DNA of 64,000 nucleotides, from the NCBI RefSeq assembly GCF_003987435.1, contig NZ_PIQG01000002.1, positions 62,001-126,000 of the forward strand, in the 5' to 3' direction. How positions within the stretch are numbered: the first letter of the stretch is position 1; every line of letters starts with the position of its first letter. The position numbers were made by a program, and so were the translations under genes. The notes beneath the pieces were generated by a model. That model searched no databases, was not told where the DNA came from, and worked only from the letters and a program-made list of their open reading frames with translations. This document shows, one piece after another, positions 1 to 64,000 of the stretch. Source of the DNA: Pseudidiomarina taiwanensis (GTDB lineage: Bacteria > Pseudomonadota > Gammaproteobacteria > Enterobacterales > Alteromonadaceae).

Positions 1-30
1 CCCCGCATTCTTTCGTTTTTTGGTTGTTTT

Positions 31-2364
31 TTAATCACTCACTCCGTGCTCAAGGGCGACTTGCAGCACTTCATCAATCCATTTAACTGGGCGAATATCG
101 AGATCACCGATGACTTCAGAGCTGATTTCTTTCAAATCACGCTCATTATCTTTCGGAATCAGGACATGCTTAATACCGCCTCGGTGAGCTGCCAGCAGCT
201 TCTCTTTCAAGCCACCAATGGCGAGTACTTCACCGCGCAGCGTGATCTCACCCGTCATCGCTACATCGGCACGCACAGGAATACCACTAAGGCTCGAGAC
301 CATGGCTGTCACCATCGCAATACCGGCACTTGGGCCGTCTTTAGGCGTGGCGCCTTCTGGCACGTGGACGTGCAAATCGCGCTTCTCGTAAAAATCGGGT
401 TCAATTCCAAGTTTTTCGGCGCGGCTGCGGACTACGGTTAACGCGGTTTGAATCGACTCTTGCATCACTTCGCCTAATGAACCGGTAGAGGTCACTTTGC
501 CTTTACCCGGCACATTGGTCGCTTCAATAGTCAGCAAATCGCCGCCGACTTCGGTCCAGGCGAGACCTGTCACCTGCCCAACTTGATTCGTCTCTTCTGC
601 TTTGCCGTAATCAAACCGCTGCACGCCAAGGAAATCACTCAAGTTCTTTTGATTGATTTCAACATGCTTGACGCGCTTATCGAGGACGATTTTCTTCACT
701 GCTTTACGACACAGCCGTGAGATTTCGCGCTCAAGGTTACGCACCCCAGCTTCGCGGGTGTAATAGCGAATAATTCCGACAATTGCATCATCAGTAATAT
801 TCACTTCTTTAGCTTTCAAACCGTTACGCTCAATTTGTTTTGGCAATAAATGGCGTTTCGCAATGTTCAGCTTTTCTTCTTCGGTATAACCCGACAACCG
901 AATCACTTCCATCCGGTCGAGCAGCGGCCCAGGAATATTCATACTATTCGAGGTCGCAACGAACATTACATCTGACAGATCATAATCGACCTCAAGATAG
1001 TGGTCGTTAAAGTTGATATTTTGCTCTGGGTCTAAGACCTCGAGCAAAGCTGACGCCGGGTCACCCCGCATATCAGATGCCATCTTGTCGATTTCATCTA
1101 ATAAAAACAGCGGATTGCGCACCCCAACTTTAGCCATTTTCTGAATTAATTTGCCCGGCATTGAGCCGATATAAGTACGGCGATGTCCCCGAATTTCAGC
1201 CTCATCCCGCACCCCACCGAGGGCCATGCGAATATATTTACGCCCAGTCGCCTTGGCAATCGACTGTCCCAGTGAGGTTTTGCCCACTCCTGGCGGTCCA
1301 ACGAGACACAAAATAGCGCCACGAACTTTGCTAGTGCGCTGTTGTACCGCAAGATATTCGAGGATCCGCTCTTTAACTTTTTCTAAACCGTAATGGTCAG
1401 CATCCAAGATCTGCTCAGCTAAGGCCAAATCCTTTTTAATCCGTGAACGCTTTTTCCATGGCACCGAGACCATCCAATCAATGTAGCCACGCACGACTGT
1501 TGCTTCAGCTGACATCGGCGACATCATTTTCAGTTTCTGTAGTTCAGCCCGAGTTTTCTGCTCTGCCTCTTCTGGCATCTTGGCTTCGGCGATTTTGTTT
1601 TCGAGTGTTTCGAATTCATCTTGGCCATCTTCCATATCACCAAGTTCTTTTTGAATCGCTTTCATTTGCTCATTCAAATAGTACTCGCGCTGACTTTTCT
1701 CCATTTGCTTTTTAACGCGAGTGCGAATGCGCTTCTCGACCTGAAGCAGATCGATTTCACCTTCCATGAGCGCCATTAAATATTCAAGTCGCTCACGCAC
1801 ATCAATCAACTCAAGCACTTTTTGCTTGTCGTTCAGCTTCAATGGCATATGCGCAGCCATGGTATCCGCTAACCGATCCGCTTCATCGATCCCCGACAAT
1901 GAGGTCAGAACTTCTGGCGGGATCTTTTTATTTAGTTTGACGTAACCCTCAAATTGATTCACCGCCGAGCGAATCATGACCTCTTCTTCTTTGTCATCCA
2001 TCCGCTCTGAATGCAGCGGCGTGACCTGCGCACGGAAAAAGTCATCGGTTTGTTCAAACTCATCAAGCTGGGCGCGTTGCACCCCTTCAACCAGCACTTT
2101 GACAGTCCCATCAGGCAATTTAAGCAACTGCAAAATGGTCGCGATGGTGCCGGTGGTATGAATATCTTTTTGCTCCGGCTCATCCACCGAGGCATCCATT
2201 TGCGCAGACAAGAAGATTTGCTTATCAGCTTCCATTGCTGCTTCGAGGCAGCGAATCGACTTTTCCCGCCCAACAAAAAGGGGAATCACCATATGTGGAT
2301 AAACCACAACATCGCGTAGTGGTAAAACCGGAATACTCAGGCGAGTGGCCTGCTGTTCGCTCAT
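31..2364 (-). CDS. lon: ATP-dependent protease Lon (endopeptidase La)
   Basis: Cytoplasmic AAA+ serine protease that degrades misfolded and short-lived regulatory proteins. At 777 residues it is full length for the family. The N-terminal substrate-binding LAN domain covers about residues 10-200, followed by a coiled-coil linker. Walker A is GPPGVGKT at 356-363 and Walker B is LLDEID near 421-426. The C-terminal protease domain has the catalytic Ser in KDGPSAG (Ser679) and the partner Lys in GGLKEK (Lys722), the same numbering as the E. coli enzyme. It lies downstream of clpX, separated by an intrinsic terminator and a sigma32-like promoter, so it is probably transcribed separately and induced by heat. 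Identification is secure. Confidence 0.98.
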
Positions 2365-2415
2365 AATTTATCTCCGACTGAATCCATGGGGTCGTTAAAC
2401 CTATCTTACCTGTTA

Positions 2416-2443
2416 ATATGTGGTCCACCAGCGAAAGTTCAAT
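2416..2443 (-). promoter_or_regulatory. Sigma32-like heat-shock promoter of lon
   Basis: On the minus strand ATTGAAC (2437-2443) is followed after 13 bases by CCACATAT (2416-2423). This closely matches the known sigma32 pattern CTTGAAA, N11-16, CCCCATNT. It lies about 50 bases upstream of the lon start and just downstream of the clpX terminator. lon is a known sigma32 regulon member in enterobacteria; its use here is inferred. Confidence 0.6.
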
Positions 2444-2452
2444 GTTTTGCAT

Positions 2453-2479
2453 AAAAAAAGGGCCAAAAAGGCCCTTTTT
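2453..2479 (-). terminator. Intrinsic terminator after clpX
   Basis: A ten-base-pair stem (AAAAAGGGCC / GGCCCTTTTT) with a five-base loop, continued by a run of T on the minus strand. It lies about 28 bases after the clpX stop and separates the clpPX unit from lon. Confidence 0.85.
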
Positions 2480-2506
2480 GCACATTTTTCATGCTAAATA
2501 GCGGTG

Positions 2507-3790
2507 TTATTCACCCGAAGCGTGTTTCTCTTTCTCTTCGAACAGCATAATCGGTTGTGATTCACCCTGCACAACGGATTCATCAATCACCACTTTGCTG
2601 ACATCATCAAGAGACGGTAACTCATACATGGTATCGAGCAACACCCCTTCGACAATTGAGCGAAGTCCACGCGCCCCAGTTTTGCGTGCCATCGCTTTGC
2701 GAGCGATAGCGCGGAGCGCATCATCACGGAACTCTAACTCCACATCTTCCATCGCAAAGAGCGCAGCATACTGCTTGGTCAGTGCGTTTTTAGGTGAGCG
2801 TAAAATCTCAACTAAGGCATCCTCGTCTAACTCAGTTAAGGTCGCAAGCACCGGCAAACGGCCGATAAATTCTGGAATCAAACCAAACTTGACCAAGTCT
2901 TCAGGCTCAACTTTAGCAAGCGTCTCGCCTTCACTTTGTGGCTTTTTGCTCTTTACTTCAGCCCCGAACCCCATCCCAGTGCCAACACTGGTGCGCTGTT
3001 CGATGACTTTATCTAAGCCGGCAAAAGCGCCGCCACAAATAAACAAGATCTTTGAGGTATCGACCTGAACGAACTCTTGTTGCGGATGCTTACGTCCACC
3101 TTGCGGGGGAACCGCTGCAATGGTGCCTTCAACCAGTTTTAACAGAGCTTGCTGCACGCCTTCTCCCGATACATCACGGGTAATAGATGGATTATCTGAC
3201 TTGCGCGAAATCTTATCGATCTCATCAATGTAGACAATACCACGCTCAGCTTTCTCAACATCGTAGTCGCACTTTTGCAGTAGCTTTTGAATGATGTTTT
3301 CAACATCTTCACCGACATAGCCCGCCTCAGTTAAGGTGGTCGCATCGGCCATCGTAAATGGAACATCTAAGTAGCGCGCCAGAGTTTCCGCCAGATAGGT
3401 TTTACCTGAGCCGGTCGGGCCAATCAGCAAAATATTACTCTTACCCAGCTCAACATTTTCGTCGCTATCTGAGCCTTTTCGGCTGGCATTCTGTAATCGC
3501 TTGTAATGGTTATAAACCGCAACGGCGAGAACCTTTTTTGCCAACTCTTGACCGATCACGTAGCCATCAAGATGCTCTCTAATTTCGCGCGGTGTCGGTA
3601 ATTGCTGAGGCCCTTCACTGGGGGCGATACTTTGAATTTCTTCCGCCAAAATATCATTACACAGTTCGACACACTCATCGCAAATATAGACAGAAGGCCC
3701 AGCAATCAGTTTTTTAACCTCCTGCTGACTCTTACCACAAAATGTACACAACAAAGGTTTATCACCTGTATCTTGTGGGGTATCTGACAT
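2507..3790 (-). CDS. clpX: ClpX, ATPase subunit of the ClpXP protease
   Basis: AAA+ unfoldase that recognises substrates (for example ssrA-tagged proteins) and feeds them into ClpP. It has 427 residues. The N-terminal zinc-binding domain shows CxxC pairs at Cys15/18 and Cys37/40. Walker A is GPTGSGKT at 124-131, Walker B is VYIDEID, and the ClpP-docking IGF-type loop appears as IPEFIGRLP. The start lies one base after the clpP stop, with GGAGC as ribosome binding site, so clpP and clpX form one transcription unit ending at the terminator before lon. Identification is secure. Confidence 0.98.
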
Positions 3791-3791
3791 C

Positions 3792-4409
3792 TTATGCTCC
3801 AGCTCGTTTACTTAAAATTGCATCAACGACACCATACTCCACTGCATCTTCGGCGCTCATGAAGTAGTCACGGTCGGTATCTTTCGCAACTTGCTCGTAA
3901 TCACGCCCGGTGTTTTCCGCTAACATCCGGTTCATCTTCTCTTTAATGTCGAGAATCTGACGGGCGTGAATTTCAAAATCTGAGGCTTGCCCTTGGAAGC
4001 CACCGAGCGGTTGGTGGATCATCACCCGAGAATTAGGTAAACAGTAGCGTTTGCCTTTTTCACCGCCAGCTAACAAGAACGCGCCCATACTGGCCGCTTG
4101 CCCCATACAAACCGTGCTCACCGCCGGTTTGATAAATTTCATGGTATCGTAAATCGCCATCCCAGCAGTGACCACACCACCAGGCGAGTTGATATACAGG
4201 TAGATATCTTTATCAGGGTTATCAGACTCTAAGAAGAGTAACTGTGCGACGATCAAATTCGCCATATGTTCTTCAATTTGACCACAGCAGAAAATAACGC
4301 GCTCTTTTAACAAACGCGAATAGATATCGAACGAACGCTCGCCCCGCGAGGTTTGCTCGATCACCATCGGGACAAGGGCAGCCATAGGTGACTGAGTAGA
4401 CTCCGACAT
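3792..4409 (-). CDS. clpP: ClpP, proteolytic subunit of Clp proteases
   Basis: Serine peptidase that forms the tetradecameric degradation chamber used with ClpX or ClpA. It has 205 residues. The catalytic triad is visible as Ser107 in GQAASMGA, His132 in MIHQPLGG and Asp181 in DTDRDYF. A short N-terminal propeptide, as in E. coli, is likely. It is the first gene of the clpPX unit and follows tig by 86 bases, a gap that holds both an intrinsic terminator and a candidate promoter. Identification is secure. Confidence 0.98.
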
Positions 4410-4425
4410 AAATACAAACTCCTGA

Positions 4426-4457
4426 AATAAAAATGGCCCGTACAGTTACGAGCCATT
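4426..4457 (-). terminator. Intrinsic terminator between tig and clpP
   Basis: On the minus strand an 11-base-pair stem (arms at 4447-4457 and 4432-4442, one G-U pair) closes on the tetraloop ACTG and is followed by TTTATTT. It should end tig transcripts. The 5' base of the hairpin overlaps the -10 element of the candidate clpP promoter. Confidence 0.75.
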
Positions 4458-4484
4458 AAAGCAAGTTGTCCTTGACTCCGTCAA
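4455..4484 (-). promoter_or_regulatory. Candidate sigma70 promoter of clpPX
   Basis: Minus strand TTGACG (4479-4484), an 18-base spacer and TTTAAT (4455-4460). Transcripts starting about seven bases further on would lack the 5' arm of the tig terminator and so escape it. Inferred from sequence only. Confidence 0.5.
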
Positions 4485-4495
4485 TGACGGAAGGA

Positions 4496-5797
4496 TTATT
4501 TCTTTGGATTCATCAGCGCGTCAAATGACGTCTTTTTCGCCTTAACTTTGGCTTTTTCCAAAATGAAATCAATCGCTTGTTCTTCGAGCGCAGCGTTGCG
4601 AACTTGTTGCATTAACTGCTCATTCGCCTTGTAGTACGCAACCACTTCGGCTGGATCTTCATAAGCAGACGCTTGAGTTGCAATCATTTCATCAACTTTC
4701 GCTTCGTCAACTTTAAGTTCGTTGCCACGAATCACTTCGCCGAGCAACAAACCAACCTTAACGCGCTCTTTCGCCTGCTCTTCAAATAAGTTTGCTGGCA
4801 ATTCTGGCATTTGCGCGCCTTGTGCGCCGCCGAAACGCTGCATTGTTTGCTTACGCAACGCATCGATTTCCTGATCAATCATGGCTTTTGGTAAATCAAC
4901 TTCGTTGTGCTCAACCAAGCCTTTCAAGACTTGCTCTTTGATTTTACCTGAAACCGAGTTTTTCAGTTCACGTTCCATGTTCTTACGAACTTCAGCTTTA
5001 AGCGCTTCAACACCACCTTCAGTTACCCCAAACTGAGCCACGAACTCGTCGTTTAACTCCGGTAACTTGCGCTCTTCAACTTTCTTCGCAGTAATCACGA
5101 ATTGCGCGGCTTTACCTTTAAGGTTTTCTGCATGGTAGTCTTCTGGGAAAGTGACTTCAATCGTCTTCTCTTCACCTGTCTTCATGCCGATGATCTGGTC
5201 TTCGAAGCCTGGAATCATGTTGCCAGAGCCGAGTTCGAGAGCGTAATCAGACGCCTTCCCACCTTCGAATTCTTCGCCGTCAATCGAACCAACGAAATCG
5301 ATTGTGATGCGCTCACCTTTTTTAGACTTACGCTTCACTTCTTTCCACTCGCCATGTTGCTTACGCAAAGTTTCCATCATGTTATCGACATCTTTGTCGG
5401 TGACTTCAACTTCTGGCTTCTCGATAGTGATTTTATCGAGCGCTTGTACAGTGACTTCTGGATAGACTTCAAAAGTTGCGACGAACTCTAAATCTTGGCC
5501 TGCTTCATTGACTTTTGGCTCGATGCTAGGTGCCCCAACTGGGTTAATTTTTTCCTGCATCATGGCTTCAAAATATTTGCTCTGCATCAAGTTTGACGCG
5601 GCGCGCGCACGCGCTTCTTTGCCGAACAGCTTTTGTAATACGTTCGGTGGCACTTTGCCCTTGCGGAAACCGTTGATGCGGCGATTACGATACTCGTCTT
5701 TTAATAGACGCTTAACTTCATTATCGATAACTTCAGCCGGCACAGTAATCGTCGCGCGGCGCTCTAATCCTTGGGTTGTCTCTACAGAAACCTGCAT
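4496..5797 (-). CDS. tig: Trigger factor
   Basis: Ribosome-bound chaperone and peptidyl-prolyl isomerase that meets nascent chains at the exit tunnel. It has 433 residues. The N-terminal ribosome-binding domain contains the signature [11 protein letters not shown] near 44-54. The FKBP-like PPIase domain lies near 150-245 ([14 protein letters not shown], then [17 protein letters not shown]). The rest is the helical chaperone domain, with a basic C-terminus. It stands upstream of clpP, the usual order, and has its own promoter at 5868-5896. Identification is secure. Confidence 0.98.
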
Positions 5798-5867
5798 TAC
5801 TTTTTTACCTCGGCTTCACTAATGGCCTTGAGCCCTCAATGGTCGGGACCCCTCAAAATGACGCCGC

Positions 5868-5896
5868 ATTATAGCGAGAGGATAAGCGGTAGTCGA
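5868..5896 (-). promoter_or_regulatory. Candidate sigma70 promoter of tig
   Basis: Minus strand TCGACT (5891-5896), a 17-base spacer and a perfect TATAAT (5868-5873), 70 bases upstream of the tig start. Confidence 0.6.
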
Positions 5897-5928
5897 GAGT
5901 CCACCGCTATTTTTTGTGCTCAGTTGGT

Positions 5929-6861
5929 TTAAAACCCGCCGTTGATCACACCACCGGCAGTATCAGCGAAGGAGACGGTGCCTGCAGCCGCATCATAAAT
6001 TACGCGGCAACTGGCCGTGCCCCGACCGCATACTTGGCCACGAATATTCGAGCCGGTCGAACCGCGGCCATCAAAGACGCGCAATTTATCGAGTTGGGCC
6101 GCTAAGTCGATCACATAATCCTGTGTTTCGATTCGCGCCGCGCTCACCGTAATGACTTCCATCGCCTGTTCATTTTCAATTTGGTAACGCTCAGCGATTT
6201 CATTTACAACGCGCATCGATAAGGTCTGCTTTTGCTCAGCTAAAGCTGCACTGCCGACCAGACCTTCTAAACGCTGCTCACTCTCGCGATAATTCGAGCG
6301 AGCCAGAAAAGCATACAGCTCAGCCGCTCGTTCAATATCTTGAGGAGTGCCAAGACCGGCTGCTTTGAGTTGCGCAAGCAAATACATTGACGGCTTGTAA
6401 AGCTCTTCTGCAGCGCGCTCTAAGTCCGCCACTGTGGCAGAGTTATCCGTGGCTGTTTCGCTGAAATTACGGATCGCCCGTTCATGCAAAGCAGTTAAAA
6501 AGCCACGGTCAGCAGCACGATTTAATGCTTCGGTGGCGGCATTCAGATCTTGTTCAAAGATAAAGCCATCGCGCAGCCAACGAGAGTAGATATGCCAGGC
6601 ACGCAGGTCTTGATTGCGCAAGGCGCGTTTTAGATGCTGACGCGCTAAGGTGTGGTTCAAAGGAACGCCGTCCCCGGTCGCATAAGCAAGCGCCACAATA
6701 ACTTGTGCATCAGGGCTACCATTAAGCGAGAACCGCACCAGCTCAGCCATCGCCTCAGAACATTCATCCGAGGTACATTCCATTTCATCAGCCATAATCA
6801 CTGTCGGGGTGAGTAAGAGCGTCATGGCAAACATCAAGCTAAAAATAAAAGACGAGCGCAT
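5929..6861 (-). CDS. Secreted protein with Sel1/TPR-like helical repeats, function unknown
   Basis: About 310 residues, with a clear signal peptide (hydrophobic stretch SFIFSLMFAMTLLLTPTVIMA) and so probably periplasmic. The middle of the protein has short helical repeats of the Sel1-like kind (AQVIVALAYATGDGVP; HIYSRWLRDGF; YLLAQLKAAGLGTPQDIERA). Such repeats usually mediate protein contacts. The C-terminal 60 residues contain Cys in a Gly-rich stretch (GQVCGRGTASCRVIYD) that could form a disulfide. The ATG at 6861 was chosen because CAGGA lies eight bases before it; another ATG three codons upstream (6870) sits directly on that ribosome binding site. It is a single gene between tig and the tRNA cluster. 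I do not recognise a named family. Confidence 0.8.
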   Translation of the reverse strand: MRSSFIFSLMFAMTLLLTPTVIMADEMECTSDECSEAMAELVRFSLNGSPDAQVIVALAYATGDGVPLNHTLARQHLKRALRNQDLRAWHIYSRWLRDGFIFEQDLNAATEALNRAADRGFLTALHERAIRNFSETATDNSATVADLERAAEELYKPSMYLLAQLKAAGLGTPQDIERAAELYAFLARSNYRESEQRLEGLVGSAALAEQKQTLSMRVVNEIAERYQIENEQAMEVITVSAARIETQDYVIDLAAQLDKLRVFDGRGSTGSNIRGQVCGRGTASCRVIYDAAAGTVSFADTAGGVINGGF

Positions 6862-6951
6862 ATTAAACATCCTGCATTGTTATCAGAATGTTAGTATGAA
6901 CAGAGTAATACTGTTTTGCAAAACGAAGAAAAGTAACAAAACGTGAAAAGA

Positions 6952-7028
6952 TGGTCGGCGAGACTGGATTCGAACCAGCGACCCCTTGTACCCAAAACAA
7001 GTGCGCTACCAAGCTGCGCTACTCGCCG
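6952..7028 (-). tRNA. tRNA-Pro (anticodon TGG), copy 2
   Basis: 77 bases including an encoded CCA end. The acceptor stem CGGCGAG / CTCGCCG is perfect, the anticodon loop TTTGGGT gives TGG, and the T arm carries GGTTCGAATCC. It is the last gene of a four-tRNA transcription unit and is identical in sequence to the Pro copy at 7263-7339. Confidence 0.97.
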
Positions 7029-7055
7029 CCACAGAATCTTAGGATTTTTTTGAAA

Positions 7056-7132
7056 TGGGGTGGCTGATGGGATTCGAACCCACGACCACCGGAATCACAA
7101 TCCGGGGCTCTACCAACTGAGCTACAGCCACC
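7056..7132 (-). tRNA. tRNA-His (anticodon GTG)
   Basis: 77 bases with an encoded CCA and an encoded extra 5' G at position -1, the hallmark of tRNA-His. The anticodon loop is centred on GTG (ATTGTGAT), and the D and T arms are canonical. Confidence 0.97.
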
Positions 7133-7166
7133 ACAACAAAAGAGACAATTTGTGCCAGGGCATAAA

Positions 7167-7243
<77 letters not shown>

Positions 7244-7262
7244 ATGTCATCCAACGCGAAAA

Positions 7263-7339
7263 TGGTCGGCGAGACTGGATTCGAACCAGCGACCCCTTGT
7301 ACCCAAAACAAGTGCGCTACCAAGCTGCGCTACTCGCCG
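7263..7339 (-). tRNA. tRNA-Pro (anticodon TGG), copy 1
   Basis: 77 bases, identical to the Pro copy at 6952-7028. It is the first gene of the tRNA unit, about 48 bases downstream of a near-consensus promoter. Confidence 0.97.
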
Positions 7340-7386
7340 ACATTTCGTGTAAACCCGTGCAGGACGCGGCCTGACAACGGGGGCGA

Positions 7387-7415
7387 ATAATACCCATTGC
7401 GCTATGAAGCGTCAA
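7387..7415 (-). promoter_or_regulatory. Promoter of the tRNA operon
   Basis: Minus strand TTGACG (7410-7415), a 17-base spacer and TATTAT (7387-7392), followed by a C-rich discriminator (TCGCCCCC). GC-rich discriminators are typical of stable-RNA promoters under stringent control, so growth-rate regulation is likely. Confidence 0.75.
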
Positions 7416-7585
7416 ACATTTTTTTCTAATTCGCGTGCGACTGCCCAATTTTACAGCAATTCAAATCCAACTGCAGTCATAGTCGGTTTCTCTGTGCTCG
7501 CGCGTAACAGTTTCACCTGACCGAAAAACATGAGAAAATAGCATCTTCTTCAAAGCTTCATCTTCTTGCTGTTAGGGAAACATTC

Positions 7586-8449
7586 ATGTCGGCGCAAACT
7601 ATCGATGGGAAAAAAGTGGCTCAACAAGTGCGTGATCAAGTCCGCGAACGCGTCGCCGCACGCGTAAGTCAGGGTTATCGGGCTCCAGGTCTAGCGGTCG
7701 TGCTAGTGGGCCGCGACCCCGCCTCGCAGGTGTATGTTGGCAGTAAACGCCGTGCCTGCGAAGAGGTTGGAATTACCTCAAAAGCCTTTGACCTTCCCGC
7801 CACCACCTCCCAAGCTGAACTTGAACAACTCATCGATAAACTTAATCAAGACCCTGAAGTGGATGGCATTTTAGTCCAGCTACCGCTACCTGAAGGGCTC
7901 GATTCTCAAGCTATTTTAGAGCGGATTAACCCGTTTAAAGATGTCGATGGCTTCCACCCTTTTAATATGGGCCGCTTAGCTCAACGTAACCCTGCATTAC
8001 GACCTTGTACTCCACGGGGCGTGATTACCTTGCTCGAGACGACTGGGGTTGATCTCCATGGTTTGCATGCAGTCGTCGTCGGCGCTTCAAATATCGTCGG
8101 CCGCCCAATGGCGCTTGAACTCTTGCTCGCTGGGGCAACCACCACCGTCTGTCACCGCTTTACCCATGATCTTGAACATCATGTTCGCCAAGCGGATTTA
8201 GTAGTGGTCGCAGTGGGTAAACCGAATTTCGTCCCAGGTGACTGGATCAAGCCAGGTGCAATTGTCATCGATGTTGGCATCAATCGCCGCGCTGATGGCA
8301 GCCTCTGCGGCGATGTTGAATATGCTATCGCAGCTGAGCGCGCTGCGTTTATCACCCCTGTCCCGGGCGGCGTTGGTCCAATGACGGTAGCTACGCTTAT
8401 GCAAAATACCCTGCAGGCCTGCGACACCTGGCATAATCCAATCGCCTAA
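7586..8449 (+). CDS. folD: Bifunctional methylenetetrahydrofolate dehydrogenase / cyclohydrolase FolD
   Basis: Cytoplasmic enzyme that interconverts 5,10-methylene-, methenyl- and 10-formyl-tetrahydrofolate, using NADP. It has 287 residues, the usual length. Family signatures include the catalytic region [20 protein letters not shown] (Tyr and Lys near 50-57), [10 protein letters not shown] near 97 and the C-terminal [14 protein letters not shown]. The start is preceded by TTAGGGAAA. It stands alone on the plus strand, and its stop codon ends one base from the stop of the convergent TadE-like gene. Identification is secure. Confidence 0.98.
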
Positions 8450-8450
8450 G

Positions 8451-9107
8451 TCATTCTGGAAGCACCAAGCGATCGCTCAACATTGGGCTACTCACTTGGT
8501 GCTGCAAACCCCATAAAGGTATCCCAACAAGCTGTTGACGGGCTCGACAAAAACGCTGAGCCGGATGCTTTGATTGCGCTGCCACCCAGCTAAAAAATGT
8601 ACCAATGAGGGGAAGCCGTAAGGGCTGGCACCAGCGGATCCGCAAAGTTAAAGTTCGTGCTCGCTGTTCAAGCTCAGGTTGAGTCGAAAGCTGATAACGT
8701 AGAGGCAAATGTGACCATGGGATGACGCGTTGCTTATCCTTAGTGACTGCCAACTGCCGTTCAGCTTCACCAAACTCCATAATTTTCAAAGCCGCAATTT
8801 GTTTCACCCACAAACGCTGCTGTAAATAAGCGCGACCGAGTTCGACCGTGGCACCGCTGCGCATCGACGCCAGCGCTTGGGGCTCAACTCCTAACATCGC
8901 CGCGGCTAATTCCGCCTCGGCGACCGCTACTTGCCCTTGTTGTAATGCAGCAGAGCGCGCCGCTTGCGCACTTGCCACTTGCAGCATTTGTTGCGCCCAA
9001 ATCAGCCACAGGATTTGGAGCACCGCGAAACTGATAAACAACAGCAAAGGTAACGCGAGTAACGCCTCAACCACAGCTTGTCCTTTGTAGCGACCAAACT
9101 TAACCAC
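8451..9107 (-). CDS. TadE-like pseudopilin, last gene of the type IVb-like pilus cluster
   Basis: About 218 residues. The N-terminus YKG-QAVVEALLALPLLLFIS followed by a hydrophobic helix is typical of TadE/TadF/TadG-type pseudopilins. It also fits a prepilin-peptidase site (G then x4 then E). The remainder is probably extracytoplasmic and has four Cys after residue 150. A GTG start at 9107 with AAGGGC just upstream is preferred; it overlaps the stop of the preceding PilV-like gene by eight bases. A TTG at 9122 is the alternative. Translational coupling to the pilus genes suggests a role in that apparatus, but TadE proteins normally belong to Flp/Tad pili rather than this family. The exact role is unknown. 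Confidence 0.75.
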   Translation of the reverse strand: MVKFGRYKGQAVVEALLALPLLLFISFAVLQILWLIWAQQMLQVASAQAARSAALQQGQVAVAEAELAAAMLGVEPQALASMRSGATVELGRAYLQQRLWVKQIAALKIMEFGEAERQLAVTKDKQRVIPWSHLPLRYQLSTQPELEQRARTLTLRIRWCQPLRLPLIGTFFSWVAAQSKHPAQRFCRARQQLVGIPLWGLQHQVSSPMLSDRLVLPE

Positions 9108-9840
9108 AACGCCCTTGAGCAACGCAACTGTTCCAAAGAGCCTGGAGCAGGTCCAGCTGCTGCTTCAATTGCAGCAAACTCCCTTCTGGGCTGATCAAGG
9201 AGTCTACCTCGAGATGCTCAATGCGGGCATGCGTTGCGCTAAAGTCGCTGGTTTGGACCAAATCACTTTGCACCATAGTCACACTCGCTGAAGTAGCTTG
9301 CAATTGACTCACATTCGTTAGCGCATGACCGTTCATCTGCAAATCAACCTGCATCTCGTTTAACTCTGGCTGCTGCGGCTGTGGCTGCCGATGTAAAAAC
9401 CGTTCGGCATTCGCGACTTGGCTATAATCTGGCTCTAACACTTCGATAAAAACTTGCTCTTGTACGGCCCGAGCACCTGGCAACTGACTTGCGAACCAGC
9501 GCGCCTCTGCATGATTTGGCGCAGCAATTTGTAACTGTAGATGCTCTGCCTGCGGTAACACTTGCCAAGTTTGTTGCCACGGCTCAACAAATCCGGAGCT
9601 GCCATCCGGATGGCTTAGTTGACTCAAATCACTCGGTACTTTGTGAGTTTGCTGCCACTGTGTTTGCAACGCAGATATCAATAATTCCGTGTCGTAGACC
9701 CACGTTTGACGGGTGCTCAATTGTTGCTGTTGAGCATACCATTGGCCTAAGAACATCAAGCCAACCCCAATCAAGGTGAGCGCCACGATCAACTCAAGTA
9801 GAACAAATCCAGTTACTTTATGGTCGCGCTTTGTCGCCAT
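9100..9840 (-). CDS. PilV-like minor pilin without a shufflon
   Basis: About 246 residues. The leader MATKRDHKVTG is followed by FVLLELIVALTLIGVGLMFLG, a type IV prepilin N-terminus with Glu at +5. Further on, MQVDLQMNGHALTNVSQLQA resembles the joint region of R64-type PilV adhesin pilins, where DLxMNGxxIxNV motifs precede the variable tip. The C-terminus ends in a Cys pair (CVAQGRCG). The ATG at 9840 is chosen because AGAGG lies eight bases upstream and it starts directly at the leader; the reading frame remains open further upstream. It overlaps the end of the small prepilin gene by 28 bases. It is probably a tip or minor pilin for surface contact; no shufflon repeats or recombinase were found. 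Confidence 0.7.
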   Translation of the reverse strand: MATKRDHKVTGFVLLELIVALTLIGVGLMFLGQWYAQQQQLSTRQTWVYDTELLISALQTQWQQTHKVPSDLSQLSHPDGSSGFVEPWQQTWQVLPQAEHLQLQIAAPNHAEARWFASQLPGARAVQEQVFIEVLEPDYSQVANAERFLHRQPQPQQPELNEMQVDLQMNGHALTNVSQLQATSASVTMVQSDLVQTSDFSATHARIEHLEVDSLISPEGSLLQLKQQLDLLQALWNSCVAQGRCG

Positions 9841-10037
9841 CTTTGCTGCCTCTCTTGATAGGCTTGCCATCTCTGCTGCGCAATTTGATGCTGACGTTGC
9901 GCCAGCATCAAACTCCCTTCTACCACAGCTGCTGTAGATAAACTCTGTGACCAGTACCAAAAGCCTCCGCTAACCGTGCTCAGTATCAGCAACGCAAAAA
10001 TCAACTCCAGCAGCAATCCACCCGCTTGTCGTTTCAT
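9813..10037 (-). CDS. Very small prepilin-like protein of the type IVb-like pilus cluster
   Basis: Only 74 residues. MKRQAG-GLLLELIFALLILSTVS is a complete prepilin N-terminus: a basic leader, Gly before the cleavage site, Glu at +5 and a hydrophobic helix. It is followed by a Gln/Arg-rich helical tail with no visible globular pilin domain. The start overlaps the pilS stop as ATGA, so the two are translationally coupled. The end overlaps the PilV-like gene. It could be a helix-only minor subunit that primes or anchors the pilus. A frameshifted remnant of a larger pilin is possible, since downstream frames carry another prepilin, but each has its own start and ribosome binding site. Confidence 0.65.
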   Translation of the reverse strand: MKRQAGGLLLELIFALLILSTVSGGFWYWSQSLSTAAVVEGSLMLAQRQHQIAQQRWQAYQERQQRWRQSATIK

Positions 10038-10474
10038 CCTTGGAAGCGCACGACCAAGGCGCCGGCACTGTAACTTGCATCGAGAGCGTAGTCAGCGAAA
10101 TCACGAGCCAGACGCGCGCCTTCAGCATTCTCATCAATGCCATCAAGGGTGACGACGTAACGGGTGGGGTCGGAGCCATCAACCTCAACATTGACATCAC
10201 CCCCCCAAGGGTTGAGACCCACACCATCGCCCCAATTTTGTGGTACTGCAGCAATACCCGACATTGACGCTAAGCTAATGCCGCTATAGGTACCGTCGCG
10301 CGGGCGCCACAATGCTGAACCTGACTGAATGGTGATAATTTGGCTTTTCGCCTCACTCACTCGAGCATTGCCCAACGCCCAATCTCGGACCGTTAAGGAG
10401 CCAATTGTGGCGATCGCAATGATCGATAACACTGTGAGCACTTCAATGAAGGTAAATCCCTTTACTTGTTTCAT
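10034..10474 (-). CDS. pilS: Major pilin (PilS-like type IV prepilin)
   Basis: 146 residues. The leader MKQVKG is followed by FTFIEVLTVLSIIAIATIGSL, a canonical prepilin motif with Phe at +1 and Glu at +5. The mature protein is about 140 residues and has no Cys, so it lacks the C-terminal disulfide loop of most type IV pilins. The ATG at 10474 has AAGGAAAG just upstream; an in-frame GTG at 10495 would lengthen the leader to 13 residues. The gene follows pilR by 22 bases and is the likeliest major subunit because it is the only pilin here with a full-length globular domain. The position after PilR matches R64 pilS. Confidence 0.8.
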   Translation of the reverse strand: MKQVKGFTFIEVLTVLSIIAIATIGSLTVRDWALGNARVSEAKSQIITIQSGSALWRPRDGTYSGISLASMSGIAAVPQNWGDGVGLNPWGGDVNVEVDGSDPTRYVVTLDGIDENAEGARLARDFADYALDASYSAGALVVRFQG

Positions 10475-10496
10475 CTTACTTTCCTTTTGATTCACA

Positions 10497-11525
10497 TCAG
10501 ACCAATTGAGTCTGCTGAGTTAATTGCATGAGCATAGTCCCCATGCCACCGACTGCTACCCCAAGACAACTAAAGATCATGAGATAACAGAAACTTTGTA
10601 AGCCTTGCCGCAAGCGCGCTAAACTCGCTACCGCATCATTTGCCGCATACCCCGCAACGCGGGCCAGAGTCGCCTGCTCCGTTGCACTGCGACTCGCATT
10701 GGCTAGGCGGAACAACATTCGGGGCGCCAGTAAGCCAACATTCAATAATTGCGCTAGCTCCTTTTCACCGTTGTTAAGACGGCTTTGAATCAACCGACAG
10801 GCGCGCGCAAGGAGCCCTCCAGCTCGAATTTGCATCGCGTTAACCGCCCGATTGAGATTCACTTGCGCGGCCAATAGCACGGTTAATGTTTGCAGTAACT
10901 CAACCGCGATAAAATAACGTTGCACTCGAAAGGCGCCATAGTTTACCAGCCATTGGTAACTGCTAAGGCGTTGCAGCGCGCCACTTGGGACACCACACAC
11001 CCAAATCAATAGCAGTAATAACGCCAGCAACACTGCCGTGACCAGTAATGGTTGGCTCAGCCAATACAGGGCTTGAGCTAATTCTGGCCAAGCGCTGATC
11101 GGAAGATTAGTTGCTAATTTGGGTAACACGGTTTGGCCGATAAAAAACACGGCTAGCACGGCAATAAATAACATAATCGCGGGATATAGCAGGGGCCGAA
11201 TAAACTGCTGCAGAGCTTGGCTACGTTGCAGCTGCGCGGCGCCATAACGGGCGAGCAGTTGCGGTAACTGACCGCTGCGCTCACCGACATCGACTAACAT
11301 TAATAAGTCAGCATTAATAAACGGCGTGAGAGCTGCTGCGAGCGGCTCACCGCGTTGTAGTGCGCTGGCGACCTGCTGTGCAAATTGACGTTCCCCGCGC
11401 AGGTTTTGGGTTTGTGCATGACGTGCAAGTTGTGCTGTCGCTTGTAATGGACTCAAGCCATCTTGCAAAGCGAGGGCAAAATCCTCTAACAGCTCAAGTT
11501 GCCGTGCCTTACTCAGTTGCTTCAT
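10497..11525 (-). CDS. pilR: Inner-membrane pilus assembly protein PilR (GspF family)
   Basis: 342 residues. Polytopic platform protein that couples the assembly ATPase to pilin insertion. It has two GspF/T2SSF-type cytoplasmic domains, the first with the signature GEPLAAALTPFINADLLMLVDVGERSGQLPQLL, and three membrane segments (LLYPAIMLFIAVLAVFFIG; LLVTAVLLALLLLLIWVCGV; CYLMIFSCLGVAVGGMGTML). The ATG at 11525, preceded by GAGG, is chosen; it overlaps the end of pilQ by 17 bases. An upstream in-frame start at 11558 would overlap further. In R64-type clusters this is the gene directly before the major pilin, as here. Confidence 0.85.
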   Translation of the reverse strand: MKQLSKARQLELLEDFALALQDGLSPLQATAQLARHAQTQNLRGERQFAQQVASALQRGEPLAAALTPFINADLLMLVDVGERSGQLPQLLARYGAAQLQRSQALQQFIRPLLYPAIMLFIAVLAVFFIGQTVLPKLATNLPISAWPELAQALYWLSQPLLVTAVLLALLLLLIWVCGVPSGALQRLSSYQWLVNYGAFRVQRYFIAVELLQTLTVLLAAQVNLNRAVNAMQIRAGGLLARACRLIQSRLNNGEKELAQLLNVGLLAPRMLFRLANASRSATEQATLARVAGYAANDAVASLARLRQGLQSFCYLMIFSCLGVAVGGMGTMLMQLTQQTQLV

Positions 11526-12906
11526 GATTTGCCTCACTGGCCTTGAGCTGGGTTTCAATTGACTGCCAGCCTTGCTCGACTAATTGCTGGAAATAACGTG
11601 CGAGCTGTCCCTCACGAAAGGCTTGTGCAAAAGCCTGGTCGCAATCAATCCATTCATAAACTAACCGTCGACCACTTGCGCCAACACCGTGACAGTGGTC
11701 ACAAACAGGATTATTACCCAGACAATGCGGACAGCGAATGCTCACCAGCCGCTGCGCAATAATGCCTCGCAGCACTCCTGGTTGGGCTAAATTTGCCGCA
11801 CTCAAACCAAGATCAAGTAACCGCTGTGCCGCCCCAGCGCAATCATGCGCGTGCAAGGTTGCCGTCACAATATGCCCAGTCAACGCCGCTGAGTAGGCCG
11901 CCTGCGCAGTCTTTTCGTCGCGAATCTCGCTAATCGAGATAAGATCAGGATCCTCGCGCAAGGCAACTTTCACCATGTTGGCAAAATTCAACTCAGGATG
12001 CTCAGCAAGCACTGGCTTTTGCTCGATCTGTGGCTGTACAATTTCGATCGGGTCTTCAAGCGAAATTGCCTTTTGCGCACTCGATAGCTGTAGATTTAAT
12101 CCTGCTAGGGTGGTGGTTTTCCCCTGCCCAGTTGCGCCAATCACTAAAATCAGTCCGCTTTTTTGCTGCAACCAACTCGCAACCGCGCGACAAACAGCTG
12201 GTTCAAAACCTAACTGAGCCAGAGTTAACACTTCGGCCTGTTCATTTTGAATCCGCATGGTTACCGCAAAGCCTAATCGCGTCGGTGACTTCTGGACGCG
12301 CAGGCGCAGTGCCAGCGGTCGCTCACGAACAATGACAGTTAAGCGAATACTGGCACTAGATAAACTTTGCTCAGAGTAAAGCTCGTGAAAATCGTCTGAA
12401 CGCGTATTTAAGGCCGCGGCGATAGCAGCACTCATCAGTTCGCGTGGTCGCTCAGTTCGTTGTACCAAAGCTCCATGCACCCGAAATGCGACGGTCGCTT
12501 GTTGCGGCTCAAACAGCAAATGAATATCCGAAGCCGCATAGACCAATGCTTGTTGAACCAAGTCTTCTAAGGCCTGATGCGCTCGACTACGTTGTTGCTC
12601 GGTGACCAAGCTGCGGCGTTGAACTTCCTGACTGGCCACCGCGTCATGCAATAACTTGCGAATTTCATGAGCAGGAGAGCAAAGCTGCGCTTTGATGTGC
12701 GCCCCAGAGCGTTCCATCAGTACACAAATGTTATTTAATTCCAGTGCTCGATAATGCCAAGCCGAAGGCGACACTACTAACACCCCATCTTTGGTGACTA
12801 AGGCTGCAACATCTTGCTCATCAGCCTCAGAAATTGCCAGGCAGTAAGGCAACATAGGTTCCGCCAGTTGCTGCCAATGCCATTGCTCTAAACCGACTGT
12901 TTTCAT
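11509..12906 (-). CDS. pilQ: Pilus assembly ATPase PilQ (GspE/VirB11 family)
   Basis: 465 residues. Cytoplasmic hexameric ATPase that powers pilus extension. Walker A is GATGQGKTT at 257-265. The Asp box (SLEDPIEIVQ) and Walker B region (DPDLISISEIRDEKTA) follow, with the His box TATLHAHD. A tetracysteine zinc site is present (CPHC and CDHC at 392-405), as in many GspE proteins. The start overlaps the pilP stop by four bases (ATGA). No second PilT-type retraction ATPase is in the cluster, which agrees with R64-type systems placing one ATPase between PilP and PilR. Confidence 0.88.
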   Translation of the reverse strand: MKTVGLEQWHWQQLAEPMLPYCLAISEADEQDVAALVTKDGVLVVSPSAWHYRALELNNICVLMERSGAHIKAQLCSPAHEIRKLLHDAVASQEVQRRSLVTEQQRSRAHQALEDLVQQALVYAASDIHLLFEPQQATVAFRVHGALVQRTERPRELMSAAIAAALNTRSDDFHELYSEQSLSSASIRLTVIVRERPLALRLRVQKSPTRLGFAVTMRIQNEQAEVLTLAQLGFEPAVCRAVASWLQQKSGLILVIGATGQGKTTTLAGLNLQLSSAQKAISLEDPIEIVQPQIEQKPVLAEHPELNFANMVKVALREDPDLISISEIRDEKTAQAAYSAALTGHIVTATLHAHDCAGAAQRLLDLGLSAANLAQPGVLRGIIAQRLVSIRCPHCLGNNPVCDHCHGVGASGRRLVYEWIDCDQAFAQAFREGQLARYFQQLVEQGWQSIETQLKASEANHEATE

Positions 12907-13319
12907 CTTAATTCCCCCAACCGACTGAGCATTTTTTGCTGGCCATCGTAACGCGCGTAAACTGCATCATCCTCACGCCAAAGATATAACCCAGAGGGAT
13001 GTTCAAACGCTAACGGTAACTGCAATAATTGTTGCTGCCAAACCACCACCGCTAATGCTTTATCTGCGGTTTCAATCAGTCCTTGCCACTGCAATGTTGC
13101 CAGCGGATTCGCTGCAACTGGCGCATGTTGCAGTTGTGCCATCGCATGTTTAGCTTGCGCGACTTGCAGCGCATACTGAGCCTGCTGCGCTTGCAATTGT
13201 GCTCGGCGCTCGCGCAACTCTTCGGTACGAATCGCTTTAAGCTGCTCGCTATGGTTGGCGCTTGGTGGTGCGACACTCACCAATTCAGTTCCTAATAACA
13301 ACACCAGTGCGGTGATCAT
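12903..13319 (-). CDS. pilP: PilP-like pilus biogenesis protein
   Basis: 138 residues with a hydrophobic N-terminus (ITALVLLLGTELVSVA) that looks like a signal peptide or anchor, then a long Gln/Ala-rich coiled-coil (QLKAIRTEELRERRAQLQAQ onwards) and a compact C-terminal domain. Placed between the PilO-like protein and the ATPase, it matches R64 PilP in order, size and overall form; sequence conservation in this family is low, so the assignment rests partly on position. It is probably a periplasmic partner of PilO. GGAGA lies upstream of the ATG, and the end overlaps the pilQ start by four bases. Confidence 0.65.
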   Translation of the reverse strand: MITALVLLLGTELVSVAPPSANHSEQLKAIRTEELRERRAQLQAQQAQYALQVAQAKHAMAQLQHAPVAANPLATLQWQGLIETADKALAVVVWQQQLLQLPLAFEHPSGLYLWREDDAVYARYDGQQKMLSRLGELR

Positions 13320-13338
13320 ACGATGGGTTCTCCCTAAC

Positions 13339-14526
13339 TTAGCGCGCCTGGTAATAGCGCAAATTCATGGTGACAGCGGGGTTGGCGCCGACGTCATAAT
13401 GAAAACTCAAGAGCCGCCAAGCTCCGCTCAAGTGAGTTAGCTGTAACAATTCACTCCAGCTATGTTCCGTTAGCTCGAGTTGGAGGTCCTGATGCTGCCA
13501 CCAATGTTCAGTGGTCAGCGGATGCTGCTGGGTGAGCAATAAGTTCGCCGACCTAGGTAATTGCGAGGCAGCATCGGTTTGCTGTGGCCAAGGCCATGTA
13601 TCTGCGAGTCTTAGCGGCGCAACGATATCATTCACCAAGACCTGCTCCACTAGCGCACTGCCCCGACTCGAGCTGACTTGCCAAACCGCGTCGAGCTGCA
13701 ATTGCAATTCAGCTAAAGTCGCAAAATCAGCTTGATAATTTGCACTGAGCTTGCCATCACTCTGCAACTGGACCTTCGTCAGACGCCAACCACTCACGCT
13801 TTGTAATTCTTCAAGTGCAGCAGCAAGCTGCGATGCCAGCGCCATACCCAAACCAGCCGGTCTTAATTCAGCCACCTCAGCAGTGAGTGGCGCCGCTTGC
13901 GCAGCGGCTTCTTGCTGTAAATCAAAACTTAGCCAGAGGCCCAAGCCAACCAGCACGAGTGCACACACCAAAAGTTGCCAAGGCCGCCAAAAGCTCACTC
14001 CTGGCAGCGGCTTAAAACGATAACGGCGACAGCCCTTGAGCGTATCTCCAAGTGGTGTTTGTTGCGCCTCAAATGCGATTCCTGCAGCCTCTAATTGTTT
14101 CGCTAGAGGATGCTCTGGCGCCTCGATAAGTTGCAAAGGCAGTGCCGCTGTCTGATTGCCATCGAGTTGCCACAAAGTTTGCAATTGAGCGAGGTCCTGA
14201 GCAGTGCGACCCAGTTGAATGGCGCCACATAATTGGCCTTGGTTCCACCTGACCCAAAACAATCGATCTGAACTCGAAATCAGAATCTGTGCCCGTTCAT
14301 GAGCTTTAAACCGCTCCACGATAAGAGCTAAGCGGTCTGCATAACGCTTACCGCGCTCAGCCTCAATACAACTTACCCAATAGCCGCCTTTTACCCGAAT
14401 ACTGTGATAATGGTTAAAGCCCAATTGCCGTGCTTCCTCCAGCACCTGTCGCAGTGCCCTGGCGTTAGCGGCCTGTACCCGCCAGCATTGTTCAATCCAG
14501 TGCCAAGTTGGAGCGTGTTGACGCAT
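13339..14526 (-). CDS. pilO: PilO-like (type 4b PilO2) pilus assembly protein
   Basis: 395 residues. A cytoplasmic N-terminal domain of about 180 residues is followed by a single membrane segment (QLLVCALVLVGLGLWLSF, about 184-201) and a periplasmic C-terminal part of nearly 200 residues. This bitopic layout is that of the R64 PilO2 family, which aligns the inner-membrane complex with the outer-membrane secretin. The start is three bases after the secretin stop. It resembles neither MshI/MshJ nor PilM/PilN of type IVa pili. Assignment is from topology and position, supported by the neighbours. Confidence 0.7.
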   Translation of the reverse strand: MRQHAPTWHWIEQCWRVQAANARALRQVLEEARQLGFNHYHSIRVKGGYWVSCIEAERGKRYADRLALIVERFKAHERAQILISSSDRLFWVRWNQGQLCGAIQLGRTAQDLAQLQTLWQLDGNQTAALPLQLIEAPEHPLAKQLEAAGIAFEAQQTPLGDTLKGCRRYRFKPLPGVSFWRPWQLLVCALVLVGLGLWLSFDLQQEAAAQAAPLTAEVAELRPAGLGMALASQLAAALEELQSVSGWRLTKVQLQSDGKLSANYQADFATLAELQLQLDAVWQVSSSRGSALVEQVLVNDIVAPLRLADTWPWPQQTDAASQLPRSANLLLTQQHPLTTEHWWQHQDLQLELTEHSWSELLQLTHLSGAWRLLSFHYDVGANPAVTMNLRYYQAR

Positions 14527-14529
14527 CGG

Positions 14530-16008
14530 CTAGCCCTCAATAATTCGTGGGGTAATCAACAGCAAAGTCTCGGTTTGTTGTTGCGATTGTTGATTCCGCC
14601 CACCTAACAACAAGCTCAACCAAGATTCTTGTTCCTGAGTGGTTTCCCGATGTTGTTGTAAGCCAGACAACAGTAGCGTTTCGCCATCTCCCACCCGCGC
14701 CTTCATAAAGAACTTTTTGCGCTGTGTATGTGGCGTTTGAATTAATTGCTCACCGGAGCGAACCTCATCGATTGCTTGTAAATCGGAAATTTCACTGGAG
14801 AGCTGCAAAATCACCTGGTCTTGCTGAATACTGGGGAGCAAATACAGCTCAAAACCCGTCGTCACAACCCCTGGCTCTAATGTGGTCGAGGTCCCAACAT
14901 TTGCAGTTGCGACACTGCCAGCTGCGGCTAAATAGGTGGCGTTATCTTCGAGCACTAATTTAGCGATCTGGTTATTAAGGCTCAGTAAGCGCGGCTGCTT
15001 ACGACTATTTACCCTTCCCTGCTCTTGCAAAGCCTCGAAAAATACTTGGCTCCCTGCGGCGCGCCCGCTTTGTTGAGTCCAACTTAATTGGCTACCGAGC
15101 ACTCCGCCACTGGTAAAACTGGCAGAAGAGAGTGCCAATTGGCCAGAGCCACTGGCGGTCTCGAGCAACGCCTGCCAATCAATGCTGAACTGCTCGTTCT
15201 GGTGAAAGGTTACCTCGATGATTTGCACATCGATTGCAACTTGACGCAGTAGTCGCTCATTTTGCTCGGCGAGATAGCGTGCGACGCGTTCCATTCGTTG
15301 CGGTGTATCGCGCACTAGGACAGAGGTTGAACTTTGATTCAATTGCACCGTGCCATGTGCTGATAGCAATAATTTTAGGCCAGCCTCGAGGTCGCGCCAG
15401 ACCGAGAGTTCATCATTGCTAAAGTTTAGGAATTGGTCGCTAGTTTGGGTGAAAGCACTCCGCTCGGTATTCCCTTGAGTCCGCTGTTGCTGATTTTTAT
15501 TCCCCAAAAAGTACTGGGTCGAACCATTTAGGAAAGCGACATCGAAACTACGGAGTTGATATTTACTCCAGCTAATAAAATCACGACCGAATTCAAGATG
15601 AAACCCAGTTTGTCGCTTCAGCTCAGCCAGTAAACCACCGAGCGAGCCATGGTATTGCAATGAAATTGGCCGCTCTAATTCAGGGCGGTCAATAAAGTCA
15701 ACGCGGATCTCATGGGCGGCAAATGTCTCGTGCACTAACGCGGTAAAACCTATCTCTGTAACCGCTACAGTGACAGGGCGATGAAACCAAGCAGGTTGTG
15801 ACAATTCATCAGGTGATAAACTCGGTACCCAAAACTCATCTTCATAAGCCACAGTCTGAGGTTCGCCCCGCAGCGCCAACGCTTGTTGCTGCGCTTTAGC
15901 TAATTGCTGCTGCAGTTCAGTTGGTGGGGTTGAATCCGCTTGCGGTTGACTACTGCAACTGAACAGTAAAGTGGTCGCAGTTGCGAACAAAATGAAGTGG
16001 GGGCGCAT
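14530..16008 (-). CDS. pilN: Lipoprotein secretin PilN of a type IVb-like pilus
   Basis: 492 residues. Outer-membrane secretin through which the pilus exits. The N-terminus ends in a lipobox (TLLFSC, Cys18), typical for R64 PilN and BfpB/TcpC-type lipoprotein secretins rather than type IVa PilQ. N-domains occupy about 100-280 (RPISLQYHGSLGGLLAELKR; VLVRDTPQRMERVARYLAEQ). The secretin domain follows to the C-terminus, with VGDGETLLLSGLQQHRETTQ and the end LLLITPRIIEG. Its ATG shares one base with the stop of the upstream TcpQ/PilL-like gene (TGATG), so the two are coupled. Identification as a secretin is secure; the PilN subtype is well supported. Confidence 0.87.
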   Translation of the reverse strand: MRPHFILFATATTLLFSCSSQPQADSTPPTELQQQLAKAQQQALALRGEPQTVAYEDEFWVPSLSPDELSQPAWFHRPVTVAVTEIGFTALVHETFAAHEIRVDFIDRPELERPISLQYHGSLGGLLAELKRQTGFHLEFGRDFISWSKYQLRSFDVAFLNGSTQYFLGNKNQQQRTQGNTERSAFTQTSDQFLNFSNDELSVWRDLEAGLKLLLSAHGTVQLNQSSTSVLVRDTPQRMERVARYLAEQNERLLRQVAIDVQIIEVTFHQNEQFSIDWQALLETASGSGQLALSSASFTSGGVLGSQLSWTQQSGRAAGSQVFFEALQEQGRVNSRKQPRLLSLNNQIAKLVLEDNATYLAAAGSVATANVGTSTTLEPGVVTTGFELYLLPSIQQDQVILQLSSEISDLQAIDEVRSGEQLIQTPHTQRKKFFMKARVGDGETLLLSGLQQHRETTQEQESWLSLLLGGRNQQSQQQTETLLLITPRIIEG

Positions 16009-16430
16009 CAGCTTTGCGCTCCGCGATAGCTAAGCCGCGCACTGCGATTGGCGTAAATGGTAAGTTGAATCCCGTAGGGTTTCAGGAGTCGCTGCAGTAG
16101 CTCACCCCAACTCGGTGCATCAAGCCGCATATCAGCGGGCCAGCGGTGATGGGGTGAGATTTGCCAATCGATCCAATCGACCTCGAGATGAGCTCGAATA
16201 AGCTGCTCGACTTGGGGTTGCAATAAACCTTGGTTGAGTTCAGCACTGACCGCTGGCTTAGACTCAGAAAGCGGAGTTGGCGTACTCGCTGCGAGTGTTT
16301 GCCAAGCTGCCGCAATAGCAAAGGGCGCGCATTGCTGTGCTTGCAGTGGTGCCGACATCAAGCTCAGGAAAAGCCCTGAGCTGACGCCGACGAGGACCTG
16401 GGTAAGCCCTTGAGTTGGTTTAAGAACCAT
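16008..16430 (-). CDS. TcpQ/PilL-like periplasmic pilus protein, first gene of the cluster
   Basis: About 140 residues with a signal peptide (VLVGVSSGLFLSLMSAPLQA). The C-terminal half (WPADMRLDAPSWGELLQRLL, then KPYGIQLTIYANRSARL) resembles the C-terminal domain of TcpQ and of R64 PilL, which helps the secretin reach or assemble in the outer membrane. It is much shorter than R64 PilL, essentially signal plus domain. The ATG at 16430 has a near-perfect ribosome binding site, AAGGAGGT, three to four bases upstream; an in-frame ATG at 16478 has none. The strong site suggests translation of the operon is set here. topA ends 102 bases upstream on the same strand. Confidence 0.65.
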   Translation of the reverse strand: MVLKPTQGLTQVLVGVSSGLFLSLMSAPLQAQQCAPFAIAAAWQTLAASTPTPLSESKPAVSAELNQGLLQPQVEQLIRAHLEVDWIDWQISPHHRWPADMRLDAPSWGELLQRLLKPYGIQLTIYANRSARLSYRGAQS

Positions 16431-16532
16431 GTGACCTCCTTGTACACCCGGTATTCCATCCGTGAAATACCCTTTCAATCTAGTGCACTGAGATCAACTC
16501 AACAAGAGCGCAAAAACGTCTTGTGCTGTAAA

Positions 16533-19214
16533 TTATTTCTTCGCTTTAGTTTTTGCTTTCGACTTAGCCTTGGCTTTCGGCTTGGCTTTTTTCTTTGGTG
16601 CTTCGACCTGTTGCCACTCACCATCGCGATAATACGCTTGCCAACCGGTTTGCTTACCGTCCTGCTCAGTCACCACATACTGCTCTTTCTGCTTGCGACT
16701 ATAGCGGACAATTGCCTCGTTACCCTCAGCATCAGCTACGGGAGCCTCGGCAAGATAATGAAACTTCGCTGGAATACGATCTTTAAAGCGCTTCAATTCG
16801 GCAACTTTTACCGCCCGAGTCTCCCGTGATTTCGGGAAGGTATTGGCCGATAAGAAAATACCCGAGGCGCCATCACGCAGCACGAAGTAAGCATCCGATT
16901 GCTCACATGGTAACTCTGGCAGTGGCACAGGGTCTTCTTTCGGTGGCGCTGGCTGACCATTTTTAAGCAATTTACGGGTGTTTTTACATTCGCTGTTGGT
17001 ACAGTCGAAATACTTCCCGAAACGTCCAGTTTTGAGCTGCATGTCGCTACCACAGCGATCACATTCAAGGACCGGACCATCGTAACCTTTGATGCGGAAT
17101 TCGCCCTGCTCGAGCAACTGCCCCGAACAGCTCGGATTGTTCCCGCAGACATGCAATTTGCGGTGCTGGTCGATCAAATAGCTGTCCATCGCGGTACCAC
17201 ATTTTGGACAGCGTTTCTTCGCCCGCAACGCAGTGGTTTCAGCTTCTTCATCATCGCTTACCGCAATCGCCTCTTCACCCGGCAGCAAGTTCATGGTTTG
17301 CGTGCAGCGCTCTTTGGGCGGCAATTCATAGCCCGAACAGCCTAAGAACACCCCGGTGCTGGCGGTTCGAATCCCCATCTTGCGGCCACAGCTTGGACAG
17401 TCGATATCCGTTAACACCATCTTATTGCCACGCATACCCCCCTCTTCCGGAGGGAGCTCGGCTTGTTCAAGTTTTTTACTAAACTCGAGATAGAACTGAT
17501 CGAGGGTTTCTTTCCAGTTCCTCTTGCCTGCTGCAATATCATCGAGGGCCTGCTCCATTTCGGCAGTGAAGTTGAAGTTCAGCAGGCGCGAGAAATTCTC
17601 GACTAAGCGGTCATTGACAATTTCACCCATTTTTTCTGCGAAAAAGCGGCGATTCTCAACGCGTACATAGCCGCGATCTTGAATCGTTGAAATAATCGCG
17701 GCGTAGGTCGAAGGACGTCCGATTCCACGTTTTTCTAGCTCTTTAACCAATGACGCTTCGCTAAATCGAGCCGGTGGCTTGGTAAAATGCTGTTGCGGAT
17801 CAAGCTCAAGCAAATCCAATACTTGCCCAGGTTGGACATCAGGCAAGGTCGTCTCTTCGCTCTTTTTCGCACTCGCTGGCGGTTGCACTTTGGTCCAGCC
17901 AGGGAAACGCAGAACTCGCCCACGCGCTTTTAACTCATAATCACCCGCAGCAACCGTCAAGGTTGTTGCATCGTATTGCGCTGGGGTCATCTGACAAGCA
18001 ACAAATTGGCGCCAAATGAGTTCGTATAGACGCTGCGCATCACGCTCCATATCTTTTAGTTGCTCAGACCGTACCGACACGTTAGACGGACGAATCGCCT
18101 CGTGCGCCTCTTGCGCGTTTTGCTTCGAGCCATAAAAGTTCGGCTTAGCCGGCAAATAATCCGCGCCGTATTGCTTTTCAATAAACTCGCGACAATGATA
18201 GAGCGCTTCTTGGCTCAAATTGGTCGAGTCAGTACGCATATAGGTGATATGACCCGCTTCGTATAAGCGCTGCGCCAGCATCATGGTTTTCTTTACCCCA
18301 AACCCGAGCCGAGTGCTCGCTGCTTGCTGCAAAGTTGAGGTAATAAAAGGTGCGGATGGACGGCTACTGGTCGGCTTATCTTCGCGTTCACGGACGACAT
18401 AATTAGCTTGTTTGAGCGCTGCAACCGTGCGTTCGGCGGCTTCTTGGTCCACCGCTTTAAAGGGTTTGCCAAGATAACGCTGGACCTGCATCCGCAGTGA
18501 TTCAGCTTTGGCCGCCCGTAAATCGGCATAGATATCCCAATATTCTTCTGGAACAAAGGCCTTAATCTCGCGCTCACGTTCAACAACCAAGCGCACTGCA
18601 ACTGATTGCACTCGACCTGCGGATAAGCCACGGGCAATTTTCTTCCACAGCAGTGGCGACACCATAAAGCCCACCACCCGATCAAGGAAGCGCCGAGTTT
18701 GCTGAGCATTTACTCGGTCAAGGTTAACCTGCGCGGGGTGTGAGAAGGCATCCTGAATTGCATTTTTGGTAATCTCGTTAAAGACGACACGCTGGAAGCG
18801 CTCGTTCGGGCCGCCAATAAGCTCGCGCAAATGCCACGCGATAGCTTCTCCTTCGCGGTCCAAATCCGTTGCGAGATAGACTTTGTCAGCTTTGCTGGCA
18901 AGCTTTTGTAATTCTGCCACCACTTTTTCTTTACCGGGCAGAACTTCGTAGTGGGCTTCCCAGTTGTGGGTGGGATCAATACCCATACGCGCCACCAGCT
19001 TTTCAAATTCGCGCTGTTTCTTATAGGCAGCTTTCGCCTCATCTGACATCTTACGAACTTCAGCTGCGGGCTTAGCTTTAACACTTTCCACGGTCCGAGT
19101 CGGTAAATCTCGAACATGGCCGACACTCGATTTCACAATAAAATCGTTGCCTAAATATTTATTTATAGTCTTCGCCTTAGCAGGCGACTCGACAATAACG
19201 AGTGATTTGCTCAT
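16533..19214 (-). CDS. topA: DNA topoisomerase I (type IA)
   Basis: 893 residues. Relaxes negative supercoils by cutting one strand through a tyrosine. The N-terminus [20 protein letters not shown] starts the Toprim domain, with [13 protein letters not shown] near 117-129. The active-site Tyr is in [13 protein letters not shown] (near 330). The C-terminal region has three Cys4 zinc ribbons ([27 protein letters not shown]), then a winged region and a very basic tail rich in Lys-Ala repeats. Full length for the family. The pilus cluster follows on the same strand without a clear terminator. Identification is secure. Confidence 0.98.
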
Positions 19215-19407
19215 GAAGCTCTCTAGTATCCTGATAACCTATGGAAGTACAGGTTTCTTTTTTTAGATATATCTGTTCTATAAGCGCGACACAACCACTG
19301 AGATCAAAATTCATAACCATGCGATACCAAGCAATATCTATTCAAATTGCCCCGCAGCCCTTGATTTAGTTGATCATTTGCGAGTTACAAGTGGCTTAAA
19401 CTGTGCG

Positions 19408-19413
19408 TATAAT
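19408..19413 (+). promoter_or_regulatory. Candidate -10 element of the astB promoter
   Basis: Perfect TATAAT 45 bases upstream of the astB start. The hexamer at 17-base spacing (TTACAA) is a poor -35, so activation by a regulator is possible. Confidence 0.45.
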
Positions 19414-19457
19414 AGCGGCAAAATTAACCTATGCAAGCCAAATCAAGGAAGCTCATC

Positions 19458-20801
19458 ATGCGCAATGTAGAAGTAAACTTCGACGGACTCGTCGGGCCAA
19501 CCCACAATTACGCAGGCCTTTCTTACGGTAATGTTGCCAGTTTATCGAATGCAAGAGCCACCTCTAGCCCACGCTCAGCGGCGAAGCAAGGCTTGGAAAA
19601 AATGAAGGCTTTGCATGACCTCGGCATGGTCCAAGGTGTCTTTGCGCCGCACCAACGTCCTGATATTGCAGCCTTACGCCGACTCGGCTTTACCGGAACG
19701 GATGCGGACGTGCTACAACGTGCAGCCGCGGATGCTCCAGAAATTTTTCAAGCCGTCTGCAGCGCCTCGAGCATGTGGACCGCTAATGCGGCGACCGTCT
19801 CACCTGGTGCCGATACCGCTGATGGTCGAGTCCATTTTACTCCAGCCAACCTCACCAATAAATTCCATCGCTCGCTTGAGCCACGCACCAGTGGTCGTAT
19901 TTTGCAGGCCATGTTTAGCAATGAGCGTTACTTCAAGCATCACGAACATTTGCCTGATAATGAGCATTTTGGCGATGAAGGGGCGGCTAATCATACCCGT
20001 CTTTGTAATGATTATGGTCATGCCGGCGTCGAGATCTTCACCTTTGGTCGCTATGCATTTGATGGCAGTAAGCCAGCTCCACAACGTTTTCCTGCGCGGC
20101 AAACGTTCGAAGCCTCAGCCGCAATTGCACGATTGCACGGGCTTGATCCAGACCAAACGGTTTATATTCAGCAAAATCCCGCAGTGATTGACCAAGGTGT
20201 ATTTCACAATGATGTGATCGCTGTCGGTAACCAAAACGTGCTCTTCTATCATCAACAAGCGTTTCTCGATACGGACGCGAAACTCGCCGAAATTCAGCGT
20301 AAATTCGGCGATCATCCGCTGCATTTTATTGAAGTAAAAGACCATGAAGTATCGGTTGCAGATGCTGTTGCGACCTACTTATTTAATACTCAGCTGATTT
20401 CTCTCGGCGAGGGTCAGATGGCCATTATCGCGCCTACCGAGTGCCAAGAAAATGAGCGCGTTGCCGCCTACTTAGCTGAACTCATCACCCGCGATACCCC
20501 TATCCGTCAAGTCCATTATTTCGATGTAAAACAAAGCATGCGCAATGGCGGCGGTCCGGCGTGTCTGCGCTTGCGGGTTGCCTTAAATGAAGATGAGTTG
20601 GCAGCAGTGAATCCTGCGGTATTGATGAGTGATAGCTTGTTTGAGCGCCTCAATCAATGGGTCGACAAACATTACCGCGATGAGCTGGCGGTTGCTGATC
20701 TAGCCGACCCACAGTTGCTCACTGAAACTCAAACTGCACTTGACGAACTGACGCAAATTCTCAAGCTTGGTAGCGTCTATCCATTCCAACTCGAAGGCTG
20801 A
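19458..20801 (+). CDS. astB: N-succinylarginine dihydrolase
   Basis: Second enzyme of the arginine succinyltransferase (AST) pathway; converts N2-succinylarginine to N2-succinylornithine, releasing CO2 and ammonia. 447 residues. The N-terminus [20 protein letters not shown] is the family signature. Other conserved parts are [19 protein letters not shown] and the Cys-containing [15 protein letters not shown] near the C-terminus. The ATG at 19458 follows AAGGAAG by eight bases and gives the usual N-terminus; the reading frame also has an ATG nine codons upstream. No other ast gene is nearby, so the pathway genes are dispersed or elsewhere. Identification is secure. Confidence 0.97.
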
Positions 20802-20815
20802 GCTGGCAACAAGAT

Positions 20816-20839
20816 GAAGCGGACTTAATCGTCCGCTTC
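20816..20839. terminator. Hairpin between convergent astB and purF
   Basis: Nine-base-pair perfect stem (GAAGCGGAC / GTCCGCTTC) with a six-base loop. It covers the last codons and stop of purF and lies 14 bases after astB. Neither side has a strong T run, so termination would be weak. Confidence 0.4.
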
Positions 20840-22342
20840 GTTATGTAATTCTAGGTTTGCGTCTTCACTACCAGCGGCTGCGCTCTTGGCAAGATCATTG
20901 CGGGAAGCATCAAGTCGATCAAGATAGTCGGTGTCGATGTCACCGGTAATATATTCACCGTTGAAGACCGAGGTTTCGAATTGCTCGATCGCTGGATTTT
21001 CTTGCTGCACCGCGGCAATCAGATCGCTCAAGTCTTGATAGATCAAACCATCGGCCTTGATGAGTTCATTGATCTCATCCACTTCTCGCCCGTGTCCAAT
21101 TAACTCTTTCGCACTTGGCATATCAATCCCATAGACGTTCGGGAATCTGATTTCCGGGGCTGCTGAGGCGAAATAAACCTTCTTGGCTCCGGCTTCACGG
21201 GCCATTTCAATGATCTGCTCAGAGGTGGTGCCACGGACAATACTGTCATCAACCAACAGGACATTCTTACCGGCAAATTCCGCGCTTATGGCATTCAGCT
21301 TTCGCCGTACTGATTTACGCCGCAAGGTTTGCCCTGGCATAATGAAAGTACGCCCGATATAGCGGTTTTTGACGAAGCCCTGCCGATAAGGTTTATCTAA
21401 CACACTGGCAATCTCAAGGGCGATATCGCAACTTGTTTCAGGGATCGGAATGACCACATCGATATCAAGATCAGCGTACTCGCGCTTGAGCTTTTCACCC
21501 AATTTGCGTCCCATATTGACCCGTGACGCATAAACAGAAATTTTGTCTATAAATGAGTCCGGGCGCGCAAAGTAAACATATTCAAAAATGCATGGCACAT
21601 GTTTGGGATTATCTGCACATTGGCGCGAAAACAATTGGCCATCATTAGTGATATAAAGGGCTTCACCCGGCTCCACGTCGCGGACATAACGGAACCCAGT
21701 TCCATCAATCGCGACGCTCTCCGAAGCAACAATATATTCCTTGCCTAATTCACTGTCGCGCTCACCGAGCACGAGCGGACGAATGCCATGTGGGTCACGA
21801 AACGCAACTAAGCCTTGCCCGATGACCATAGCCACCACTGCATAACCACCTTTAATTTGGCGATGGACACGACTGATGGTGGCAAATACATCTTCTGCGG
21901 TCAGGCTCCAACACTTTTGCTGATAGAGCTCGTGGGCGAAAACATTGAGTAAAATCTCTGAGTCAGAGGTGGTGTTAATATGCCGACGCGCTTGCTCAAA
22001 CAGTTGCTGCTGCAATTCACCGGCATTGGTTAAGTTGCCGTTATGGGCCATCGCAATACCAAATGGAGAATTCACATAAAACGGCTGTGCTTCAGCTGAG
22101 CTTGAACTGCCGGCCGTAGGATAGCGCACATGGCCAATCCCAATATCACCGGTTAAACGGTGCATATGGCGAGTGTGGAAAACATCGCGAACCAAGCCAT
22201 TGGCTTTCCGTAAGCGCAAGGTTTGACCATCCACGGTCATAATACCGGCGGCATCCTGGCCGCGATGCTGAAGCATGGTTAATCCATCGTAAAGCGCCTG
22301 ATTGACTGGCCCTTTACCTACTATACCTACTACACCACACAT
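20825..22342 (-). CDS. purF: Amidophosphoribosyltransferase
   Basis: First committed step of purine synthesis: PRPP plus glutamine to 5-phosphoribosylamine. 505 residues. The N-terminal glutaminase domain begins [11 protein letters not shown], with Cys2 as nucleophile after Met removal; HRGQDAAGI and RYPTAG follow. The C-terminal phosphoribosyltransferase domain has the PRPP loop [14 protein letters not shown]. It follows cvpA by 15 bases, the conserved cvpA-purF arrangement, at the end of the minus-strand block that starts at pdxB. Identification is secure. Confidence 0.98.
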
Positions 22343-22357
22343 GTCAGTTAACCCTCG

Positions 22358-22849
22358 TTAAACTTGCTTCGGAAGAAAGCTTGAAGAGTTCTCGAGATAT
22401 TCGAAGAACCACTGAATAAAAATGCCAAAATGCGGGATGAGCGTGGAGTTTTGCCACCACTCGCTGCTCGCTAAACCGGTAAATGAATCCATAAAGAACA
22501 GCACCGCGCTAACAATCAAAACACCGCGAAGTGCGCCGAATACTGCGCCGAGCACACGGTCTGTTCCAGTCAATCCGGTCGATTCAACCAGTTTGCCAAC
22601 AATGAAATTGATGATGGCACCGACGATTAAGGTAACGATGAAGAGCGCAGCAATCGCCGCCGCGTTGCGAATAAGCTCGTCTTGGATGCCGGTAAAGAAA
22701 ACTGCGAGGTCGACGTAGTACCAGCTAGCGATAAAAAACGCGACAATCCAGATTGCCAAAGACATCGCTTCGCGGACAAATCCGCGCGTGAGACTGATCA
22801 GGGTAGATAACCCAATCACCACTAGAATTGCATAATCGATCCAGACCAT
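22358..22849 (-). CDS. cvpA: CvpA family membrane protein
   Basis: 163 residues with four predicted membrane segments ([68 protein letters not shown]). The N-terminal signature [24 protein letters not shown] matches CvpA, known for its requirement in colicin V production and linked more recently to envelope homeostasis. It is cotranscribed with purF downstream. Its molecular function is not settled. Confidence 0.94.
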
Positions 22850-22925
22850 AAGGAAAGATCCATTGGCTGCTTAAAAACGCGCGAAGTGTAGCAGAAATAT
22901 ACGCTGATTTCGCCTAATTTTTTAC

Positions 22926-23477
22926 TTAAGGCTCAAACCGAATCACTTCACCATTTAATTGTGTGAGCTTTTTCAACGCCGGTAATTGCGCCTCTAATTC
23001 GCTTTGCACTAGCCCCGGTCCTACCATGAGTTTGGTGAGTTCACGGCCGTTGCGCTGAATTTTCTCACTATAGGCTGGATAGCCTTTTGCCGTGAGTGTT
23101 GCGATCAAACGCTCGACTGATTCGGGGTTACTGAATACTCCAAGCTGAATGGTCCAGCCCGGTTCAGCTAGACTCACATCTGTTGGTTCACGATCCGGTG
23201 GCGGGAGCTGTTCAGCAGCTGATGCACTCACTGTGGGCGCATTCACTGCCGTCACCTCGACCGTCTCGGCAGGAGTCTGTACGGGCGTAAACTCCTCCTC
23301 GGCAGGAATGGTCTTGACCTCTTGCGCGGTCACCTCAACCTCAGGCTGCAACGGCATCGTCTCGAACTGCTCACGCTGTTGTTGCGGCTTACCATCAAGT
23401 AGCTCAGGCAGAATAATCACCGCCAAGGCAATCAGAATGACGCTTCCGACAATTCGATTTTGTAATGCAGTCGCCAT
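22926..23477 (-). CDS. dedD: SPOR-domain cell-division protein DedD
   Basis: 183 residues. A short cytoplasmic N-terminus and one membrane segment (IVGSVILIALAVIILPELL) are followed by a Pro/Glu/Val-rich periplasmic linker and a C-terminal SPOR domain (WTIQLGVFSNPESVERLIAT, ending NGEVIRF). SPOR domains bind denuded glycan strands at the septum, so the protein should locate to the division site. Position between folC (three bases upstream) and cvpA is the conserved gammaproteobacterial order. Confidence 0.92.
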   Translation of the reverse strand: MATALQNRIVGSVILIALAVIILPELLDGKPQQQREQFETMPLQPEVEVTAQEVKTIPAEEEFTPVQTPAETVEVTAVNAPTVSASAAEQLPPPDREPTDVSLAEPGWTIQLGVFSNPESVERLIATLTAKGYPAYSEKIQRNGRELTKLMVGPGLVQSELEAQLPALKKLTQLNGEVIRFEP

Positions 23478-23480
23478 AGA

Positions 23481-24758
23481 TCACTTCTCCAAAGGAATTT
23501 GCGCTACAGTGTAAAACGAGCCAAACACCAATACCAGAGGCATCTGAGTTTGCTTCTTGGCGGCTTGACAGGCTTGCGCAAAAGCAGCTTTAACACTGTC
23601 ACAACAGACGAAATTCTGCGCTGCTGGTAAAGCCGCAGCCAGTTGCTCTGCCGTGGCCGCGCGCGCTCCAGTCAAAGATCCTAAAAACCAACGATCAATC
23701 TGCTCAGTAAGTTCAGCCAAGGTTCCGGCGATGTCTTTATCATGCAACATCCCGACGACCGCATAAACCCCGGCTTGTTGAGCTCGGGAGTCATGTTTGA
23801 GTTGTTCCGCGAGAAAGTTTGCTGCGTGCGGATTATGGGCCACATCAAGGAGCACTTCGACGCCGTCAATGTGCACCCGCTGCAAGCGCCCTGGTTCCCG
23901 CGCTTGGCTCAACCCAGTTGCAATCGCTTCGGCACTGACAGCAAGCTGACCGGCTTCTAGCGCGGCTAAGGTGGTCGCAGCATTCGGCAGCGGTAGTTGG
24001 GGTAAGGGTAACTCGGATAAGCGCGTGTCTTGGCCAACAAAAGTCCAGGTGTCATGGTTACTGCGCTGGTAGTTAAACTCATGCCCAACGCAACGCGGCT
24101 CGATCCCATTTGCGCGAAGCTGCTGTAACACAGCAACAGGAAAATCCGGTTCACCGATAATTGCGACTTTATTAGGTCGAAAAATACCGGCTTTCTCAGT
24201 GGCTATCAGGCCTCGATCATTACCGAGGAACTGTATATGGTCAATGCCAATGCTGGTGATAATCGCCACATCAGGGTCAATAATATTGACCGCATCTAGG
24301 CGCCCCCCTAAGCCAACTTCAAGAATCCATGCATCGAGCTGTTGCTGCTGTAACAGCCACAGCGCGGCAAGTGTCCCAAATTCAAAATAAGTCAGCGAGA
24401 TATCGCCTCTTGCCGCTTCCACCGCAGCAAATGCAGCAACATGTGCGGCATCATCAAGCTGCTCCCCAGCAATTCTTACGCGCTCGTTATACCGTTCAAT
24501 ATGCGGCGAGATATAGACCCCAGTGCGATAACCTTGAGCACTGAGAATGCTCTCTAGCATGCGCACCGTGCTCCCTTTACCATTGGTCCCTGCAACGGTA
24601 TAAACTTGCGCCTGTGGCCGTTCAAGTAAACGTGCGGCAACTTGGGCAACCCGAGTTAAACCAAGCTCAATTTGTTGGGGGTGGATTGCCTCAAGATAAC
24701 TTAGCCAGGCGTCGAGCCCGGCTGCAGTCGTTGGCGCTGCGGGCACAGACTCAGTCAT
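23481..24758 (-). CDS. folC: Bifunctional folylpolyglutamate synthase / dihydrofolate synthase
   Basis: Adds glutamate to dihydropteroate and to reduced folates, ATP-dependent. 425 residues. The P-loop is [17 protein letters not shown] near 56-72. Mur-ligase-type features follow: [18 protein letters not shown], and [13 protein letters not shown] as the conserved His segment; [13 protein letters not shown] is in the C-terminal domain. It overlaps accD by eight bases. Lies in the accD-folC-dedD-cvpA-purF block. Identification is secure. Confidence 0.97.
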
Positions 24759-25620
24759 TTACTTCGTCAGCGAGCGCCGGAAGGTGTTGGAACTTAGCCA
24801 GTAAAGCGGCAATTTTATTGCGCATCTGACGGCGATCGACAATCATATCGACGGCACCATGATCGACCAAAAACTCAGCGCGTTGGAACCCTTCTGGGAG
24901 CGTTTCACGCACGGTTTGCTCAATGACTCGTGGACCGGCAAAACCGATGAGTGCTTTGGGCTCAGCGATATTTAAATCGCCCAACATCGCTAAACTGGCA
25001 GAAACACCGCCCATAGTCGGGTCAGTTAAAACCGAGATAAATGGAATCCCTTCTTCGCTCATGCGCGCCAAAATAGCAGAGGTCTTCGCCATCTGCATTA
25101 AAGACAACAGCGCTTCTTGCATGCGCGCGCCACCAGAGGCAGAAAAACACACTAATGGAATACGCTCTTGCAAACACACTTCAGCGGCTTTGACAAAGCG
25201 AGCACCCACTACTGACGCCATTGAGCCACCCATAAAGTTAAACTCAAAGGCCACCGCAACAATCGGCATACCCTTTAAGCGCCCTTGCTGAGCGATCAAC
25301 GCATCTTTTTCGCCAGTCGCCTTTTGCGCCGCCGCGATGCGCTCTTTATATTTTTTCGAGTCTTTGAATTTCAGGACATCTTGCGGCTCAAGTTCAGCTC
25401 CGATCTCGACCCCAGTACCCGTATCAAGGAATGTCTCGAGCCGTCGCCGCGCAGTAATTCGCATGTGGTGGTCACATTTGGGGCACACATTCAAGCTACG
25501 CTCGAGATCTGCGCCATATAGAATCGCATCACATTGAGTACACTTCGCCCACACTCCCTCAGGGATGTTCCGACGTTTGCCACTTTTCGGCTTAGCAAGA
25601 ATTCGCTCAATCCAGCTCAT
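24751..25620 (-). CDS. accD: Acetyl-CoA carboxylase carboxyltransferase beta subunit
   Basis: With AccA transfers carboxyl from carboxybiotin to acetyl-CoA, giving malonyl-CoA for fatty-acid synthesis. 289 residues. The N-terminal zinc ribbon has CTQC and CPKC near 27-49. The crotonase-like fold shows [22 protein letters not shown] and [18 protein letters not shown] gap of 89 bases separates it from truA and contains the 12-base word shared with the fabB upstream region. Identification is secure. Confidence 0.97.
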
Positions 25621-25685
25621 TAAAATCCGTCCGATTTAGGGTTTAATAAGGCCATATTAAAGCACACAAAGCAGGAGTATTGCAG

Positions 25686-25697
25686 TAAAAAGTGGTC
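25686..25697. promoter_or_regulatory. 12-base word shared by the accD and fabB upstream regions
   Basis: TAAAAAGTGGTC on the plus strand, 65 bases upstream of the minus-strand accD start. The same 12 bases in the same orientation occur 49 bases upstream of fabB (32019-32030). TGGTC resembles a FadR half-site. A possible operator for fatty-acid control, but unproven. Confidence 0.3.
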
Positions 25698-25709
25698 GAA
25701 TGACTGACC

Positions 25710-26501
25710 TCAATCACCTATCCAAAGTGGCCCGAGACGAGTTTGCGGTAGTTCAAGTTCAGCCGGATAGTCTACTGCGACTAAATATAAGCCATGGGGT
25801 TTAGCGGTTGCTGCCGCCAAAGTTCGATCGCGCGCATGCAGTAACTCGGCAATCCACTCAGTTGGCCGTGCACCACGCCCGACCTCAAGCAAACTGCCGA
25901 CAATATTGCGGACCATATGATGCAAAAAAGCATTGGCGGCAATATCCACAATAATAAAATCGCCTTGGCGTTTGACCTGTAGGTGGGTGACGTTGCGATT
26001 GGGCGAATTCGATTGGCACTGTGCGGCCCGAAATGAACTAAAGTCTTGCTCACCGAGCAGTGCTTGCCCAGCAACTTGCATCCGCTCCGCATCAAGCTCG
26101 AAATGATAGTGACTGACGCCATGCGAATGGATCCCCGGACGCAATTTGGTATTGGCAATCAGATAGCGATAGCGGCGTCCTGTCGCGCTGAATCGCGCAT
26201 TAAAATCTGCCGGTACCGGCTTGGCCCAACGCACAGCCACATCATTTGGCAATTGACTATTCACACCGAGTGTCCAAGCCGCCATATTGCGCTTGGCTGT
26301 GGTATCAAAATGCACCACCTGTCCGGTTGCATGCACGCCCGCATCGGTGCGACCGGCGCAGGTTAATTCAATGGGATGATCAGCAACTTTGGCCAGTGCT
26401 TGTTCTAACACTTGCTGAACGCTTATGACTTCTTGCTGACGTTGCCAACCATAATAACGCTGACCATCATACTCAACGCCCAGCGCAATGCGCTCTGTCA
26501 T
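25710..26501 (-). CDS. truA: tRNA pseudouridine(38-40) synthase TruA
   Basis: Isomerises uridines 38, 39 and 40 in the anticodon arm of many tRNAs. 263 residues. The catalytic Asp is Asp53 in [17 protein letters not shown]. Other signatures are [13 protein letters not shown] at the N-terminus and [17 protein letters not shown]. Its start overlaps the fimV stop by four bases (ATGA), so translation is coupled. Identification is secure. Confidence 0.97.
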
Positions 26502-28402
26502 CGTCCGCTTCTACCCTCAAGCTGTTGGATTAATTCAGCAACTTCACGGTCGACCTCAGCATCATCAGTCACACCGATCTTACGGAGCATTTCCAAGGCT
26601 TCGTCGCTCTCACCCATCTCGATGTAGGCATGCACAAGGTCAAGTTTGGCCAGCACATCTTTATCGGCTGGAGCAGCGGGCTCTGGCTCATCATCGGTTT
26701 GCTCGACTTCGCCTAAGACATCACTGACATCTTCAGCCCGATAGAGATCTTCTGCTTCATCGCTCGCTTCTGCCTCGGCTTCTTCGAGTAACTTTTCAAT
26801 GGGAACGAACTCTTCGTCAGAGTCATCTAACTCAATTTCAGTACTGCTCTCGACTTCTGTCTCGATTTCAGTCTCAGTGTCAGGCTGCGGCTCAAGTTCA
26901 AGTGATGCTTCAGACCAGTCAATATCATCAAGATCCGCGAGCAGAGGGTCGTCTTCAGCGACAGCTAGCTCGTCCGATTCATCGGCTGTTGCTGGCGTAT
27001 CCTCAAGTTCTGCTATTTCAACTTCTGCTTCCGCAGGTTCCTCTTCGAGACTGTCTACTGCTATAGCATCTGCCGCCGCAGTATCCGTTTCTTGCTGTTC
27101 TGGCTCGAACTGCGCGAGTTCAAAATCCAAACTTTGCTCTTCATCTGAAACTGGCTCTTGCTCTGGCTCATGCTCTGCCTCTTGCTCTGGCTCTTCTTCG
27201 ACAAAGGTTTCACTGGTCGCTGCAATAGCCGCTCCCGAACCGTTCGCTTCATCAATGGCCGTATCAAGCTCAGCATCAGCTTCAACCTGTGGCTCAGCTG
27301 TAGCATCGACATTAGTATCCTCATCACGCCGCTTATTCTGCACATCATGATAGGTTCCATGCTCTTCTTTGCTCAGGCGACGCACGTACCAAACATACCA
27401 AATGACCAAAATCAGAATGACCGGCACAGCGATTGCAAGCCAAAGTTGCGGCGGCTGCATTAGCCATTGGAAAAAATCAGGACTGGTTTGCTTCGGCACG
27501 CTCGCTGCACGCACTGGCGTCTCAACCACAGCGGGTTGAGTTTGAGGTTCCGCTGCTTCCACTACTTCAGCCTGAACCGTTACCTCTGGTTCAGATTCAG
27601 GTTTAGATTCAAGTTCAGGTTCAGGCTCTGGCTGCGCCGCTACTTCTGGCTCAGCTGTCACTTCCGGCTCTGGCTGTAGTTCTGGCTGCAGTTCTGGCTC
27701 TGCCGCTTGCTGTGCGGTTAGCTCTGCACGGGCATCTTCGGTGACTTCAGCGGCCATGCGTTGTAATTCGATTTCAGCCTGCCGCTCCACATCGACAGAT
27801 TCTTGCAGCGCCTCAAGTTCACTGGTTACTCTCGCCAAATCAGCTTGGAGCTCACTATTTTGCTGTTGCAGGCTCTCAATTAAAGCGATCGATTCGGCCA
27901 GTTGGTCACGCATCGCTTGCATTTCTTCTTCAGCGAGAGGGTCTACCGTGACGATTGCCTCAGAGTTTTCATCCGCAGCAGCGACGTCCTCAGCAAGCGC
28001 CTGCTGTTGGGCCTGCTGCGCTGCGCGACCAACATAGGTGCCAGTTTCGTCCAGGCCTGAGTTAATTTGCGGGATATCGAGGTAATACCCATCGAGCATC
28101 CGATCCGGTGAATTATTAATAAACACCCGCGGATTATTGGCGACGATTAAATCCATCATCGCATAAACACTTAAGCCGCGCTTTTGGCCATAATAGGTGG
28201 CGATAGTCCAGAGTGTATCGCTCGAAACAATCGGACCGAAGCGGTCATCTTGCCAACGTGATACCGTCGCCGAGCTTTGCAGCATCGTCAATTGCGGCAA
28301 TAATCGCAATTGACCATGTGCAGTCTGCGCTCCAACTAACGCAGTCAAACATACTGCGCTCGCAAGGAAAATTCCTGCTGTTTTTATCGCCACCCTGAAC
28401 AT
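26498..28402 (-). CDS. fimV: FimV/HubP-type polar landmark protein
   Basis: 634 residues, inner-membrane anchored. After a signal peptide, the N-terminal FimV/LysM region lies near 50-110 ([26 protein letters not shown]), then a coiled coil (about 155-215) and a Glu/Pro-rich stretch. One membrane segment follows ([20 protein letters not shown], about 323-342). A very acidic cytoplasmic region leads to the conserved C-terminal FimV helix motif ([20 protein letters not shown]). Family members organise the cell pole, chemosensory arrays and type IV pilus function. This is relevant because a pilus cluster lies 12 kb away, although no direct link is shown. It sits between asd and truA, the standard order. 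Confidence 0.92.
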
Positions 28403-28453
28403 CTGCTTGCAGTCCTTTTATTCTCGTTTTTATTGTTGTTGCGCTCTGTTATC

Positions 28454-29470
28454 TCACAGATAATCGCGTAATAAAAGTTCAGCGATTTGAATACTATTAG
28501 TCGCTGCGCCTTTGCGAATATTGTCACTGACTACCCACAAGTTAAGCCCTTGTGCATGCGAAATATCATTCCGAACTCGGCCAACATAAACCGCATCATG
28601 GCCAGCGGCATTGTCGACCTGCGTTGGATAATCTTCGCGTGCCTCAAGTAACACAACGCCCGGCGCCTCGCGCAGCAACTGCTTTGCCTCTTCAGCATCC
28701 AGCGGTTGCTGGGTTTCGATGTGAATCGCCTCAGCGTGGCCAAAGAATACCGGCACCCGCACCGCGGTCGCGTTCACTCTAACCTCATCATCGCCGAGTA
28801 TTTTTTGGGTTTCCCACACCATTTTCATTTCTTCCTTGGTGTAGTCGTTATCCAAAAAGACATCAATTTGCGGAATGCAGTTGAAGGCGATTTGACGCTG
28901 GAACTGCTCCACTTCTACGCCTCGCCCGTTGAGCAATGATGCAGTTTGTTTGGCCAGCTCATCCATCGCTTCTTTGCCCGCCCCCGAGACCGATTGATAG
29001 GTCGCGACATTGATGCGCTCGATACCGACCGCTGCGTGAATCGGCTTTAACGCCACCAGCATCTGAATCGTCGAGCAGTTTGGATTGGCGATAATATTGC
29101 GATTACGGAAGTCAGCAAGGGCTTCTGGGTTGACCTCTGGGACCACCAATGGCACCTCTGGCTCATAGCGAAACTCAGAGGTGTTATCAATCACCACACA
29201 GCCGGCTTCCGCTGCACGTGGGGCATAAATACGTGAAATCGCCCCCCCGGCAGAAAAAAACGCAATTTCAACTTGGCTCCAGTCAAAGTTCTCAGCATCT
29301 TCAACCGTCAACGTCTCGCCGCGAAATTCGACCTCGGAGCCAGCCGAGCGCTGACTCGCCAAAGGAAACAGTTGCCCAACTGGGAACTCACGCTCAGCGA
29401 GAATTTCCATCATCTGTTGCCCAACCAAGCCGGTTGCGCCAAGCACTGCAACATTAACTGTCCGCGTCAT
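28454..29470 (-). CDS. asd: Aspartate-semialdehyde dehydrogenase
   Basis: Reduces aspartyl phosphate to aspartate semialdehyde, the branch point to lysine, diaminopimelate, threonine and methionine. 338 residues from the ATG at 29470, which has AGGAAG upstream; another ATG lies directly before it and reading can extend further upstream. The N-terminus VAVLGATGLVGQQM is the NADP-binding loop. The catalytic Cys is in NPNCSTIQMLVAL. This is the shorter Asd type found next to pdxB and fimV in Alteromonadales and Pseudomonas. Its start overlaps the pdxB stop, so the two are coupled. Confidence 0.95.
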   Translation of the reverse strand: MTRTVNVAVLGATGLVGQQMMEILAEREFPVGQLFPLASQRSAGSEVEFRGETLTVEDAENFDWSQVEIAFFSAGGAISRIYAPRAAEAGCVVIDNTSEFRYEPEVPLVVPEVNPEALADFRNRNIIANPNCSTIQMLVALKPIHAAVGIERINVATYQSVSGAGKEAMDELAKQTASLLNGRGVEVEQFQRQIAFNCIPQIDVFLDNDYTKEEMKMVWETQKILGDDEVRVNATAVRVPVFFGHAEAIHIETQQPLDAEEAKQLLREAPGVVLLEAREDYPTQVDNAAGHDAVYVGRVRNDISHAQGLNLWVVSDNIRKGAATNSIQIAELLLRDYL

Positions 29471-30639
29471 CATCTTCCTGCTACCTGTAAAAATTGTTGT
29501 ACCTGTTGCCACCGCTGCAAATCGGTCGAATTCAAATCAATCAGCTCGAGGCTCGCTAATTCCGCCCGCGCTGGATAACTTTTCCGCAGTTGATCAAAAG
29601 CTTGTGGGCTCAGGTCTGAACCTCGTAATAGCTTATCATCATAGCGAACATCATAAATCGAGAGCAGCGCCGACGCTAGCGTTTGTAGTGAGAGTTTTTC
29701 GCCCTTTACCGAATATTGATAAACAGCCTGTGGTAGGCGCTGAGCAACTTGCGATGCCAACTCGGGTAACTCAACCTCAAGCTTAAAATCTCGCACCAGC
29801 TGCTGCATGAGACGCAGTGCACCCCCTACTTTACCGGCGACACTGTGGCCCGCAATATGCGCAGTGGCATATTGCACCAGCGCCAGTAACTCACGATTCA
29901 GTTGCGGTTCATATTCCCAAACATCGAGCGCAACGGTTAACTCTGGAGTTTTTTGTAACTGCTCTAACAGCGCTTGCTCAGCCACCACTGAGCCGCGACT
30001 GGCATTAATTAACAGTGCGTTGGCGTGCAATTGGCTTAACGCTTCTGCGTCAATTAAATGATGGGTCGCATGAGTGCCGGCGCGAGTGAGCGGCACGTGA
30101 CAGCTGATCACATCGGCGCTCAAAACGCGCTGCCAGTCACGATGAACAGTCGAATCACCCTGCTGATAACGGGGCGGATCGTAACATTCAACTTGATAGC
30201 CAAATGCCCGCAAGCGGGCCGCTGCAGCCGTTCCCGTATTACCCGCACCAATAATCGCTGCGCGTAACTGCCCTGACGGGTTGGGTAATTCACCGCGCCG
30301 CATGACTTCAGCGGCGACCACACTGGCCACATAGTCGCCGACTGCGCCAGCATTGACACCTGGAGTTGAGTAAAAGAGGATACCGCGTTCGCGCAAGGCG
30401 TCTGCAGCGACATGGTCGGTGCCAATGGTTGCCGTACCGAGCCAGCGCAAGCGCGGAGCTTGCGCCAAAAGCGCGCTATCGACTTGGGTAACTGAGCGAA
30501 TCAATAAGGCTTCTGCTTGCGCAAGTTGTGCCGCGGTTGGCGTGCGCCCCTGATACCATTGCACTTCGAAGTGCTCGGGATAGCAGTCGAGCAACTCGGC
30601 CAAACCAGTCATGTTGGCATCTGCCAAAATCGAAATCAT
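29470..30639 (-). CDS. pdxB: Erythronate-4-phosphate dehydrogenase
   Basis: Second step of DXP-dependent pyridoxal phosphate synthesis: oxidises 4-phosphoerythronate. 389 residues. It belongs to the D-2-hydroxyacid dehydrogenase family, with NAD-binding AAIIGAGNTGTAAAARLRAFG, the catalytic Arg in LLINASRGSVV, and AHIAGHSVAGKVGGALRL with the active His. The C-terminal dimerisation domain is specific for PdxB. It starts the pdxB-asd-fimV-truA run, downstream of the fabB terminator. Identification is secure. Confidence 0.96.
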   Translation of the reverse strand: MISILADANMTGLAELLDCYPEHFEVQWYQGRTPTAAQLAQAEALLIRSVTQVDSALLAQAPRLRWLGTATIGTDHVAADALRERGILFYSTPGVNAGAVGDYVASVVAAEVMRRGELPNPSGQLRAAIIGAGNTGTAAAARLRAFGYQVECYDPPRYQQGDSTVHRDWQRVLSADVISCHVPLTRAGTHATHHLIDAEALSQLHANALLINASRGSVVAEQALLEQLQKTPELTVALDVWEYEPQLNRELLALVQYATAHIAGHSVAGKVGGALRLMQQLVRDFKLEVELPELASQVAQRLPQAVYQYSVKGEKLSLQTLASALLSIYDVRYDDKLLRGSDLSPQAFDQLRKSYPARAELASLELIDLNSTDLQRWQQVQQFLQVAGR

Positions 30640-30704
30640 ACGCTGCAGAGTTCTTCGCTTCGTGAGTTAATGAAGTGAATTGTACTACAGCCTCTCGAGC
30701 AGAC

Positions 30705-30732
30705 AAAAAAAAGCGCCATAATGGCGCTTTTT
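30705..30732 (-). terminator. Intrinsic terminator after fabB
   Basis: An 11-base-pair near-perfect palindrome (AAAAAGCGCCA / TGGCGCTTTTT) with a three-base loop and a T run on the minus strand. It begins 20 bases after the fabB stop. The symmetry would also allow function on the plus strand. Confidence 0.85.
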
Positions 30733-30751
30733 CATCTCAATCGAGGTTTGA

Positions 30752-31969
30752 TCACTCACCTTGATAGCGCTGAATGATCAAGGTTGCATTGGTCCCACCG
30801 AAACCAAAGCTGTTTGACATCACTGTGGTCAGCTTCGCAGCTTGTGGTTCACGGACAATATTCATATCCGCCGCGGCTGGGTCAATGGTCTCAATATTGA
30901 TCGACGGTGCGACAAAATCATGATTCAACATCAAGATCGAATAAATCGCCTCATGCACACCCGCAGCACCTAGCGCATGTCCGGTCATTGCTTTGGTTGC
31001 ACTGATCAAAGGTTGCTTCTCAGGGAACACCGCACGCACAGCTTCAAGTTCTTTCACATCACCCACTGGAGTACTGGTACCGTGAGTATTGAGGTAATCA
31101 ATCGGCTGATCGACGGTGGCCATCGCCATTTCCATACAGCGAATTGCGCCCTCACCAGATGGTGCCACCATATCGAAACCGTCAGAGGTTGCACCGTAAC
31201 CAACAATCTCACCATAGATTTTCGCGCCACGCGCTAAGGCAGTTTCCAGCTCTTCAATCACTAAAATACCGCCACCACCAGCTGGAATAAATCCATCACG
31301 ATCTGCATCGTATGTGCGCGAGGCCTTGGTTGGCTCATCGTTATATTTCGTGCTGAGCGCCCCCATGGCATCGAATTCCATTCCTAAAGTCCAGTGCAGT
31401 TCTTCCCCACCGCCAGCGAAAACTCGATCTTGTTTACCAAACTGAATCAGCTCTAAGGCATGACCGATACAGTGTGCCGACGTTGCACAGGCAGAACTAA
31501 TGGAGTAGTTCACACCCTTGATTTTAAATGGCGTGGCCAAACAGGCGGAGGTCGTCGACGCCATGCAACGCGGAACCATATACGGCCCAACTCGCTTCAC
31601 CCCTTTCTCACGCAAGGTATCCGCTGCGGCGACTTGCTGCTCACCGGAGGCGCCACCTGAACCAACCACTAAGCCGGTTCGTGGATTCGAGACCTCTTCT
31701 TCGCTCAAGCCTGCATCTTCAATCGCTTGCGCCATGGCAATGTAGGCATACGCTGCCGAGTCACCCATAAAGCGCAACGCTTTACGATCGATATGGTCTT
31801 TCGGGTCCAGCCGCACCGGCGCCCACACTTGGCAACGCAAGCCCATATCGGCAAATTCTTGGGAGTACTCAAGCCCCGACTTACCCTGCTTGAGTGAATC
31901 GAGAACTTCTTCTTGATTTAAGCCGATACTCGAAACGATTCCGAGTCCGGTAATGACTGCTCTTCTCAT
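30752..31969 (-). CDS. fabB: 3-oxoacyl-[ACP] synthase I (KAS I)
   Basis: Condensing enzyme for chain elongation, needed for unsaturated fatty-acid synthesis. 405 residues. The catalytic Cys161 is in [12 protein letters not shown]; the two His are in [13 protein letters not shown] (near 295) and [12 protein letters not shown] (near 331). The C-terminal [14 protein letters not shown] is the family signature. It is a single transcription unit, with mnmC divergent and a terminator downstream. The 138-base divergent region holds a word also found before accD. Identification is secure. Confidence 0.97.
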
Positions 31970-32018
31970 GCTAATATCCTGTCTTGCTGAGCGCTGCTGT
32001 ATGGTAGCCTAGTTCAGT

Positions 32019-32030
32019 TAAAAAGTGGTC
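32019..32030. promoter_or_regulatory. 12-base word shared by the fabB and accD upstream regions
   Basis: TAAAAAGTGGTC, 49 bases upstream of the minus-strand fabB start and identical to 25686-25697 before accD. It could be an operator of a fatty-acid regulator such as FadR or FabR; no full palindrome is visible, so this is tentative. Confidence 0.3.
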
Positions 32031-32107
32031 TGCTTTCCGCTTTTTTACGCAAATTTAGGTAGAATAGTTCCATTCTCTATCCATTACGATTGATTACGTA
32101 GGTTGTC

Positions 32108-33943
32108 ATGAGCGGAAACAAGCAAACGCGTCCCGAGCCCGCACAAATTCAATTCAATGAACTTGGTTTGCCCGTTGCGACCCAATTTGATGACGTCTAT
32201 TTTAGCAATGATGGCGGCTTGGCGGAAACCCGTTACGTATTTTTAGCGCAAAATCAGCTGCCTCAGCGCTGGCAAGAACACCCGGCAGGCAGCTTTGTTA
32301 TTGCCGAAACAGGATTTGGTACCGGGCTGAATTTTTTGGCGACATGGCAAGCTTTCATCGCTTCTGCCCCTGCTACGACGCGTTTACATTTTATCTCGTT
32401 TGAAAAATTCCCATTGCAGCGAGCTGAACTTGCTCAAGCTCTGGCTCATTTCCCTGAACTGCAAGCTTTGGTCACGGAATTGCTTGATGCCTACCCCAGT
32501 CCCGAACCAGGCTGCCACCGACGCGTGTTCGCTGGTGGCCGTATTACCCTCGATTTATGGTTTGGTGATTTGCTGGAGCAATTACCGGACTGGTTGCCAA
32601 CAGCGCAGGCTAGCGTGGACTGCTGGTTCCTTGATGGCTTCGCGCCGGATAAAAACCCACAAATGTGGCAGCCGGAGTTATATCACGCCATGGCACAAAG
32701 TAGTCGCGGGCAGGCCACCTTCGCCACGTTTACTGCCGCCGGCGCGGTCCGCCGTGGGCTCCAAGCAGCGGGTTATGAGGTGACTAAAGTTAAAGGCTTT
32801 GGCCGCAAGCGCGAGATGTTATGCGGACAACTGCAGGCAGCAAGCACAGCCAGCGCCCCCGACGAGGTCATTATCATTGGTGGTGGAATCGCCGCAGCAA
32901 GCTTAGTGCAAGCACTGACGCGTAGGAATATCAAAGTCTGCCTGCTGCAACGGGGCTGTGCTGATGGCGCCTCAGGCAATGCTCAAGGCGCGGTCTATCC
33001 CCTATTACATGTACAGCGGAGCCCGCTGGCCCAGTTTTTTGTTGCCGCATTTGGTTATGCGCGCCAGCACTATCAGCAGAAATTGCATCATAACTGGCAT
33101 GAAAGCGGAGTATTACAACTCAACTTCACTCCCGAGCGAGCGGCACGCGCGGAGCAAATTGCCCAGGTTTATGCAGCTGAAACGGTACAATTATGGAGCC
33201 CAGAGCAAGTGCAACAGCATTGGCAGCAGCTACCTGCGCAAACCGCACTTTGGTATCCACAAGGCGGCTGGCTCGCACCTGCGCCTGCGGTCGCACAGTT
33301 ACAGACGCCAGCAACAAAGTGCCAGCATGCCAGTGTGACAGACATCAGCACAGGTCAACAAAAGCGCTGGCACGTGCGTTGTGCTGACGGCAGTGCATAT
33401 GAAGCAGACTATGTGGTGCTAGCGACAGGAGCAGACTTAGTGGATTGGCTGCCCCAATTTGGCATCGAGCTGCAAAATGTCCGTGGTCAGGTAAGTTACG
33501 TAAACAGTAGCGCCGCCACTCAAGAGTGCCCATCGGTGGTTTGCTACAAGGGCTATTTCACCCCTGTGCTAGACGGTCAACACTGTGTCGGTGCAACCTA
33601 CGCACGCCAGTATGACCGAAGCAAGGCGAGACAAACTCAAGTTGCGGATGACCAAGAAAATCTTGCCACGTTACAGAGCAATTTAGCCCCAATGACATGG
33701 CCAAGCGAACTTAAAGTGGTTCATCAACGCGCCTCTGAGCGCAACACCAGCCGCGACCATTTGCCGATTATTGGTGAGCTCAAGCCTGGTTTGGCGGTCA
33801 TTGGCGCGCTGGGCTCGCGGGGCTACACTGCTGCGCCATTAGCAGCTGAGATCATCGCCAGTCATTGGTGTGCAGAGCCACAGCCGCTTGCTGCCGAACT
33901 TATCGAGCGGCTTAAACCGCAACGGCTGCAAGCTTCTCCATAA
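32108..33943 (+). CDS. mnmC: Bifunctional tRNA mnm5s2U34 synthesis protein MnmC
   Basis: Completes 5-methylaminomethyl-2-thiouridine at the wobble position of several tRNAs. 611 residues. The N-terminal methyltransferase (MnmC2, about 1-245) shows the SAM-binding AETGFGTGLNFLATW and CWFLDGFAPDKNPQMW. The C-terminal FAD-dependent oxidase (MnmC1) begins with VIIIGGGIAAASLVQAL near 256 and ends with GALGSRGYTAAPLAAEII. Divergent from fabB, a conserved pairing. Its last 32 bases overlap the 3' end of the convergent yfcL. Identification is secure. Confidence 0.96.
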   Translation: MSGNKQTRPEPAQIQFNELGLPVATQFDDVYFSNDGGLAETRYVFLAQNQLPQRWQEHPAGSFVIAETGFGTGLNFLATWQAFIASAPATTRLHFISFEKFPLQRAELAQALAHFPELQALVTELLDAYPSPEPGCHRRVFAGGRITLDLWFGDLLEQLPDWLPTAQASVDCWFLDGFAPDKNPQMWQPELYHAMAQSSRGQATFATFTAAGAVRRGLQAAGYEVTKVKGFGRKREMLCGQLQAASTASAPDEVIIIGGGIAAASLVQALTRRNIKVCLLQRGCADGASGNAQGAVYPLLHVQRSPLAQFFVAAFGYARQHYQQKLHHNWHESGVLQLNFTPERAARAEQIAQVYAAETVQLWSPEQVQQHWQQLPAQTALWYPQGGWLAPAPAVAQLQTPATKCQHASVTDISTGQQKRWHVRCADGSAYEADYVVLATGADLVDWLPQFGIELQNVRGQVSYVNSSAATQECPSVVCYKGYFTPVLDGQHCVGATYARQYDRSKARQTQVADDQENLATLQSNLAPMTWPSELKVVHQRASERNTSRDHLPIIGELKPGLAVIGALGSRGYTAAPLAAEIIASHWCAEPQPLAAELIERLKPQRLQASP

Positions 33944-34193
33944 AAGCGGCGATATGAGCTTGGTCAGCCGGGCTAAGCTCATGTTTCGCAGCAGTAACTG
34001 CAGCTTCTAAAGCTGGCATGAGGGCCTCTACTTGCGCATCATTGGCTAGCTCTAGTTGGGCCACAACTAAATCAAAATGACCGCGCAGATAGCCACTGGC
34101 AAACAGTTCGTCATCGCTGGTCGATTGCACGGCTTGGTCAAAGACCGCTTCAAGTTGCGCAACATAATGCTGAAACGAGGGATCGGCAGACAT
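33912..34193 (-). CDS. yfcL: YfcL family protein
   Basis: 93 residues, acidic, helical, with no signal peptide or membrane segment. Sequence form (YVAQLEAVFDQAVQSTSDDE; FASGYLRGHFDLVVAQLEL) and position beside fabB and mnmC match the E. coli YfcL family, whose function is unknown. The 3' end overlaps mnmC by 32 bases in convergent orientation, so each mRNA carries a short antisense match to the other. Confidence 0.82.
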   Translation of the reverse strand: MSADPSFQHYVAQLEAVFDQAVQSTSDDELFASGYLRGHFDLVVAQLELANDAQVEALMPALEAAVTAAKHELSPADQAHIAAFMEKLAAVAV

Positions 34194-34258
34194 CGAAAAT
34201 CCTTGTGATCAGTTCAATAAATGGCTGCGTAGCTTAGCACAGATGAAAAGATTTCTGT

Positions 34259-34264
34259 TATCAT
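34259..34264 (+). promoter_or_regulatory. Candidate extended -10 promoter of fldB
   Basis: TGTTATCAT places an extended -10 TG upstream of TATCAT, 33 bases before the fldB start. The -35 is weak (AGCACA at 17 bases). Confidence 0.35.
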
Positions 34265-34297
34265 TCGCCCCGAAAATGATGCACCCATGAGGATTCT

Positions 34298-34849
34298 ATG
34301 AGCACCAGCGAGACGGTAAAAATCGGCTTATTTTACGGCTCAACCACTTGTTTTACGGAGATTGCAGCGGAAAAAATTCAGGCGCAATTTGCCCCCGGAC
34401 AAGTCGAGCTGTTTAATATCAAGGACACTCCGTTACAGGCGTGCGAGGATTATGCCGTCATTATTTTTGGTTTATCGACTTGGGATTTCGGTGAAATCCA
34501 AGAAGATTGGGAGAGCCATTGGAGCGATATCCAGCAGCTGCAACTGAATAATAAAATCGTCGCCCTATTCGGAATGGGCGACCAAGTAGGCTACACCGAC
34601 TGGTTTCAAGATGCGCTTGGCATGTTGCACGATGAACTCGCCAGCCACCCCACTACCCGCGAATGCATTCGCATCGGCTTTTGGCCCAACCAAGGCTACG
34701 AATTCAATGCCTCAAAAGCACTGACCCCAGATCAAGCCTACTTTGTTGGCTTGGCACTTGATGAAGATAGTCAGTATCAATTCAGTGAAGAGCGCATTGA
34801 AACATGGGTCACGCAACTCAAAGCTGAACTAGCTGAAATCCTCGACTAG
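34298..34849 (+). CDS. fldB: Flavodoxin FldB
   Basis: Small FMN electron carrier. 183 residues, the long-chain flavodoxin type. The FMN phosphate loop is FYGSTTCFTEIAAEKI at the N-terminus. FGLSTWDFGEIQEDWESHW and ALFGMGDQVGYTDWFQDALG form the isoalloxazine-binding loops with their Trp and Tyr. Resemblance is closer to E. coli FldB than FldA. The last 21 bases overlap the 3' end of the convergent HIT gene. In enterobacteria fldB is an oxidative-stress gene; no SoxS site was identified here. Confidence 0.92.
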   Translation: MSTSETVKIGLFYGSTTCFTEIAAEKIQAQFAPGQVELFNIKDTPLQACEDYAVIIFGLSTWDFGEIQEDWESHWSDIQQLQLNNKIVALFGMGDQVGYTDWFQDALGMLHDELASHPTTRECIRIGFWPNQGYEFNASKALTPDQAYFVGLALDEDSQYQFSEERIETWVTQLKAELAEILD

Positions 34850-35269
34850 ACTGAACTGCTGTTGCCAAAATAGCCGTTGTTGTTGCTGTTCAGTGGCTGA
34901 TAACGGCTGCGCCGGGCTATGCCCCCACACCGGACCGGGCCAGGCCGGATCATCCTGATGGCGCAGCAGCACATGCCAATGGAATTGGCGGACCACATTG
35001 CCAAGCGCCCCAAAATTGAGCTTATCCTCGGGCTGCTGATGTTTTAACACGTGACACACCCATTCAAGTTCGCGATAAAGCTGTTGCCGCTCGGCATCGG
35101 TTAAATCAAGCAATTCCACACAACCATCTACACGTGGCACTAAAATGCACCAGTTATAGCGCGCATCATTCATCCGCAACAATCGGCACAGCGGTAATTC
35201 TGCGAGTAACAGGGTGTCCTGCTCGAGTCGCTTATCCAGTTTGAATTTGCTATAACCTGCTGTATTCAT
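34829..35269 (-). CDS. HIT-family hydrolase with altered histidine triad
   Basis: 146 residues of the histidine-triad nucleotide hydrolase/transferase fold. CILVPRVDGCVELLDLTDAE is the typical beta-strand followed by helix. The active-site motif reads QFHWHVLLRHQDD: two His of the HxHxH pattern are kept, with Leu at the third place and another His three residues later. The true substrate is unknown; dinucleoside polyphosphates are typical for the family. Cytoplasmic, with no signal sequence. Overlaps fldB by 21 bases tail to tail. Confidence 0.85.
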   Translation of the reverse strand: MNTAGYSKFKLDKRLEQDTLLLAELPLCRLLRMNDARYNWCILVPRVDGCVELLDLTDAERQQLYRELEWVCHVLKHQQPEDKLNFGALGNVVRQFHWHVLLRHQDDPAWPGPVWGHSPAQPLSATEQQQQRLFWQQQFSLVEDFS

Positions 35270-35306
35270 ATCTTATCCAACTTAACCGATTGTATGAGGC
35301 ATTCTA

Positions 35307-37697
35307 ATGCAAGCCACTGTAAAAGCTAGTCTGGTCAGCCTGATCCTGCTCTTGGCAACACTCACTCTCACCCCAGCCAAGGCTGAGGCTGAGACCAACA
35401 ATGAACTCCCAAGTATTGGCGAATTCAGCCAAGCAATGCAGGAGCATAGCGGCTATTTCCGCTTTTTCTATGCACCGCAACAAGACAAAATTTATCTCGA
35501 AGTCCCCCGCCAAAACCAAACCTTTATTTTTCAAACCAGTTTACCTTGGGGGTTAGGCTCAAATGATATTGGCCTTGATCGCGGTCAATTAGGCGCAACC
35601 CGCTTAGCTCGCTTCATCATTGCTGGGAATAAAGTCTTACTGCAACAAGAAAACACCCAATTTCGCGCCCAAACCGCCAATGCTGCGGAACGCGCCAGCA
35701 TCGATGAAGCCTTTGCCGACAGCGTAATTGCCGGCTTTACCGTGGTCGCGGCCGATAGCAATGCCGTGCTCATTGATTACACACCATTTTTGCTCAGCGA
35801 TACTCACGGTGTGAGCACTCGGCTAGCACAAACGCAGCAAGGACAATTTAAAGTCGCACCAGAGCGTTCAATGGTTTTTCCTGCGCGCAGCAAGGCTTTC
35901 CCAGACAACACAGAACTCGAAGCCAAAGTAACCTTCACCGGAACCGGAACGGGGGCTTATTTACGCTCGGTTGCAGCCGACCCAGACCATCTCACCTTGC
36001 ATCTTCATCATTCATTTATTCGCTTGCCGGATGATAACTATCAACCGCGCGCATTCTACCCGCAAAGTGGTTTTTGGTCCCATGATTTTCTCGATTACGC
36101 CGCCCCACTTGGACAATCCATGCAGGTGCAATATATTCCGCGTCATCGTTTCGACGGCTCTGAGCCGATCATTTACTATCTTGATCCAGGTGTTCCAGAG
36201 CCCGTTCGCACTGCGCTTTATGAAGGCGGCATGTGGTGGCGCGACGCATTTGCGGCACTCGGCTATGAGGATGCCTTTGAAATCCGTGAACTTCCGGCTG
36301 GAGCCGACCCCATGGACGTGCGCTATAACGTGATTCAATGGGTCCATCGCAGCACTCGGGGGTGGTCATATGGCTCGTCCATTATTGACCCGCGCACAGG
36401 TGAAATTCTCAAAGGTCATGTCACCCTGGGCTCGCTCCGCGTGCGTCAAGATATGTTGATTGCACAAGGCTTACTTGCTCCTTTTGCCGAACAATATTCG
36501 ACGGCTGAGCAAGCGCAACTGCTGGCCGACATTGAAGCCATGGCGCTCGCGCGCATCCGCCAATTATCCGCCCATGAAATTGGCCATACCCTTGGTATCG
36601 CCCACAACTTCGCCGCGAGCACCGAGAATCGTAGTTCAGTGATGGATTATCCGCACCCATTGGTGCAATTAACTGCTGATGCGCAGGACTTAAGCCTTGC
36701 CAATGCGTATGCGGAAGGCATTGGCGCCTGGGATAAGCGCGTGATCGCCTATGGTTACAGTGATCAGCAACCAAGCGCAGTGATTGCCGAAAACAAAGCG
36801 TTAGGCTTTAGCTTTATCTCGGATCGCGACGCGCGTCCTGTAGGCGGTGCACATCCTACTGCACATTTGTGGGACAATGGCGAAAACCCAGCAGCAGAAC
36901 TGACTCGCCTGTTGCAAGTGAGACGCCACGCAATCGATCAATTTGGTTTGGCTAATCTGGCCGAGCAACAACCCGTCAGCCGCTTGCAAGCATTATGGGT
37001 GCCGATTTATCTGTTGCACCGCTATCAAACTGAAGCGGCGGTGAAATTGATTGCCGGCGTTGATTATCAGTATGCCGTTAATGATGGTTCGGCAGTGGCT
37101 CAGCAAATTGTACCCGCGACCATGCAACGGCAGGCGTTACAAGCCTTAATGACGAGCCTCTCGCAAACCAACTTAACGGTTCCAACAGAAGTTCAGCAGT
37201 TGTTGTTACCGCTCGCTTATGGTGAGCCAAGCAGTCGCGAGTACTTTAGCGGTAACACCGGCTTAATCACTGATCCGCATGCGATGGCGGCCAGTCTGGT
37301 GCGCTTTACCCTCGACTTATTATTAAACCAACAGCGCTTAGAGCGGTTATTACAACAGCACGAGCAACTCGCCACGATACCTTCAGTGGCAGACGTTTTG
37401 GCGGCGTTAGAGGAAAATCTGATTGCCCCAGCCCGAGCTCAAACAAGCAGCTCGTTAAGCCAGCAAATTGCGCTCGAGACCCTGACCAGCGTCGCTCGCC
37501 AACATAAAGCGGCGCAGCGTCAACACGCTCTGCAAGCTCAATTCGTGCACTTTATGCAGCAACAGCAACGGTTGTGGTTGGCCGCTCCGAGCTCGCCGCA
37601 ACGCTCACTTGCTTTACATGCACTTGAGCGTTGGTTTGCCGGGGATGAATGGCCACTCGACCCAGCGGCAGCGTTACCGCCGGGTTCACCGATTTAG
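35307..37697 (+). CDS. Secreted zinc-dependent metalloprotease (DUF5117/DUF4953 type)
   Basis: 796 residues with a signal peptide (ASLVSLILLLATLTLTPAKA). The zinc site is SAHEIGHTLGIAHNFAAS near 425, an extended HExxHxxGxxH motif of the metzincin class. SVMDYPHPLV shortly after supplies the Met-turn. The N-terminal domain (FRFFYAPQQDKIYLEVPRQN) and the long C-terminal helical region match the large bacterial family with DUF5117 and DUF4953. Probably periplasmic or surface-exposed, digesting proteins or peptides. Its stop shares bases with the stop of the convergent M28 peptidase. High Gln content is seen in the C-terminal part. Confidence 0.9.
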   Translation: MQATVKASLVSLILLLATLTLTPAKAEAETNNELPSIGEFSQAMQEHSGYFRFFYAPQQDKIYLEVPRQNQTFIFQTSLPWGLGSNDIGLDRGQLGATRLARFIIAGNKVLLQQENTQFRAQTANAAERASIDEAFADSVIAGFTVVAADSNAVLIDYTPFLLSDTHGVSTRLAQTQQGQFKVAPERSMVFPARSKAFPDNTELEAKVTFTGTGTGAYLRSVAADPDHLTLHLHHSFIRLPDDNYQPRAFYPQSGFWSHDFLDYAAPLGQSMQVQYIPRHRFDGSEPIIYYLDPGVPEPVRTALYEGGMWWRDAFAALGYEDAFEIRELPAGADPMDVRYNVIQWVHRSTRGWSYGSSIIDPRTGEILKGHVTLGSLRVRQDMLIAQGLLAPFAEQYSTAEQAQLLADIEAMALARIRQLSAHEIGHTLGIAHNFAASTENRSSVMDYPHPLVQLTADAQDLSLANAYAEGIGAWDKRVIAYGYSDQQPSAVIAENKALGFSFISDRDARPVGGAHPTAHLWDNGENPAAELTRLLQVRRHAIDQFGLANLAEQQPVSRLQALWVPIYLLHRYQTEAAVKLIAGVDYQYAVNDGSAVAQQIVPATMQRQALQALMTSLSQTNLTVPTEVQQLLLPLAYGEPSSREYFSGNTGLITDPHAMAASLVRFTLDLLLNQQRLERLLQQHEQLATIPSVADVLAALEENLIAPARAQTSSSLSQQIALETLTSVARQHKAAQRQHALQAQFVHFMQQQQRLWLAAPSSPQRSLALHALERWFAGDEWPLDPAAALPPGSPI

Positions 37698-39334
37698 TTC
37701 GGCTGAGCGAAAAAAGAGTCGCTATGCCAGCGCGGCCGCTCGGTCGCGTTGGCAATTTCTTGCCCAATAGCAAAGTTAATATTGGTAAACATCACACCCG
37801 CATCATAGCGAATCGGTAAGTCCGGGCTATCACTCGGTTGATGATAATGCTCGGCAAAGAACTTACCCCAAATCTCACCGCCATCTTCACCCTCATCCTG
37901 AGCAGTAAAGCCCGTCATCAGAAAGACAGCTGGAACACCTTTTTTAACAAAAGCATAGTGATCAGAGCGAGTGAAAATCGCTTGCTCAGGCATTGGATCT
38001 TCACTTAGCTCAATCCCAAATTGGCCCGCAGCTTTCGCAACCGCAGCTCCCATAGTCGAGTGATTCGAACCGAAGGCAATGACATCGGCAAAGTTATAGA
38101 GCAAGACCGGCATATCTAGATTGACGTTACCGACAATCTGGCCAAGCGGTACAGTTGGAAAATGAGCAAAATAATCAGCCCCCAACAAGCCCCGCTCCTC
38201 GGCAGTCACGGCCACGAATAGAATCGAACGGCGCGGCTTTTGTTCCGCTTCAGCAAATAAGCGCGCGGTTTCGAGCATTACCGAAACACCTGATGCATTG
38301 TCCATCGCACCATTATTAATGTGATCATCTTGGCTGAAATCTTCGGTGATGCCGATATGGTCCGAATGTGCGGTATAGAGCACATATTCATCCGCTAAAG
38401 CCGGGTCACTTCCAGGCAGAATCGCGGCAACATTCGGGCTTGAAATTTCTTCAAAGCGAGATGCGCGTCCAAGACTCGCAGTCATACCAAGGTCAAACCC
38501 ACGAATTTCTTCACCGGCTTCTTGTTGCGCAAAAATCTGCTCGAGTTGCTGCGGTGCTGAACGAAATAAAGTGGTCGCCGCCTCATGATGGACATAGGCA
38601 CTGGCAACGATGCTTTGGTAGGTTACGTTTGGTTCACCATTGGGTTGCAACCAGGTGACCCGAGGTGCACGTTGATACATAATGCTCACCTCATACGGGC
38701 GAACTTTCTCACGCTCCGGCGTATGAATGGTAATAATGCCCACTGCGCCGCGCTCAGCCGCGAAGCGCGTCTTGTTATTATTTAAGTGCGCACCTTCTTC
38801 ACTTGGCAAATCCTCAGGGCGACCGGTTAACATCACCACAATCTTGCCCGCGACATCTAAGCCAGCGTAGTCATCTAAACCAAACCGCTCAGACACTAGA
38901 CCATACCCCACAAATACCAGCGGCGCGGTAACTTCATCCTGTTCACTATAGACACTGGGACTAGTTAGAAACTGTTTCGGATAATTTAAACGCCCTGTCT
39001 GCCCGTTGGCATCTTCAAAACGAAAGCTGGCGGAATTTTCGACTAAATACGCGCGCCGAAATGGAATACGTTGATAATAGCTACCGTCATCGCCGGCAGG
39101 CTCTAATCCAAGTGCTTTGAATTGCGCAGCAATATAGTGTGATGCGATTTCGTGTCCTGCACTACCCGTATCGCGCCCTTCTAAGGCATCGCTCGCCAAA
39201 AATTCAAGATGCGCTTGCAGCACCTCAGCTTTTGCACTGGCCGCCTCGGTCTGAGTCGATGGCGCCTCTGTGCACGCAACCAACGCTAAACAAGCGCTAC
39301 CGAGCAGCCACGCCTTAACCATGGGAGAGTTCAT
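37694..39334 (-). CDS. M28 family lipoprotein metallopeptidase
   Basis: 546 residues. A lipobox (LALVAC, about Cys21) marks it as a lipoprotein. The zinc ligands of the M28 fold are visible: YTAHSDHIGI, GAMDNASGVSVMLE, AVTAEERGLLGADYFA and the final His in FAEHYHQPSDSPD. A PA-like insert lies near 120-260 (DYAGLDVAGKIVVMLTGRPE). Family members are aminopeptidases acting on short peptides in the periplasm. Together with the neighbouring metalloprotease and S9 peptidase it suits a protein-degrading lifestyle. It shares stop-codon bases with the convergent metalloprotease. Confidence 0.92.
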   Translation of the reverse strand: MNSPMVKAWLLGSACLALVACTEAPSTQTEAASAKAEVLQAHLEFLASDALEGRDTGSAGHEIASHYIAAQFKALGLEPAGDDGSYYQRIPFRRAYLVENSASFRFEDANGQTGRLNYPKQFLTSPSVYSEQDEVTAPLVFVGYGLVSERFGLDDYAGLDVAGKIVVMLTGRPEDLPSEEGAHLNNNKTRFAAERGAVGIITIHTPEREKVRPYEVSIMYQRAPRVTWLQPNGEPNVTYQSIVASAYVHHEAATTLFRSAPQQLEQIFAQQEAGEEIRGFDLGMTASLGRASRFEEISSPNVAAILPGSDPALADEYVLYTAHSDHIGITEDFSQDDHINNGAMDNASGVSVMLETARLFAEAEQKPRRSILFVAVTAEERGLLGADYFAHFPTVPLGQIVGNVNLDMPVLLYNFADVIAFGSNHSTMGAAVAKAAGQFGIELSEDPMPEQAIFTRSDHYAFVKKGVPAVFLMTGFTAQDEGEDGGEIWGKFFAEHYHQPSDSPDLPIRYDAGVMFTNINFAIGQEIANATERPRWHSDSFFAQPN

Positions 39335-39445
39335 TGATTGAGTCCTTTTTTCTTTGCAATTAAGGAAGTTACCTACTGGATATTATGCCCAGACTTGGCC
39401 GACAGGGCTAGCGTAGATGGAAAATTGTTGCAGCAGCCAGAAAAT

Positions 39446-39471
39446 AAATGTAATGTTATATTATTACATTT
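39446..39471. promoter_or_regulatory. Zur-type operator before the zinc receptor gene
   Basis: A perfect 9-base inverted repeat (AAATGTAAT and ATTACATTT) around the 8-base centre GTTATATT. The core AATGTTATATTATTACATT closely follows the known gammaproteobacterial Zur box (a GTTATANTATAAC-like dyad). It ends 38 bases before the receptor ATG, where it would cover the promoter, so repression in zinc-replete cells is expected. Confidence 0.8.
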
Positions 39472-39509
39472 GCTTGGGTTTAATTTGATTTACTTTACCG
39501 AGGTTAATC

Positions 39510-41714
39510 ATGCAGTTTAAAAAGTCAGCGGTTACTCTTGCGCTTACCAGCGCTCTATTTGCTCCGGTCATGGTCAGTGCGCAACAAGTTAGCGAAGCCG
39601 TTGCCACCGAACAAGAGGAAACAACCCCAGTTAAACCAACTGAGGTGATTCAAATTACCGCCTCTCCACTTGCCCGAACTGTTTTAGATTCAGCTCAACC
39701 GATCAGTGTCATTTCAGGTGATGAGCTGGCCGAGCGTCATGCGCACACGCTTGGTGAGACATTGGCACAAGAGCCCGGAATCAATAACTCTCACTTCGGT
39801 GGTGTCGTCGGTAGCCCAATTATTCGTGGTCTTGACGGCCCACGCGTCAAAATCACTCAAAATGGTCTAGATACCGCTGACGTATCACGCGCCAGCCCAG
39901 ACCACGCCGTAACAACTGAAACATCCATCGCTCAGCAAGTCGAAATTCTGCGCGGTCCGGCGACCCTACTGTACGGCAGCGGTGCCATCGGTGGCGTCGT
40001 CAACGTGGTCGATAATCGCATTGCGCAAGACTTTATCGGTGGTCAAGAAGGTCATTTTGATCTCGGTTTGAACACTGCCAGCGAACAGCGTGAAGGAAGC
40101 CTGAGTTTCTCCTCAGATGTTGGCTCAATGGTATTTCATGCAGACGCTTTCGCCCGCAGCAGTGAAGACTATTCAACTCCCAGCTTTACCAACGATGAGG
40201 GCGAAGTGGTCGATAAAGTCGAGAACTCCTTTATCAATGCACAAGGTGCAACCGTTGGCTTAAGTTATATCTTTGATACTGGCTACTTTGGGGTATCTTT
40301 TGGCCGCATGGAACAAGAGTACGGGATCCCAGGCCATGGTCATCATCACCACGATGAGCATGAAGGCGAAGAACATGCCGAAGAAGAGCATCATGAAGAA
40401 GAAGCGGGTCCATTTGCTGATCTTTGGCAAAACCGTACGCAAATTCATGGCGGCTGGATGAACCCTGTTAATGGTATCGAAAAGCTCGAGTTACGCTACG
40501 CTTTTACGGATTATCAGCATCAAGAAATTGAAGGTATCGAAGCTGCGAGCACCTTCCAAAATGAGCAACAAGAATTACGTTTAATTGCGACTCATGCGCC
40601 ACTCGGCGAGTGGAATGGCGCAATTGGCTACCACTTCTTTGACCAAGAGCTGAATGCGTTTGGTGAAGAAGCTTACACACCGCCATCGACCAGCACCCGT
40701 AACGGTTTATTCTGGTTACTCGAGCGCAGCTATGGCGACCTCAATGTGCAAACGGGTCTGCGCTATGAGCAAGTTGACTTGAGCGCTCCAACACTTAACA
40801 ACCTCGCTTTAAACTCGCTCAGCTTTGAGCCCATTTCAGCATCATTAGGCTTTACGTATCAGTGGCTGCCAGAATTACAAGTCGCGGTGAACTATAGCCA
40901 TGCAGAGCGGGCTCCAGCCGGTAATGAAGTCTATGCAAATGGCGCTCACCTGGCGACTCAAACCTACGAGATCGGTTTGGCGTATGAACTGCACGAGGAA
41001 GGCGAGCATGAGTATCACATTGAAGCAGTGAACATGCGTCCTGAGATGGAAGTTTCAAATAACTTCGATCTCGGTTTTCATATCGAGCAGGATAACTTCC
41101 ACTTCCAGTACAACCTGTTCTACAACCGCGTAGATGATTATATTTTTGAAGCCTACACAGGCGTCAACAACATGGATCTTCACAGCGAGCACGCTGAAGA
41201 AGAGCACGCACATGACGAGCACGCACACGAAGAGGAAGCACACGACCATAGCGAGGGCCTTGCTGTCGTCGCCTTCGTACAGCGTGATGTTGAGTTATTC
41301 GGCTACGAAATGAGCGCTGACTACGCCTTCAATGAAGCTTGGAAAGTGAATGTCTTCAGCGATTACATTCGTGCCCGTGCGCGCGATGGCTCAGGTGATT
41401 TACCGCGCATTCCAGCACAACGGATCGGAACTGAATTTGAGTTCAGCCAGCAACAGTGGGTGGCGAAATTTGGTTACACCTGGCATGGCGAGCAAAATCA
41501 AATTAGCGTCAATGAAACACCAACGGATAGCTTTGGCCTGCTACACGCACAAGTCAACTGGTACCCGCAGGCCTTCAGTGACTATAACTTGAGTGTTTAC
41601 GCTAAAGGCGAAAACCTTACCGATGAGTTAGGCCTGATGCACACCTCATTCCTGAAAGAAGACGCACCATTGCGTGGTCGCAATTTCAGTATTGGCGTCC
41701 GAGGCTCGTTCTAA
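39510..41714 (+). CDS. TonB-dependent zinc receptor, ZnuD-like, with His-rich loops
   Basis: 734 residues, outer-membrane beta-barrel. The signal peptide ends MVSAQQ. The plug domain runs about 45-175 (PLARTVLDSAQPISVISGDE; GGVVGSPIIRGLDGPRVKI; TLLYGSGAIGGVVNVVDNR). The barrel ends in the terminal Phe of NFSIGVRGSF. Two extracellular-type loops are rich in His, Glu and Asp: about 276-298 (GHHHHDEHEGEEHAEE) and about 558-583 (EEHAHDEHAHEEEAHDHSE). Such loops are characteristic of ZnuD-like zinc importers, and the upstream Zur-type operator supports zinc as substrate. No tonB or periplasmic zinc ABC genes are adjacent. Confidence 0.9.
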   Translation: MQFKKSAVTLALTSALFAPVMVSAQQVSEAVATEQEETTPVKPTEVIQITASPLARTVLDSAQPISVISGDELAERHAHTLGETLAQEPGINNSHFGGVVGSPIIRGLDGPRVKITQNGLDTADVSRASPDHAVTTETSIAQQVEILRGPATLLYGSGAIGGVVNVVDNRIAQDFIGGQEGHFDLGLNTASEQREGSLSFSSDVGSMVFHADAFARSSEDYSTPSFTNDEGEVVDKVENSFINAQGATVGLSYIFDTGYFGVSFGRMEQEYGIPGHGHHHHDEHEGEEHAEEEHHEEEAGPFADLWQNRTQIHGGWMNPVNGIEKLELRYAFTDYQHQEIEGIEAASTFQNEQQELRLIATHAPLGEWNGAIGYHFFDQELNAFGEEAYTPPSTSTRNGLFWLLERSYGDLNVQTGLRYEQVDLSAPTLNNLALNSLSFEPISASLGFTYQWLPELQVAVNYSHAERAPAGNEVYANGAHLATQTYEIGLAYELHEEGEHEYHIEAVNMRPEMEVSNNFDLGFHIEQDNFHFQYNLFYNRVDDYIFEAYTGVNNMDLHSEHAEEEHAHDEHAHEEEAHDHSEGLAVVAFVQRDVELFGYEMSADYAFNEAWKVNVFSDYIRARARDGSGDLPRIPAQRIGTEFEFSQQQWVAKFGYTWHGEQNQISVNETPTDSFGLLHAQVNWYPQAFSDYNLSVYAKGENLTDELGLMHTSFLKEDAPLRGRNFSIGVRGSF

Positions 41715-41748
41715 CGCGCGTTAATTCGCCTACATTAAGCGCAAACAT

Positions 41749-41790
41749 AACGCGGTCTATCGCAGCTCATGCGAGACCGCGTTTTATTTT
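41749..41790 (+). terminator. Intrinsic terminator after the TonB receptor gene
   Basis: A nine-base-pair stem (AACGCGGTC / GACCGCGTT) extended, after a two-base bulge, by a second five-base-pair stem (TCGCA / TGCGA), then TTTATTTT. Confidence 0.85.
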
Positions 41791-41837
41791 GGTACGCTAT
41801 ATACAGTTTACTGAGAATCACGTTTCTGGAGCCTGTG

Positions 41838-44090
41838 ATGCAACCGAACCGCCTGCTTTACTCGACCGTGCTTGCTGTCATGCTGATCTTCAGCTCAGTG
41901 GCGCATGGGCAAAGCAAGCCAGCGCAAGCGCTCACCATTGAACGCATTTTCTCAGCCCCCGCGCTCGACACCGCAGCGCCAACTCAACTTAAATTTTCTC
42001 CGGATGAGACGCTGCTCACCTATCTGAAAGGCTCAGAGCAAGCGCCCGATGTGCTCGACTTATGGGTGTATGATTTAAAAGCTCAGCAACATCGTTTGCT
42101 GTTGGCGGCCACTGAACTGGTCACCGATGTCACTGCCATGTCGGCAGCGGAGCAAGCTCGGCGTGAGCGCCTGCGGATCCGCAATAGCGGTATCGTCGAT
42201 TATCGCTGGTCACCAAAGGGCGATGCGTTATTGATCCCGATTGCGGGGCAACTGTTTTTATATCGCTTGAATCCAACTTCTGAAGTTCCAGCGCTACAGA
42301 CGCTAACCAGCGCCGAGCAGCAGGCGACCGATGCCGGTTTTTCGCCGCAAGGGCGCTTTATTAGCTTTATTGAAGCGGGAAATTTGTGGGCTTTTGATAC
42401 CGAACAAAACAAGCAAATCCAACTCACCACCGGGGCTTCCCGCAAAATCAGTTATGGCGTTGCCGAGTTTGTTGCGCAAGAAGAGATGAAGCGCATGACT
42501 GGCTACTGGTGGGCCAGTGATGAACAACATATTGCGCTCACGCGGGTCGATGTGCGCCCGGTTGGAGTCAAAACGCGCGTCGATATCTATGCTGATCGTA
42601 GCGAGTTAGTGAAACAGCGCTACCCCGCCGCTGGTGAAGCAAATGCCGCGGTTGATCTTGGCGTATTGAATCTGAGCGACCGCACCATCAACTGGTTGGA
42701 ACTCGAGCAGCGTTACGGGGATGGCTATTTGGCGCGGGTAAATTGGGTGCCGCAGCGAAATATCCTGACTTATCAATGGCAAAATCGCAGCCAATCTGAG
42801 CTCACCTTGTGGCGCTATGACCTCGCTAGCACTGAACATCAGCGTATTTTACAAGAAACCAGTGAGTACTGGATTAACTTGCACGATGACTTACACTTCT
42901 TGAGCAATAGCCCACACTTTATCTGGGCTTCGGCGCGCTCAGGCTTCAAACATCTGTATCTCTATCGGCTCGATGGCACCCTCATTCGGCAATTGACCAG
43001 TGGCGAATGGCAAGTTGATCAACTTGAAGCTGTGGATGAAACTGCTGGACTGTTCTATTTTTCCGGGCGCAAAGACAGCGCAATCGAGCGCCATTTATAC
43101 CGCTCAAGCTTGGCCACCAAAACCCCAAGCCAACCGACCCGGTTGAGCCAGCGGGATGGCTATCATCAATTTAGCTTCAGTCGCTCAGCGCAAGCTTATG
43201 TGAGTTATTTTTCCAATACCGAGCAGCCCCCGCAAGTGAGTTTGCATGGTCCATCTGGCGAGCGCTTGACCTGGATTCATGAGAATCAAATTACCCCAGA
43301 TCATCCGTTAGCTGACTATATCGATCAGTTTGGTACAACTCAGTTTGGCGAGCTTCAAGCTGCCGATGGCCAGACTCTTTATTATCAAATGACCACGCCA
43401 CAGGTATTGGCCGACAATAAGCGCTATCCCGCGGTGGTTTTAGTCTATGGCGGTCCGCGCGCCCAGCGTGTCCTGAACCGCTGGGGGAGCTACTTTACCC
43501 AATACCTCGTCCAACAAGGCTATGTTGTATTCCAACTCGATAACCGGGGTAGTGGCAATCGCGGCAATCGTTTTGAACAAGGCATTTACCGCCAATTAAG
43601 TCAGCTCGAAGTTGCTGATCAGCGCTTGGGAGCCGAGTATTTGCGTTCGCTCCCCTATATTGATCCAGAACGGATCGGCGTATTCGGCCACAGTTATGGT
43701 GGTTATATGGCCTTGCACTTGATTCTGCGGGCCGACGACGTCTTTGCTGCTGCCGTTGCCGGTGCACCTGTCACCGATTGGGCCTTGTATGATACCCATT
43801 ACACCGAGCGCTACATGGGCACACCGCAGGACAACCCTGAAGGGTACCGAGCTGCGAATGTGATGAGCTATGCCAGCCAATTAAAGCGACCTTTACTGGT
43901 ATATCACGGCATGGCCGATGACAACGTTCTCTACAGTCATACCGCAATGCTGTCTTATGCCCTGCAACAAGCGATGTTACCGTTTGAGTTGATGGCCTAC
44001 CCAGGTAAGCAACATGGACTGCGCGGACGTGAAACCAATATTCATCGTTATCAATTGATTGCCGACTTCTTTGATCGCCATTTACGCTAA
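41838..44090 (+). CDS. S9 family prolyl peptidase, dipeptidyl peptidase IV type
   Basis: About 750 residues with a signal peptide (LLYSTVLAVMLIFSSVAHG). The N-terminal beta-propeller region includes GVAEFVAQEEMKRMTGYWW, the DPP IV Glu motif that binds the substrate N-terminus. The C-terminal alpha/beta-hydrolase has the triad Ser619 (FGHSYGGYMALH), Asp694 (HGMADDNV) and His726 (GKQHGLRG). It removes dipeptides, often X-Pro, from peptide N-termini in the periplasm or outside. The ATG at 41838, preceded by TCTGGAG, is chosen because the frame further upstream overlaps the terminator of the preceding gene. Confidence 0.93.
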   Translation: MQPNRLLYSTVLAVMLIFSSVAHGQSKPAQALTIERIFSAPALDTAAPTQLKFSPDETLLTYLKGSEQAPDVLDLWVYDLKAQQHRLLLAATELVTDVTAMSAAEQARRERLRIRNSGIVDYRWSPKGDALLIPIAGQLFLYRLNPTSEVPALQTLTSAEQQATDAGFSPQGRFISFIEAGNLWAFDTEQNKQIQLTTGASRKISYGVAEFVAQEEMKRMTGYWWASDEQHIALTRVDVRPVGVKTRVDIYADRSELVKQRYPAAGEANAAVDLGVLNLSDRTINWLELEQRYGDGYLARVNWVPQRNILTYQWQNRSQSELTLWRYDLASTEHQRILQETSEYWINLHDDLHFLSNSPHFIWASARSGFKHLYLYRLDGTLIRQLTSGEWQVDQLEAVDETAGLFYFSGRKDSAIERHLYRSSLATKTPSQPTRLSQRDGYHQFSFSRSAQAYVSYFSNTEQPPQVSLHGPSGERLTWIHENQITPDHPLADYIDQFGTTQFGELQAADGQTLYYQMTTPQVLADNKRYPAVVLVYGGPRAQRVLNRWGSYFTQYLVQQGYVVFQLDNRGSGNRGNRFEQGIYRQLSQLEVADQRLGAEYLRSLPYIDPERIGVFGHSYGGYMALHLILRADDVFAAAVAGAPVTDWALYDTHYTERYMGTPQDNPEGYRAANVMSYASQLKRPLLVYHGMADDNVLYSHTAMLSYALQQAMLPFELMAYPGKQHGLRGRETNIHRYQLIADFFDRHLR

Positions 44091-44131
44091 ATATGCTAGG
44101 CTAGCGTAATTAATCAGCAAGGAGTTGTCCG

Positions 44132-44530
44132 ATGAATTTCTTATCAAGGCGTTTGGTCATGCCAAACGATCTCAACTTTGCTGGCTCTCTGTTCGGGGGC
44201 CGTATTCTCGAATGGATTGATGAAGAGGCATATATCTACGCCGCTTGTCAGCTTGATGCAAAAAGTTTAGTGACCAAGCACATTGGTGCGATTAGCTTCG
44301 AATCGTCGGCTTATCAAGGCGACGTGGTGGAGTTTGGACTGGGTGTCAAAGCGGCCGGTAAAACCTCGATCACCCTCACCTGCGTAGTACGTAACAAACA
44401 AACCAAGCAGACCATTTGTGTGGCGGACGATATTGTTTTTGTGCATATCGACCCGAACACTCGTAAACCGCTTGCACACGGTAAAACCAAACAAGATTTA
44501 GATGCGATTAAAATAGAAACGCCGGCGTAA
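44132..44530 (+). CDS. YciA-like acyl-CoA thioesterase (hotdog fold)
   Basis: 132 residues. A single hotdog domain of the YciA/acyl-CoA thioesterase type: the catalytic Asp is expected in NFAGSLFGGRILEWIDEEAY, the usual N(x)GxxFGGxxLxWxD signature, and VARKSVVT-like text appears as AKSLVTKHIGAISF. Hydrolyses acyl-CoA to free acid plus CoA in the cytoplasm. Preceded by AAGGAGTT. Ends in a strong hairpin that overlaps the last codons. The exact acyl-chain preference cannot be read from sequence. Confidence 0.9.
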   Translation: MNFLSRRLVMPNDLNFAGSLFGGRILEWIDEEAYIYAACQLDAKSLVTKHIGAISFESSAYQGDVVEFGLGVKAAGKTSITLTCVVRNKQTKQTICVADDIVFVHIDPNTRKPLAHGKTKQDLDAIKIETPA

Positions 44531-44545
44531 TGCCGGCGTTATTAT
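44518..44545. terminator. Bidirectional terminator between convergent thioesterase and MBL genes
   Basis: Perfect nine-base-pair stem AACGCCGGC / GCCGGCGTT with loop GTAAT, containing the thioesterase stop codon. Moderately A/T-rich tails follow on both strands. Confidence 0.65.
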
Positions 44546-44557
44546 CGGAACAAGCCA

Positions 44558-45439
44558 TTAGCTGGTCATATCGTTATACAAGGTGCGGATCCAACGCTCT
44601 TCGTTGATAAAGCCCCACGACCAGTCTTGCCATTGCTCAGCTAAGCCCTGCTCAACCATCTGCTCAACGGTTAATCCGTCTAACATCATCAAGCGAACTT
44701 CTTCGCGCGTCATCACAATCATTGAGACCAAACGCTGCCAATCGGCTTTGTTGGCAAGGCTACCGTGGCCAGGAATAATTTGCGTGTCATCCGCTAGCAT
44801 CGCCATGGTGTGCTCAATTGCATCGATATAGCCTTGCACTGTCCCGCCTGAGTTGAGGTCAATAAACGGGAAACGATCTTTGAAGAATAAGTCACCGGCG
44901 TGGATCACATTCTCATCGGCAAACCACACCACGGCATCATTGTCGGTATGCGCAGTAGGAAAATGTTGTAACTGCAACATATCACCAGCAACGCGCAGGC
45001 TGAGCTTGTCGCTGAAGGTAATCGTCGGGGCACCAACAGGGTCAAAATTTTCATCATTCATGACGCGTGGCACAACTTTTTCATGAGCGACGACCACGGC
45101 ACCGGCGGCAACGAAATTAGCATTGCCATCAACATGATCACGATGATGGTGGGTATTCACTAACAGTTTTAATGGCTGTTGGGTAATATCCCGTAATGCT
45201 GCCAAAATTTTATCGGAAATGGCCGCATATTGGGCATCCACCATGACCACGCCATCGTCCCCCACAAACAGACCAATGTTGCCACCGGCTCCAGTGACCA
45301 TATAGACCTTATCGGAGAGTTGTTGAGCTTTCACTTCAACATCTGCCATGGTCGCTTGTGCCTGCGCTGCAGGCGCCAATAAGGCCGTTCCGGTAATCAT
45401 GGCTAAGGTCAAGACTAGCGCTGTTCGCATTTTGCTCAT
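44558..45439 (-). CDS. Secreted metallo-beta-lactamase-fold hydrolase
   Basis: 293 residues with a signal peptide (TALVLTLAMITGTALLAPAAQAQA). The zinc-binding motif is THHHRDHVDGN near 117; other ligands are the His in PTAHTDNDAV, the Asp in VIHAGDLFF and the His in IIPGHGS. The fold is shared by beta-lactamases, lactonases, glyoxalases and others; nothing here proves beta-lactamase activity. It is more similar in form to the broad secreted 'MBL fold metallo-hydrolase' group. The ATG at 45439 follows AGAGGA by seven bases. A single gene between convergent and upstream neighbours. Confidence 0.88.
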   Translation of the reverse strand: MSKMRTALVLTLAMITGTALLAPAAQAQATMADVEVKAQQLSDKVYMVTGAGGNIGLFVGDDGVVMVDAQYAAISDKILAALRDITQQPLKLLVNTHHHRDHVDGNANFVAAGAVVVAHEKVVPRVMNDENFDPVGAPTITFSDKLSLRVAGDMLQLQHFPTAHTDNDAVVWFADENVIHAGDLFFKDRFPFIDLNSGGTVQGYIDAIEHTMAMLADDTQIIPGHGSLANKADWQRLVSMIVMTREEVRLMMLDGLTVEQMVEQGLAEQWQDWSWGFINEERWIRTLYNDMTS

Positions 45440-45491
45440 CTTCAAATCCTCTGTCGTTGATCAATGCCGAGCAGCGCTCGGTCGCACTACT

Positions 45492-47024
45492 CTAGCGTTG
45501 TAAATAATAATCCGCCAAGCAGCCCACTGGCGCTGCTGTCGGTTTTCCATGTTGCCAGTCACCGCCCTCAACACCACTGCCAGCGATATCAACATGAATG
45601 TAAGGTAAGGGGGTGTTGCTCCCCACACCGTGTTGTTCAAGGCCTGCTGCAATCGATAAAAACGCAGCAGGGAACTGATGCCCGCGAACGGTCGTCGCTG
45701 ACGGTCCGTTATTACTCGAGAGGACATCATCAGCACGGGTACGTGCTTTCACCATGGCATAATCTTCGCGCCGCAACCAACTGATTTCAGCCGGATCGCC
45801 TGCTTGTTCACCCGCTTCGAATAAACCTTCAGCTAATCTCGCAGAGCGAGCCACAGCGTTGGGGACCAAAGCCGTGTATGGCCCTTTGGCAAGTGCCGCA
45901 TGACCGGTTAAAGTCGCCACGCTAAACAATTGTGGCTTAACGCTGCTGAGCGCGCGCTCACGGAGATGCGACAATAAATCAGCCAACACCAGACGCCCTT
46001 CTGCATCGGTATTACCGATACGAACCCGAACGCCGCTGTGCGCAGTGATGATCTCGTCCGCTACAAAAGCATCAGCACCGATACTATTACGCACACAACC
46101 GAGTTCCGCGATCACATTGATATCCTTTGGTGCCATTGCTGCGACGGTTTTAACAAAGCCGGCAACACCTGCAGCACCACCTTTATCACGACTCATCCCA
46201 GCCATATGGCCGCCGGTTTTGAGGTCTGCACCACCGGTGTCGTAGACGATTCCTTTACCTGCCATGAGCAAGGTTTGCGCGGCTGTTGGAGTAGTGTATT
46301 CAAGCCGAATAACACAGGGCCAATGGCGCTCAACCCCAAGCGACGCGCGTGCCACCGACATCAACAAAGGATAGTCACGCTGTAAGGTGGGGATATCGTC
46401 AATCACGGTCACTTGCACTGGCGTGCCGGCAAAGACTTGCTGACAATACTCTGCAAACTGCTTCGGCGCCATCCGCTCCGGCTCGGTGCCCGCCAAGTCG
46501 CGGGCAACGCGCTTGCCGGCTTCAACTGCTGTAAGCCACTGCGCATCAACTGCTGCAATCAAACCAATCCGAGTGATAGGTTCTAATTCCTCTTCACCAT
46601 ACGCTTCGCGTGCTTCAAGTGGTTGATATACGGCCTGGCAAAAGCCCCAATACGCCAACGCCTCGGCTTGGCTAAATTGCGCTTGCTCAGGAACCCCAAA
46701 AACGACCAGCAACGGCGCCTTTACGCCTGCAGCACTGCACAATTTTGCGGCATCTGCGGCGGCTGAACTTATACTTCTAGCATCCGCATAATCATTGCTC
46801 AAATCGCCCGTTGGCGCGCAAATCAAGCGCCCACCAGCAACATCGGCAGCAACCAGAATCGGGTGTTGGCCAAGCCGTTGGTCAAATTGTCGTGCTTGCT
46901 TCACGCTGTCGCTAAATTCTGCCGGAATGTGCTGATTAAAGTCACCGAGTAACACCACCGCATCAAAATCTTGTGCCAATGCCTCTGAGTAACTTGCAAA
47001 AATCTCTACTTGTGGGAATGCCAT
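45492..47024 (-). CDS. M17 family leucyl aminopeptidase
   Basis: 510 residues, cytoplasmic, with no signal peptide. The catalytic C-terminal domain keeps the metal ligands of the family: MAGKGIVYDTGG (Lys, Asp), MSRDKGGAAGVAGF (Asp) and IGNTDAEGRLVLADLL (Asp, Glu, Arg). The N-terminal domain is typical in size but divergent. The motif sequence differs from E. coli PepA (for example DTGGADLKTGG), so this is a separate branch of M17. It follows cysS by 12 bases and has AAGGAG before the ATG, so they are probably cotranscribed. Removes N-terminal residues from peptides. Confidence 0.92.
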   Translation of the reverse strand: MAFPQVEIFASYSEALAQDFDAVVLLGDFNQHIPAEFSDSVKQARQFDQRLGQHPILVAADVAGGRLICAPTGDLSNDYADARSISSAAADAAKLCSAAGVKAPLLVVFGVPEQAQFSQAEALAYWGFCQAVYQPLEAREAYGEEELEPITRIGLIAAVDAQWLTAVEAGKRVARDLAGTEPERMAPKQFAEYCQQVFAGTPVQVTVIDDIPTLQRDYPLLMSVARASLGVERHWPCVIRLEYTTPTAAQTLLMAGKGIVYDTGGADLKTGGHMAGMSRDKGGAAGVAGFVKTVAAMAPKDINVIAELGCVRNSIGADAFVADEIITAHSGVRVRIGNTDAEGRLVLADLLSHLRERALSSVKPQLFSVATLTGHAALAKGPYTALVPNAVARSARLAEGLFEAGEQAGDPAEISWLRREDYAMVKARTRADDVLSSNNGPSATTVRGHQFPAAFLSIAAGLEQHGVGSNTPLPYIHVDIAGSGVEGGDWQHGKPTAAPVGCLADYYLQR

Positions 47025-47036
47025 CTATAGGTCTCC

Positions 47037-48422
47037 TTAGCCACGACGACGCCAGCGCGTCCCCTCGGCAGTATCTTCTAATTCAATGCCAAGCGCAGTG
47101 AGTTGATCACGAGCCGCATCAGCTCGAGCCCAATCTTTGGCTGCGCGCGCTTCATTGCGCTCGGTAATCAAGGCTTCAATCTGTGCCACATCGTCGGCAT
47201 CCGCGCGACCACCTTGCAAAAAGGCTTCAGGCTCTTGCTCGAGCAAACCGAGCATAGCGGCAAGATGTTTCAGAACTGCGGCAAGTTTTTGTTTATCTTG
47301 CGGCTGCTCAGCACGGTTCACTTGGCGGGCTAAATCAAATAATACCGCCAAGGCTTCAGGAACGTTAAAATCATCCTGCATCGCCGCATGAAACGCTTGC
47401 TGCTGTTCAGTTGCGATCTGCTCCAGATCGACGTTCACAGCCTCTACTCCACGCAAGGCAGTGTAGAGTCGTTCCAGCGCAGCATGAGCCTGCTCTAAAT
47501 TGTCCGTGGTGTAATTCAATTGCGAGCGATAATGGCTCGAGAGCAGAAAGTAACGCACGGTTTCAGCATCGTACTGTGCCAGCACATCACGAATGGTGAA
47601 AAAGTTACCAAGTGATTTAGACATTTTCACTTCGTCGACTTGGACCATACCGCTGTGCATCCAATAATTGACATATTGACCGTGATTGGCACAGCAACTC
47701 TGCGCCACCTCGTTTTCATGGTGCGGGAAGATCAAATCCGAACCGCCACCGTGGATATCGAAATGGGCGCCGAGGTGGCGTTTGTTCATCGCTGAACATT
47801 CAATATGCCAACCCGGACGGCCCTCGCCCCAAGGTGATGCCCAGCTCGGCTCGCCTGCTTTAGCGCGTTTCCAGAGAACGAAATCGAGTGGATCTTTTTT
47901 ACTCTGAGTCACTTCAACGCGAGCGCCGGCCTGCAACTGCTCTAAATCTTGGCGACTCAAAGCACCATAATTAGAGAAGGTTTTAACCGCAAACAAAACA
48001 TCACCGTCATCGGCCACATAAGCATGACCTTTATCGAGCAAGTCTTGAATCATCTGGATGATGTCATCCATATGCCCGGTCACCGTCGGTTCAATATCCG
48101 GTTCAAGTAAATTCAACGCAGCGAAATCATCATGCATAGCACGGGTAAAGCGTTCGGTGACCGCATCAATAGATTCATTATTTTCATTGGCACGGCGAAT
48201 AATCTTGTCATCCACATCGGTAATGTTGCGGACATAGGTGACCTGATAGCCGAGCGCACGCAAGTAACGCACCACCACATCGAACGAGACATAAGTCCGC
48301 GCGTGGCCGATGTGACAGTAGTCATAAATGGTCACCCCGCAAACATACAGTTTGACGGTCCCTGCGGTAATGGGCTTAAACACTTCTTTTTTGCGCGTCA
48401 GGGTATTAAACAAGGTTAGCAT
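47037..48422 (-). CDS. cysS: Cysteinyl-tRNA synthetase
   Basis: Charges tRNA-Cys with cysteine. 461 residues. Class I signatures: the HIGH motif in [16 protein letters not shown] near 33 and [12 protein letters not shown] near 266. The zinc ligands of the family are present: Cys28 in [10 protein letters not shown], and Cys209 with His234 and Glu238 in the region around [10 protein letters not shown] and [11 protein letters not shown]. The C-terminal anticodon-binding domain is present. It is divergent from ppiB, a conserved pairing. Identification is secure. Confidence 0.98.
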
Positions 48423-48577
48423 CGAAAGTTCCTATCAAATGTCGCTGCGGAGACCAAAAATAAGGGTCATATGATACCGCATGGTGTAGCCTTGTCACAA
48501 ACAGTGCTAAACTATTTTGAGTTTGCTTTTAATTAAGCTCGAGCCGTGTCGAGCGCCTTTTTAAACGGAGTGAGAAA

Positions 48578-49075
48578 ATGCACGTTAAATTAACCACCAA
48601 CCATGGCGATATCACCCTTAACCTTTTCGCTGATAAAGCCCCCGAAACCGTTGCTAACTTTGTTCAGTATGTAAAAGACGGCTTCTACAATGGCACGCTT
48701 TTTCATCGGGTGATTAAAGGCTTTATGATTCAAGGCGGTGGCATGGACCAAGAGTTCGTTCAAAAAGAAACCCGCGCCCCAATCAAAAACGAAGCCAACA
48801 ATGGGCTGGCCAATAATGTCGGCACCATCGCTATGGCGCGTACTCAAGACCCTCATTCAGCGACAGCTCAATTTTTCATTAACGTCGCTAATAATGATTT
48901 TCTCAACTTCAAAAATGAAAGCGTTGGCGGCTGGGGCTATTGTGTCTTTGGCGAAGTCAGCGAAGGTATGGATGTGGTGCAAAAAATTGAAGCGGTGCGC
49001 ACCACTTCACGGAGCTTCCATCAAGACGTGCCTTACGAAGATGTTGTAATTGAGTCTGCAGTCGTCATCGACTAA
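48578..49075 (+). CDS. ppiB: Peptidyl-prolyl cis-trans isomerase B (cyclophilin)
   Basis: 165 residues, cytoplasmic cyclophilin with no signal peptide. Family motifs: [19 protein letters not shown] with the catalytic Arg, [18 protein letters not shown], and [15 protein letters not shown]. Preceded by GGAGTG. Cotranscribed with lpxH, whose ATG is 10 bases beyond the ppiB stop. Identification is secure. Confidence 0.97.
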
Positions 49076-49085
49076 GCGACGACTG

Positions 49086-49814
49086 ATGGCAACCTGGTTT
49101 ATCTCAGACCTGCATCTGAGCCCCAGTCGCCCGGATATAACCGAGCTGTTCGAACGCTTTTGCCAGCAATTAAAAGCTGGCGAACAGCTCTATATTCTTG
49201 GCGACTTGGTCGATGCTTGGCTTGGGGATGATGATCAGAGTCCATTTGCCAATGCCCTGCGCCAAACTCTTGCTAAACTAGTTACGCGCAGGGTTGAGGT
49301 GTTTTTTATGGCAGGCAATCGTGACTTTTTAATCGGTCACCGATTTGCTGCCGATACCGGCATTACCGTGTTACCCGAACCACACAAACTAGAGCTCTGC
49401 GGCCAACCCACCCTGTTACTCCATGGCGATAGCCTTTGCACTGATGACGTCAGTTATCAACGCTTTCGGCGCATCATTCGCCAGCGCTGGCTGATTAAGT
49501 TGCTATTGAGTTTACCGCTGCGCTTGCGGATGCGGATTGCCACTAAACTGCGGGCTGCCTCAAAAACTCAGCAACCCCTCACCAGCGCGCAACTGGCCAT
49601 CATGGATGTGAATCAAAGCAGTGTGAAGTCTTGCTTTGCCGAGCATCAAATCACGCTTATGATCCACGGCCACACGCACCGTCCCGCCATCCATCAAGAG
49701 CACTACGGGACTCGTATTGTGCTTGGCGATTGGTACCAGCAAGGGAGTATGTTGCGGGTGGACGAAAACGGCTACGAATTACTCAGTCAACCGCTGCCGA
49801 CCGCAAACCATTAA
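49086..49814 (+). CDS. lpxH: UDP-2,3-diacylglucosamine diphosphatase LpxH
   Basis: Lipid A synthesis: cleaves UDP-2,3-diacylglucosamine to lipid X and UMP at the inner membrane. 242 residues from ATG 49086. Calcineurin-like metallophosphatase motifs: FISDLHLSPSRPD, YILGDLVDAWLGDD, MAGNRDFLIG, LLLHGDSLCTDD and MIHGHTHRPA, which are the Mn-binding residues of LpxH. The frame is open further upstream into ppiB, but this start gives the conserved N-terminus. Its stop shares bases with the stop of the convergent miaE. Confidence 0.96.
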   Translation: MATWFISDLHLSPSRPDITELFERFCQQLKAGEQLYILGDLVDAWLGDDDQSPFANALRQTLAKLVTRRVEVFFMAGNRDFLIGHRFAADTGITVLPEPHKLELCGQPTLLLHGDSLCTDDVSYQRFRRIIRQRWLIKLLLSLPLRLRMRIATKLRAASKTQQPLTSAQLAIMDVNQSSVKSCFAEHQITLMIHGHTHRPAIHQEHYGTRIVLGDWYQQGSMLRVDENGYELLSQPLPTANH

Positions 49815-50602
49815 GCAGCCGCCTCGGTGCTCGTGAGTGCGCTCGCGGGGACCCCACTGTGGAATCTTAATTGGCTATCTTCCGCTTCAATCAAGCCTGC
49901 TTCACAGGCGCGAAAATCAGCCACCCGCTGTGCAATCTCATCAGCACTCGCGTAGTTTTGCGCTAAGCTTAAATAATCTTGGTAGTGACGCGCCTCTGAG
50001 CGTAACAACGACGTGTAGAAGCGACTTAAATCGTCATCGACCACCGCCGCTAAAGCCGCAAAGCGCTCACACGAACGGGCCTCGATAAATGCCCCACAAA
50101 TCAACTTATCCACTAAGGTCGCGGGTTCATGGGTGCGAACTTCACGAAACAGCCCGCGGGCATAACGGCTTGAAGTCAGGTGCTGATAGTCGATGCCGCG
50201 CGCTTCGAGAATCTCTAGTACTTGAAAAAAGTGATGTAACTCTTCTTTAATCAGCAGCACCATCTTTTCGATTAACTCGCTTTGTTCGCTGCTTTCGGTG
50301 CGCGGCAACATCGCCTTGGTGAGCCTATTTTGCTCCGCCAGTTGGTGCCAATCACCAATTTGCCGGTAGGTGAAATCCTCATAGGGTTTCAGCCACGCGA
50401 GTAAGGCTTTACCGCTTTCATCATCCACCGCATAACGTCGAATCAACAGCATCGCCGACTGTGCCGCTTTCAATTCACAGTTTGCATGGTCAATCAATAG
50501 CGTGGGCAAATGCTCAGGACGACGGGCCAGCTCGATCCATGCCTGCGGTGTTTTACAACCGAGGAACGCGTGGATAGGTGTAAGTAATTCTTTATAGGAC
50601 AT
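49811..50602 (-). CDS. miaE: tRNA 2-methylthio-N6-isopentenyl-adenosine hydroxylase MiaE
   Basis: Diiron monooxygenase that hydroxylates ms2i6A37 to ms2io6A37 in tRNAs reading UNN codons. 263 residues. Ferritin-like helical protein with Glu/His ligands: the first pair in LIDHANCELKAAQSAM, then KEELHHFFQVLE, AFIEARSCERF and SEARHYQDYL. Oxygen is required for the reaction. Shares its stop bases with lpxH in convergent orientation. Identification is strong from the ligand pattern and overall length. Confidence 0.92.
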   Translation of the reverse strand: MSYKELLTPIHAFLGCKTPQAWIELARRPEHLPTLLIDHANCELKAAQSAMLLIRRYAVDDESGKALLAWLKPYEDFTYRQIGDWHQLAEQNRLTKAMLPRTESSEQSELIEKMVLLIKEELHHFFQVLEILEARGIDYQHLTSSRYARGLFREVRTHEPATLVDKLICGAFIEARSCERFAALAAVVDDDLSRFYTSLLRSEARHYQDYLSLAQNYASADEIAQRVADFRACEAGLIEAEDSQLRFHSGVPASALTSTEAAA

Positions 50603-50750
50603 TCGGTACCGCTTAAAAGTTAATCAGAAAACTGCTTGACTCTCGATAAAATCCGACCAATATAGAAGTTAAGCCGAAAAAAATAATCGGTTCATAACGC
50701 TAATAATAACAATAAAACTTTAGAACAACGAAACGAAGTTGAGGTCTGTC

Positions 50751-51350
50751 ATGATTTTGAATCATATTTGGGGGCTATACGCTCACCCGCTCAAAGAATG
50801 GAAAACAATCGACGAGCGGCATGAATCCATGCCCTATGCGCTCAGCCACATTCTCCTGATTGCCCTGATCCCATGTGCTATCGCATATTACGCATCAGTT
50901 CACATTGGTTGGAACATTGGCGCCCGTGATACCACCTTTTTAACCGCTGAAAGTGCAACTATGATGGCCGTTGCCATGTACCTCGGTATTATCGTCGGCT
51001 GCTTTGCGCTCGGTTACCTGATTCACTGGATGGCCAAAACATTTGGCGCCAAGCCAACCTTCACCCAATCATTTGAGTTGGCCGCTTACACTGCAACACC
51101 TGCAATCATGTCAGGTGTCGGCGCTTTATACCCTGAACTTTGGTTCATCACTATGGTATTCCTCGCCGGTATCGCCTACTCGGTGTACTTGCTCTACACT
51201 GGTGTACCGATTTTGATGCATATCCCAGAAGAGCGCGGCTTTATCTACGCCAGTTCAGTCGTCACTGCTGGATTAATTATGTTGGTCGTACTTATGGTGA
51301 CTTCTGCCATTATCTGGACCAACGGGTTTATGCCACAATACGTTGGCTAA
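50751..51350 (+). CDS. Yip1-family membrane protein
   Basis: 199 residues with five predicted membrane segments (ILLIALIPCAIAYYASV; MYLGIIVGCFALGYLIHWM; ATPAIMSGVGALY; WFITMVFLAGIAYSVYLLY; IYASSVVTAGLIMLVVLMVT). The N-terminus HIWGLYAHPLKEWKTID is typical of bacterial Yip1-domain proteins. Function unknown. The ATG at 50751 has GAGG seven bases upstream; an upstream in-frame GTG or ATG at 50739 is less well placed. It is a single gene divergent from miaE and closed by a terminator. Confidence 0.85.
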   Translation: MILNHIWGLYAHPLKEWKTIDERHESMPYALSHILLIALIPCAIAYYASVHIGWNIGARDTTFLTAESATMMAVAMYLGIIVGCFALGYLIHWMAKTFGAKPTFTQSFELAAYTATPAIMSGVGALYPELWFITMVFLAGIAYSVYLLYTGVPILMHIPEERGFIYASSVVTAGLIMLVVLMVTSAIIWTNGFMPQYVG

Positions 51351-51371
51351 AGACTCTTTGATTCGTTGAAT

Positions 51372-51396
51372 AAAGCCACCCCTGCGGTGGCTTTTT
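51372..51396 (+). terminator. Intrinsic terminator after the Yip1 gene
   Basis: Nine-base-pair stem AAAGCCACC / GGTGGCTTT with a five-base loop, then a T run. It starts 21 bases after the stop. Confidence 0.88.
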
Positions 51397-51474
51397 CATT
51401 TCCTGACTAGGGTCAAAGCCGATTATCTGATAGGCTAAAGCCCGTCTCATAATTGCAATATAGCAGGATAAACA

Positions 51475-52788
51475 ATGCAGAATAATGACAATAAATTGAG
51501 CCTGACCACTCGCATCGTCATCGGGATGCTCGCCGGTATCGCAGTTGGCGTACTGCTTAAATTAGCATTCCCCGACAACACGCTCGTCGATGGTTACCTC
51601 ACTAAAGGTTTATTCCACGTCATCGGCCAAATTTTTATTGCTTCGCTACAAATGATTGTAGTGCCCTTGGTATTTGTCTCCCTGGTCGTCGGGACCTGTT
51701 CATTGAGCGACCCGAGCAAACTCGGCCGCCTCGGTGGCAAGGCAGTCGGCTTATATCTGATTACCACCGCTATCGCCATTAGCTTTGCGATTTTCGCTGC
51801 GACCTTGGTGCAACCAGGCGTTGGTCTAGAACTTGCCACAGACGCGGTCTATGAGGCCAAAGCAGCGCCAAGTTTGGCTCAGGTGATTATTGATTTGTTC
51901 CCGAAAAACCCGTTCAACGCGATGGCCGATGGCAATATGCTACAAATCATCGTGTTCGCGCTGCTGTTTGGGATTGCGATGGCGTTAGTCGGTCCTGCCG
52001 GCGACCGCTTGAAGAACATGTTCGAAGATTTCAACACCGTCATTATGAAGCTGGTGGTGATCTTGATGAACATCGCACCTTATGGGGTGTTTGCCTTGAT
52101 GGCGAAACTTTTCACCGAAACCGAGTTCGATACCATCATCAACCTAGGTCAGTATTTCTTACTGGTATTCGTGGTCTTGATTCTGCATGGCTTAGTGTCG
52201 TACTCAATTATTCTGAAGGGCATGACGGGCCTCAGTCCTCGCTTGTTCTTGCGCAAAATGCGCGAAGTACAGATCTTCGGTTTCTCCACCTCCAGCAGTA
52301 ACGCCACCATGCCGGTGACGCTAGAAACCGTCACCAAGCGCCTTGGCGTACACAACCGAGTCGGTTCCTTTACCGTGCCTCTCGGTGCCACTATTAACAT
52401 GGATGGCACCGCGATTATGCAAGGGGTTGCGACTGTCTTTATCGCTCAAGTCTACCTGGTTGATTTATCTATGGCGGACTACTTGATGGTGGTGTTGACT
52501 GCTACCCTTGCCTCAGTTGGCACCGCAGGTGTACCTGGCGTGGGCTTAATCATGCTGGCTATGGTGCTTGGCCAAGTTGGCCTGCCTGTTGAAGGGATTG
52601 GTTTGATTATTGGGGTCGACCGCTTGTTGGATATGACCCGTACTGCAGTCAACGTTACCGGCGATGCCATGGTGAGCGTGATTATTGCGAAAAGTGAAGG
52701 GGATTTGGATGTTGCGGTATTCAATGATCCGAACGCAGATATTGCAGCTCGCGATGTCGAATCACAATTGGAACAGCGTCGCAGTTAG
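51475..52788 (+). CDS. Dicarboxylate/amino acid:cation symporter (DAACS family)
   Basis: 437 residues, polytopic inner-membrane transporter of the GltP/DctA/GltT fold. Eight helices and two re-entrant loops are expected. Signatures: FSTSSSNATMPVTLE (HP1 Ser-rich loop), GATINMDGTAIMQGVATVFI (the NMDGT cation/substrate motif) and GVPGVGLIMLAMVL (HP2); DRLLDMTRTAVNVTGDAM carries the substrate-carboxylate Asp/Arg region of helix 8. DRLLDMTRT with Arg favours acidic amino acids over neutral ones; glutamate/aspartate or dicarboxylates are possible substrates. Its stop overlaps the convergent smrA stop. Confidence 0.95.
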   Translation: MQNNDNKLSLTTRIVIGMLAGIAVGVLLKLAFPDNTLVDGYLTKGLFHVIGQIFIASLQMIVVPLVFVSLVVGTCSLSDPSKLGRLGGKAVGLYLITTAIAISFAIFAATLVQPGVGLELATDAVYEAKAAPSLAQVIIDLFPKNPFNAMADGNMLQIIVFALLFGIAMALVGPAGDRLKNMFEDFNTVIMKLVVILMNIAPYGVFALMAKLFTETEFDTIINLGQYFLLVFVVLILHGLVSYSIILKGMTGLSPRLFLRKMREVQIFGFSTSSSNATMPVTLETVTKRLGVHNRVGSFTVPLGATINMDGTAIMQGVATVFIAQVYLVDLSMADYLMVVLTATLASVGTAGVPGVGLIMLAMVLGQVGLPVEGIGLIIGVDRLLDMTRTAVNVTGDAMVSVIIAKSEGDLDVAVFNDPNADIAARDVESQLEQRRS

Positions 52789-53360
52789 CGACGCTGATGC
52801 CGTTCTCGGTTAAGTTGTTTCTGTTCCGCATTTTTACGAAACATCACATAGAGCGCACCGCGGCCACCATGCGCGCGTTGCGCACTATGAAACGCCATCA
52901 CTGGCTCAAGTTCACGCAGCCACTTGTTGACATAACTTTTAATCAGCGCCGGATGAGGCTTAGAGTTCTTACCCATACCATGAATCACCAAACCTGACCG
53001 AACTCCGCTGCGATGACAATCTTGGACAAACTGATAAAGCGCCCGACGAGCCTCCTCGAGGGTGTGATGGTGCAAATTCAAACTCGCTTCGAGGCTGTAT
53101 TGGCCCAGCCGCAAGCGCTTATAAACGCCATGCTGAACGCCATCACGACGAAAACTCAATAACTCGTCCGGCTCAACTAAGTCAACATACTCACGGCTTA
53201 AGAAGTTGGCATCTTCTTGCTCTTGCCGCTCAGCAGCCGCACGCCGTTGCTGTTGTGCTAACGTTGGTTCAAAGGCCGTGCGAATATCCGCGACTTCTTC
53301 CCCACTTAATGGCGTCACGCCCATCATTTCACGACGAAACAACTCGAATTCATCGCTCAT
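52785..53360 (-). CDS. smrA: Smr-domain endonuclease SmrA
   Basis: 191 residues. The N-terminal part FELFRREMMGVTPL and LLSFRRDGVQHGVYKRLRLG matches E. coli SmrA (YdaL). The C-terminal Smr domain shows SLNLHHHTLEEARRALYQF and SGLVIHGMGKNSKP, with GGRGALYVMFRK at the end. Smr domains nick nucleic acid; SmrA's physiological substrate is not well established, while the related SmrB acts on collided ribosomes. It follows sohB by 33 bases on the same strand, so the two may be cotranscribed. Confidence 0.88.
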   Translation of the reverse strand: MSDEFELFRREMMGVTPLSGEEVADIRTAFEPTLAQQQRRAAAERQEQEDANFLSREYVDLVEPDELLSFRRDGVQHGVYKRLRLGQYSLEASLNLHHHTLEEARRALYQFVQDCHRSGVRSGLVIHGMGKNSKPHPALIKSYVNKWLRELEPVMAFHSAQRAHGGRGALYVMFRKNAEQKQLNRERHQRR

Positions 53361-53393
53361 GTCCGCTCTTCCTCTCGCATCTGAATGCTTGGT

Positions 53394-54395
53394 TTAAAAA
53401 GGCTCTTGCTTTACTACGGTATTTTTCACGGTTTGGAACAATTTGCCTGTGTTGCGCCCTAGCCGCTCGCCTAAATTCTTCTTCGGTGCATAGCGAATCA
53501 AGAACACATCATGGGTTTTGCTCTGCTCAAGTAGCCAGGCATCACTCGTCACCAAACTGTCGACGAGACCGTATTCGATCGCCTCCTGAGCAGTCCAATA
53601 CTCCCCTGTAGCAACTTTATCAATATCGATATCTGGCCGATACTGCTGCACATGCGCTTTAAACTGCTGATGAATTTTTTCTAAATCTTGCTTAAATTTG
53701 TCTCGTCCGGCATCGGTGTTCTCGCCAAACATGGTTAAGGTACGTTTATACTCACCGGCAGTAACCTGCTCAAAATCAACCTCATGCTTTTGCAGCCAAC
53801 GATGGAAGTTTGGCAGTTGCGCGAGTACTCCGATAGAACCAATAATCGCAAACGGCGCAGCATAGAGCTTGTCCGCCACACACGCCATCAAATAGCCACC
53901 ACTCGCAGCCACTTTATCTACGCTCACAGTGAGCTTAAGCTTGGCATCTTTTAAGCGTTGTAACTGCGCTGCGCCAAGCCCATAACCATGCACCACACCT
54001 CCGCCACTTTCCAGACGGACCAGCACTTCTTCGCCTGCCTCTGCGACCGCAATAATGGCATTCACTTCACGCTTCAATTGATCAACTTCATGGGCATCCA
54101 TGGAGCCATTAAAATCAATCACGAACAGCCGTTTGCGTTCTTCTGCTTGTTGTTGTTTTTGCGCTTTTTTCTGCGCTTTAACAAATTTCTTGCGTTGTTT
54201 TTTGTCCAGCATTTCCAATTGCAGTTGCTCTGCTCCTTCGCGCAGATCATCTGACAAGCGCTCAATCTCAAGCTCACCGCGACTATGGCGTTTACGTTGA
54301 GCAAGATTAGCGATACTGCCAATCACAATGACAAACGCAAACACCACGATCATTCCTTTTAACGCAAAGGCTGCCACATCCAATAACCAATCCAT
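53394..54395 (-). CDS. sohB: SohB, inner-membrane S49 serine protease
   Basis: 333 residues. An N-terminal membrane anchor (FALKGMIVVFAFVIVIGSIA) is followed by a charged coiled-coil linker rich in Lys and Gln (residues about 38-88) and the S49 (signal-peptide peptidase A-like) domain. Catalytic Ser is in VDKVAASGGYLMACVADKLY; the Lys is in the region ITAGEYKRTLTMFGENT. The preceding gly motif SGGGVVHGYGLG forms the oxyanion hole. Degrades membrane or periplasmic peptides. Preceded upstream by the lipase terminator. Identification is secure. Confidence 0.95.
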   Translation of the reverse strand: MDWLLDVAAFALKGMIVVFAFVIVIGSIANLAQRKRHSRGELEIERLSDDLREGAEQLQLEMLDKKQRKKFVKAQKKAQKQQQAEERKRLFVIDFNGSMDAHEVDQLKREVNAIIAVAEAGEEVLVRLESGGGVVHGYGLGAAQLQRLKDAKLKLTVSVDKVAASGGYLMACVADKLYAAPFAIIGSIGVLAQLPNFHRWLQKHEVDFEQVTAGEYKRTLTMFGENTDAGRDKFKQDLEKIHQQFKAHVQQYRPDIDIDKVATGEYWTAQEAIEYGLVDSLVTSDAWLLEQSKTHDVFLIRYAPKKNLGERLGRNTGKLFQTVKNTVVKQEPF

Positions 54396-54470
54396 TTAAT
54401 TACTCCAATCGCTCTCGCTGGACCATAATGCGTTAGCATATCATTTTCTTAATTCGATGGCAGAACACAA

Positions 54471-54499
54471 TAAAAAAGGTCGCCTTGAGGCGACCTTTT
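54471..54499 (-). terminator. Intrinsic terminator after the lipase gene
   Basis: Eleven-base-pair stem (AAAAGGTCGCC / GGCGACCTTTT) with a tetraloop and T run on the minus strand, 26 bases after the lipase stop. Confidence 0.88.
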
Positions 54500-54525
54500 C
54501 ATATAGAGCAAGTGCTCGATATAGA

Positions 54526-56940
54526 TTAGCCTGGAGTAACGCCGCCCAATAGAACGCTTGGGTTACTCACTGGAATCACAGTTGCACCTGTGCTGAACCA
54601 GCCAGCCGCTTGCATTTGCATTTCCATGGTTGCCGCAACTGAAGCTGATGGGTCAACGATTGAGCCGTGGTCACCTTCAGTGAAGCGCGCTACACCCGAT
54701 ACCGGCATACCATCTTGGCTGATCACAGTTTGAGTAATCGCATCTAGACCAAGTAACGCTATCATTGGCTCAGTGCCTGCCAGCGGTTTGCCTGCGACTG
54801 CATTTGGAATGACTTGGTCAGGCAACACAGTATCGCTACCAACTACTTCGATCAGATGGATTGGACTCTCGTCAGCCGCGACTTCAGCGACGTAGTTGAG
54901 CGGGTCACCCGAGTCAACAACACTTTGTGCAGCGAATGCAAATTGCTCAAACAAGCCATTCACTTCAGCTTGCTCAGCCGCAGATAGACCGGCCCAGAAT
55001 TGGTCGTAAACAGCAATCAAAACGCTCTGGAATTGCGGTGAAGTCGGTGCGATACCCTGAGCTTCGGCAGCAGCAAGTGCAGCACTGGCAAACTCAGGCT
55101 CAGCTGAGAATAGCAGTTGTGATTTCACCACTGGACCGAATGATGGAGATGCTAACAAGAAGTTCGCAATACTGCCACCCGGTGCCATTAACGACGTCGC
55201 ACGAACTGAGAAGTTTGGCGCGAAACCTACATTCTCACTCACCATGTCTTGCGCATCATTAGCAACCGCGGTGAACACTGTTCCTGCAATCGCGCCCAGT
55301 GAGTGACCGACATAAAAGACGTTCGACCCGTCAAGCGGTGCACCTTGGTTGTTATTCAAGCTCAACCGCAGACCAAGCAAATCAGACACTGACTGACGTA
55401 AGTTATCACGGGCAGTCAATAGGCTTGCCAAGTTCATGTAAGCCGTTGGGCTACCTGTGCTGGCGTTGATTGCGCCAAAGCCACGGTCGCCGTGGAGCGG
55501 ATGGTCAATTGCAACGGTTGCAAAACCAGCTAGCGACAAGGTGCCAGCAATACCAAATGCGTTGGTTTTTTTGCCGGTAATACCGTGCTGGAAAATCACC
55601 ACAGGCCAGCCACTAGCAGGCATATTAATTGGGTCAAGACCTTGCAGCGCACGAATTTGGTTCACCGCTGCTTCATCAGGAACCGCAACCACTACTGGAA
55701 CGTCGACCATACCCTGTACCGCAGGCACTGGGTTGTATTTAGTCAGGTGACGCTCTTCGTCAACACCTGGGAAGTCAAAACAGTTATTTGGTGGCAGCAA
55801 TAGCGCAGGATTAGTGAGCGCTTCGGCTGGGATTCCCGCTGCAACCGGGTCGATCAAGCCCGCTTGGACACCACCTAGAATAGACGCTGGGCTATCACAC
55901 GCTGCTTTCCAATTGCCTGTTAATGGCGCGGTTGGATTACTCTCGCTCGGCAGTGGCGAGAAGTAAGGCAGACTGACTAAACCTTGATACAAGCTGGCAG
56001 TGCTTGCCGCTAAATAGGCAGGATTGGTTGGATCTACTTCAAGCGCACCGGCGTTTACCAAGGCATCCGCGACTGATAGTGTAGTGTCTTGCAACGCCAA
56101 TGATGGCTGACCGCTAGCCATAAACTGCTGCGCCATCAAACCCTTAATTGGGGTGAATACGTCACTGATTGACTGCGTCGTGTAGCTTGACACATAAATG
56201 ATGCTGTCTTTGCTCACGCCAAACGCGGCTAACGCATCTTCGTGGCTATTGATCAGACGCTGCAAACCAAGTGCTGATGCGTCACCCGAAACTGGGTATA
56301 CATCGGCATCACGCTGCATCAAACCATAAGTTTGTGAAGCTTTAACGGCACGACCGAGATCATCTTCGATATTCGACGTCAGGACGACTTTATAACCTGT
56401 TTTCGCTTTCAATGGGCGCAGTGGAATCACCGCAACACTGCTTGAACTAACCGCTGCAACAGTGAAATCAACCCCGTGGGTTAACTCGCCGACTACTGCA
56501 CAAGTCGCCGCGGGGCTTGCTGCGGCACACTCTGGGCTCACAGCTGTACCACCCATAACCGCTTCAAACATCCGGATTGAACCCGGTGCTTCTAGCGTTG
56601 CGGCATCGATACCCACTGGATTGCCGCTGGCATCAAGTGGTAATGAGAAGTTGAACACCATGGTTGAGTGCGTGCCCCAGCCGTCAAGACCGTTCAACGC
56701 AACTTGTGGGTTACTTTCGTCGGTTGGATCGGCAACTGGAATATTGAGGGTACCGTCAGTGCTACCACTCAAAAGAATATTTGAAGGGACCGGAACGACC
56801 CCGTTACTTGGGTCGAACTGAACGCGTGCCGCGTTCACTTGAGTTTCGATCACAGTGGTTGGCGCTTCATCACCGCCACCGCCACAGCCCGCTAACAAGA
56901 GCGCACCGCTGACCGCTGATACAATCGCGAGTTTTTTCAT
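54526..56940 (-). CDS. Extracellular lipoprotein lipase, Pla-1/VolA family
   Basis: 804 residues. Lipobox LLLAGC at Cys19, followed by a Gly-rich linker, so the protein is lipid-anchored and probably surface-exposed. The N-terminal half (VNAARVQFDPSNGVVPVPSN) is typical of the Pla-1/cef and VolA lysophospholipase family. The C-terminal alpha/beta-hydrolase has FQHGITGKKTNAFGIAG (oxyanion region), the Ser nucleophile in YVGHSLGAIAGTVF, and a probable His in TEGDHGSIVDP. Such enzymes release fatty acids from lysophospholipids for growth. It stands alone between two transcription boundaries. Confidence 0.9.
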   Translation of the reverse strand: MKKLAIVSAVSGALLLAGCGGGGDEAPTTVIETQVNAARVQFDPSNGVVPVPSNILLSGSTDGTLNIPVADPTDESNPQVALNGLDGWGTHSTMVFNFSLPLDASGNPVGIDAATLEAPGSIRMFEAVMGGTAVSPECAAASPAATCAVVGELTHGVDFTVAAVSSSSVAVIPLRPLKAKTGYKVVLTSNIEDDLGRAVKASQTYGLMQRDADVYPVSGDASALGLQRLINSHEDALAAFGVSKDSIIYVSSYTTQSISDVFTPIKGLMAQQFMASGQPSLALQDTTLSVADALVNAGALEVDPTNPAYLAASTASLYQGLVSLPYFSPLPSESNPTAPLTGNWKAACDSPASILGGVQAGLIDPVAAGIPAEALTNPALLLPPNNCFDFPGVDEERHLTKYNPVPAVQGMVDVPVVVAVPDEAAVNQIRALQGLDPINMPASGWPVVIFQHGITGKKTNAFGIAGTLSLAGFATVAIDHPLHGDRGFGAINASTGSPTAYMNLASLLTARDNLRQSVSDLLGLRLSLNNNQGAPLDGSNVFYVGHSLGAIAGTVFTAVANDAQDMVSENVGFAPNFSVRATSLMAPGGSIANFLLASPSFGPVVKSQLLFSAEPEFASAALAAAEAQGIAPTSPQFQSVLIAVYDQFWAGLSAAEQAEVNGLFEQFAFAAQSVVDSGDPLNYVAEVAADESPIHLIEVVGSDTVLPDQVIPNAVAGKPLAGTEPMIALLGLDAITQTVISQDGMPVSGVARFTEGDHGSIVDPSASVAATMEMQMQAAGWFSTGATVIPVSNPSVLLGGVTPG

Positions 56941-57058
56941 GAGGTTTCCCCAATCCTTGTTCGTGTTGTTATATTCTGGGCACCTACAGATGCCTTAGTC
57001 TTATCTTGCCTATCATCGCTATTTTTAACTGGTACGACAAGACTCACCTTAACAAAAA

Positions 57059-57087
57059 TTTATACACGCCTCACCAGCAAGTTGGAA
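57059..57087 (-). promoter_or_regulatory. Candidate promoter of the lipase gene
   Basis: Minus strand TTCCAA (57082-57087), a 17-base spacer and TATAAA (57059-57064), about 119 bases upstream of the lipase start, which would leave a long leader. Confidence 0.35.
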
Positions 57088-57206
57088 GTGTTTTCTAAAA
57101 ATTCTTTATTCCTACTGAGAATCCGTGCGAAAACCATTACACTGTGGCTAAATTTTTGTTTGATGTAAGTTTCACTCAGCACAAGTGTACTCATAAAATG
57201 ACAAGC

Positions 57207-57944
57207 ATGCATAATTACGACTCAAAAAATATCGATCTTAGTGGCAAAACTATTTTGGTGACCGGGGCCGGCGACGGCATTGGCCGGGTTGCAGCCCTAC
57301 ATTATGCCCAAGCAGGAGCGACCGTAATTTTACTGGGTCGCACCACGCGTAAGCTCGAAGCCGTATATGACGAAATCATGGCGGCCGGAGGTCCAGAGCC
57401 TGCGATCGTCCCGTTGGATATGAAAGGGGCCACCAAAACCCATTATCAGGGCTTGAACGCCACTATTATCGAACAGTTTGGCAAACTCGATGGTTTGCTC
57501 AATAACGCCAGCCTACTTGGTGTGCTATCACCATTTGAAACCATCGACAGTGATAGTTGGAATGATTTAATGCAGGTCAATGTCACCGCACAGTTCCTCC
57601 TGACTCAAGCACTGATGCCAGCGCTGAAAAAAGCACCGCATGCCAGTATTATTTTCACCTCATCAGGAGTCGGCCGCCGTGGTCGTGCCTTTTGGGGGCC
57701 TTATGCGGTGAGCAAGTTTGCGACCGAAGGGCTCGCCCAAGTCATGGCCGATGAGTATGAAGACAGTTCGATTCGCGTAAATGTGATTAATCCCGGCGCA
57801 ACACGCACTAGTATGCGTGCTCGTGCCTATCCGGGCGAAGACCCGATGCGCCTGAAAACGGCAAGTGAACTTATGCCGCTCTATCTTTATCTAATGAGTG
57901 ACGCGAGTATCGAGGTAAATGGAGAGTCACTTGATGCCCAATAA
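57207..57944 (+). CDS. yciK: YciK-like SDR-family oxidoreductase
   Basis: 245 residues. Classical short-chain dehydrogenase: the NAD(P) motif TGAGDGIGR near 17, NNASLLG (NAG motif equivalent), the catalytic Ser in IIFTSSGVGR, and YAVSKFATEG (YxxxK). The N-terminus MHNYDSKNIDLSGKTILVTG and the overall pattern (LLGRTTRKL; GRRGRAFWGPYAVSKFATEG; NPGATRTSMRARAYP) match E. coli YciK, whose substrate is unknown. The ATG at 57207 was chosen to match the family start; ATG 57198 and a GTG at 57144 are in frame, none with a clear ribosome binding site. copA follows 21 bases later. Confidence 0.88.
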   Translation: MHNYDSKNIDLSGKTILVTGAGDGIGRVAALHYAQAGATVILLGRTTRKLEAVYDEIMAAGGPEPAIVPLDMKGATKTHYQGLNATIIEQFGKLDGLLNNASLLGVLSPFETIDSDSWNDLMQVNVTAQFLLTQALMPALKKAPHASIIFTSSGVGRRGRAFWGPYAVSKFATEGLAQVMADEYEDSSIRVNVINPGATRTSMRARAYPGEDPMRLKTASELMPLYLYLMSDASIEVNGESLDAQ

Positions 57945-57965
57945 CTCCAAGTAAGGAGGTAAAGC

Positions 57966-60176
57966 ATGGCGACTACGACAGCATCCGAACAACTGCAACT
58001 TCAGCTTGTTGGCATGAGCTGCGCCGGCTGTGCCAAGCGCATTGATAAAGCCCTGCGTGAGCTCCCCAATGTGACTGAGGTCGAGGTGAATTTCGCCACT
58101 GAAATGGCGACTGTAACGGGGCATGACCTCGCTGCTAAACCGCTGATACATGCCGTGACCAAAGTTGGCTTTGGGGCGAGCGAGATCGAGCCAAACAGTG
58201 ATTTAAGCGAGTACGACCAGGCTCATGAAGTCTACCAAACCCAACAGTTTCGCAAGTTCATTGTAGCAGCAGTGCTGTCACTGCCATTACTCTACACTAT
58301 GTTCTCGCACTTTAGTTTGACGCAAGCTGTGCCTGTACCCGAACTCCTGCTCAGCCCTTGGTTCCAGTTGTTGCTCGCCACCCCCGTACAATTTGGCGTT
58401 GGCTGGCAGTTCTACCGGGGGGCCTATTTAGCGCTGCGCAGCGGCACCAGTAATATGGATGTATTGGTTGCACTCGGGACCAGTGCTGCGTATGGCTACA
58501 GCGTTTATTTAGGTTTTTTCGCTGATGTCGCCGATCATGGCCTCTATTTCGAAACCAGCGCCATGCTCATTACCCTTATTGTGCTCGGTAAATGGTTTGA
58601 GGCAAGGGCCAAAGGACGTTCCTCAGCGGCAATTCGTGAGCTTTTGAAACTGCAACCCAATCGCGCCCTCAAACAAAATGATGCGGGTGAATTCGAAGCT
58701 GTCGCGATTGAATCGCTTGAACACGGCGATACGATTTTGATTAAACCGGGAGCGCAAATACCTACGGATGCCAGAGTCACGCAGGGCAACAGTAGTGTGA
58801 ATGAAGCCATGCTTACTGGTGAAAGCATGCCTGTTGATAAAACCGCAGGCAGCCAGCTGTTTGCCGGTACCCTAAATCAGTCCGGCGCGCTGTATGCTGA
58901 AGTGACCGCCCGTGGCCAAGACACGTTACTCGCTCAGATTATTCATACGGTGCGCCAAGCACAAAGCTCAAAAGCACCGATTCAGCGTCTCGCAGACCGT
59001 GTCGCAGGCGTTTTTGTCCCTTGTGTTATCGCCATCGCTAGCGCAACTTTTCTGTTATGGTGGTTCTATCTCGCGCCCAGCGTGCTAGAAGCGGCGCTTA
59101 AAGCAAGCATTGCCGTTTTAGTCATCGCTTGCCCGTGTGCTTTAGGGCTAGCCACACCCACCTCAATCATGGCCGGGTCCGGTCGCGCCGCGCAATTAGG
59201 CGTGTTGTTCAAGCACAGTCGAGCGCTCGAACAAGCCTACCAAGTTGACACCATTGTATTTGATAAAACCGGCACCGTAACTCGCGGTGAGCCGACTCTC
59301 ACCGACCTCGAAATTGCTGCCAAAATGGAAGCAAGTGAAGTGCATGCTCTCGCCTATGCGCTTGAGTCACATTCGGACCATCCGCTCGCTCAAGCCTTGG
59401 TCAACGGCCTCGCCGATAAGCCCCGTGTGCAACTCAGTTTATCTGACTATCAGAATCACAGTGGTCAAGGTGTGAGTGCCATGTATGGCGAGCAACACGT
59501 GCGGCTTGGTAGTGCGAAATTTATTCGTCAATTCGCGACACTCTCAAGCGCTTGGCAAGAGCAAATCCAGCAACTCGAGCAGGTCGGTAAAACTGTGGTG
59601 TTGCTAGCCAGAGAACAAGAGCTTTTGGGGCTTTTCGCGCTTAGCGATACGCTACGTGATGAAGCCACCTCGATTTTGACTCAACTCGGTCAACATTATC
59701 GATTAGTCTTGCTCAGTGGCGATAACCACGCCACTGTTGCAGCCGTCGCCGCGGAACTCGGTATGACAGACTTTTTTGCCGAAGTCATGCCTAAACAAAA
59801 AGCCAGTGTGATTGCAGAATTACAGCAGCAGGGGCATCAAGTTGCTATGGTCGGCGATGGCATTAACGATGCTCCAGCACTGGCCACGGCAGATCTTGGC
59901 ATCGCCATGGGGAAAGGCAGTGGCGTCGCACTTGAAACAGCAGACGTAGCCCTTTTGCGTGATGATCTAAACGCCTTACCGCGCGTTTTTAATCTAAGTC
60001 GAAAAACCAACCGTAATATAAAACAAAACTTGTTTTGGGCTTTTGCATACAATAGCTTAGGGATCCCAATCGCAGCCAGTGGCCTGCTTGCTCCTTGGCT
60101 TGCCGGAGCGGCTATGGCATTGAGTTCAATCTCGGTAGTCATCAATGCACTGCGTTTACAGCGAATGAAAGTGTAA
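57966..60176 (+). CDS. copA: Copper-exporting P1B-type ATPase CopA
   Basis: 736 residues. Exports Cu(I) from the cytoplasm. One N-terminal metal-binding domain (GMSCAGCAKRIDK, CxxC at 19-22). Transmembrane metal site CPC at 389-391 in VIACPCALGLATPTS. The phosphorylation site is DKTGT near 433, and VGDGINDAPALATADLGIAMG is the hinge. The C-terminal helix shows AYNSLGIPIAASGLL and SVVINALRLQRM. A strong ribosome binding site, AAGGAGGT, precedes the ATG. No CueR-type operator was found directly upstream, so it is probably read with the SDR gene. Confidence 0.95.
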   Translation: MATTTASEQLQLQLVGMSCAGCAKRIDKALRELPNVTEVEVNFATEMATVTGHDLAAKPLIHAVTKVGFGASEIEPNSDLSEYDQAHEVYQTQQFRKFIVAAVLSLPLLYTMFSHFSLTQAVPVPELLLSPWFQLLLATPVQFGVGWQFYRGAYLALRSGTSNMDVLVALGTSAAYGYSVYLGFFADVADHGLYFETSAMLITLIVLGKWFEARAKGRSSAAIRELLKLQPNRALKQNDAGEFEAVAIESLEHGDTILIKPGAQIPTDARVTQGNSSVNEAMLTGESMPVDKTAGSQLFAGTLNQSGALYAEVTARGQDTLLAQIIHTVRQAQSSKAPIQRLADRVAGVFVPCVIAIASATFLLWWFYLAPSVLEAALKASIAVLVIACPCALGLATPTSIMAGSGRAAQLGVLFKHSRALEQAYQVDTIVFDKTGTVTRGEPTLTDLEIAAKMEASEVHALAYALESHSDHPLAQALVNGLADKPRVQLSLSDYQNHSGQGVSAMYGEQHVRLGSAKFIRQFATLSSAWQEQIQQLEQVGKTVVLLAREQELLGLFALSDTLRDEATSILTQLGQHYRLVLLSGDNHATVAAVAAELGMTDFFAEVMPKQKASVIAELQQQGHQVAMVGDGINDAPALATADLGIAMGKGSGVALETADVALLRDDLNALPRVFNLSRKTNRNIKQNLFWAFAYNSLGIPIAASGLLAPWLAGAAMALSSISVVINALRLQRMKV

Positions 60177-60211
60177 GCTTTAGATTGCATGTTTTAGGAA
60201 AGGAATAAGGT

Positions 60212-61225
60212 ATGGCGACAGCTTGGTTTACCGCAACTGCATTACTGGCCGTAAGCGCGAGCGCTGAGGCGCTGGCCTATGAATTAACCCCGTTAAACCT
60301 TCCCAACCAGGTGCAATGGTTTGGGGTAAGCACCCCAAGTCGTGATGTCATTTGGTTAAGCGGTGCCGATAGTATGGTGGCGCGCAGTATCGATGGCGGT
60401 GTCACCTGGGAAGTCGGGAAAACCGGGCCAAGCCCATTACAATTACGCGATATCGAGGCGCTTGATAGTGATCATGCGTACGCTTTGAGTATCGGTAAAG
60501 ACGGCGACTCCCGCATTTATTACACCAACGATGGCGGTCAAAACTGGGTGCTAAGCTACCGTGGTCGCGGCGAACAATTTCTCAATTGTTTAGCTGTTTC
60601 AGCCAAGGGCGAAGCATGGATTTATGGCGACAGTATCGATGGCCGCTGGGATATGGTGCGCAGTGCCGATGGCCGTAACTGGCTGCCTAGCCGTAATGCG
60701 GTTGATAGCCAGCCCCTTGGCGGTGAAGGCGGTCTCGCTGCTAGCGGCGCCTGCACCCGCTATAACGACGGGGTGTGGGCAATGGCAACAGCAAATGCAA
60801 CCACCGCACGAGTTCTCATTAAACGGGAGCGTGGTATCCGTTTCAAAGCGGTCGATACCCCCATGGTGGCAGGCCCTGGGGCTGGTATTGCGAGTATCTG
60901 GCCATTCTCGGAGCGCCATTGGTTACTTGCTGGGGGCGATCTGGAAAACCCACAGCGCGAACCACGCCTGCTTGAATATCAAAACGGTGAATTCCGTGAG
61001 CTGCCACAAGCACCTATTGCTGGTGCGCTCTACAGTCTCACTGTACTCCCCAATAATGAGGTTTTAGTAACGAATCCAAATGGCGCCGCCATCTTGGACA
61101 GCGGCTATGAAACTTGGCAAGTACTCAGTGACAGTAATATTTGGAACGCGAGTTGCAATGGCACCAGCTGTTTTCTCGTGGGTAAAGCTGGCTATGTCGC
61201 TAAGTTAACCTGGAGTGCTGATTAA
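60212..61225 (+). CDS. Secreted Ycf48-like beta-propeller protein
   Basis: 337 residues with a signal peptide (WFTATALLAVSASAEALA). Repeated BNR/Asp-box-type blades: MVARSIDGGVTWEVGKTGPS, RIYYTNDGGQNWVLSYRG and MVRSADGRNWLPS. Ycf48 itself assists photosystem II assembly in phototrophs; in heterotrophs homologues are of unknown role. Cys pair at the C-terminus (ASCNGTSCFLVGKAGYVAKL). It follows copA by 35 bases with AAAGGAATAAGG as ribosome binding site, so the two could be cotranscribed. It shares stop bases with the convergent cysteine-desulfurase fusion. Confidence 0.82.
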   Translation: MATAWFTATALLAVSASAEALAYELTPLNLPNQVQWFGVSTPSRDVIWLSGADSMVARSIDGGVTWEVGKTGPSPLQLRDIEALDSDHAYALSIGKDGDSRIYYTNDGGQNWVLSYRGRGEQFLNCLAVSAKGEAWIYGDSIDGRWDMVRSADGRNWLPSRNAVDSQPLGGEGGLAASGACTRYNDGVWAMATANATTARVLIKRERGIRFKAVDTPMVAGPGAGIASIWPFSERHWLLAGGDLENPQREPRLLEYQNGEFRELPQAPIAGALYSLTVLPNNEVLVTNPNGAAILDSGYETWQVLSDSNIWNASCNGTSCFLVGKAGYVAKLTWSAD

Positions 61226-63252
61226 CCTTGTAACAAGGCGGTGCCACCGAGTAAGTGGCTGACTTGGCAAAAGCCATTGCGATTTAATGCACGTGCCGCC
61301 ACTGCACTGCGTTGTCCAGAACGACAAATACAAACAATCGGCCGCTCTTGATAGGTGCTGCGATGATCAGCGATAAACTGTGCCAAACGCGGTAGCGGGA
61401 CATTTTTCACTTCGTTCGCCAGTGGCAGTGGATTCAATTGATGTTCTTGCTGTTCGCGCACATCTATTACGAGGGTATCGGGTCGGCGCAACCATTCTTG
61501 CTGTTGCTCTAAGCTGACATCAATCAACTCACACGGCAATGACTCGCCACGCAACTCAAGTAATTGCCATGCCACCTCAAACTGCGGATCGCGCGCCGCA
61601 AGAATTAAACTGTCCTCGCTGACCCAACTCTCCAAAGTGTGTAATTCAGGCTCCTCACCGACAAAGACGAATTTGCGTGAGGCTTGGCTTAATTCGTATA
61701 CGGGTAAGCGTGTTCCCATTCGCCGAATACTTGCTGAACCTATCTGCAACGATTGATTCAGGGCAAGCGGCCAACCGACAGCATCGCCAAGCTCGGTATC
61801 AAGCACTGCTGCGAGCATGGCTCGCGCACTCCCCTCCGTACTGGGCTGAGTGCTAAGAATGGCTTGTACATGATAATGCTGACATTGCACCAAGCGTTGA
61901 ATTCGTTCAGCCAACTCCGGCACAGGATCGATAACCACTAATTCTCGGGCAGCCTTATCAATAATCAAATAGCAGCACTGCTGATCAAAGCGTAACTGCA
62001 CCACACCATCGAGTTCAGAATCGATATCCTCTTGGGTATCCACCAGCAGCAAGCATGATTGCCGCAATGCCCGTGCCGCTTCTTCAATACGCTGACAGGC
62101 TTGAGCAATGGTCTCAGCCTGAGTCGCTGGCCCAAACGATAAGCGAATGGCTGACTGCGAGCGCCAATCAGGTGCACCCATGGCATCGAGGACAAAACTA
62201 CGGCTTACCCCGGAGCTACACGCCGAACCAGAGCTCACCCGAATATTCGCTGCGTCAAATACATCCATGATGTCGCGGGATGAAAGTCCGCGCACCGAAA
62301 AGTTCAAGGTGGTTGGTACCGAGTGCTCAAGTGAGTGGTTTAATTCAAGGCTTGGAAAAGCACGTTGTAATGCCTGCAATAATTGCTGCCGAAACTGCTC
62401 AAGCGTGCTCGGATCGTGAAACCCGCCTTCCTGCGGTGCTAACAACAGCTCAAACAACCGATGTAACGCGGCAATACCGGGTAAATTTTCGGTTCCCGAG
62501 CGCAATCCGCTCTCCTGCCCACCGCCGATTAACAGCGGCGTATAAGGTGCTCCCTCGCGCACATACAAGAAACCGATTCCTTTGGGGGCATAGAGCTTGT
62601 GGCCTGAAAAAGGCGCATAGTCAATGCTGGTAGCATTTAGATCAAGTGCTTGTTTGCCTAACACCTGCACACAATCGACCAGCCATGGCACGGTTGGGTT
62701 ATGCTCACGGATAACGCACTCAAGGGCACTAAGGTCTTGTTTTACGCCGGTCTCATTGTTCACCGCCATGGTGCAGATCATCGCTGCATCAGCAACGTGG
62801 TCAGCAATAAATTGCTGGTCCAACAAACCATTTGCATCGACTGGAATTGCTTTCAGCTCGGTCTCACAACCAAGCACCTGTTGCCAGTGCGCAAGCGCCT
62901 GTGGGACGGCTTTATGTTCGGTCGCTCCATACAACAACCAACGACCACTGTTTGGCTGCGATTTAGCATGGCTTAAAGCCGACAACACCGCGGTCTGGAT
63001 GCCCTCTGTAGCACCGCTCGTGAACAGTAAATGGCCTTGCTGAGCGCCAACTAATTGGCGCCCGAGTTGCCGCGTGCTTTCGAGAATATAACGCGCTTGC
63101 AAACCAGTGGTGTGAGTACTACTCGGGTTACCAAATACCGCCTCCATGACATGGGTGACGGTTGCCGCAATATCCTCGAGCACCGGAGTAGTGGCATTAC
63201 AATCGAGATAGATTTCTTCTTGTTTCGGACGAATGTGCAGCGGAGTAACCAT
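61222..63252 (-). CDS. Fused cysteine desulfurase / degenerate MBL-like / rhodanese protein
   Basis: 676 residues in three parts. Residues 1-about 395 are a class V aminotransferase of the NifS/IscS type: ATEHKAV (His), PLP Lys in FSGHKLYAPKG (about Lys219), and the persulfide Cys in SSGSACSSGVSRS (about Cys345). About 415-575 looks like an MBL/persulfide-dioxygenase domain (CYLIIDKAARELVVIDPVPE) in which the metal-binding THxHxDH is replaced by LSTQPSTEG, so it should lack activity. About 585-676 is a rhodanese with active Cys about 643 in CICRSGQRSA. The ATG at 63252 follows AGGAAAG. It lies nine bases after nqrM. I infer sulfur transfer from cysteine to the rhodanese; not proven. Confidence 0.85.
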   Translation of the reverse strand: MVTPLHIRPKQEEIYLDCNATTPVLEDIAATVTHVMEAVFGNPSSTHTTGLQARYILESTRQLGRQLVGAQQGHLLFTSGATEGIQTAVLSALSHAKSQPNSGRWLLYGATEHKAVPQALAHWQQVLGCETELKAIPVDANGLLDQQFIADHVADAAMICTMAVNNETGVKQDLSALECVIREHNPTVPWLVDCVQVLGKQALDLNATSIDYAPFSGHKLYAPKGIGFLYVREGAPYTPLLIGGGQESGLRSGTENLPGIAALHRLFELLLAPQEGGFHDPSTLEQFRQQLLQALQRAFPSLELNHSLEHSVPTTLNFSVRGLSSRDIMDVFDAANIRVSSGSACSSGVSRSFVLDAMGAPDWRSQSAIRLSFGPATQAETIAQACQRIEEAARALRQSCLLLVDTQEDIDSELDGVVQLRFDQQCCYLIIDKAARELVVIDPVPELAERIQRLVQCQHYHVQAILSTQPSTEGSARAMLAAVLDTELGDAVGWPLALNQSLQIGSASIRRMGTRLPVYELSQASRKFVFVGEEPELHTLESWVSEDSLILAARDPQFEVAWQLLELRGESLPCELIDVSLEQQQEWLRRPDTLVIDVREQQEHQLNPLPLANEVKNVPLPRLAQFIADHRSTYQERPIVCICRSGQRSAVAARALNRNGFCQVSHLLGGTALLQG

Positions 63253-63261
63253 CAAGCTTTC

Positions 63262-63477
63262 CTAACCATCAATACGATTACGTTGCCATTCCTGTTCTTT
63301 TGCCATACGCGCCTTCTTCTCATCGCACGGATCATCACAATCACAGGCTTTATCAAGGCCTAATGCCGAGATGCCGCCGCAACTGCCTTTTATTCGTTTG
63401 CCCTGCATAATGAAGCCAACAGACATGGCGAGTACAACGACTAAAAAGACTGCAAAAACTGCTAAGAATAGTTCCAT
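63262..63477 (-). CDS. nqrM: NqrM, Na+-NQR maturation protein
   Basis: 71 residues. One N-terminal membrane helix (LFLAVFAVFLVVVLAMSVGF) is followed by GSCGGISALGLDKACDCDDP, the conserved Cys-rich motif of the DUF539/NqrM family. It is required for assembling the iron centre between NqrD and NqrE in the sodium-pumping NADH:quinone oxidoreductase. The usual operon end is nqrF-apbE-nqrM, which fits apbE just upstream. Preceded by a strong GGAGGT. The nqr genes should lie beyond the right edge. Confidence 0.93.
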   Translation of the reverse strand: MELFLAVFAVFLVVVLAMSVGFIMQGKRIKGSCGGISALGLDKACDCDDPCDEKKARMAKEQEWQRNRIDG

Positions 63478-63487
63478 CGGATACCTC

Positions 63488-64000
63488 CTACTGCGTGCTA
63501 TCCGAGCCTGCTACATACTGGGTATAAGGCAAAAACGCTGAACTTACATATTCGACAAAAGCGCCATCTTCATACGCGATTAACAACACCGCAAGCTGCT
63601 TTTCTTCAGCAAAAGCTAACGCCTTTTCAGTCCCCATGACCGTCAGTGCGGTTGCGTACGCATCGGCATCGATACAAGTATCAGCGATGACCGTCACCGA
63701 AGCAAGGTTATGCTGAATCGGCTTTGCGGTGCGAGGGTCAATAATATGCGAGTAGCGCTGACCTGCACTTTCAAAATAATTCCGATAATCACCGGAAGTC
63801 GCAATCCCCGCGTCACCTGGTAATACGACCATTTGAATTGCGCGTTGTTCAACCGTTGGCTTTTCAATCGCGATTTTCCATGGCTCGCTGCCTGGCTTCA
63901 TCCCTTTGGTGCGCATCTCGCCACCTATCTCGACCAAATAGTTATAGATTTCCATTTGCTCGAGTAAACCAGCAACCCGGTCAACTGCATAGCCCTTGGC
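63488..64000 (-). CDS. apbE: FAD:protein FMN transferase ApbE (3' part; 5' end beyond the window)
   Basis: Only the C-terminal part is in the window. The reading frame stays open to base 64000 with AKGYAVDRVAGLLEQ before the first Met at 63955, so the gene starts further right. Visible motifs include NYLVEIGGEMRTKG, ATSGDYRNYFESAGQRYSHI and IIDPRTAKPIQHNLASVTVI, plus DTCIDADAYATALTVMG with the catalytic Asp and the Mg-binding region. ApbE attaches FMN covalently to NqrB and NqrC. It lies 10 bases upstream of nqrM in the same direction. Confidence 0.93.
   Translation of the reverse strand, partial: AKGYAVDRVAGLLEQMEIYNYLVEIGGEMRTKGMKPGSEPWKIAIEKPTVEQRAIQMVVLPGDAGIATSGDYRNYFESAGQRYSHIIDPRTAKPIQHNLASVTVIADTCIDADAYATALTVMGTEKALAFAEEKQLAVLLIAYEDGAFVEYVSSAFLPYTQYVAGSDSTQ

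Follow-up and report, generated by a model that had tools for sequence, protein, structure and literature searches.

A TadE homolog closing a type IVb pilus cluster in Pseudidiomarina, and a probable exchange of terminal minor-pilin genes with the Tad locus

Gene content and classification of the topA–folD cluster

The window analyzed here, a 64,000-nucleotide stretch of a Pseudidiomarina taiwanensis contig, carries ten minus-strand open reading frames (ORFs; P1 to P10) that, in the ORF reading of the window, occupy the interval between topA and folD from 16430 down to 8451:

topA, 16533..19214, minus strand: flanking gene
P1, 16008..16430, minus strand: small STN-like partner of the secretin, in the PilL/TcpQ position
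P2, 14530..16008, minus strand: PilN-type secretin
P3, 13339..14526, minus strand: inner-membrane protein in the PilO position
P4, 12903..13319, minus strand: small protein in the PilP position
P5, 11509..12906, minus strand: assembly ATPase (PilQ in R64 nomenclature; T2SSE, PF00437, E 7.2e-69)
P6, 10497..11558, minus strand: platform protein (PilR in R64 nomenclature; T2SSF, PF00482, E 9.4e-14)
P7, 10034..10495, minus strand: major pilin, a PilS-like prepilin with Glu5 (N_methyl, E 9.8e-6)
P8, 9813..10037, minus strand: small minor prepilin with a prepilin-like N-terminus
P9, 9100..9840, minus strand: PilV-like minor pilin with Glu5, its start most likely at 9840
P10, 8451..9122, minus strand: TadE-family minor pilin whose TTG start overlaps the end of P9
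folD, 7586..8449, plus strand: flanking gene

Neighboring ORFs within P1–P10 are separated by at most 19 bases or overlap by 1 to about 28 bases (up to 50 bases for P5/P6, given the first start of P6), and no sigma-70-like site was found on the minus strand inside the ten-gene cluster. The initial annotation had described these genes as adjacent, tightly coupled, chromosomal and ordered as in R64, a description with which both the ORF reading and the family matches agree, and, as judged by sequence families, the set is confirmed as a pilus cluster of type IVb in R64 order, with a genuine TadE homolog, P10, as its last gene.

The secretin P2 falls within the PilN/TcpC/BfpB family, its top NCBIfam model being TIGR02520 (PilN, type IVB; E 2.9e-62, under the curated cut-off) and its closest PDB relative being BfpB (9u5s; profile E 6e-45). 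An MSHA or type II secretion assignment of this secretin was tried and rejected, since MshL (2.3e-33) and GspD (5.1e-19) scored behind PilN, with the caveat that the best-scoring NCBIfam model was GspE for P5 (2.1e-57, far under its cut-off) and ComGB for P6 (2.9e-16). The remaining hallmarks of the R64 group, i.e., an ATPase, a platform protein, a PilS-similar major prepilin and a PilV-like minor pilin, are all encoded here, and the sole prepilin peptidase gene (PF01478) of the window genome adjoins pilB; in the model of PMC6668835, the peptidase may be a loner. Exactly one PF01478 gene per genome was found in 6/6 genomes.

The gene-by-gene naming of the initial annotation was only partly borne out by the profile searches, which matched the secretin, ATPase, platform, N_methyl and TadE families and returned no meaningful Pfam match for P1, P3, P4 and P8. 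The PilL/TcpQ, PilO and PilP labels, therefore, reflect position and weak profile similarity. For P1, these similarities are an STN domain in 5/21 members (best E 2e-4) and a weak relation to a Hydrogenophaga TcpQ-domain protein (hhalign probability 19, E 1.2e-3); for P4, whose members had no Pfam family in common, there is a weak relation to the Hydrogenophaga PilP (probability 58, E 9.7e-5) and one of probability 20 to the same slot in relatives. No Pfam family was common to more than one of the 24 P3 members, and PF06864 (PilO2) matched 0/24; P3 has homologs in the same slot of other Alteromonadaceae/Vibrio type IVb clusters (probability 95.4, E 1.7e-8), as opposed to a probability of 0.1 against annotated PilO2, for which the profile consisted of two rows. 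An ORF the size of P8 lies between P7 and P9 in 22/25 relatives, the other three having P7 or P9 unassigned. P7, with a mean column identity of 76% (25 members), resembles plasmid genes annotated as “type 4 pilus major pilin” and has Glu at +5 in 24/24 sequences; the same residue is present in 20/23 P9 sequences (two Asp, one unread) and 25/25 P10 sequences. The window P9 has weak Pfam matches only, Shufflon_N being found in 9/24 members (best 2.5e-5).

The TadE assignment of P10, which the initial annotation had anticipated, stands, as PF07811 matched 26/26 P10 members (E 6.8e-9 for the window protein, above the curated cut-off), and P10 aligned over its full length with TadE proteins of tad loci (hhalign probability 99.8, E 5.8e-28, 219 columns). 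Residues E19, C165 and C192 are invariant over 48 P10 sequences.

Compared with the R64/IncI pilus (via annotated Hydrogenophaga plasmid clusters for the gene order), P1–P9 share the succession of TcpQ/STN, PilN secretin, PilO slot, PilP slot, ATPase, platform, PilS and PilV, as well as the PilN/BfpB-family secretin and the PilV-like signature of P9. Unlike the R64/IncI system, the ten ORFs include no peptidase, transglycosylase or PilM gene, P3 shows no detectable relation to PilO2, the cluster is chromosomal, vertically kept and has tadE at its end, and a second PilV-like subunit is encoded elsewhere, at the Tad locus.

Three states of the locus in three genera

The PilN-type secretin was strongly matched in 26/26 Pseudidiomarina genomes (the window genome included), as was TadE. 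Among the 25 same-genus loci fetched, folD flanks the cluster in 25/25 and topA in 24/25 (the remaining contig begins inside P1), and the TadE gene stands at the same place in all 25, which disposes of the refuting case named by the initial annotation, that it is absent from this locus in all relatives. Within a family sample of 295 genomes, P10 was counted in 43 genomes of three genera: 15 of Pseudidiomarina (g1), 13 of g47 and 15 of g129, where genus counts refer to genomes matching at least one of three queries, and the P10 of one genome (G506), which was under the search cut-off, was found on reading. The full cluster with P10 is present in 15/15 g1, 9/13 g47 and 7/15 g129 genomes, and two reduced states account for the others, namely P1, P2 and P10 only (4/13 g47) and P10 alone (8/15 g129). 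Searches of the 12 reduced genomes recovered no P7 at any location (E 1e-6; 2/2 positive controls), and P10 was kept in 12/12 genomes without the type IVb machinery. In the topA tree, each reduced set forms one clade, and two losses of the type IVb genes suffice; the cluster together with TadE is ancestral, being found in Pseudidiomarina and in two sister genera.

Substitution rates show that a P10 standing by itself is under purifying selection, with dN/dS values of 0.056, 0.078, 0.084 and 0.118 in the four of 28 pairs with dS <1, and of 0.058–0.201 in 21 pairs with saturated dS (three were undefined). In the secretin-retaining set, P10 had a dN/dS of 0.080 in the sole measurable pair of six. 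As a separate observation, the exchange between two operons proposed below gives no reason why the four g47 genomes keep P1 and P2 beside P10.

A complete Tad locus without tadE

A search of the window genome for T2SSE ATPases revealed an extra ATPase on contig 3, which belongs to a complete Tad locus on a contig other than that of the cluster. Its order is Flp, TadG-like, TadF-like, a 169-aa protein, CpaB, RcpA, TadA, TadB, TadC, DUF192, TadD and a prepilin referred to here as X (TadG, TadF and Flp gave no Pfam matches and were assigned by visual inspection and from their likeness across loci). TadA is present in 43/43 genomes, and tadE, sought in all 43 Tad loci, was convincing in none of them, as matches to TadE models were no better than E 1e-4 and landed on small prepilin ORFs, those of Flp and the TadF-like protein among them. 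PF07811 detected exactly one gene in 33/43 genomes, always at topA–folD and never at the Tad locus; as it misses P10 itself in 10/43 genomes, silence of this model alone is no proof of absence. Every locus read, whether full or reduced, has P10 at topA–folD rather than within a tad locus.

This differs from what is seen in other gammaproteobacteria, where TadE follows a TadD-like lipoprotein in 7/9 loci (L133–L141, read by eye; from eight of the 30 other matched genomes and one from another search); in the excerpted text of PMC12075869, tad-like loci are said to consistently carry TadEFG genes. The locus shares the Flp-to-TadD order with the gammaproteobacterial Tad/Flp (type IVc) pilus, of which P10 is the TadE by sequence; unlike there, tadE is at topA–folD and X is in the tadE slot. 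Because the Tad locus has no tadE, P10 matches TadE over its full length, and P10 survives the loss of the type IVb genes, P10 is more likely to act in trans for the Tad pilus, as its TadE.

The reading of the initial annotation, that the combination represents a hybrid or a distinct pilus subtype, is, consequently, probably wrong, since there is a separate Tad locus lacking tadE and P10 outlives the type IVb machinery in 12/12 genomes. The annotation was right in regarding the pairing as unusual, as no TadE-like ORF was found in 12 fetched type IVb stretches of other lineages (some of them cut by contig ends). A true hybrid, in which P10 would function as a type IVb minor pilin, perhaps common to both pili, would agree with P10 being the last gene of the operon, overlapping P9 and accompanying each full cluster read across the three genera; the conservation of P10 past the loss of that pilus, the Tad locus otherwise having no tadE, and those 12 stretches of other lineages speak against it and make it improbable, although the two pili may still share P10.

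X, a PilV-like prepilin in the tadE slot

In the window genome, X is a 243-aa PilV-like prepilin following, and overlapping, tadD. By profile comparison, X is paralogous to P9, which it matches over the length of the protein (hhalign probability 99.4, E 1.8e-21, 226 columns; 14 aligned Pseudidiomarina X, the short Idiomarina forms being candidate homologs), as opposed to probabilities of 6.5 against TadE and 10 against P7 in the controls. Of 30 X proteins, 29 have a readable +5 site, and none of these carries Glu there.

The occurrence of X follows that of the type IVb cluster. Within g1, X comes after tadD in 15/15 genomes (11 with a P9-model match at E ≤0.01, the rest recognized via similarity to the window X), and 8/9 full g47 genomes have an X of 492–588 aa with P9-model matches; G647 has a type IVb cluster with a short P9 (146 aa), yet no X at its Tad locus. 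The g129 genome G620 combines a long X (516 aa) with a long P9 (375 aa), and the six other full genomes of this genus have ORFs of 117–137 aa in the X slot together with a short P9 (134–135 aa). These six short ORFs, identified mainly via their position, had no P9-model match; five are mutually similar, that of G609 not convincingly so. The size class of X tracks that of P9, with G620 being long in both in a genus otherwise short in both, as would suit a tip complex formed by the two. Among the reduced genomes, the X slot of the Tad locus holds X in 0/12, tadD being followed mostly by smpB (a 307-aa unrelated-looking ORF in G661, a small HTH-like ORF in G642). X or a short slot ORF is thus found in 30/31 genomes bearing the type IVb cluster vs. 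0/12 reduced ones (Fisher test 8e-10, with rows that are not independent); a sign test on the two independent type IVb losses gives p 0.5, as two losses cannot reach significance and a p of 0.05 would take six or more independent pairs.

Type IVb clusters outside the group indicate where X might have come from. The gene after P9 was best matched by the X model in 5/6 outside clusters tested (9e-34 to 6e-56), these being genomes G441 and G660 and three Alteromonadaceae plasmids (NZ_CP018030, CP002527, CP013927), and that gene has no Glu5; no X was found after P9 in the sixth (L067). The five have the P1–P9 order and a homologous P9 in common with the cluster described here and, unlike it, carry an X homolog after P9 and no TadE. 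Because outside type IVb clusters and other Tad loci show these orders, the ancestral place of X appears to be after P9 and that of tadE after tadD, each now being in the place of the other.

Could X instead belong to the Tad pilus, as a PilV-like replacement at its tip, with its loss alongside the type IVb genes being a coincidence in two clades? X sits in the Tad operon, overlapping tadD (window genome), the type IVb losses number two only, and the mirror-tree comparison links X to Tad proteins as much as to type IVb ones, its values being mixed (0.48 with TadB and TadG; 0.35–0.50 with type IVb proteins). Such an assignment is, nonetheless, unlikely, as the 12 reduced genomes have Tad loci that manage without X, an X homolog lies inside the type IVb cluster in five of the six outside cases, and the sizes of X and P9 go together, G620 included. 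For P10, mirror-tree values were 0.44 with RcpA and 0.32 with TadA vs. −0.27 to 0.14 with type IVb proteins, which places P10 with the former two; within Pseudidiomarina, nothing in the mirror-tree discriminates.

Discussion

The explanation we favor, at a probability of roughly 65%, is that in Idiomarina/Pseudidiomarina two pilus operons exchanged their terminal minor-pilin genes, with P10 being the TadE of the Tad pilus and X capping the tip of the type IVb pilus. The genomes themselves show where the genes lie, which of them are homologous, that the Tad loci lack a convincing tadE and what became of P10 and X; which pilus each protein enters, its role at the tip and the coupling of the two systems are what we infer from them. 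A merely accidental neighborhood, i.e., an orphan tadE at topA–folD beside which a type IVb cluster was inserted or grew with no functional meaning, draws on the reduced loci, where tadE does stand alone between topA and folD; we give it little credence, as by itself it leaves both X in the vacated tadE slot and the loss of X from there with the type IVb genes unaccounted for.

Under the favored exchange of terminal genes, the topA–folD operon would build a type IVb pilus (P1–P9) and end in tadE (P10), the product of which would be cleaved by the single PilD-type peptidase (PF01478), as would TadF, TadG, X and P9. P10 would then join TadF and TadG in trans as the tip/priming minor pilins of the Tad pilus, in line with the excerpted account of TadE, TadF and TadG forming and priming the tip of that pilus (PMC12075869). 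X, being devoid of Glu5, would cap the type IVb tip complex together with P9; tip complexes capped by a subunit without Glu5, from which assembly starts, are described in the excerpted text of PMC10191384. With each operon ending in the priming subunit of the other pilus, joint expression of both pili might ensue. A further step, which we put forward tentatively and consider rather doubtful, is that this reciprocal exchange made the type IVb and Tad pili mutually dependent, with priming of either needing the expression of both operons, a genetic interlock of two adhesive organelles that would have persisted across three genera or more.

The classification and annotation of pilus systems rely on co-located genes, and each of the two loci described here would need a gene of the other to be complete, which is a warning that hybrids should not be called from gene neighborhood alone. 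Natural losses of the type IVb cluster let minor pilins be assigned to their machines, and the Idiomarina group, with its Tad-only strains and strains having both Tad and type IVb genes, offers a ready comparison set in which a possible wiring between the two type IV filaments that a cell carries becomes testable.

Reduced and variant forms of the topA-folD locus

In the Idiomarina-type full clusters at L123, L124, L126, L127, L128 and L142, the PilV-like minor pilin P9 is only 134-135 aa long and starts just a few bases from the major pilin gene P7, which leaves no space for the small minor prepilin P8. Four genomes of genus g47 (L129, L130, L153 and L154) still have the STN/TcpQ-like P1, the PilN-type secretin and tadE at this locus; the ATPase, the platform protein and the pilins are absent from it. 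The stand-alone TadE proteins (L122, L143-L147, L149 and L150) have an N-terminal extension ahead of the prepilin site, conserved and about 25-40 residues long, which is shorter or absent in the cluster-borne copies.

The plus strand of the window at 7019-7390 holds short overlapping ORFs whose peptide strings are of a kind that often arises by false translation of RNA genes; this stretch might be a cluster of tRNA genes lying downstream of the start of folD. Genome G647 carries a VapC-like ORF (labelled by eye) and a small partner ORF between tadE and folD (L156:3365-4098); it also lacks X, the PilV-like prepilin of the Tad/Flp locus, and its pilin is divergent. In the Tad/Flp locus, tadA of genome G010 is split over two overlapping frames (L209:7792-8968), as if frameshifted in that assembly.

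Secretin gene sets in genus g142

At L160 (10488-13566 and 5420-10429) and L161 (10409-13548 and 4325-10339), an STN protein is encoded together with a PilN-type secretin and two small proteins, ahead of a giant secreted protein that is rich in glycine and measures 1669 aa in L160 and 2004 aa in L161. No pilus ATPase was found in these two secretin loci, and the secretin is possibly a T4b secretin put to another export task.
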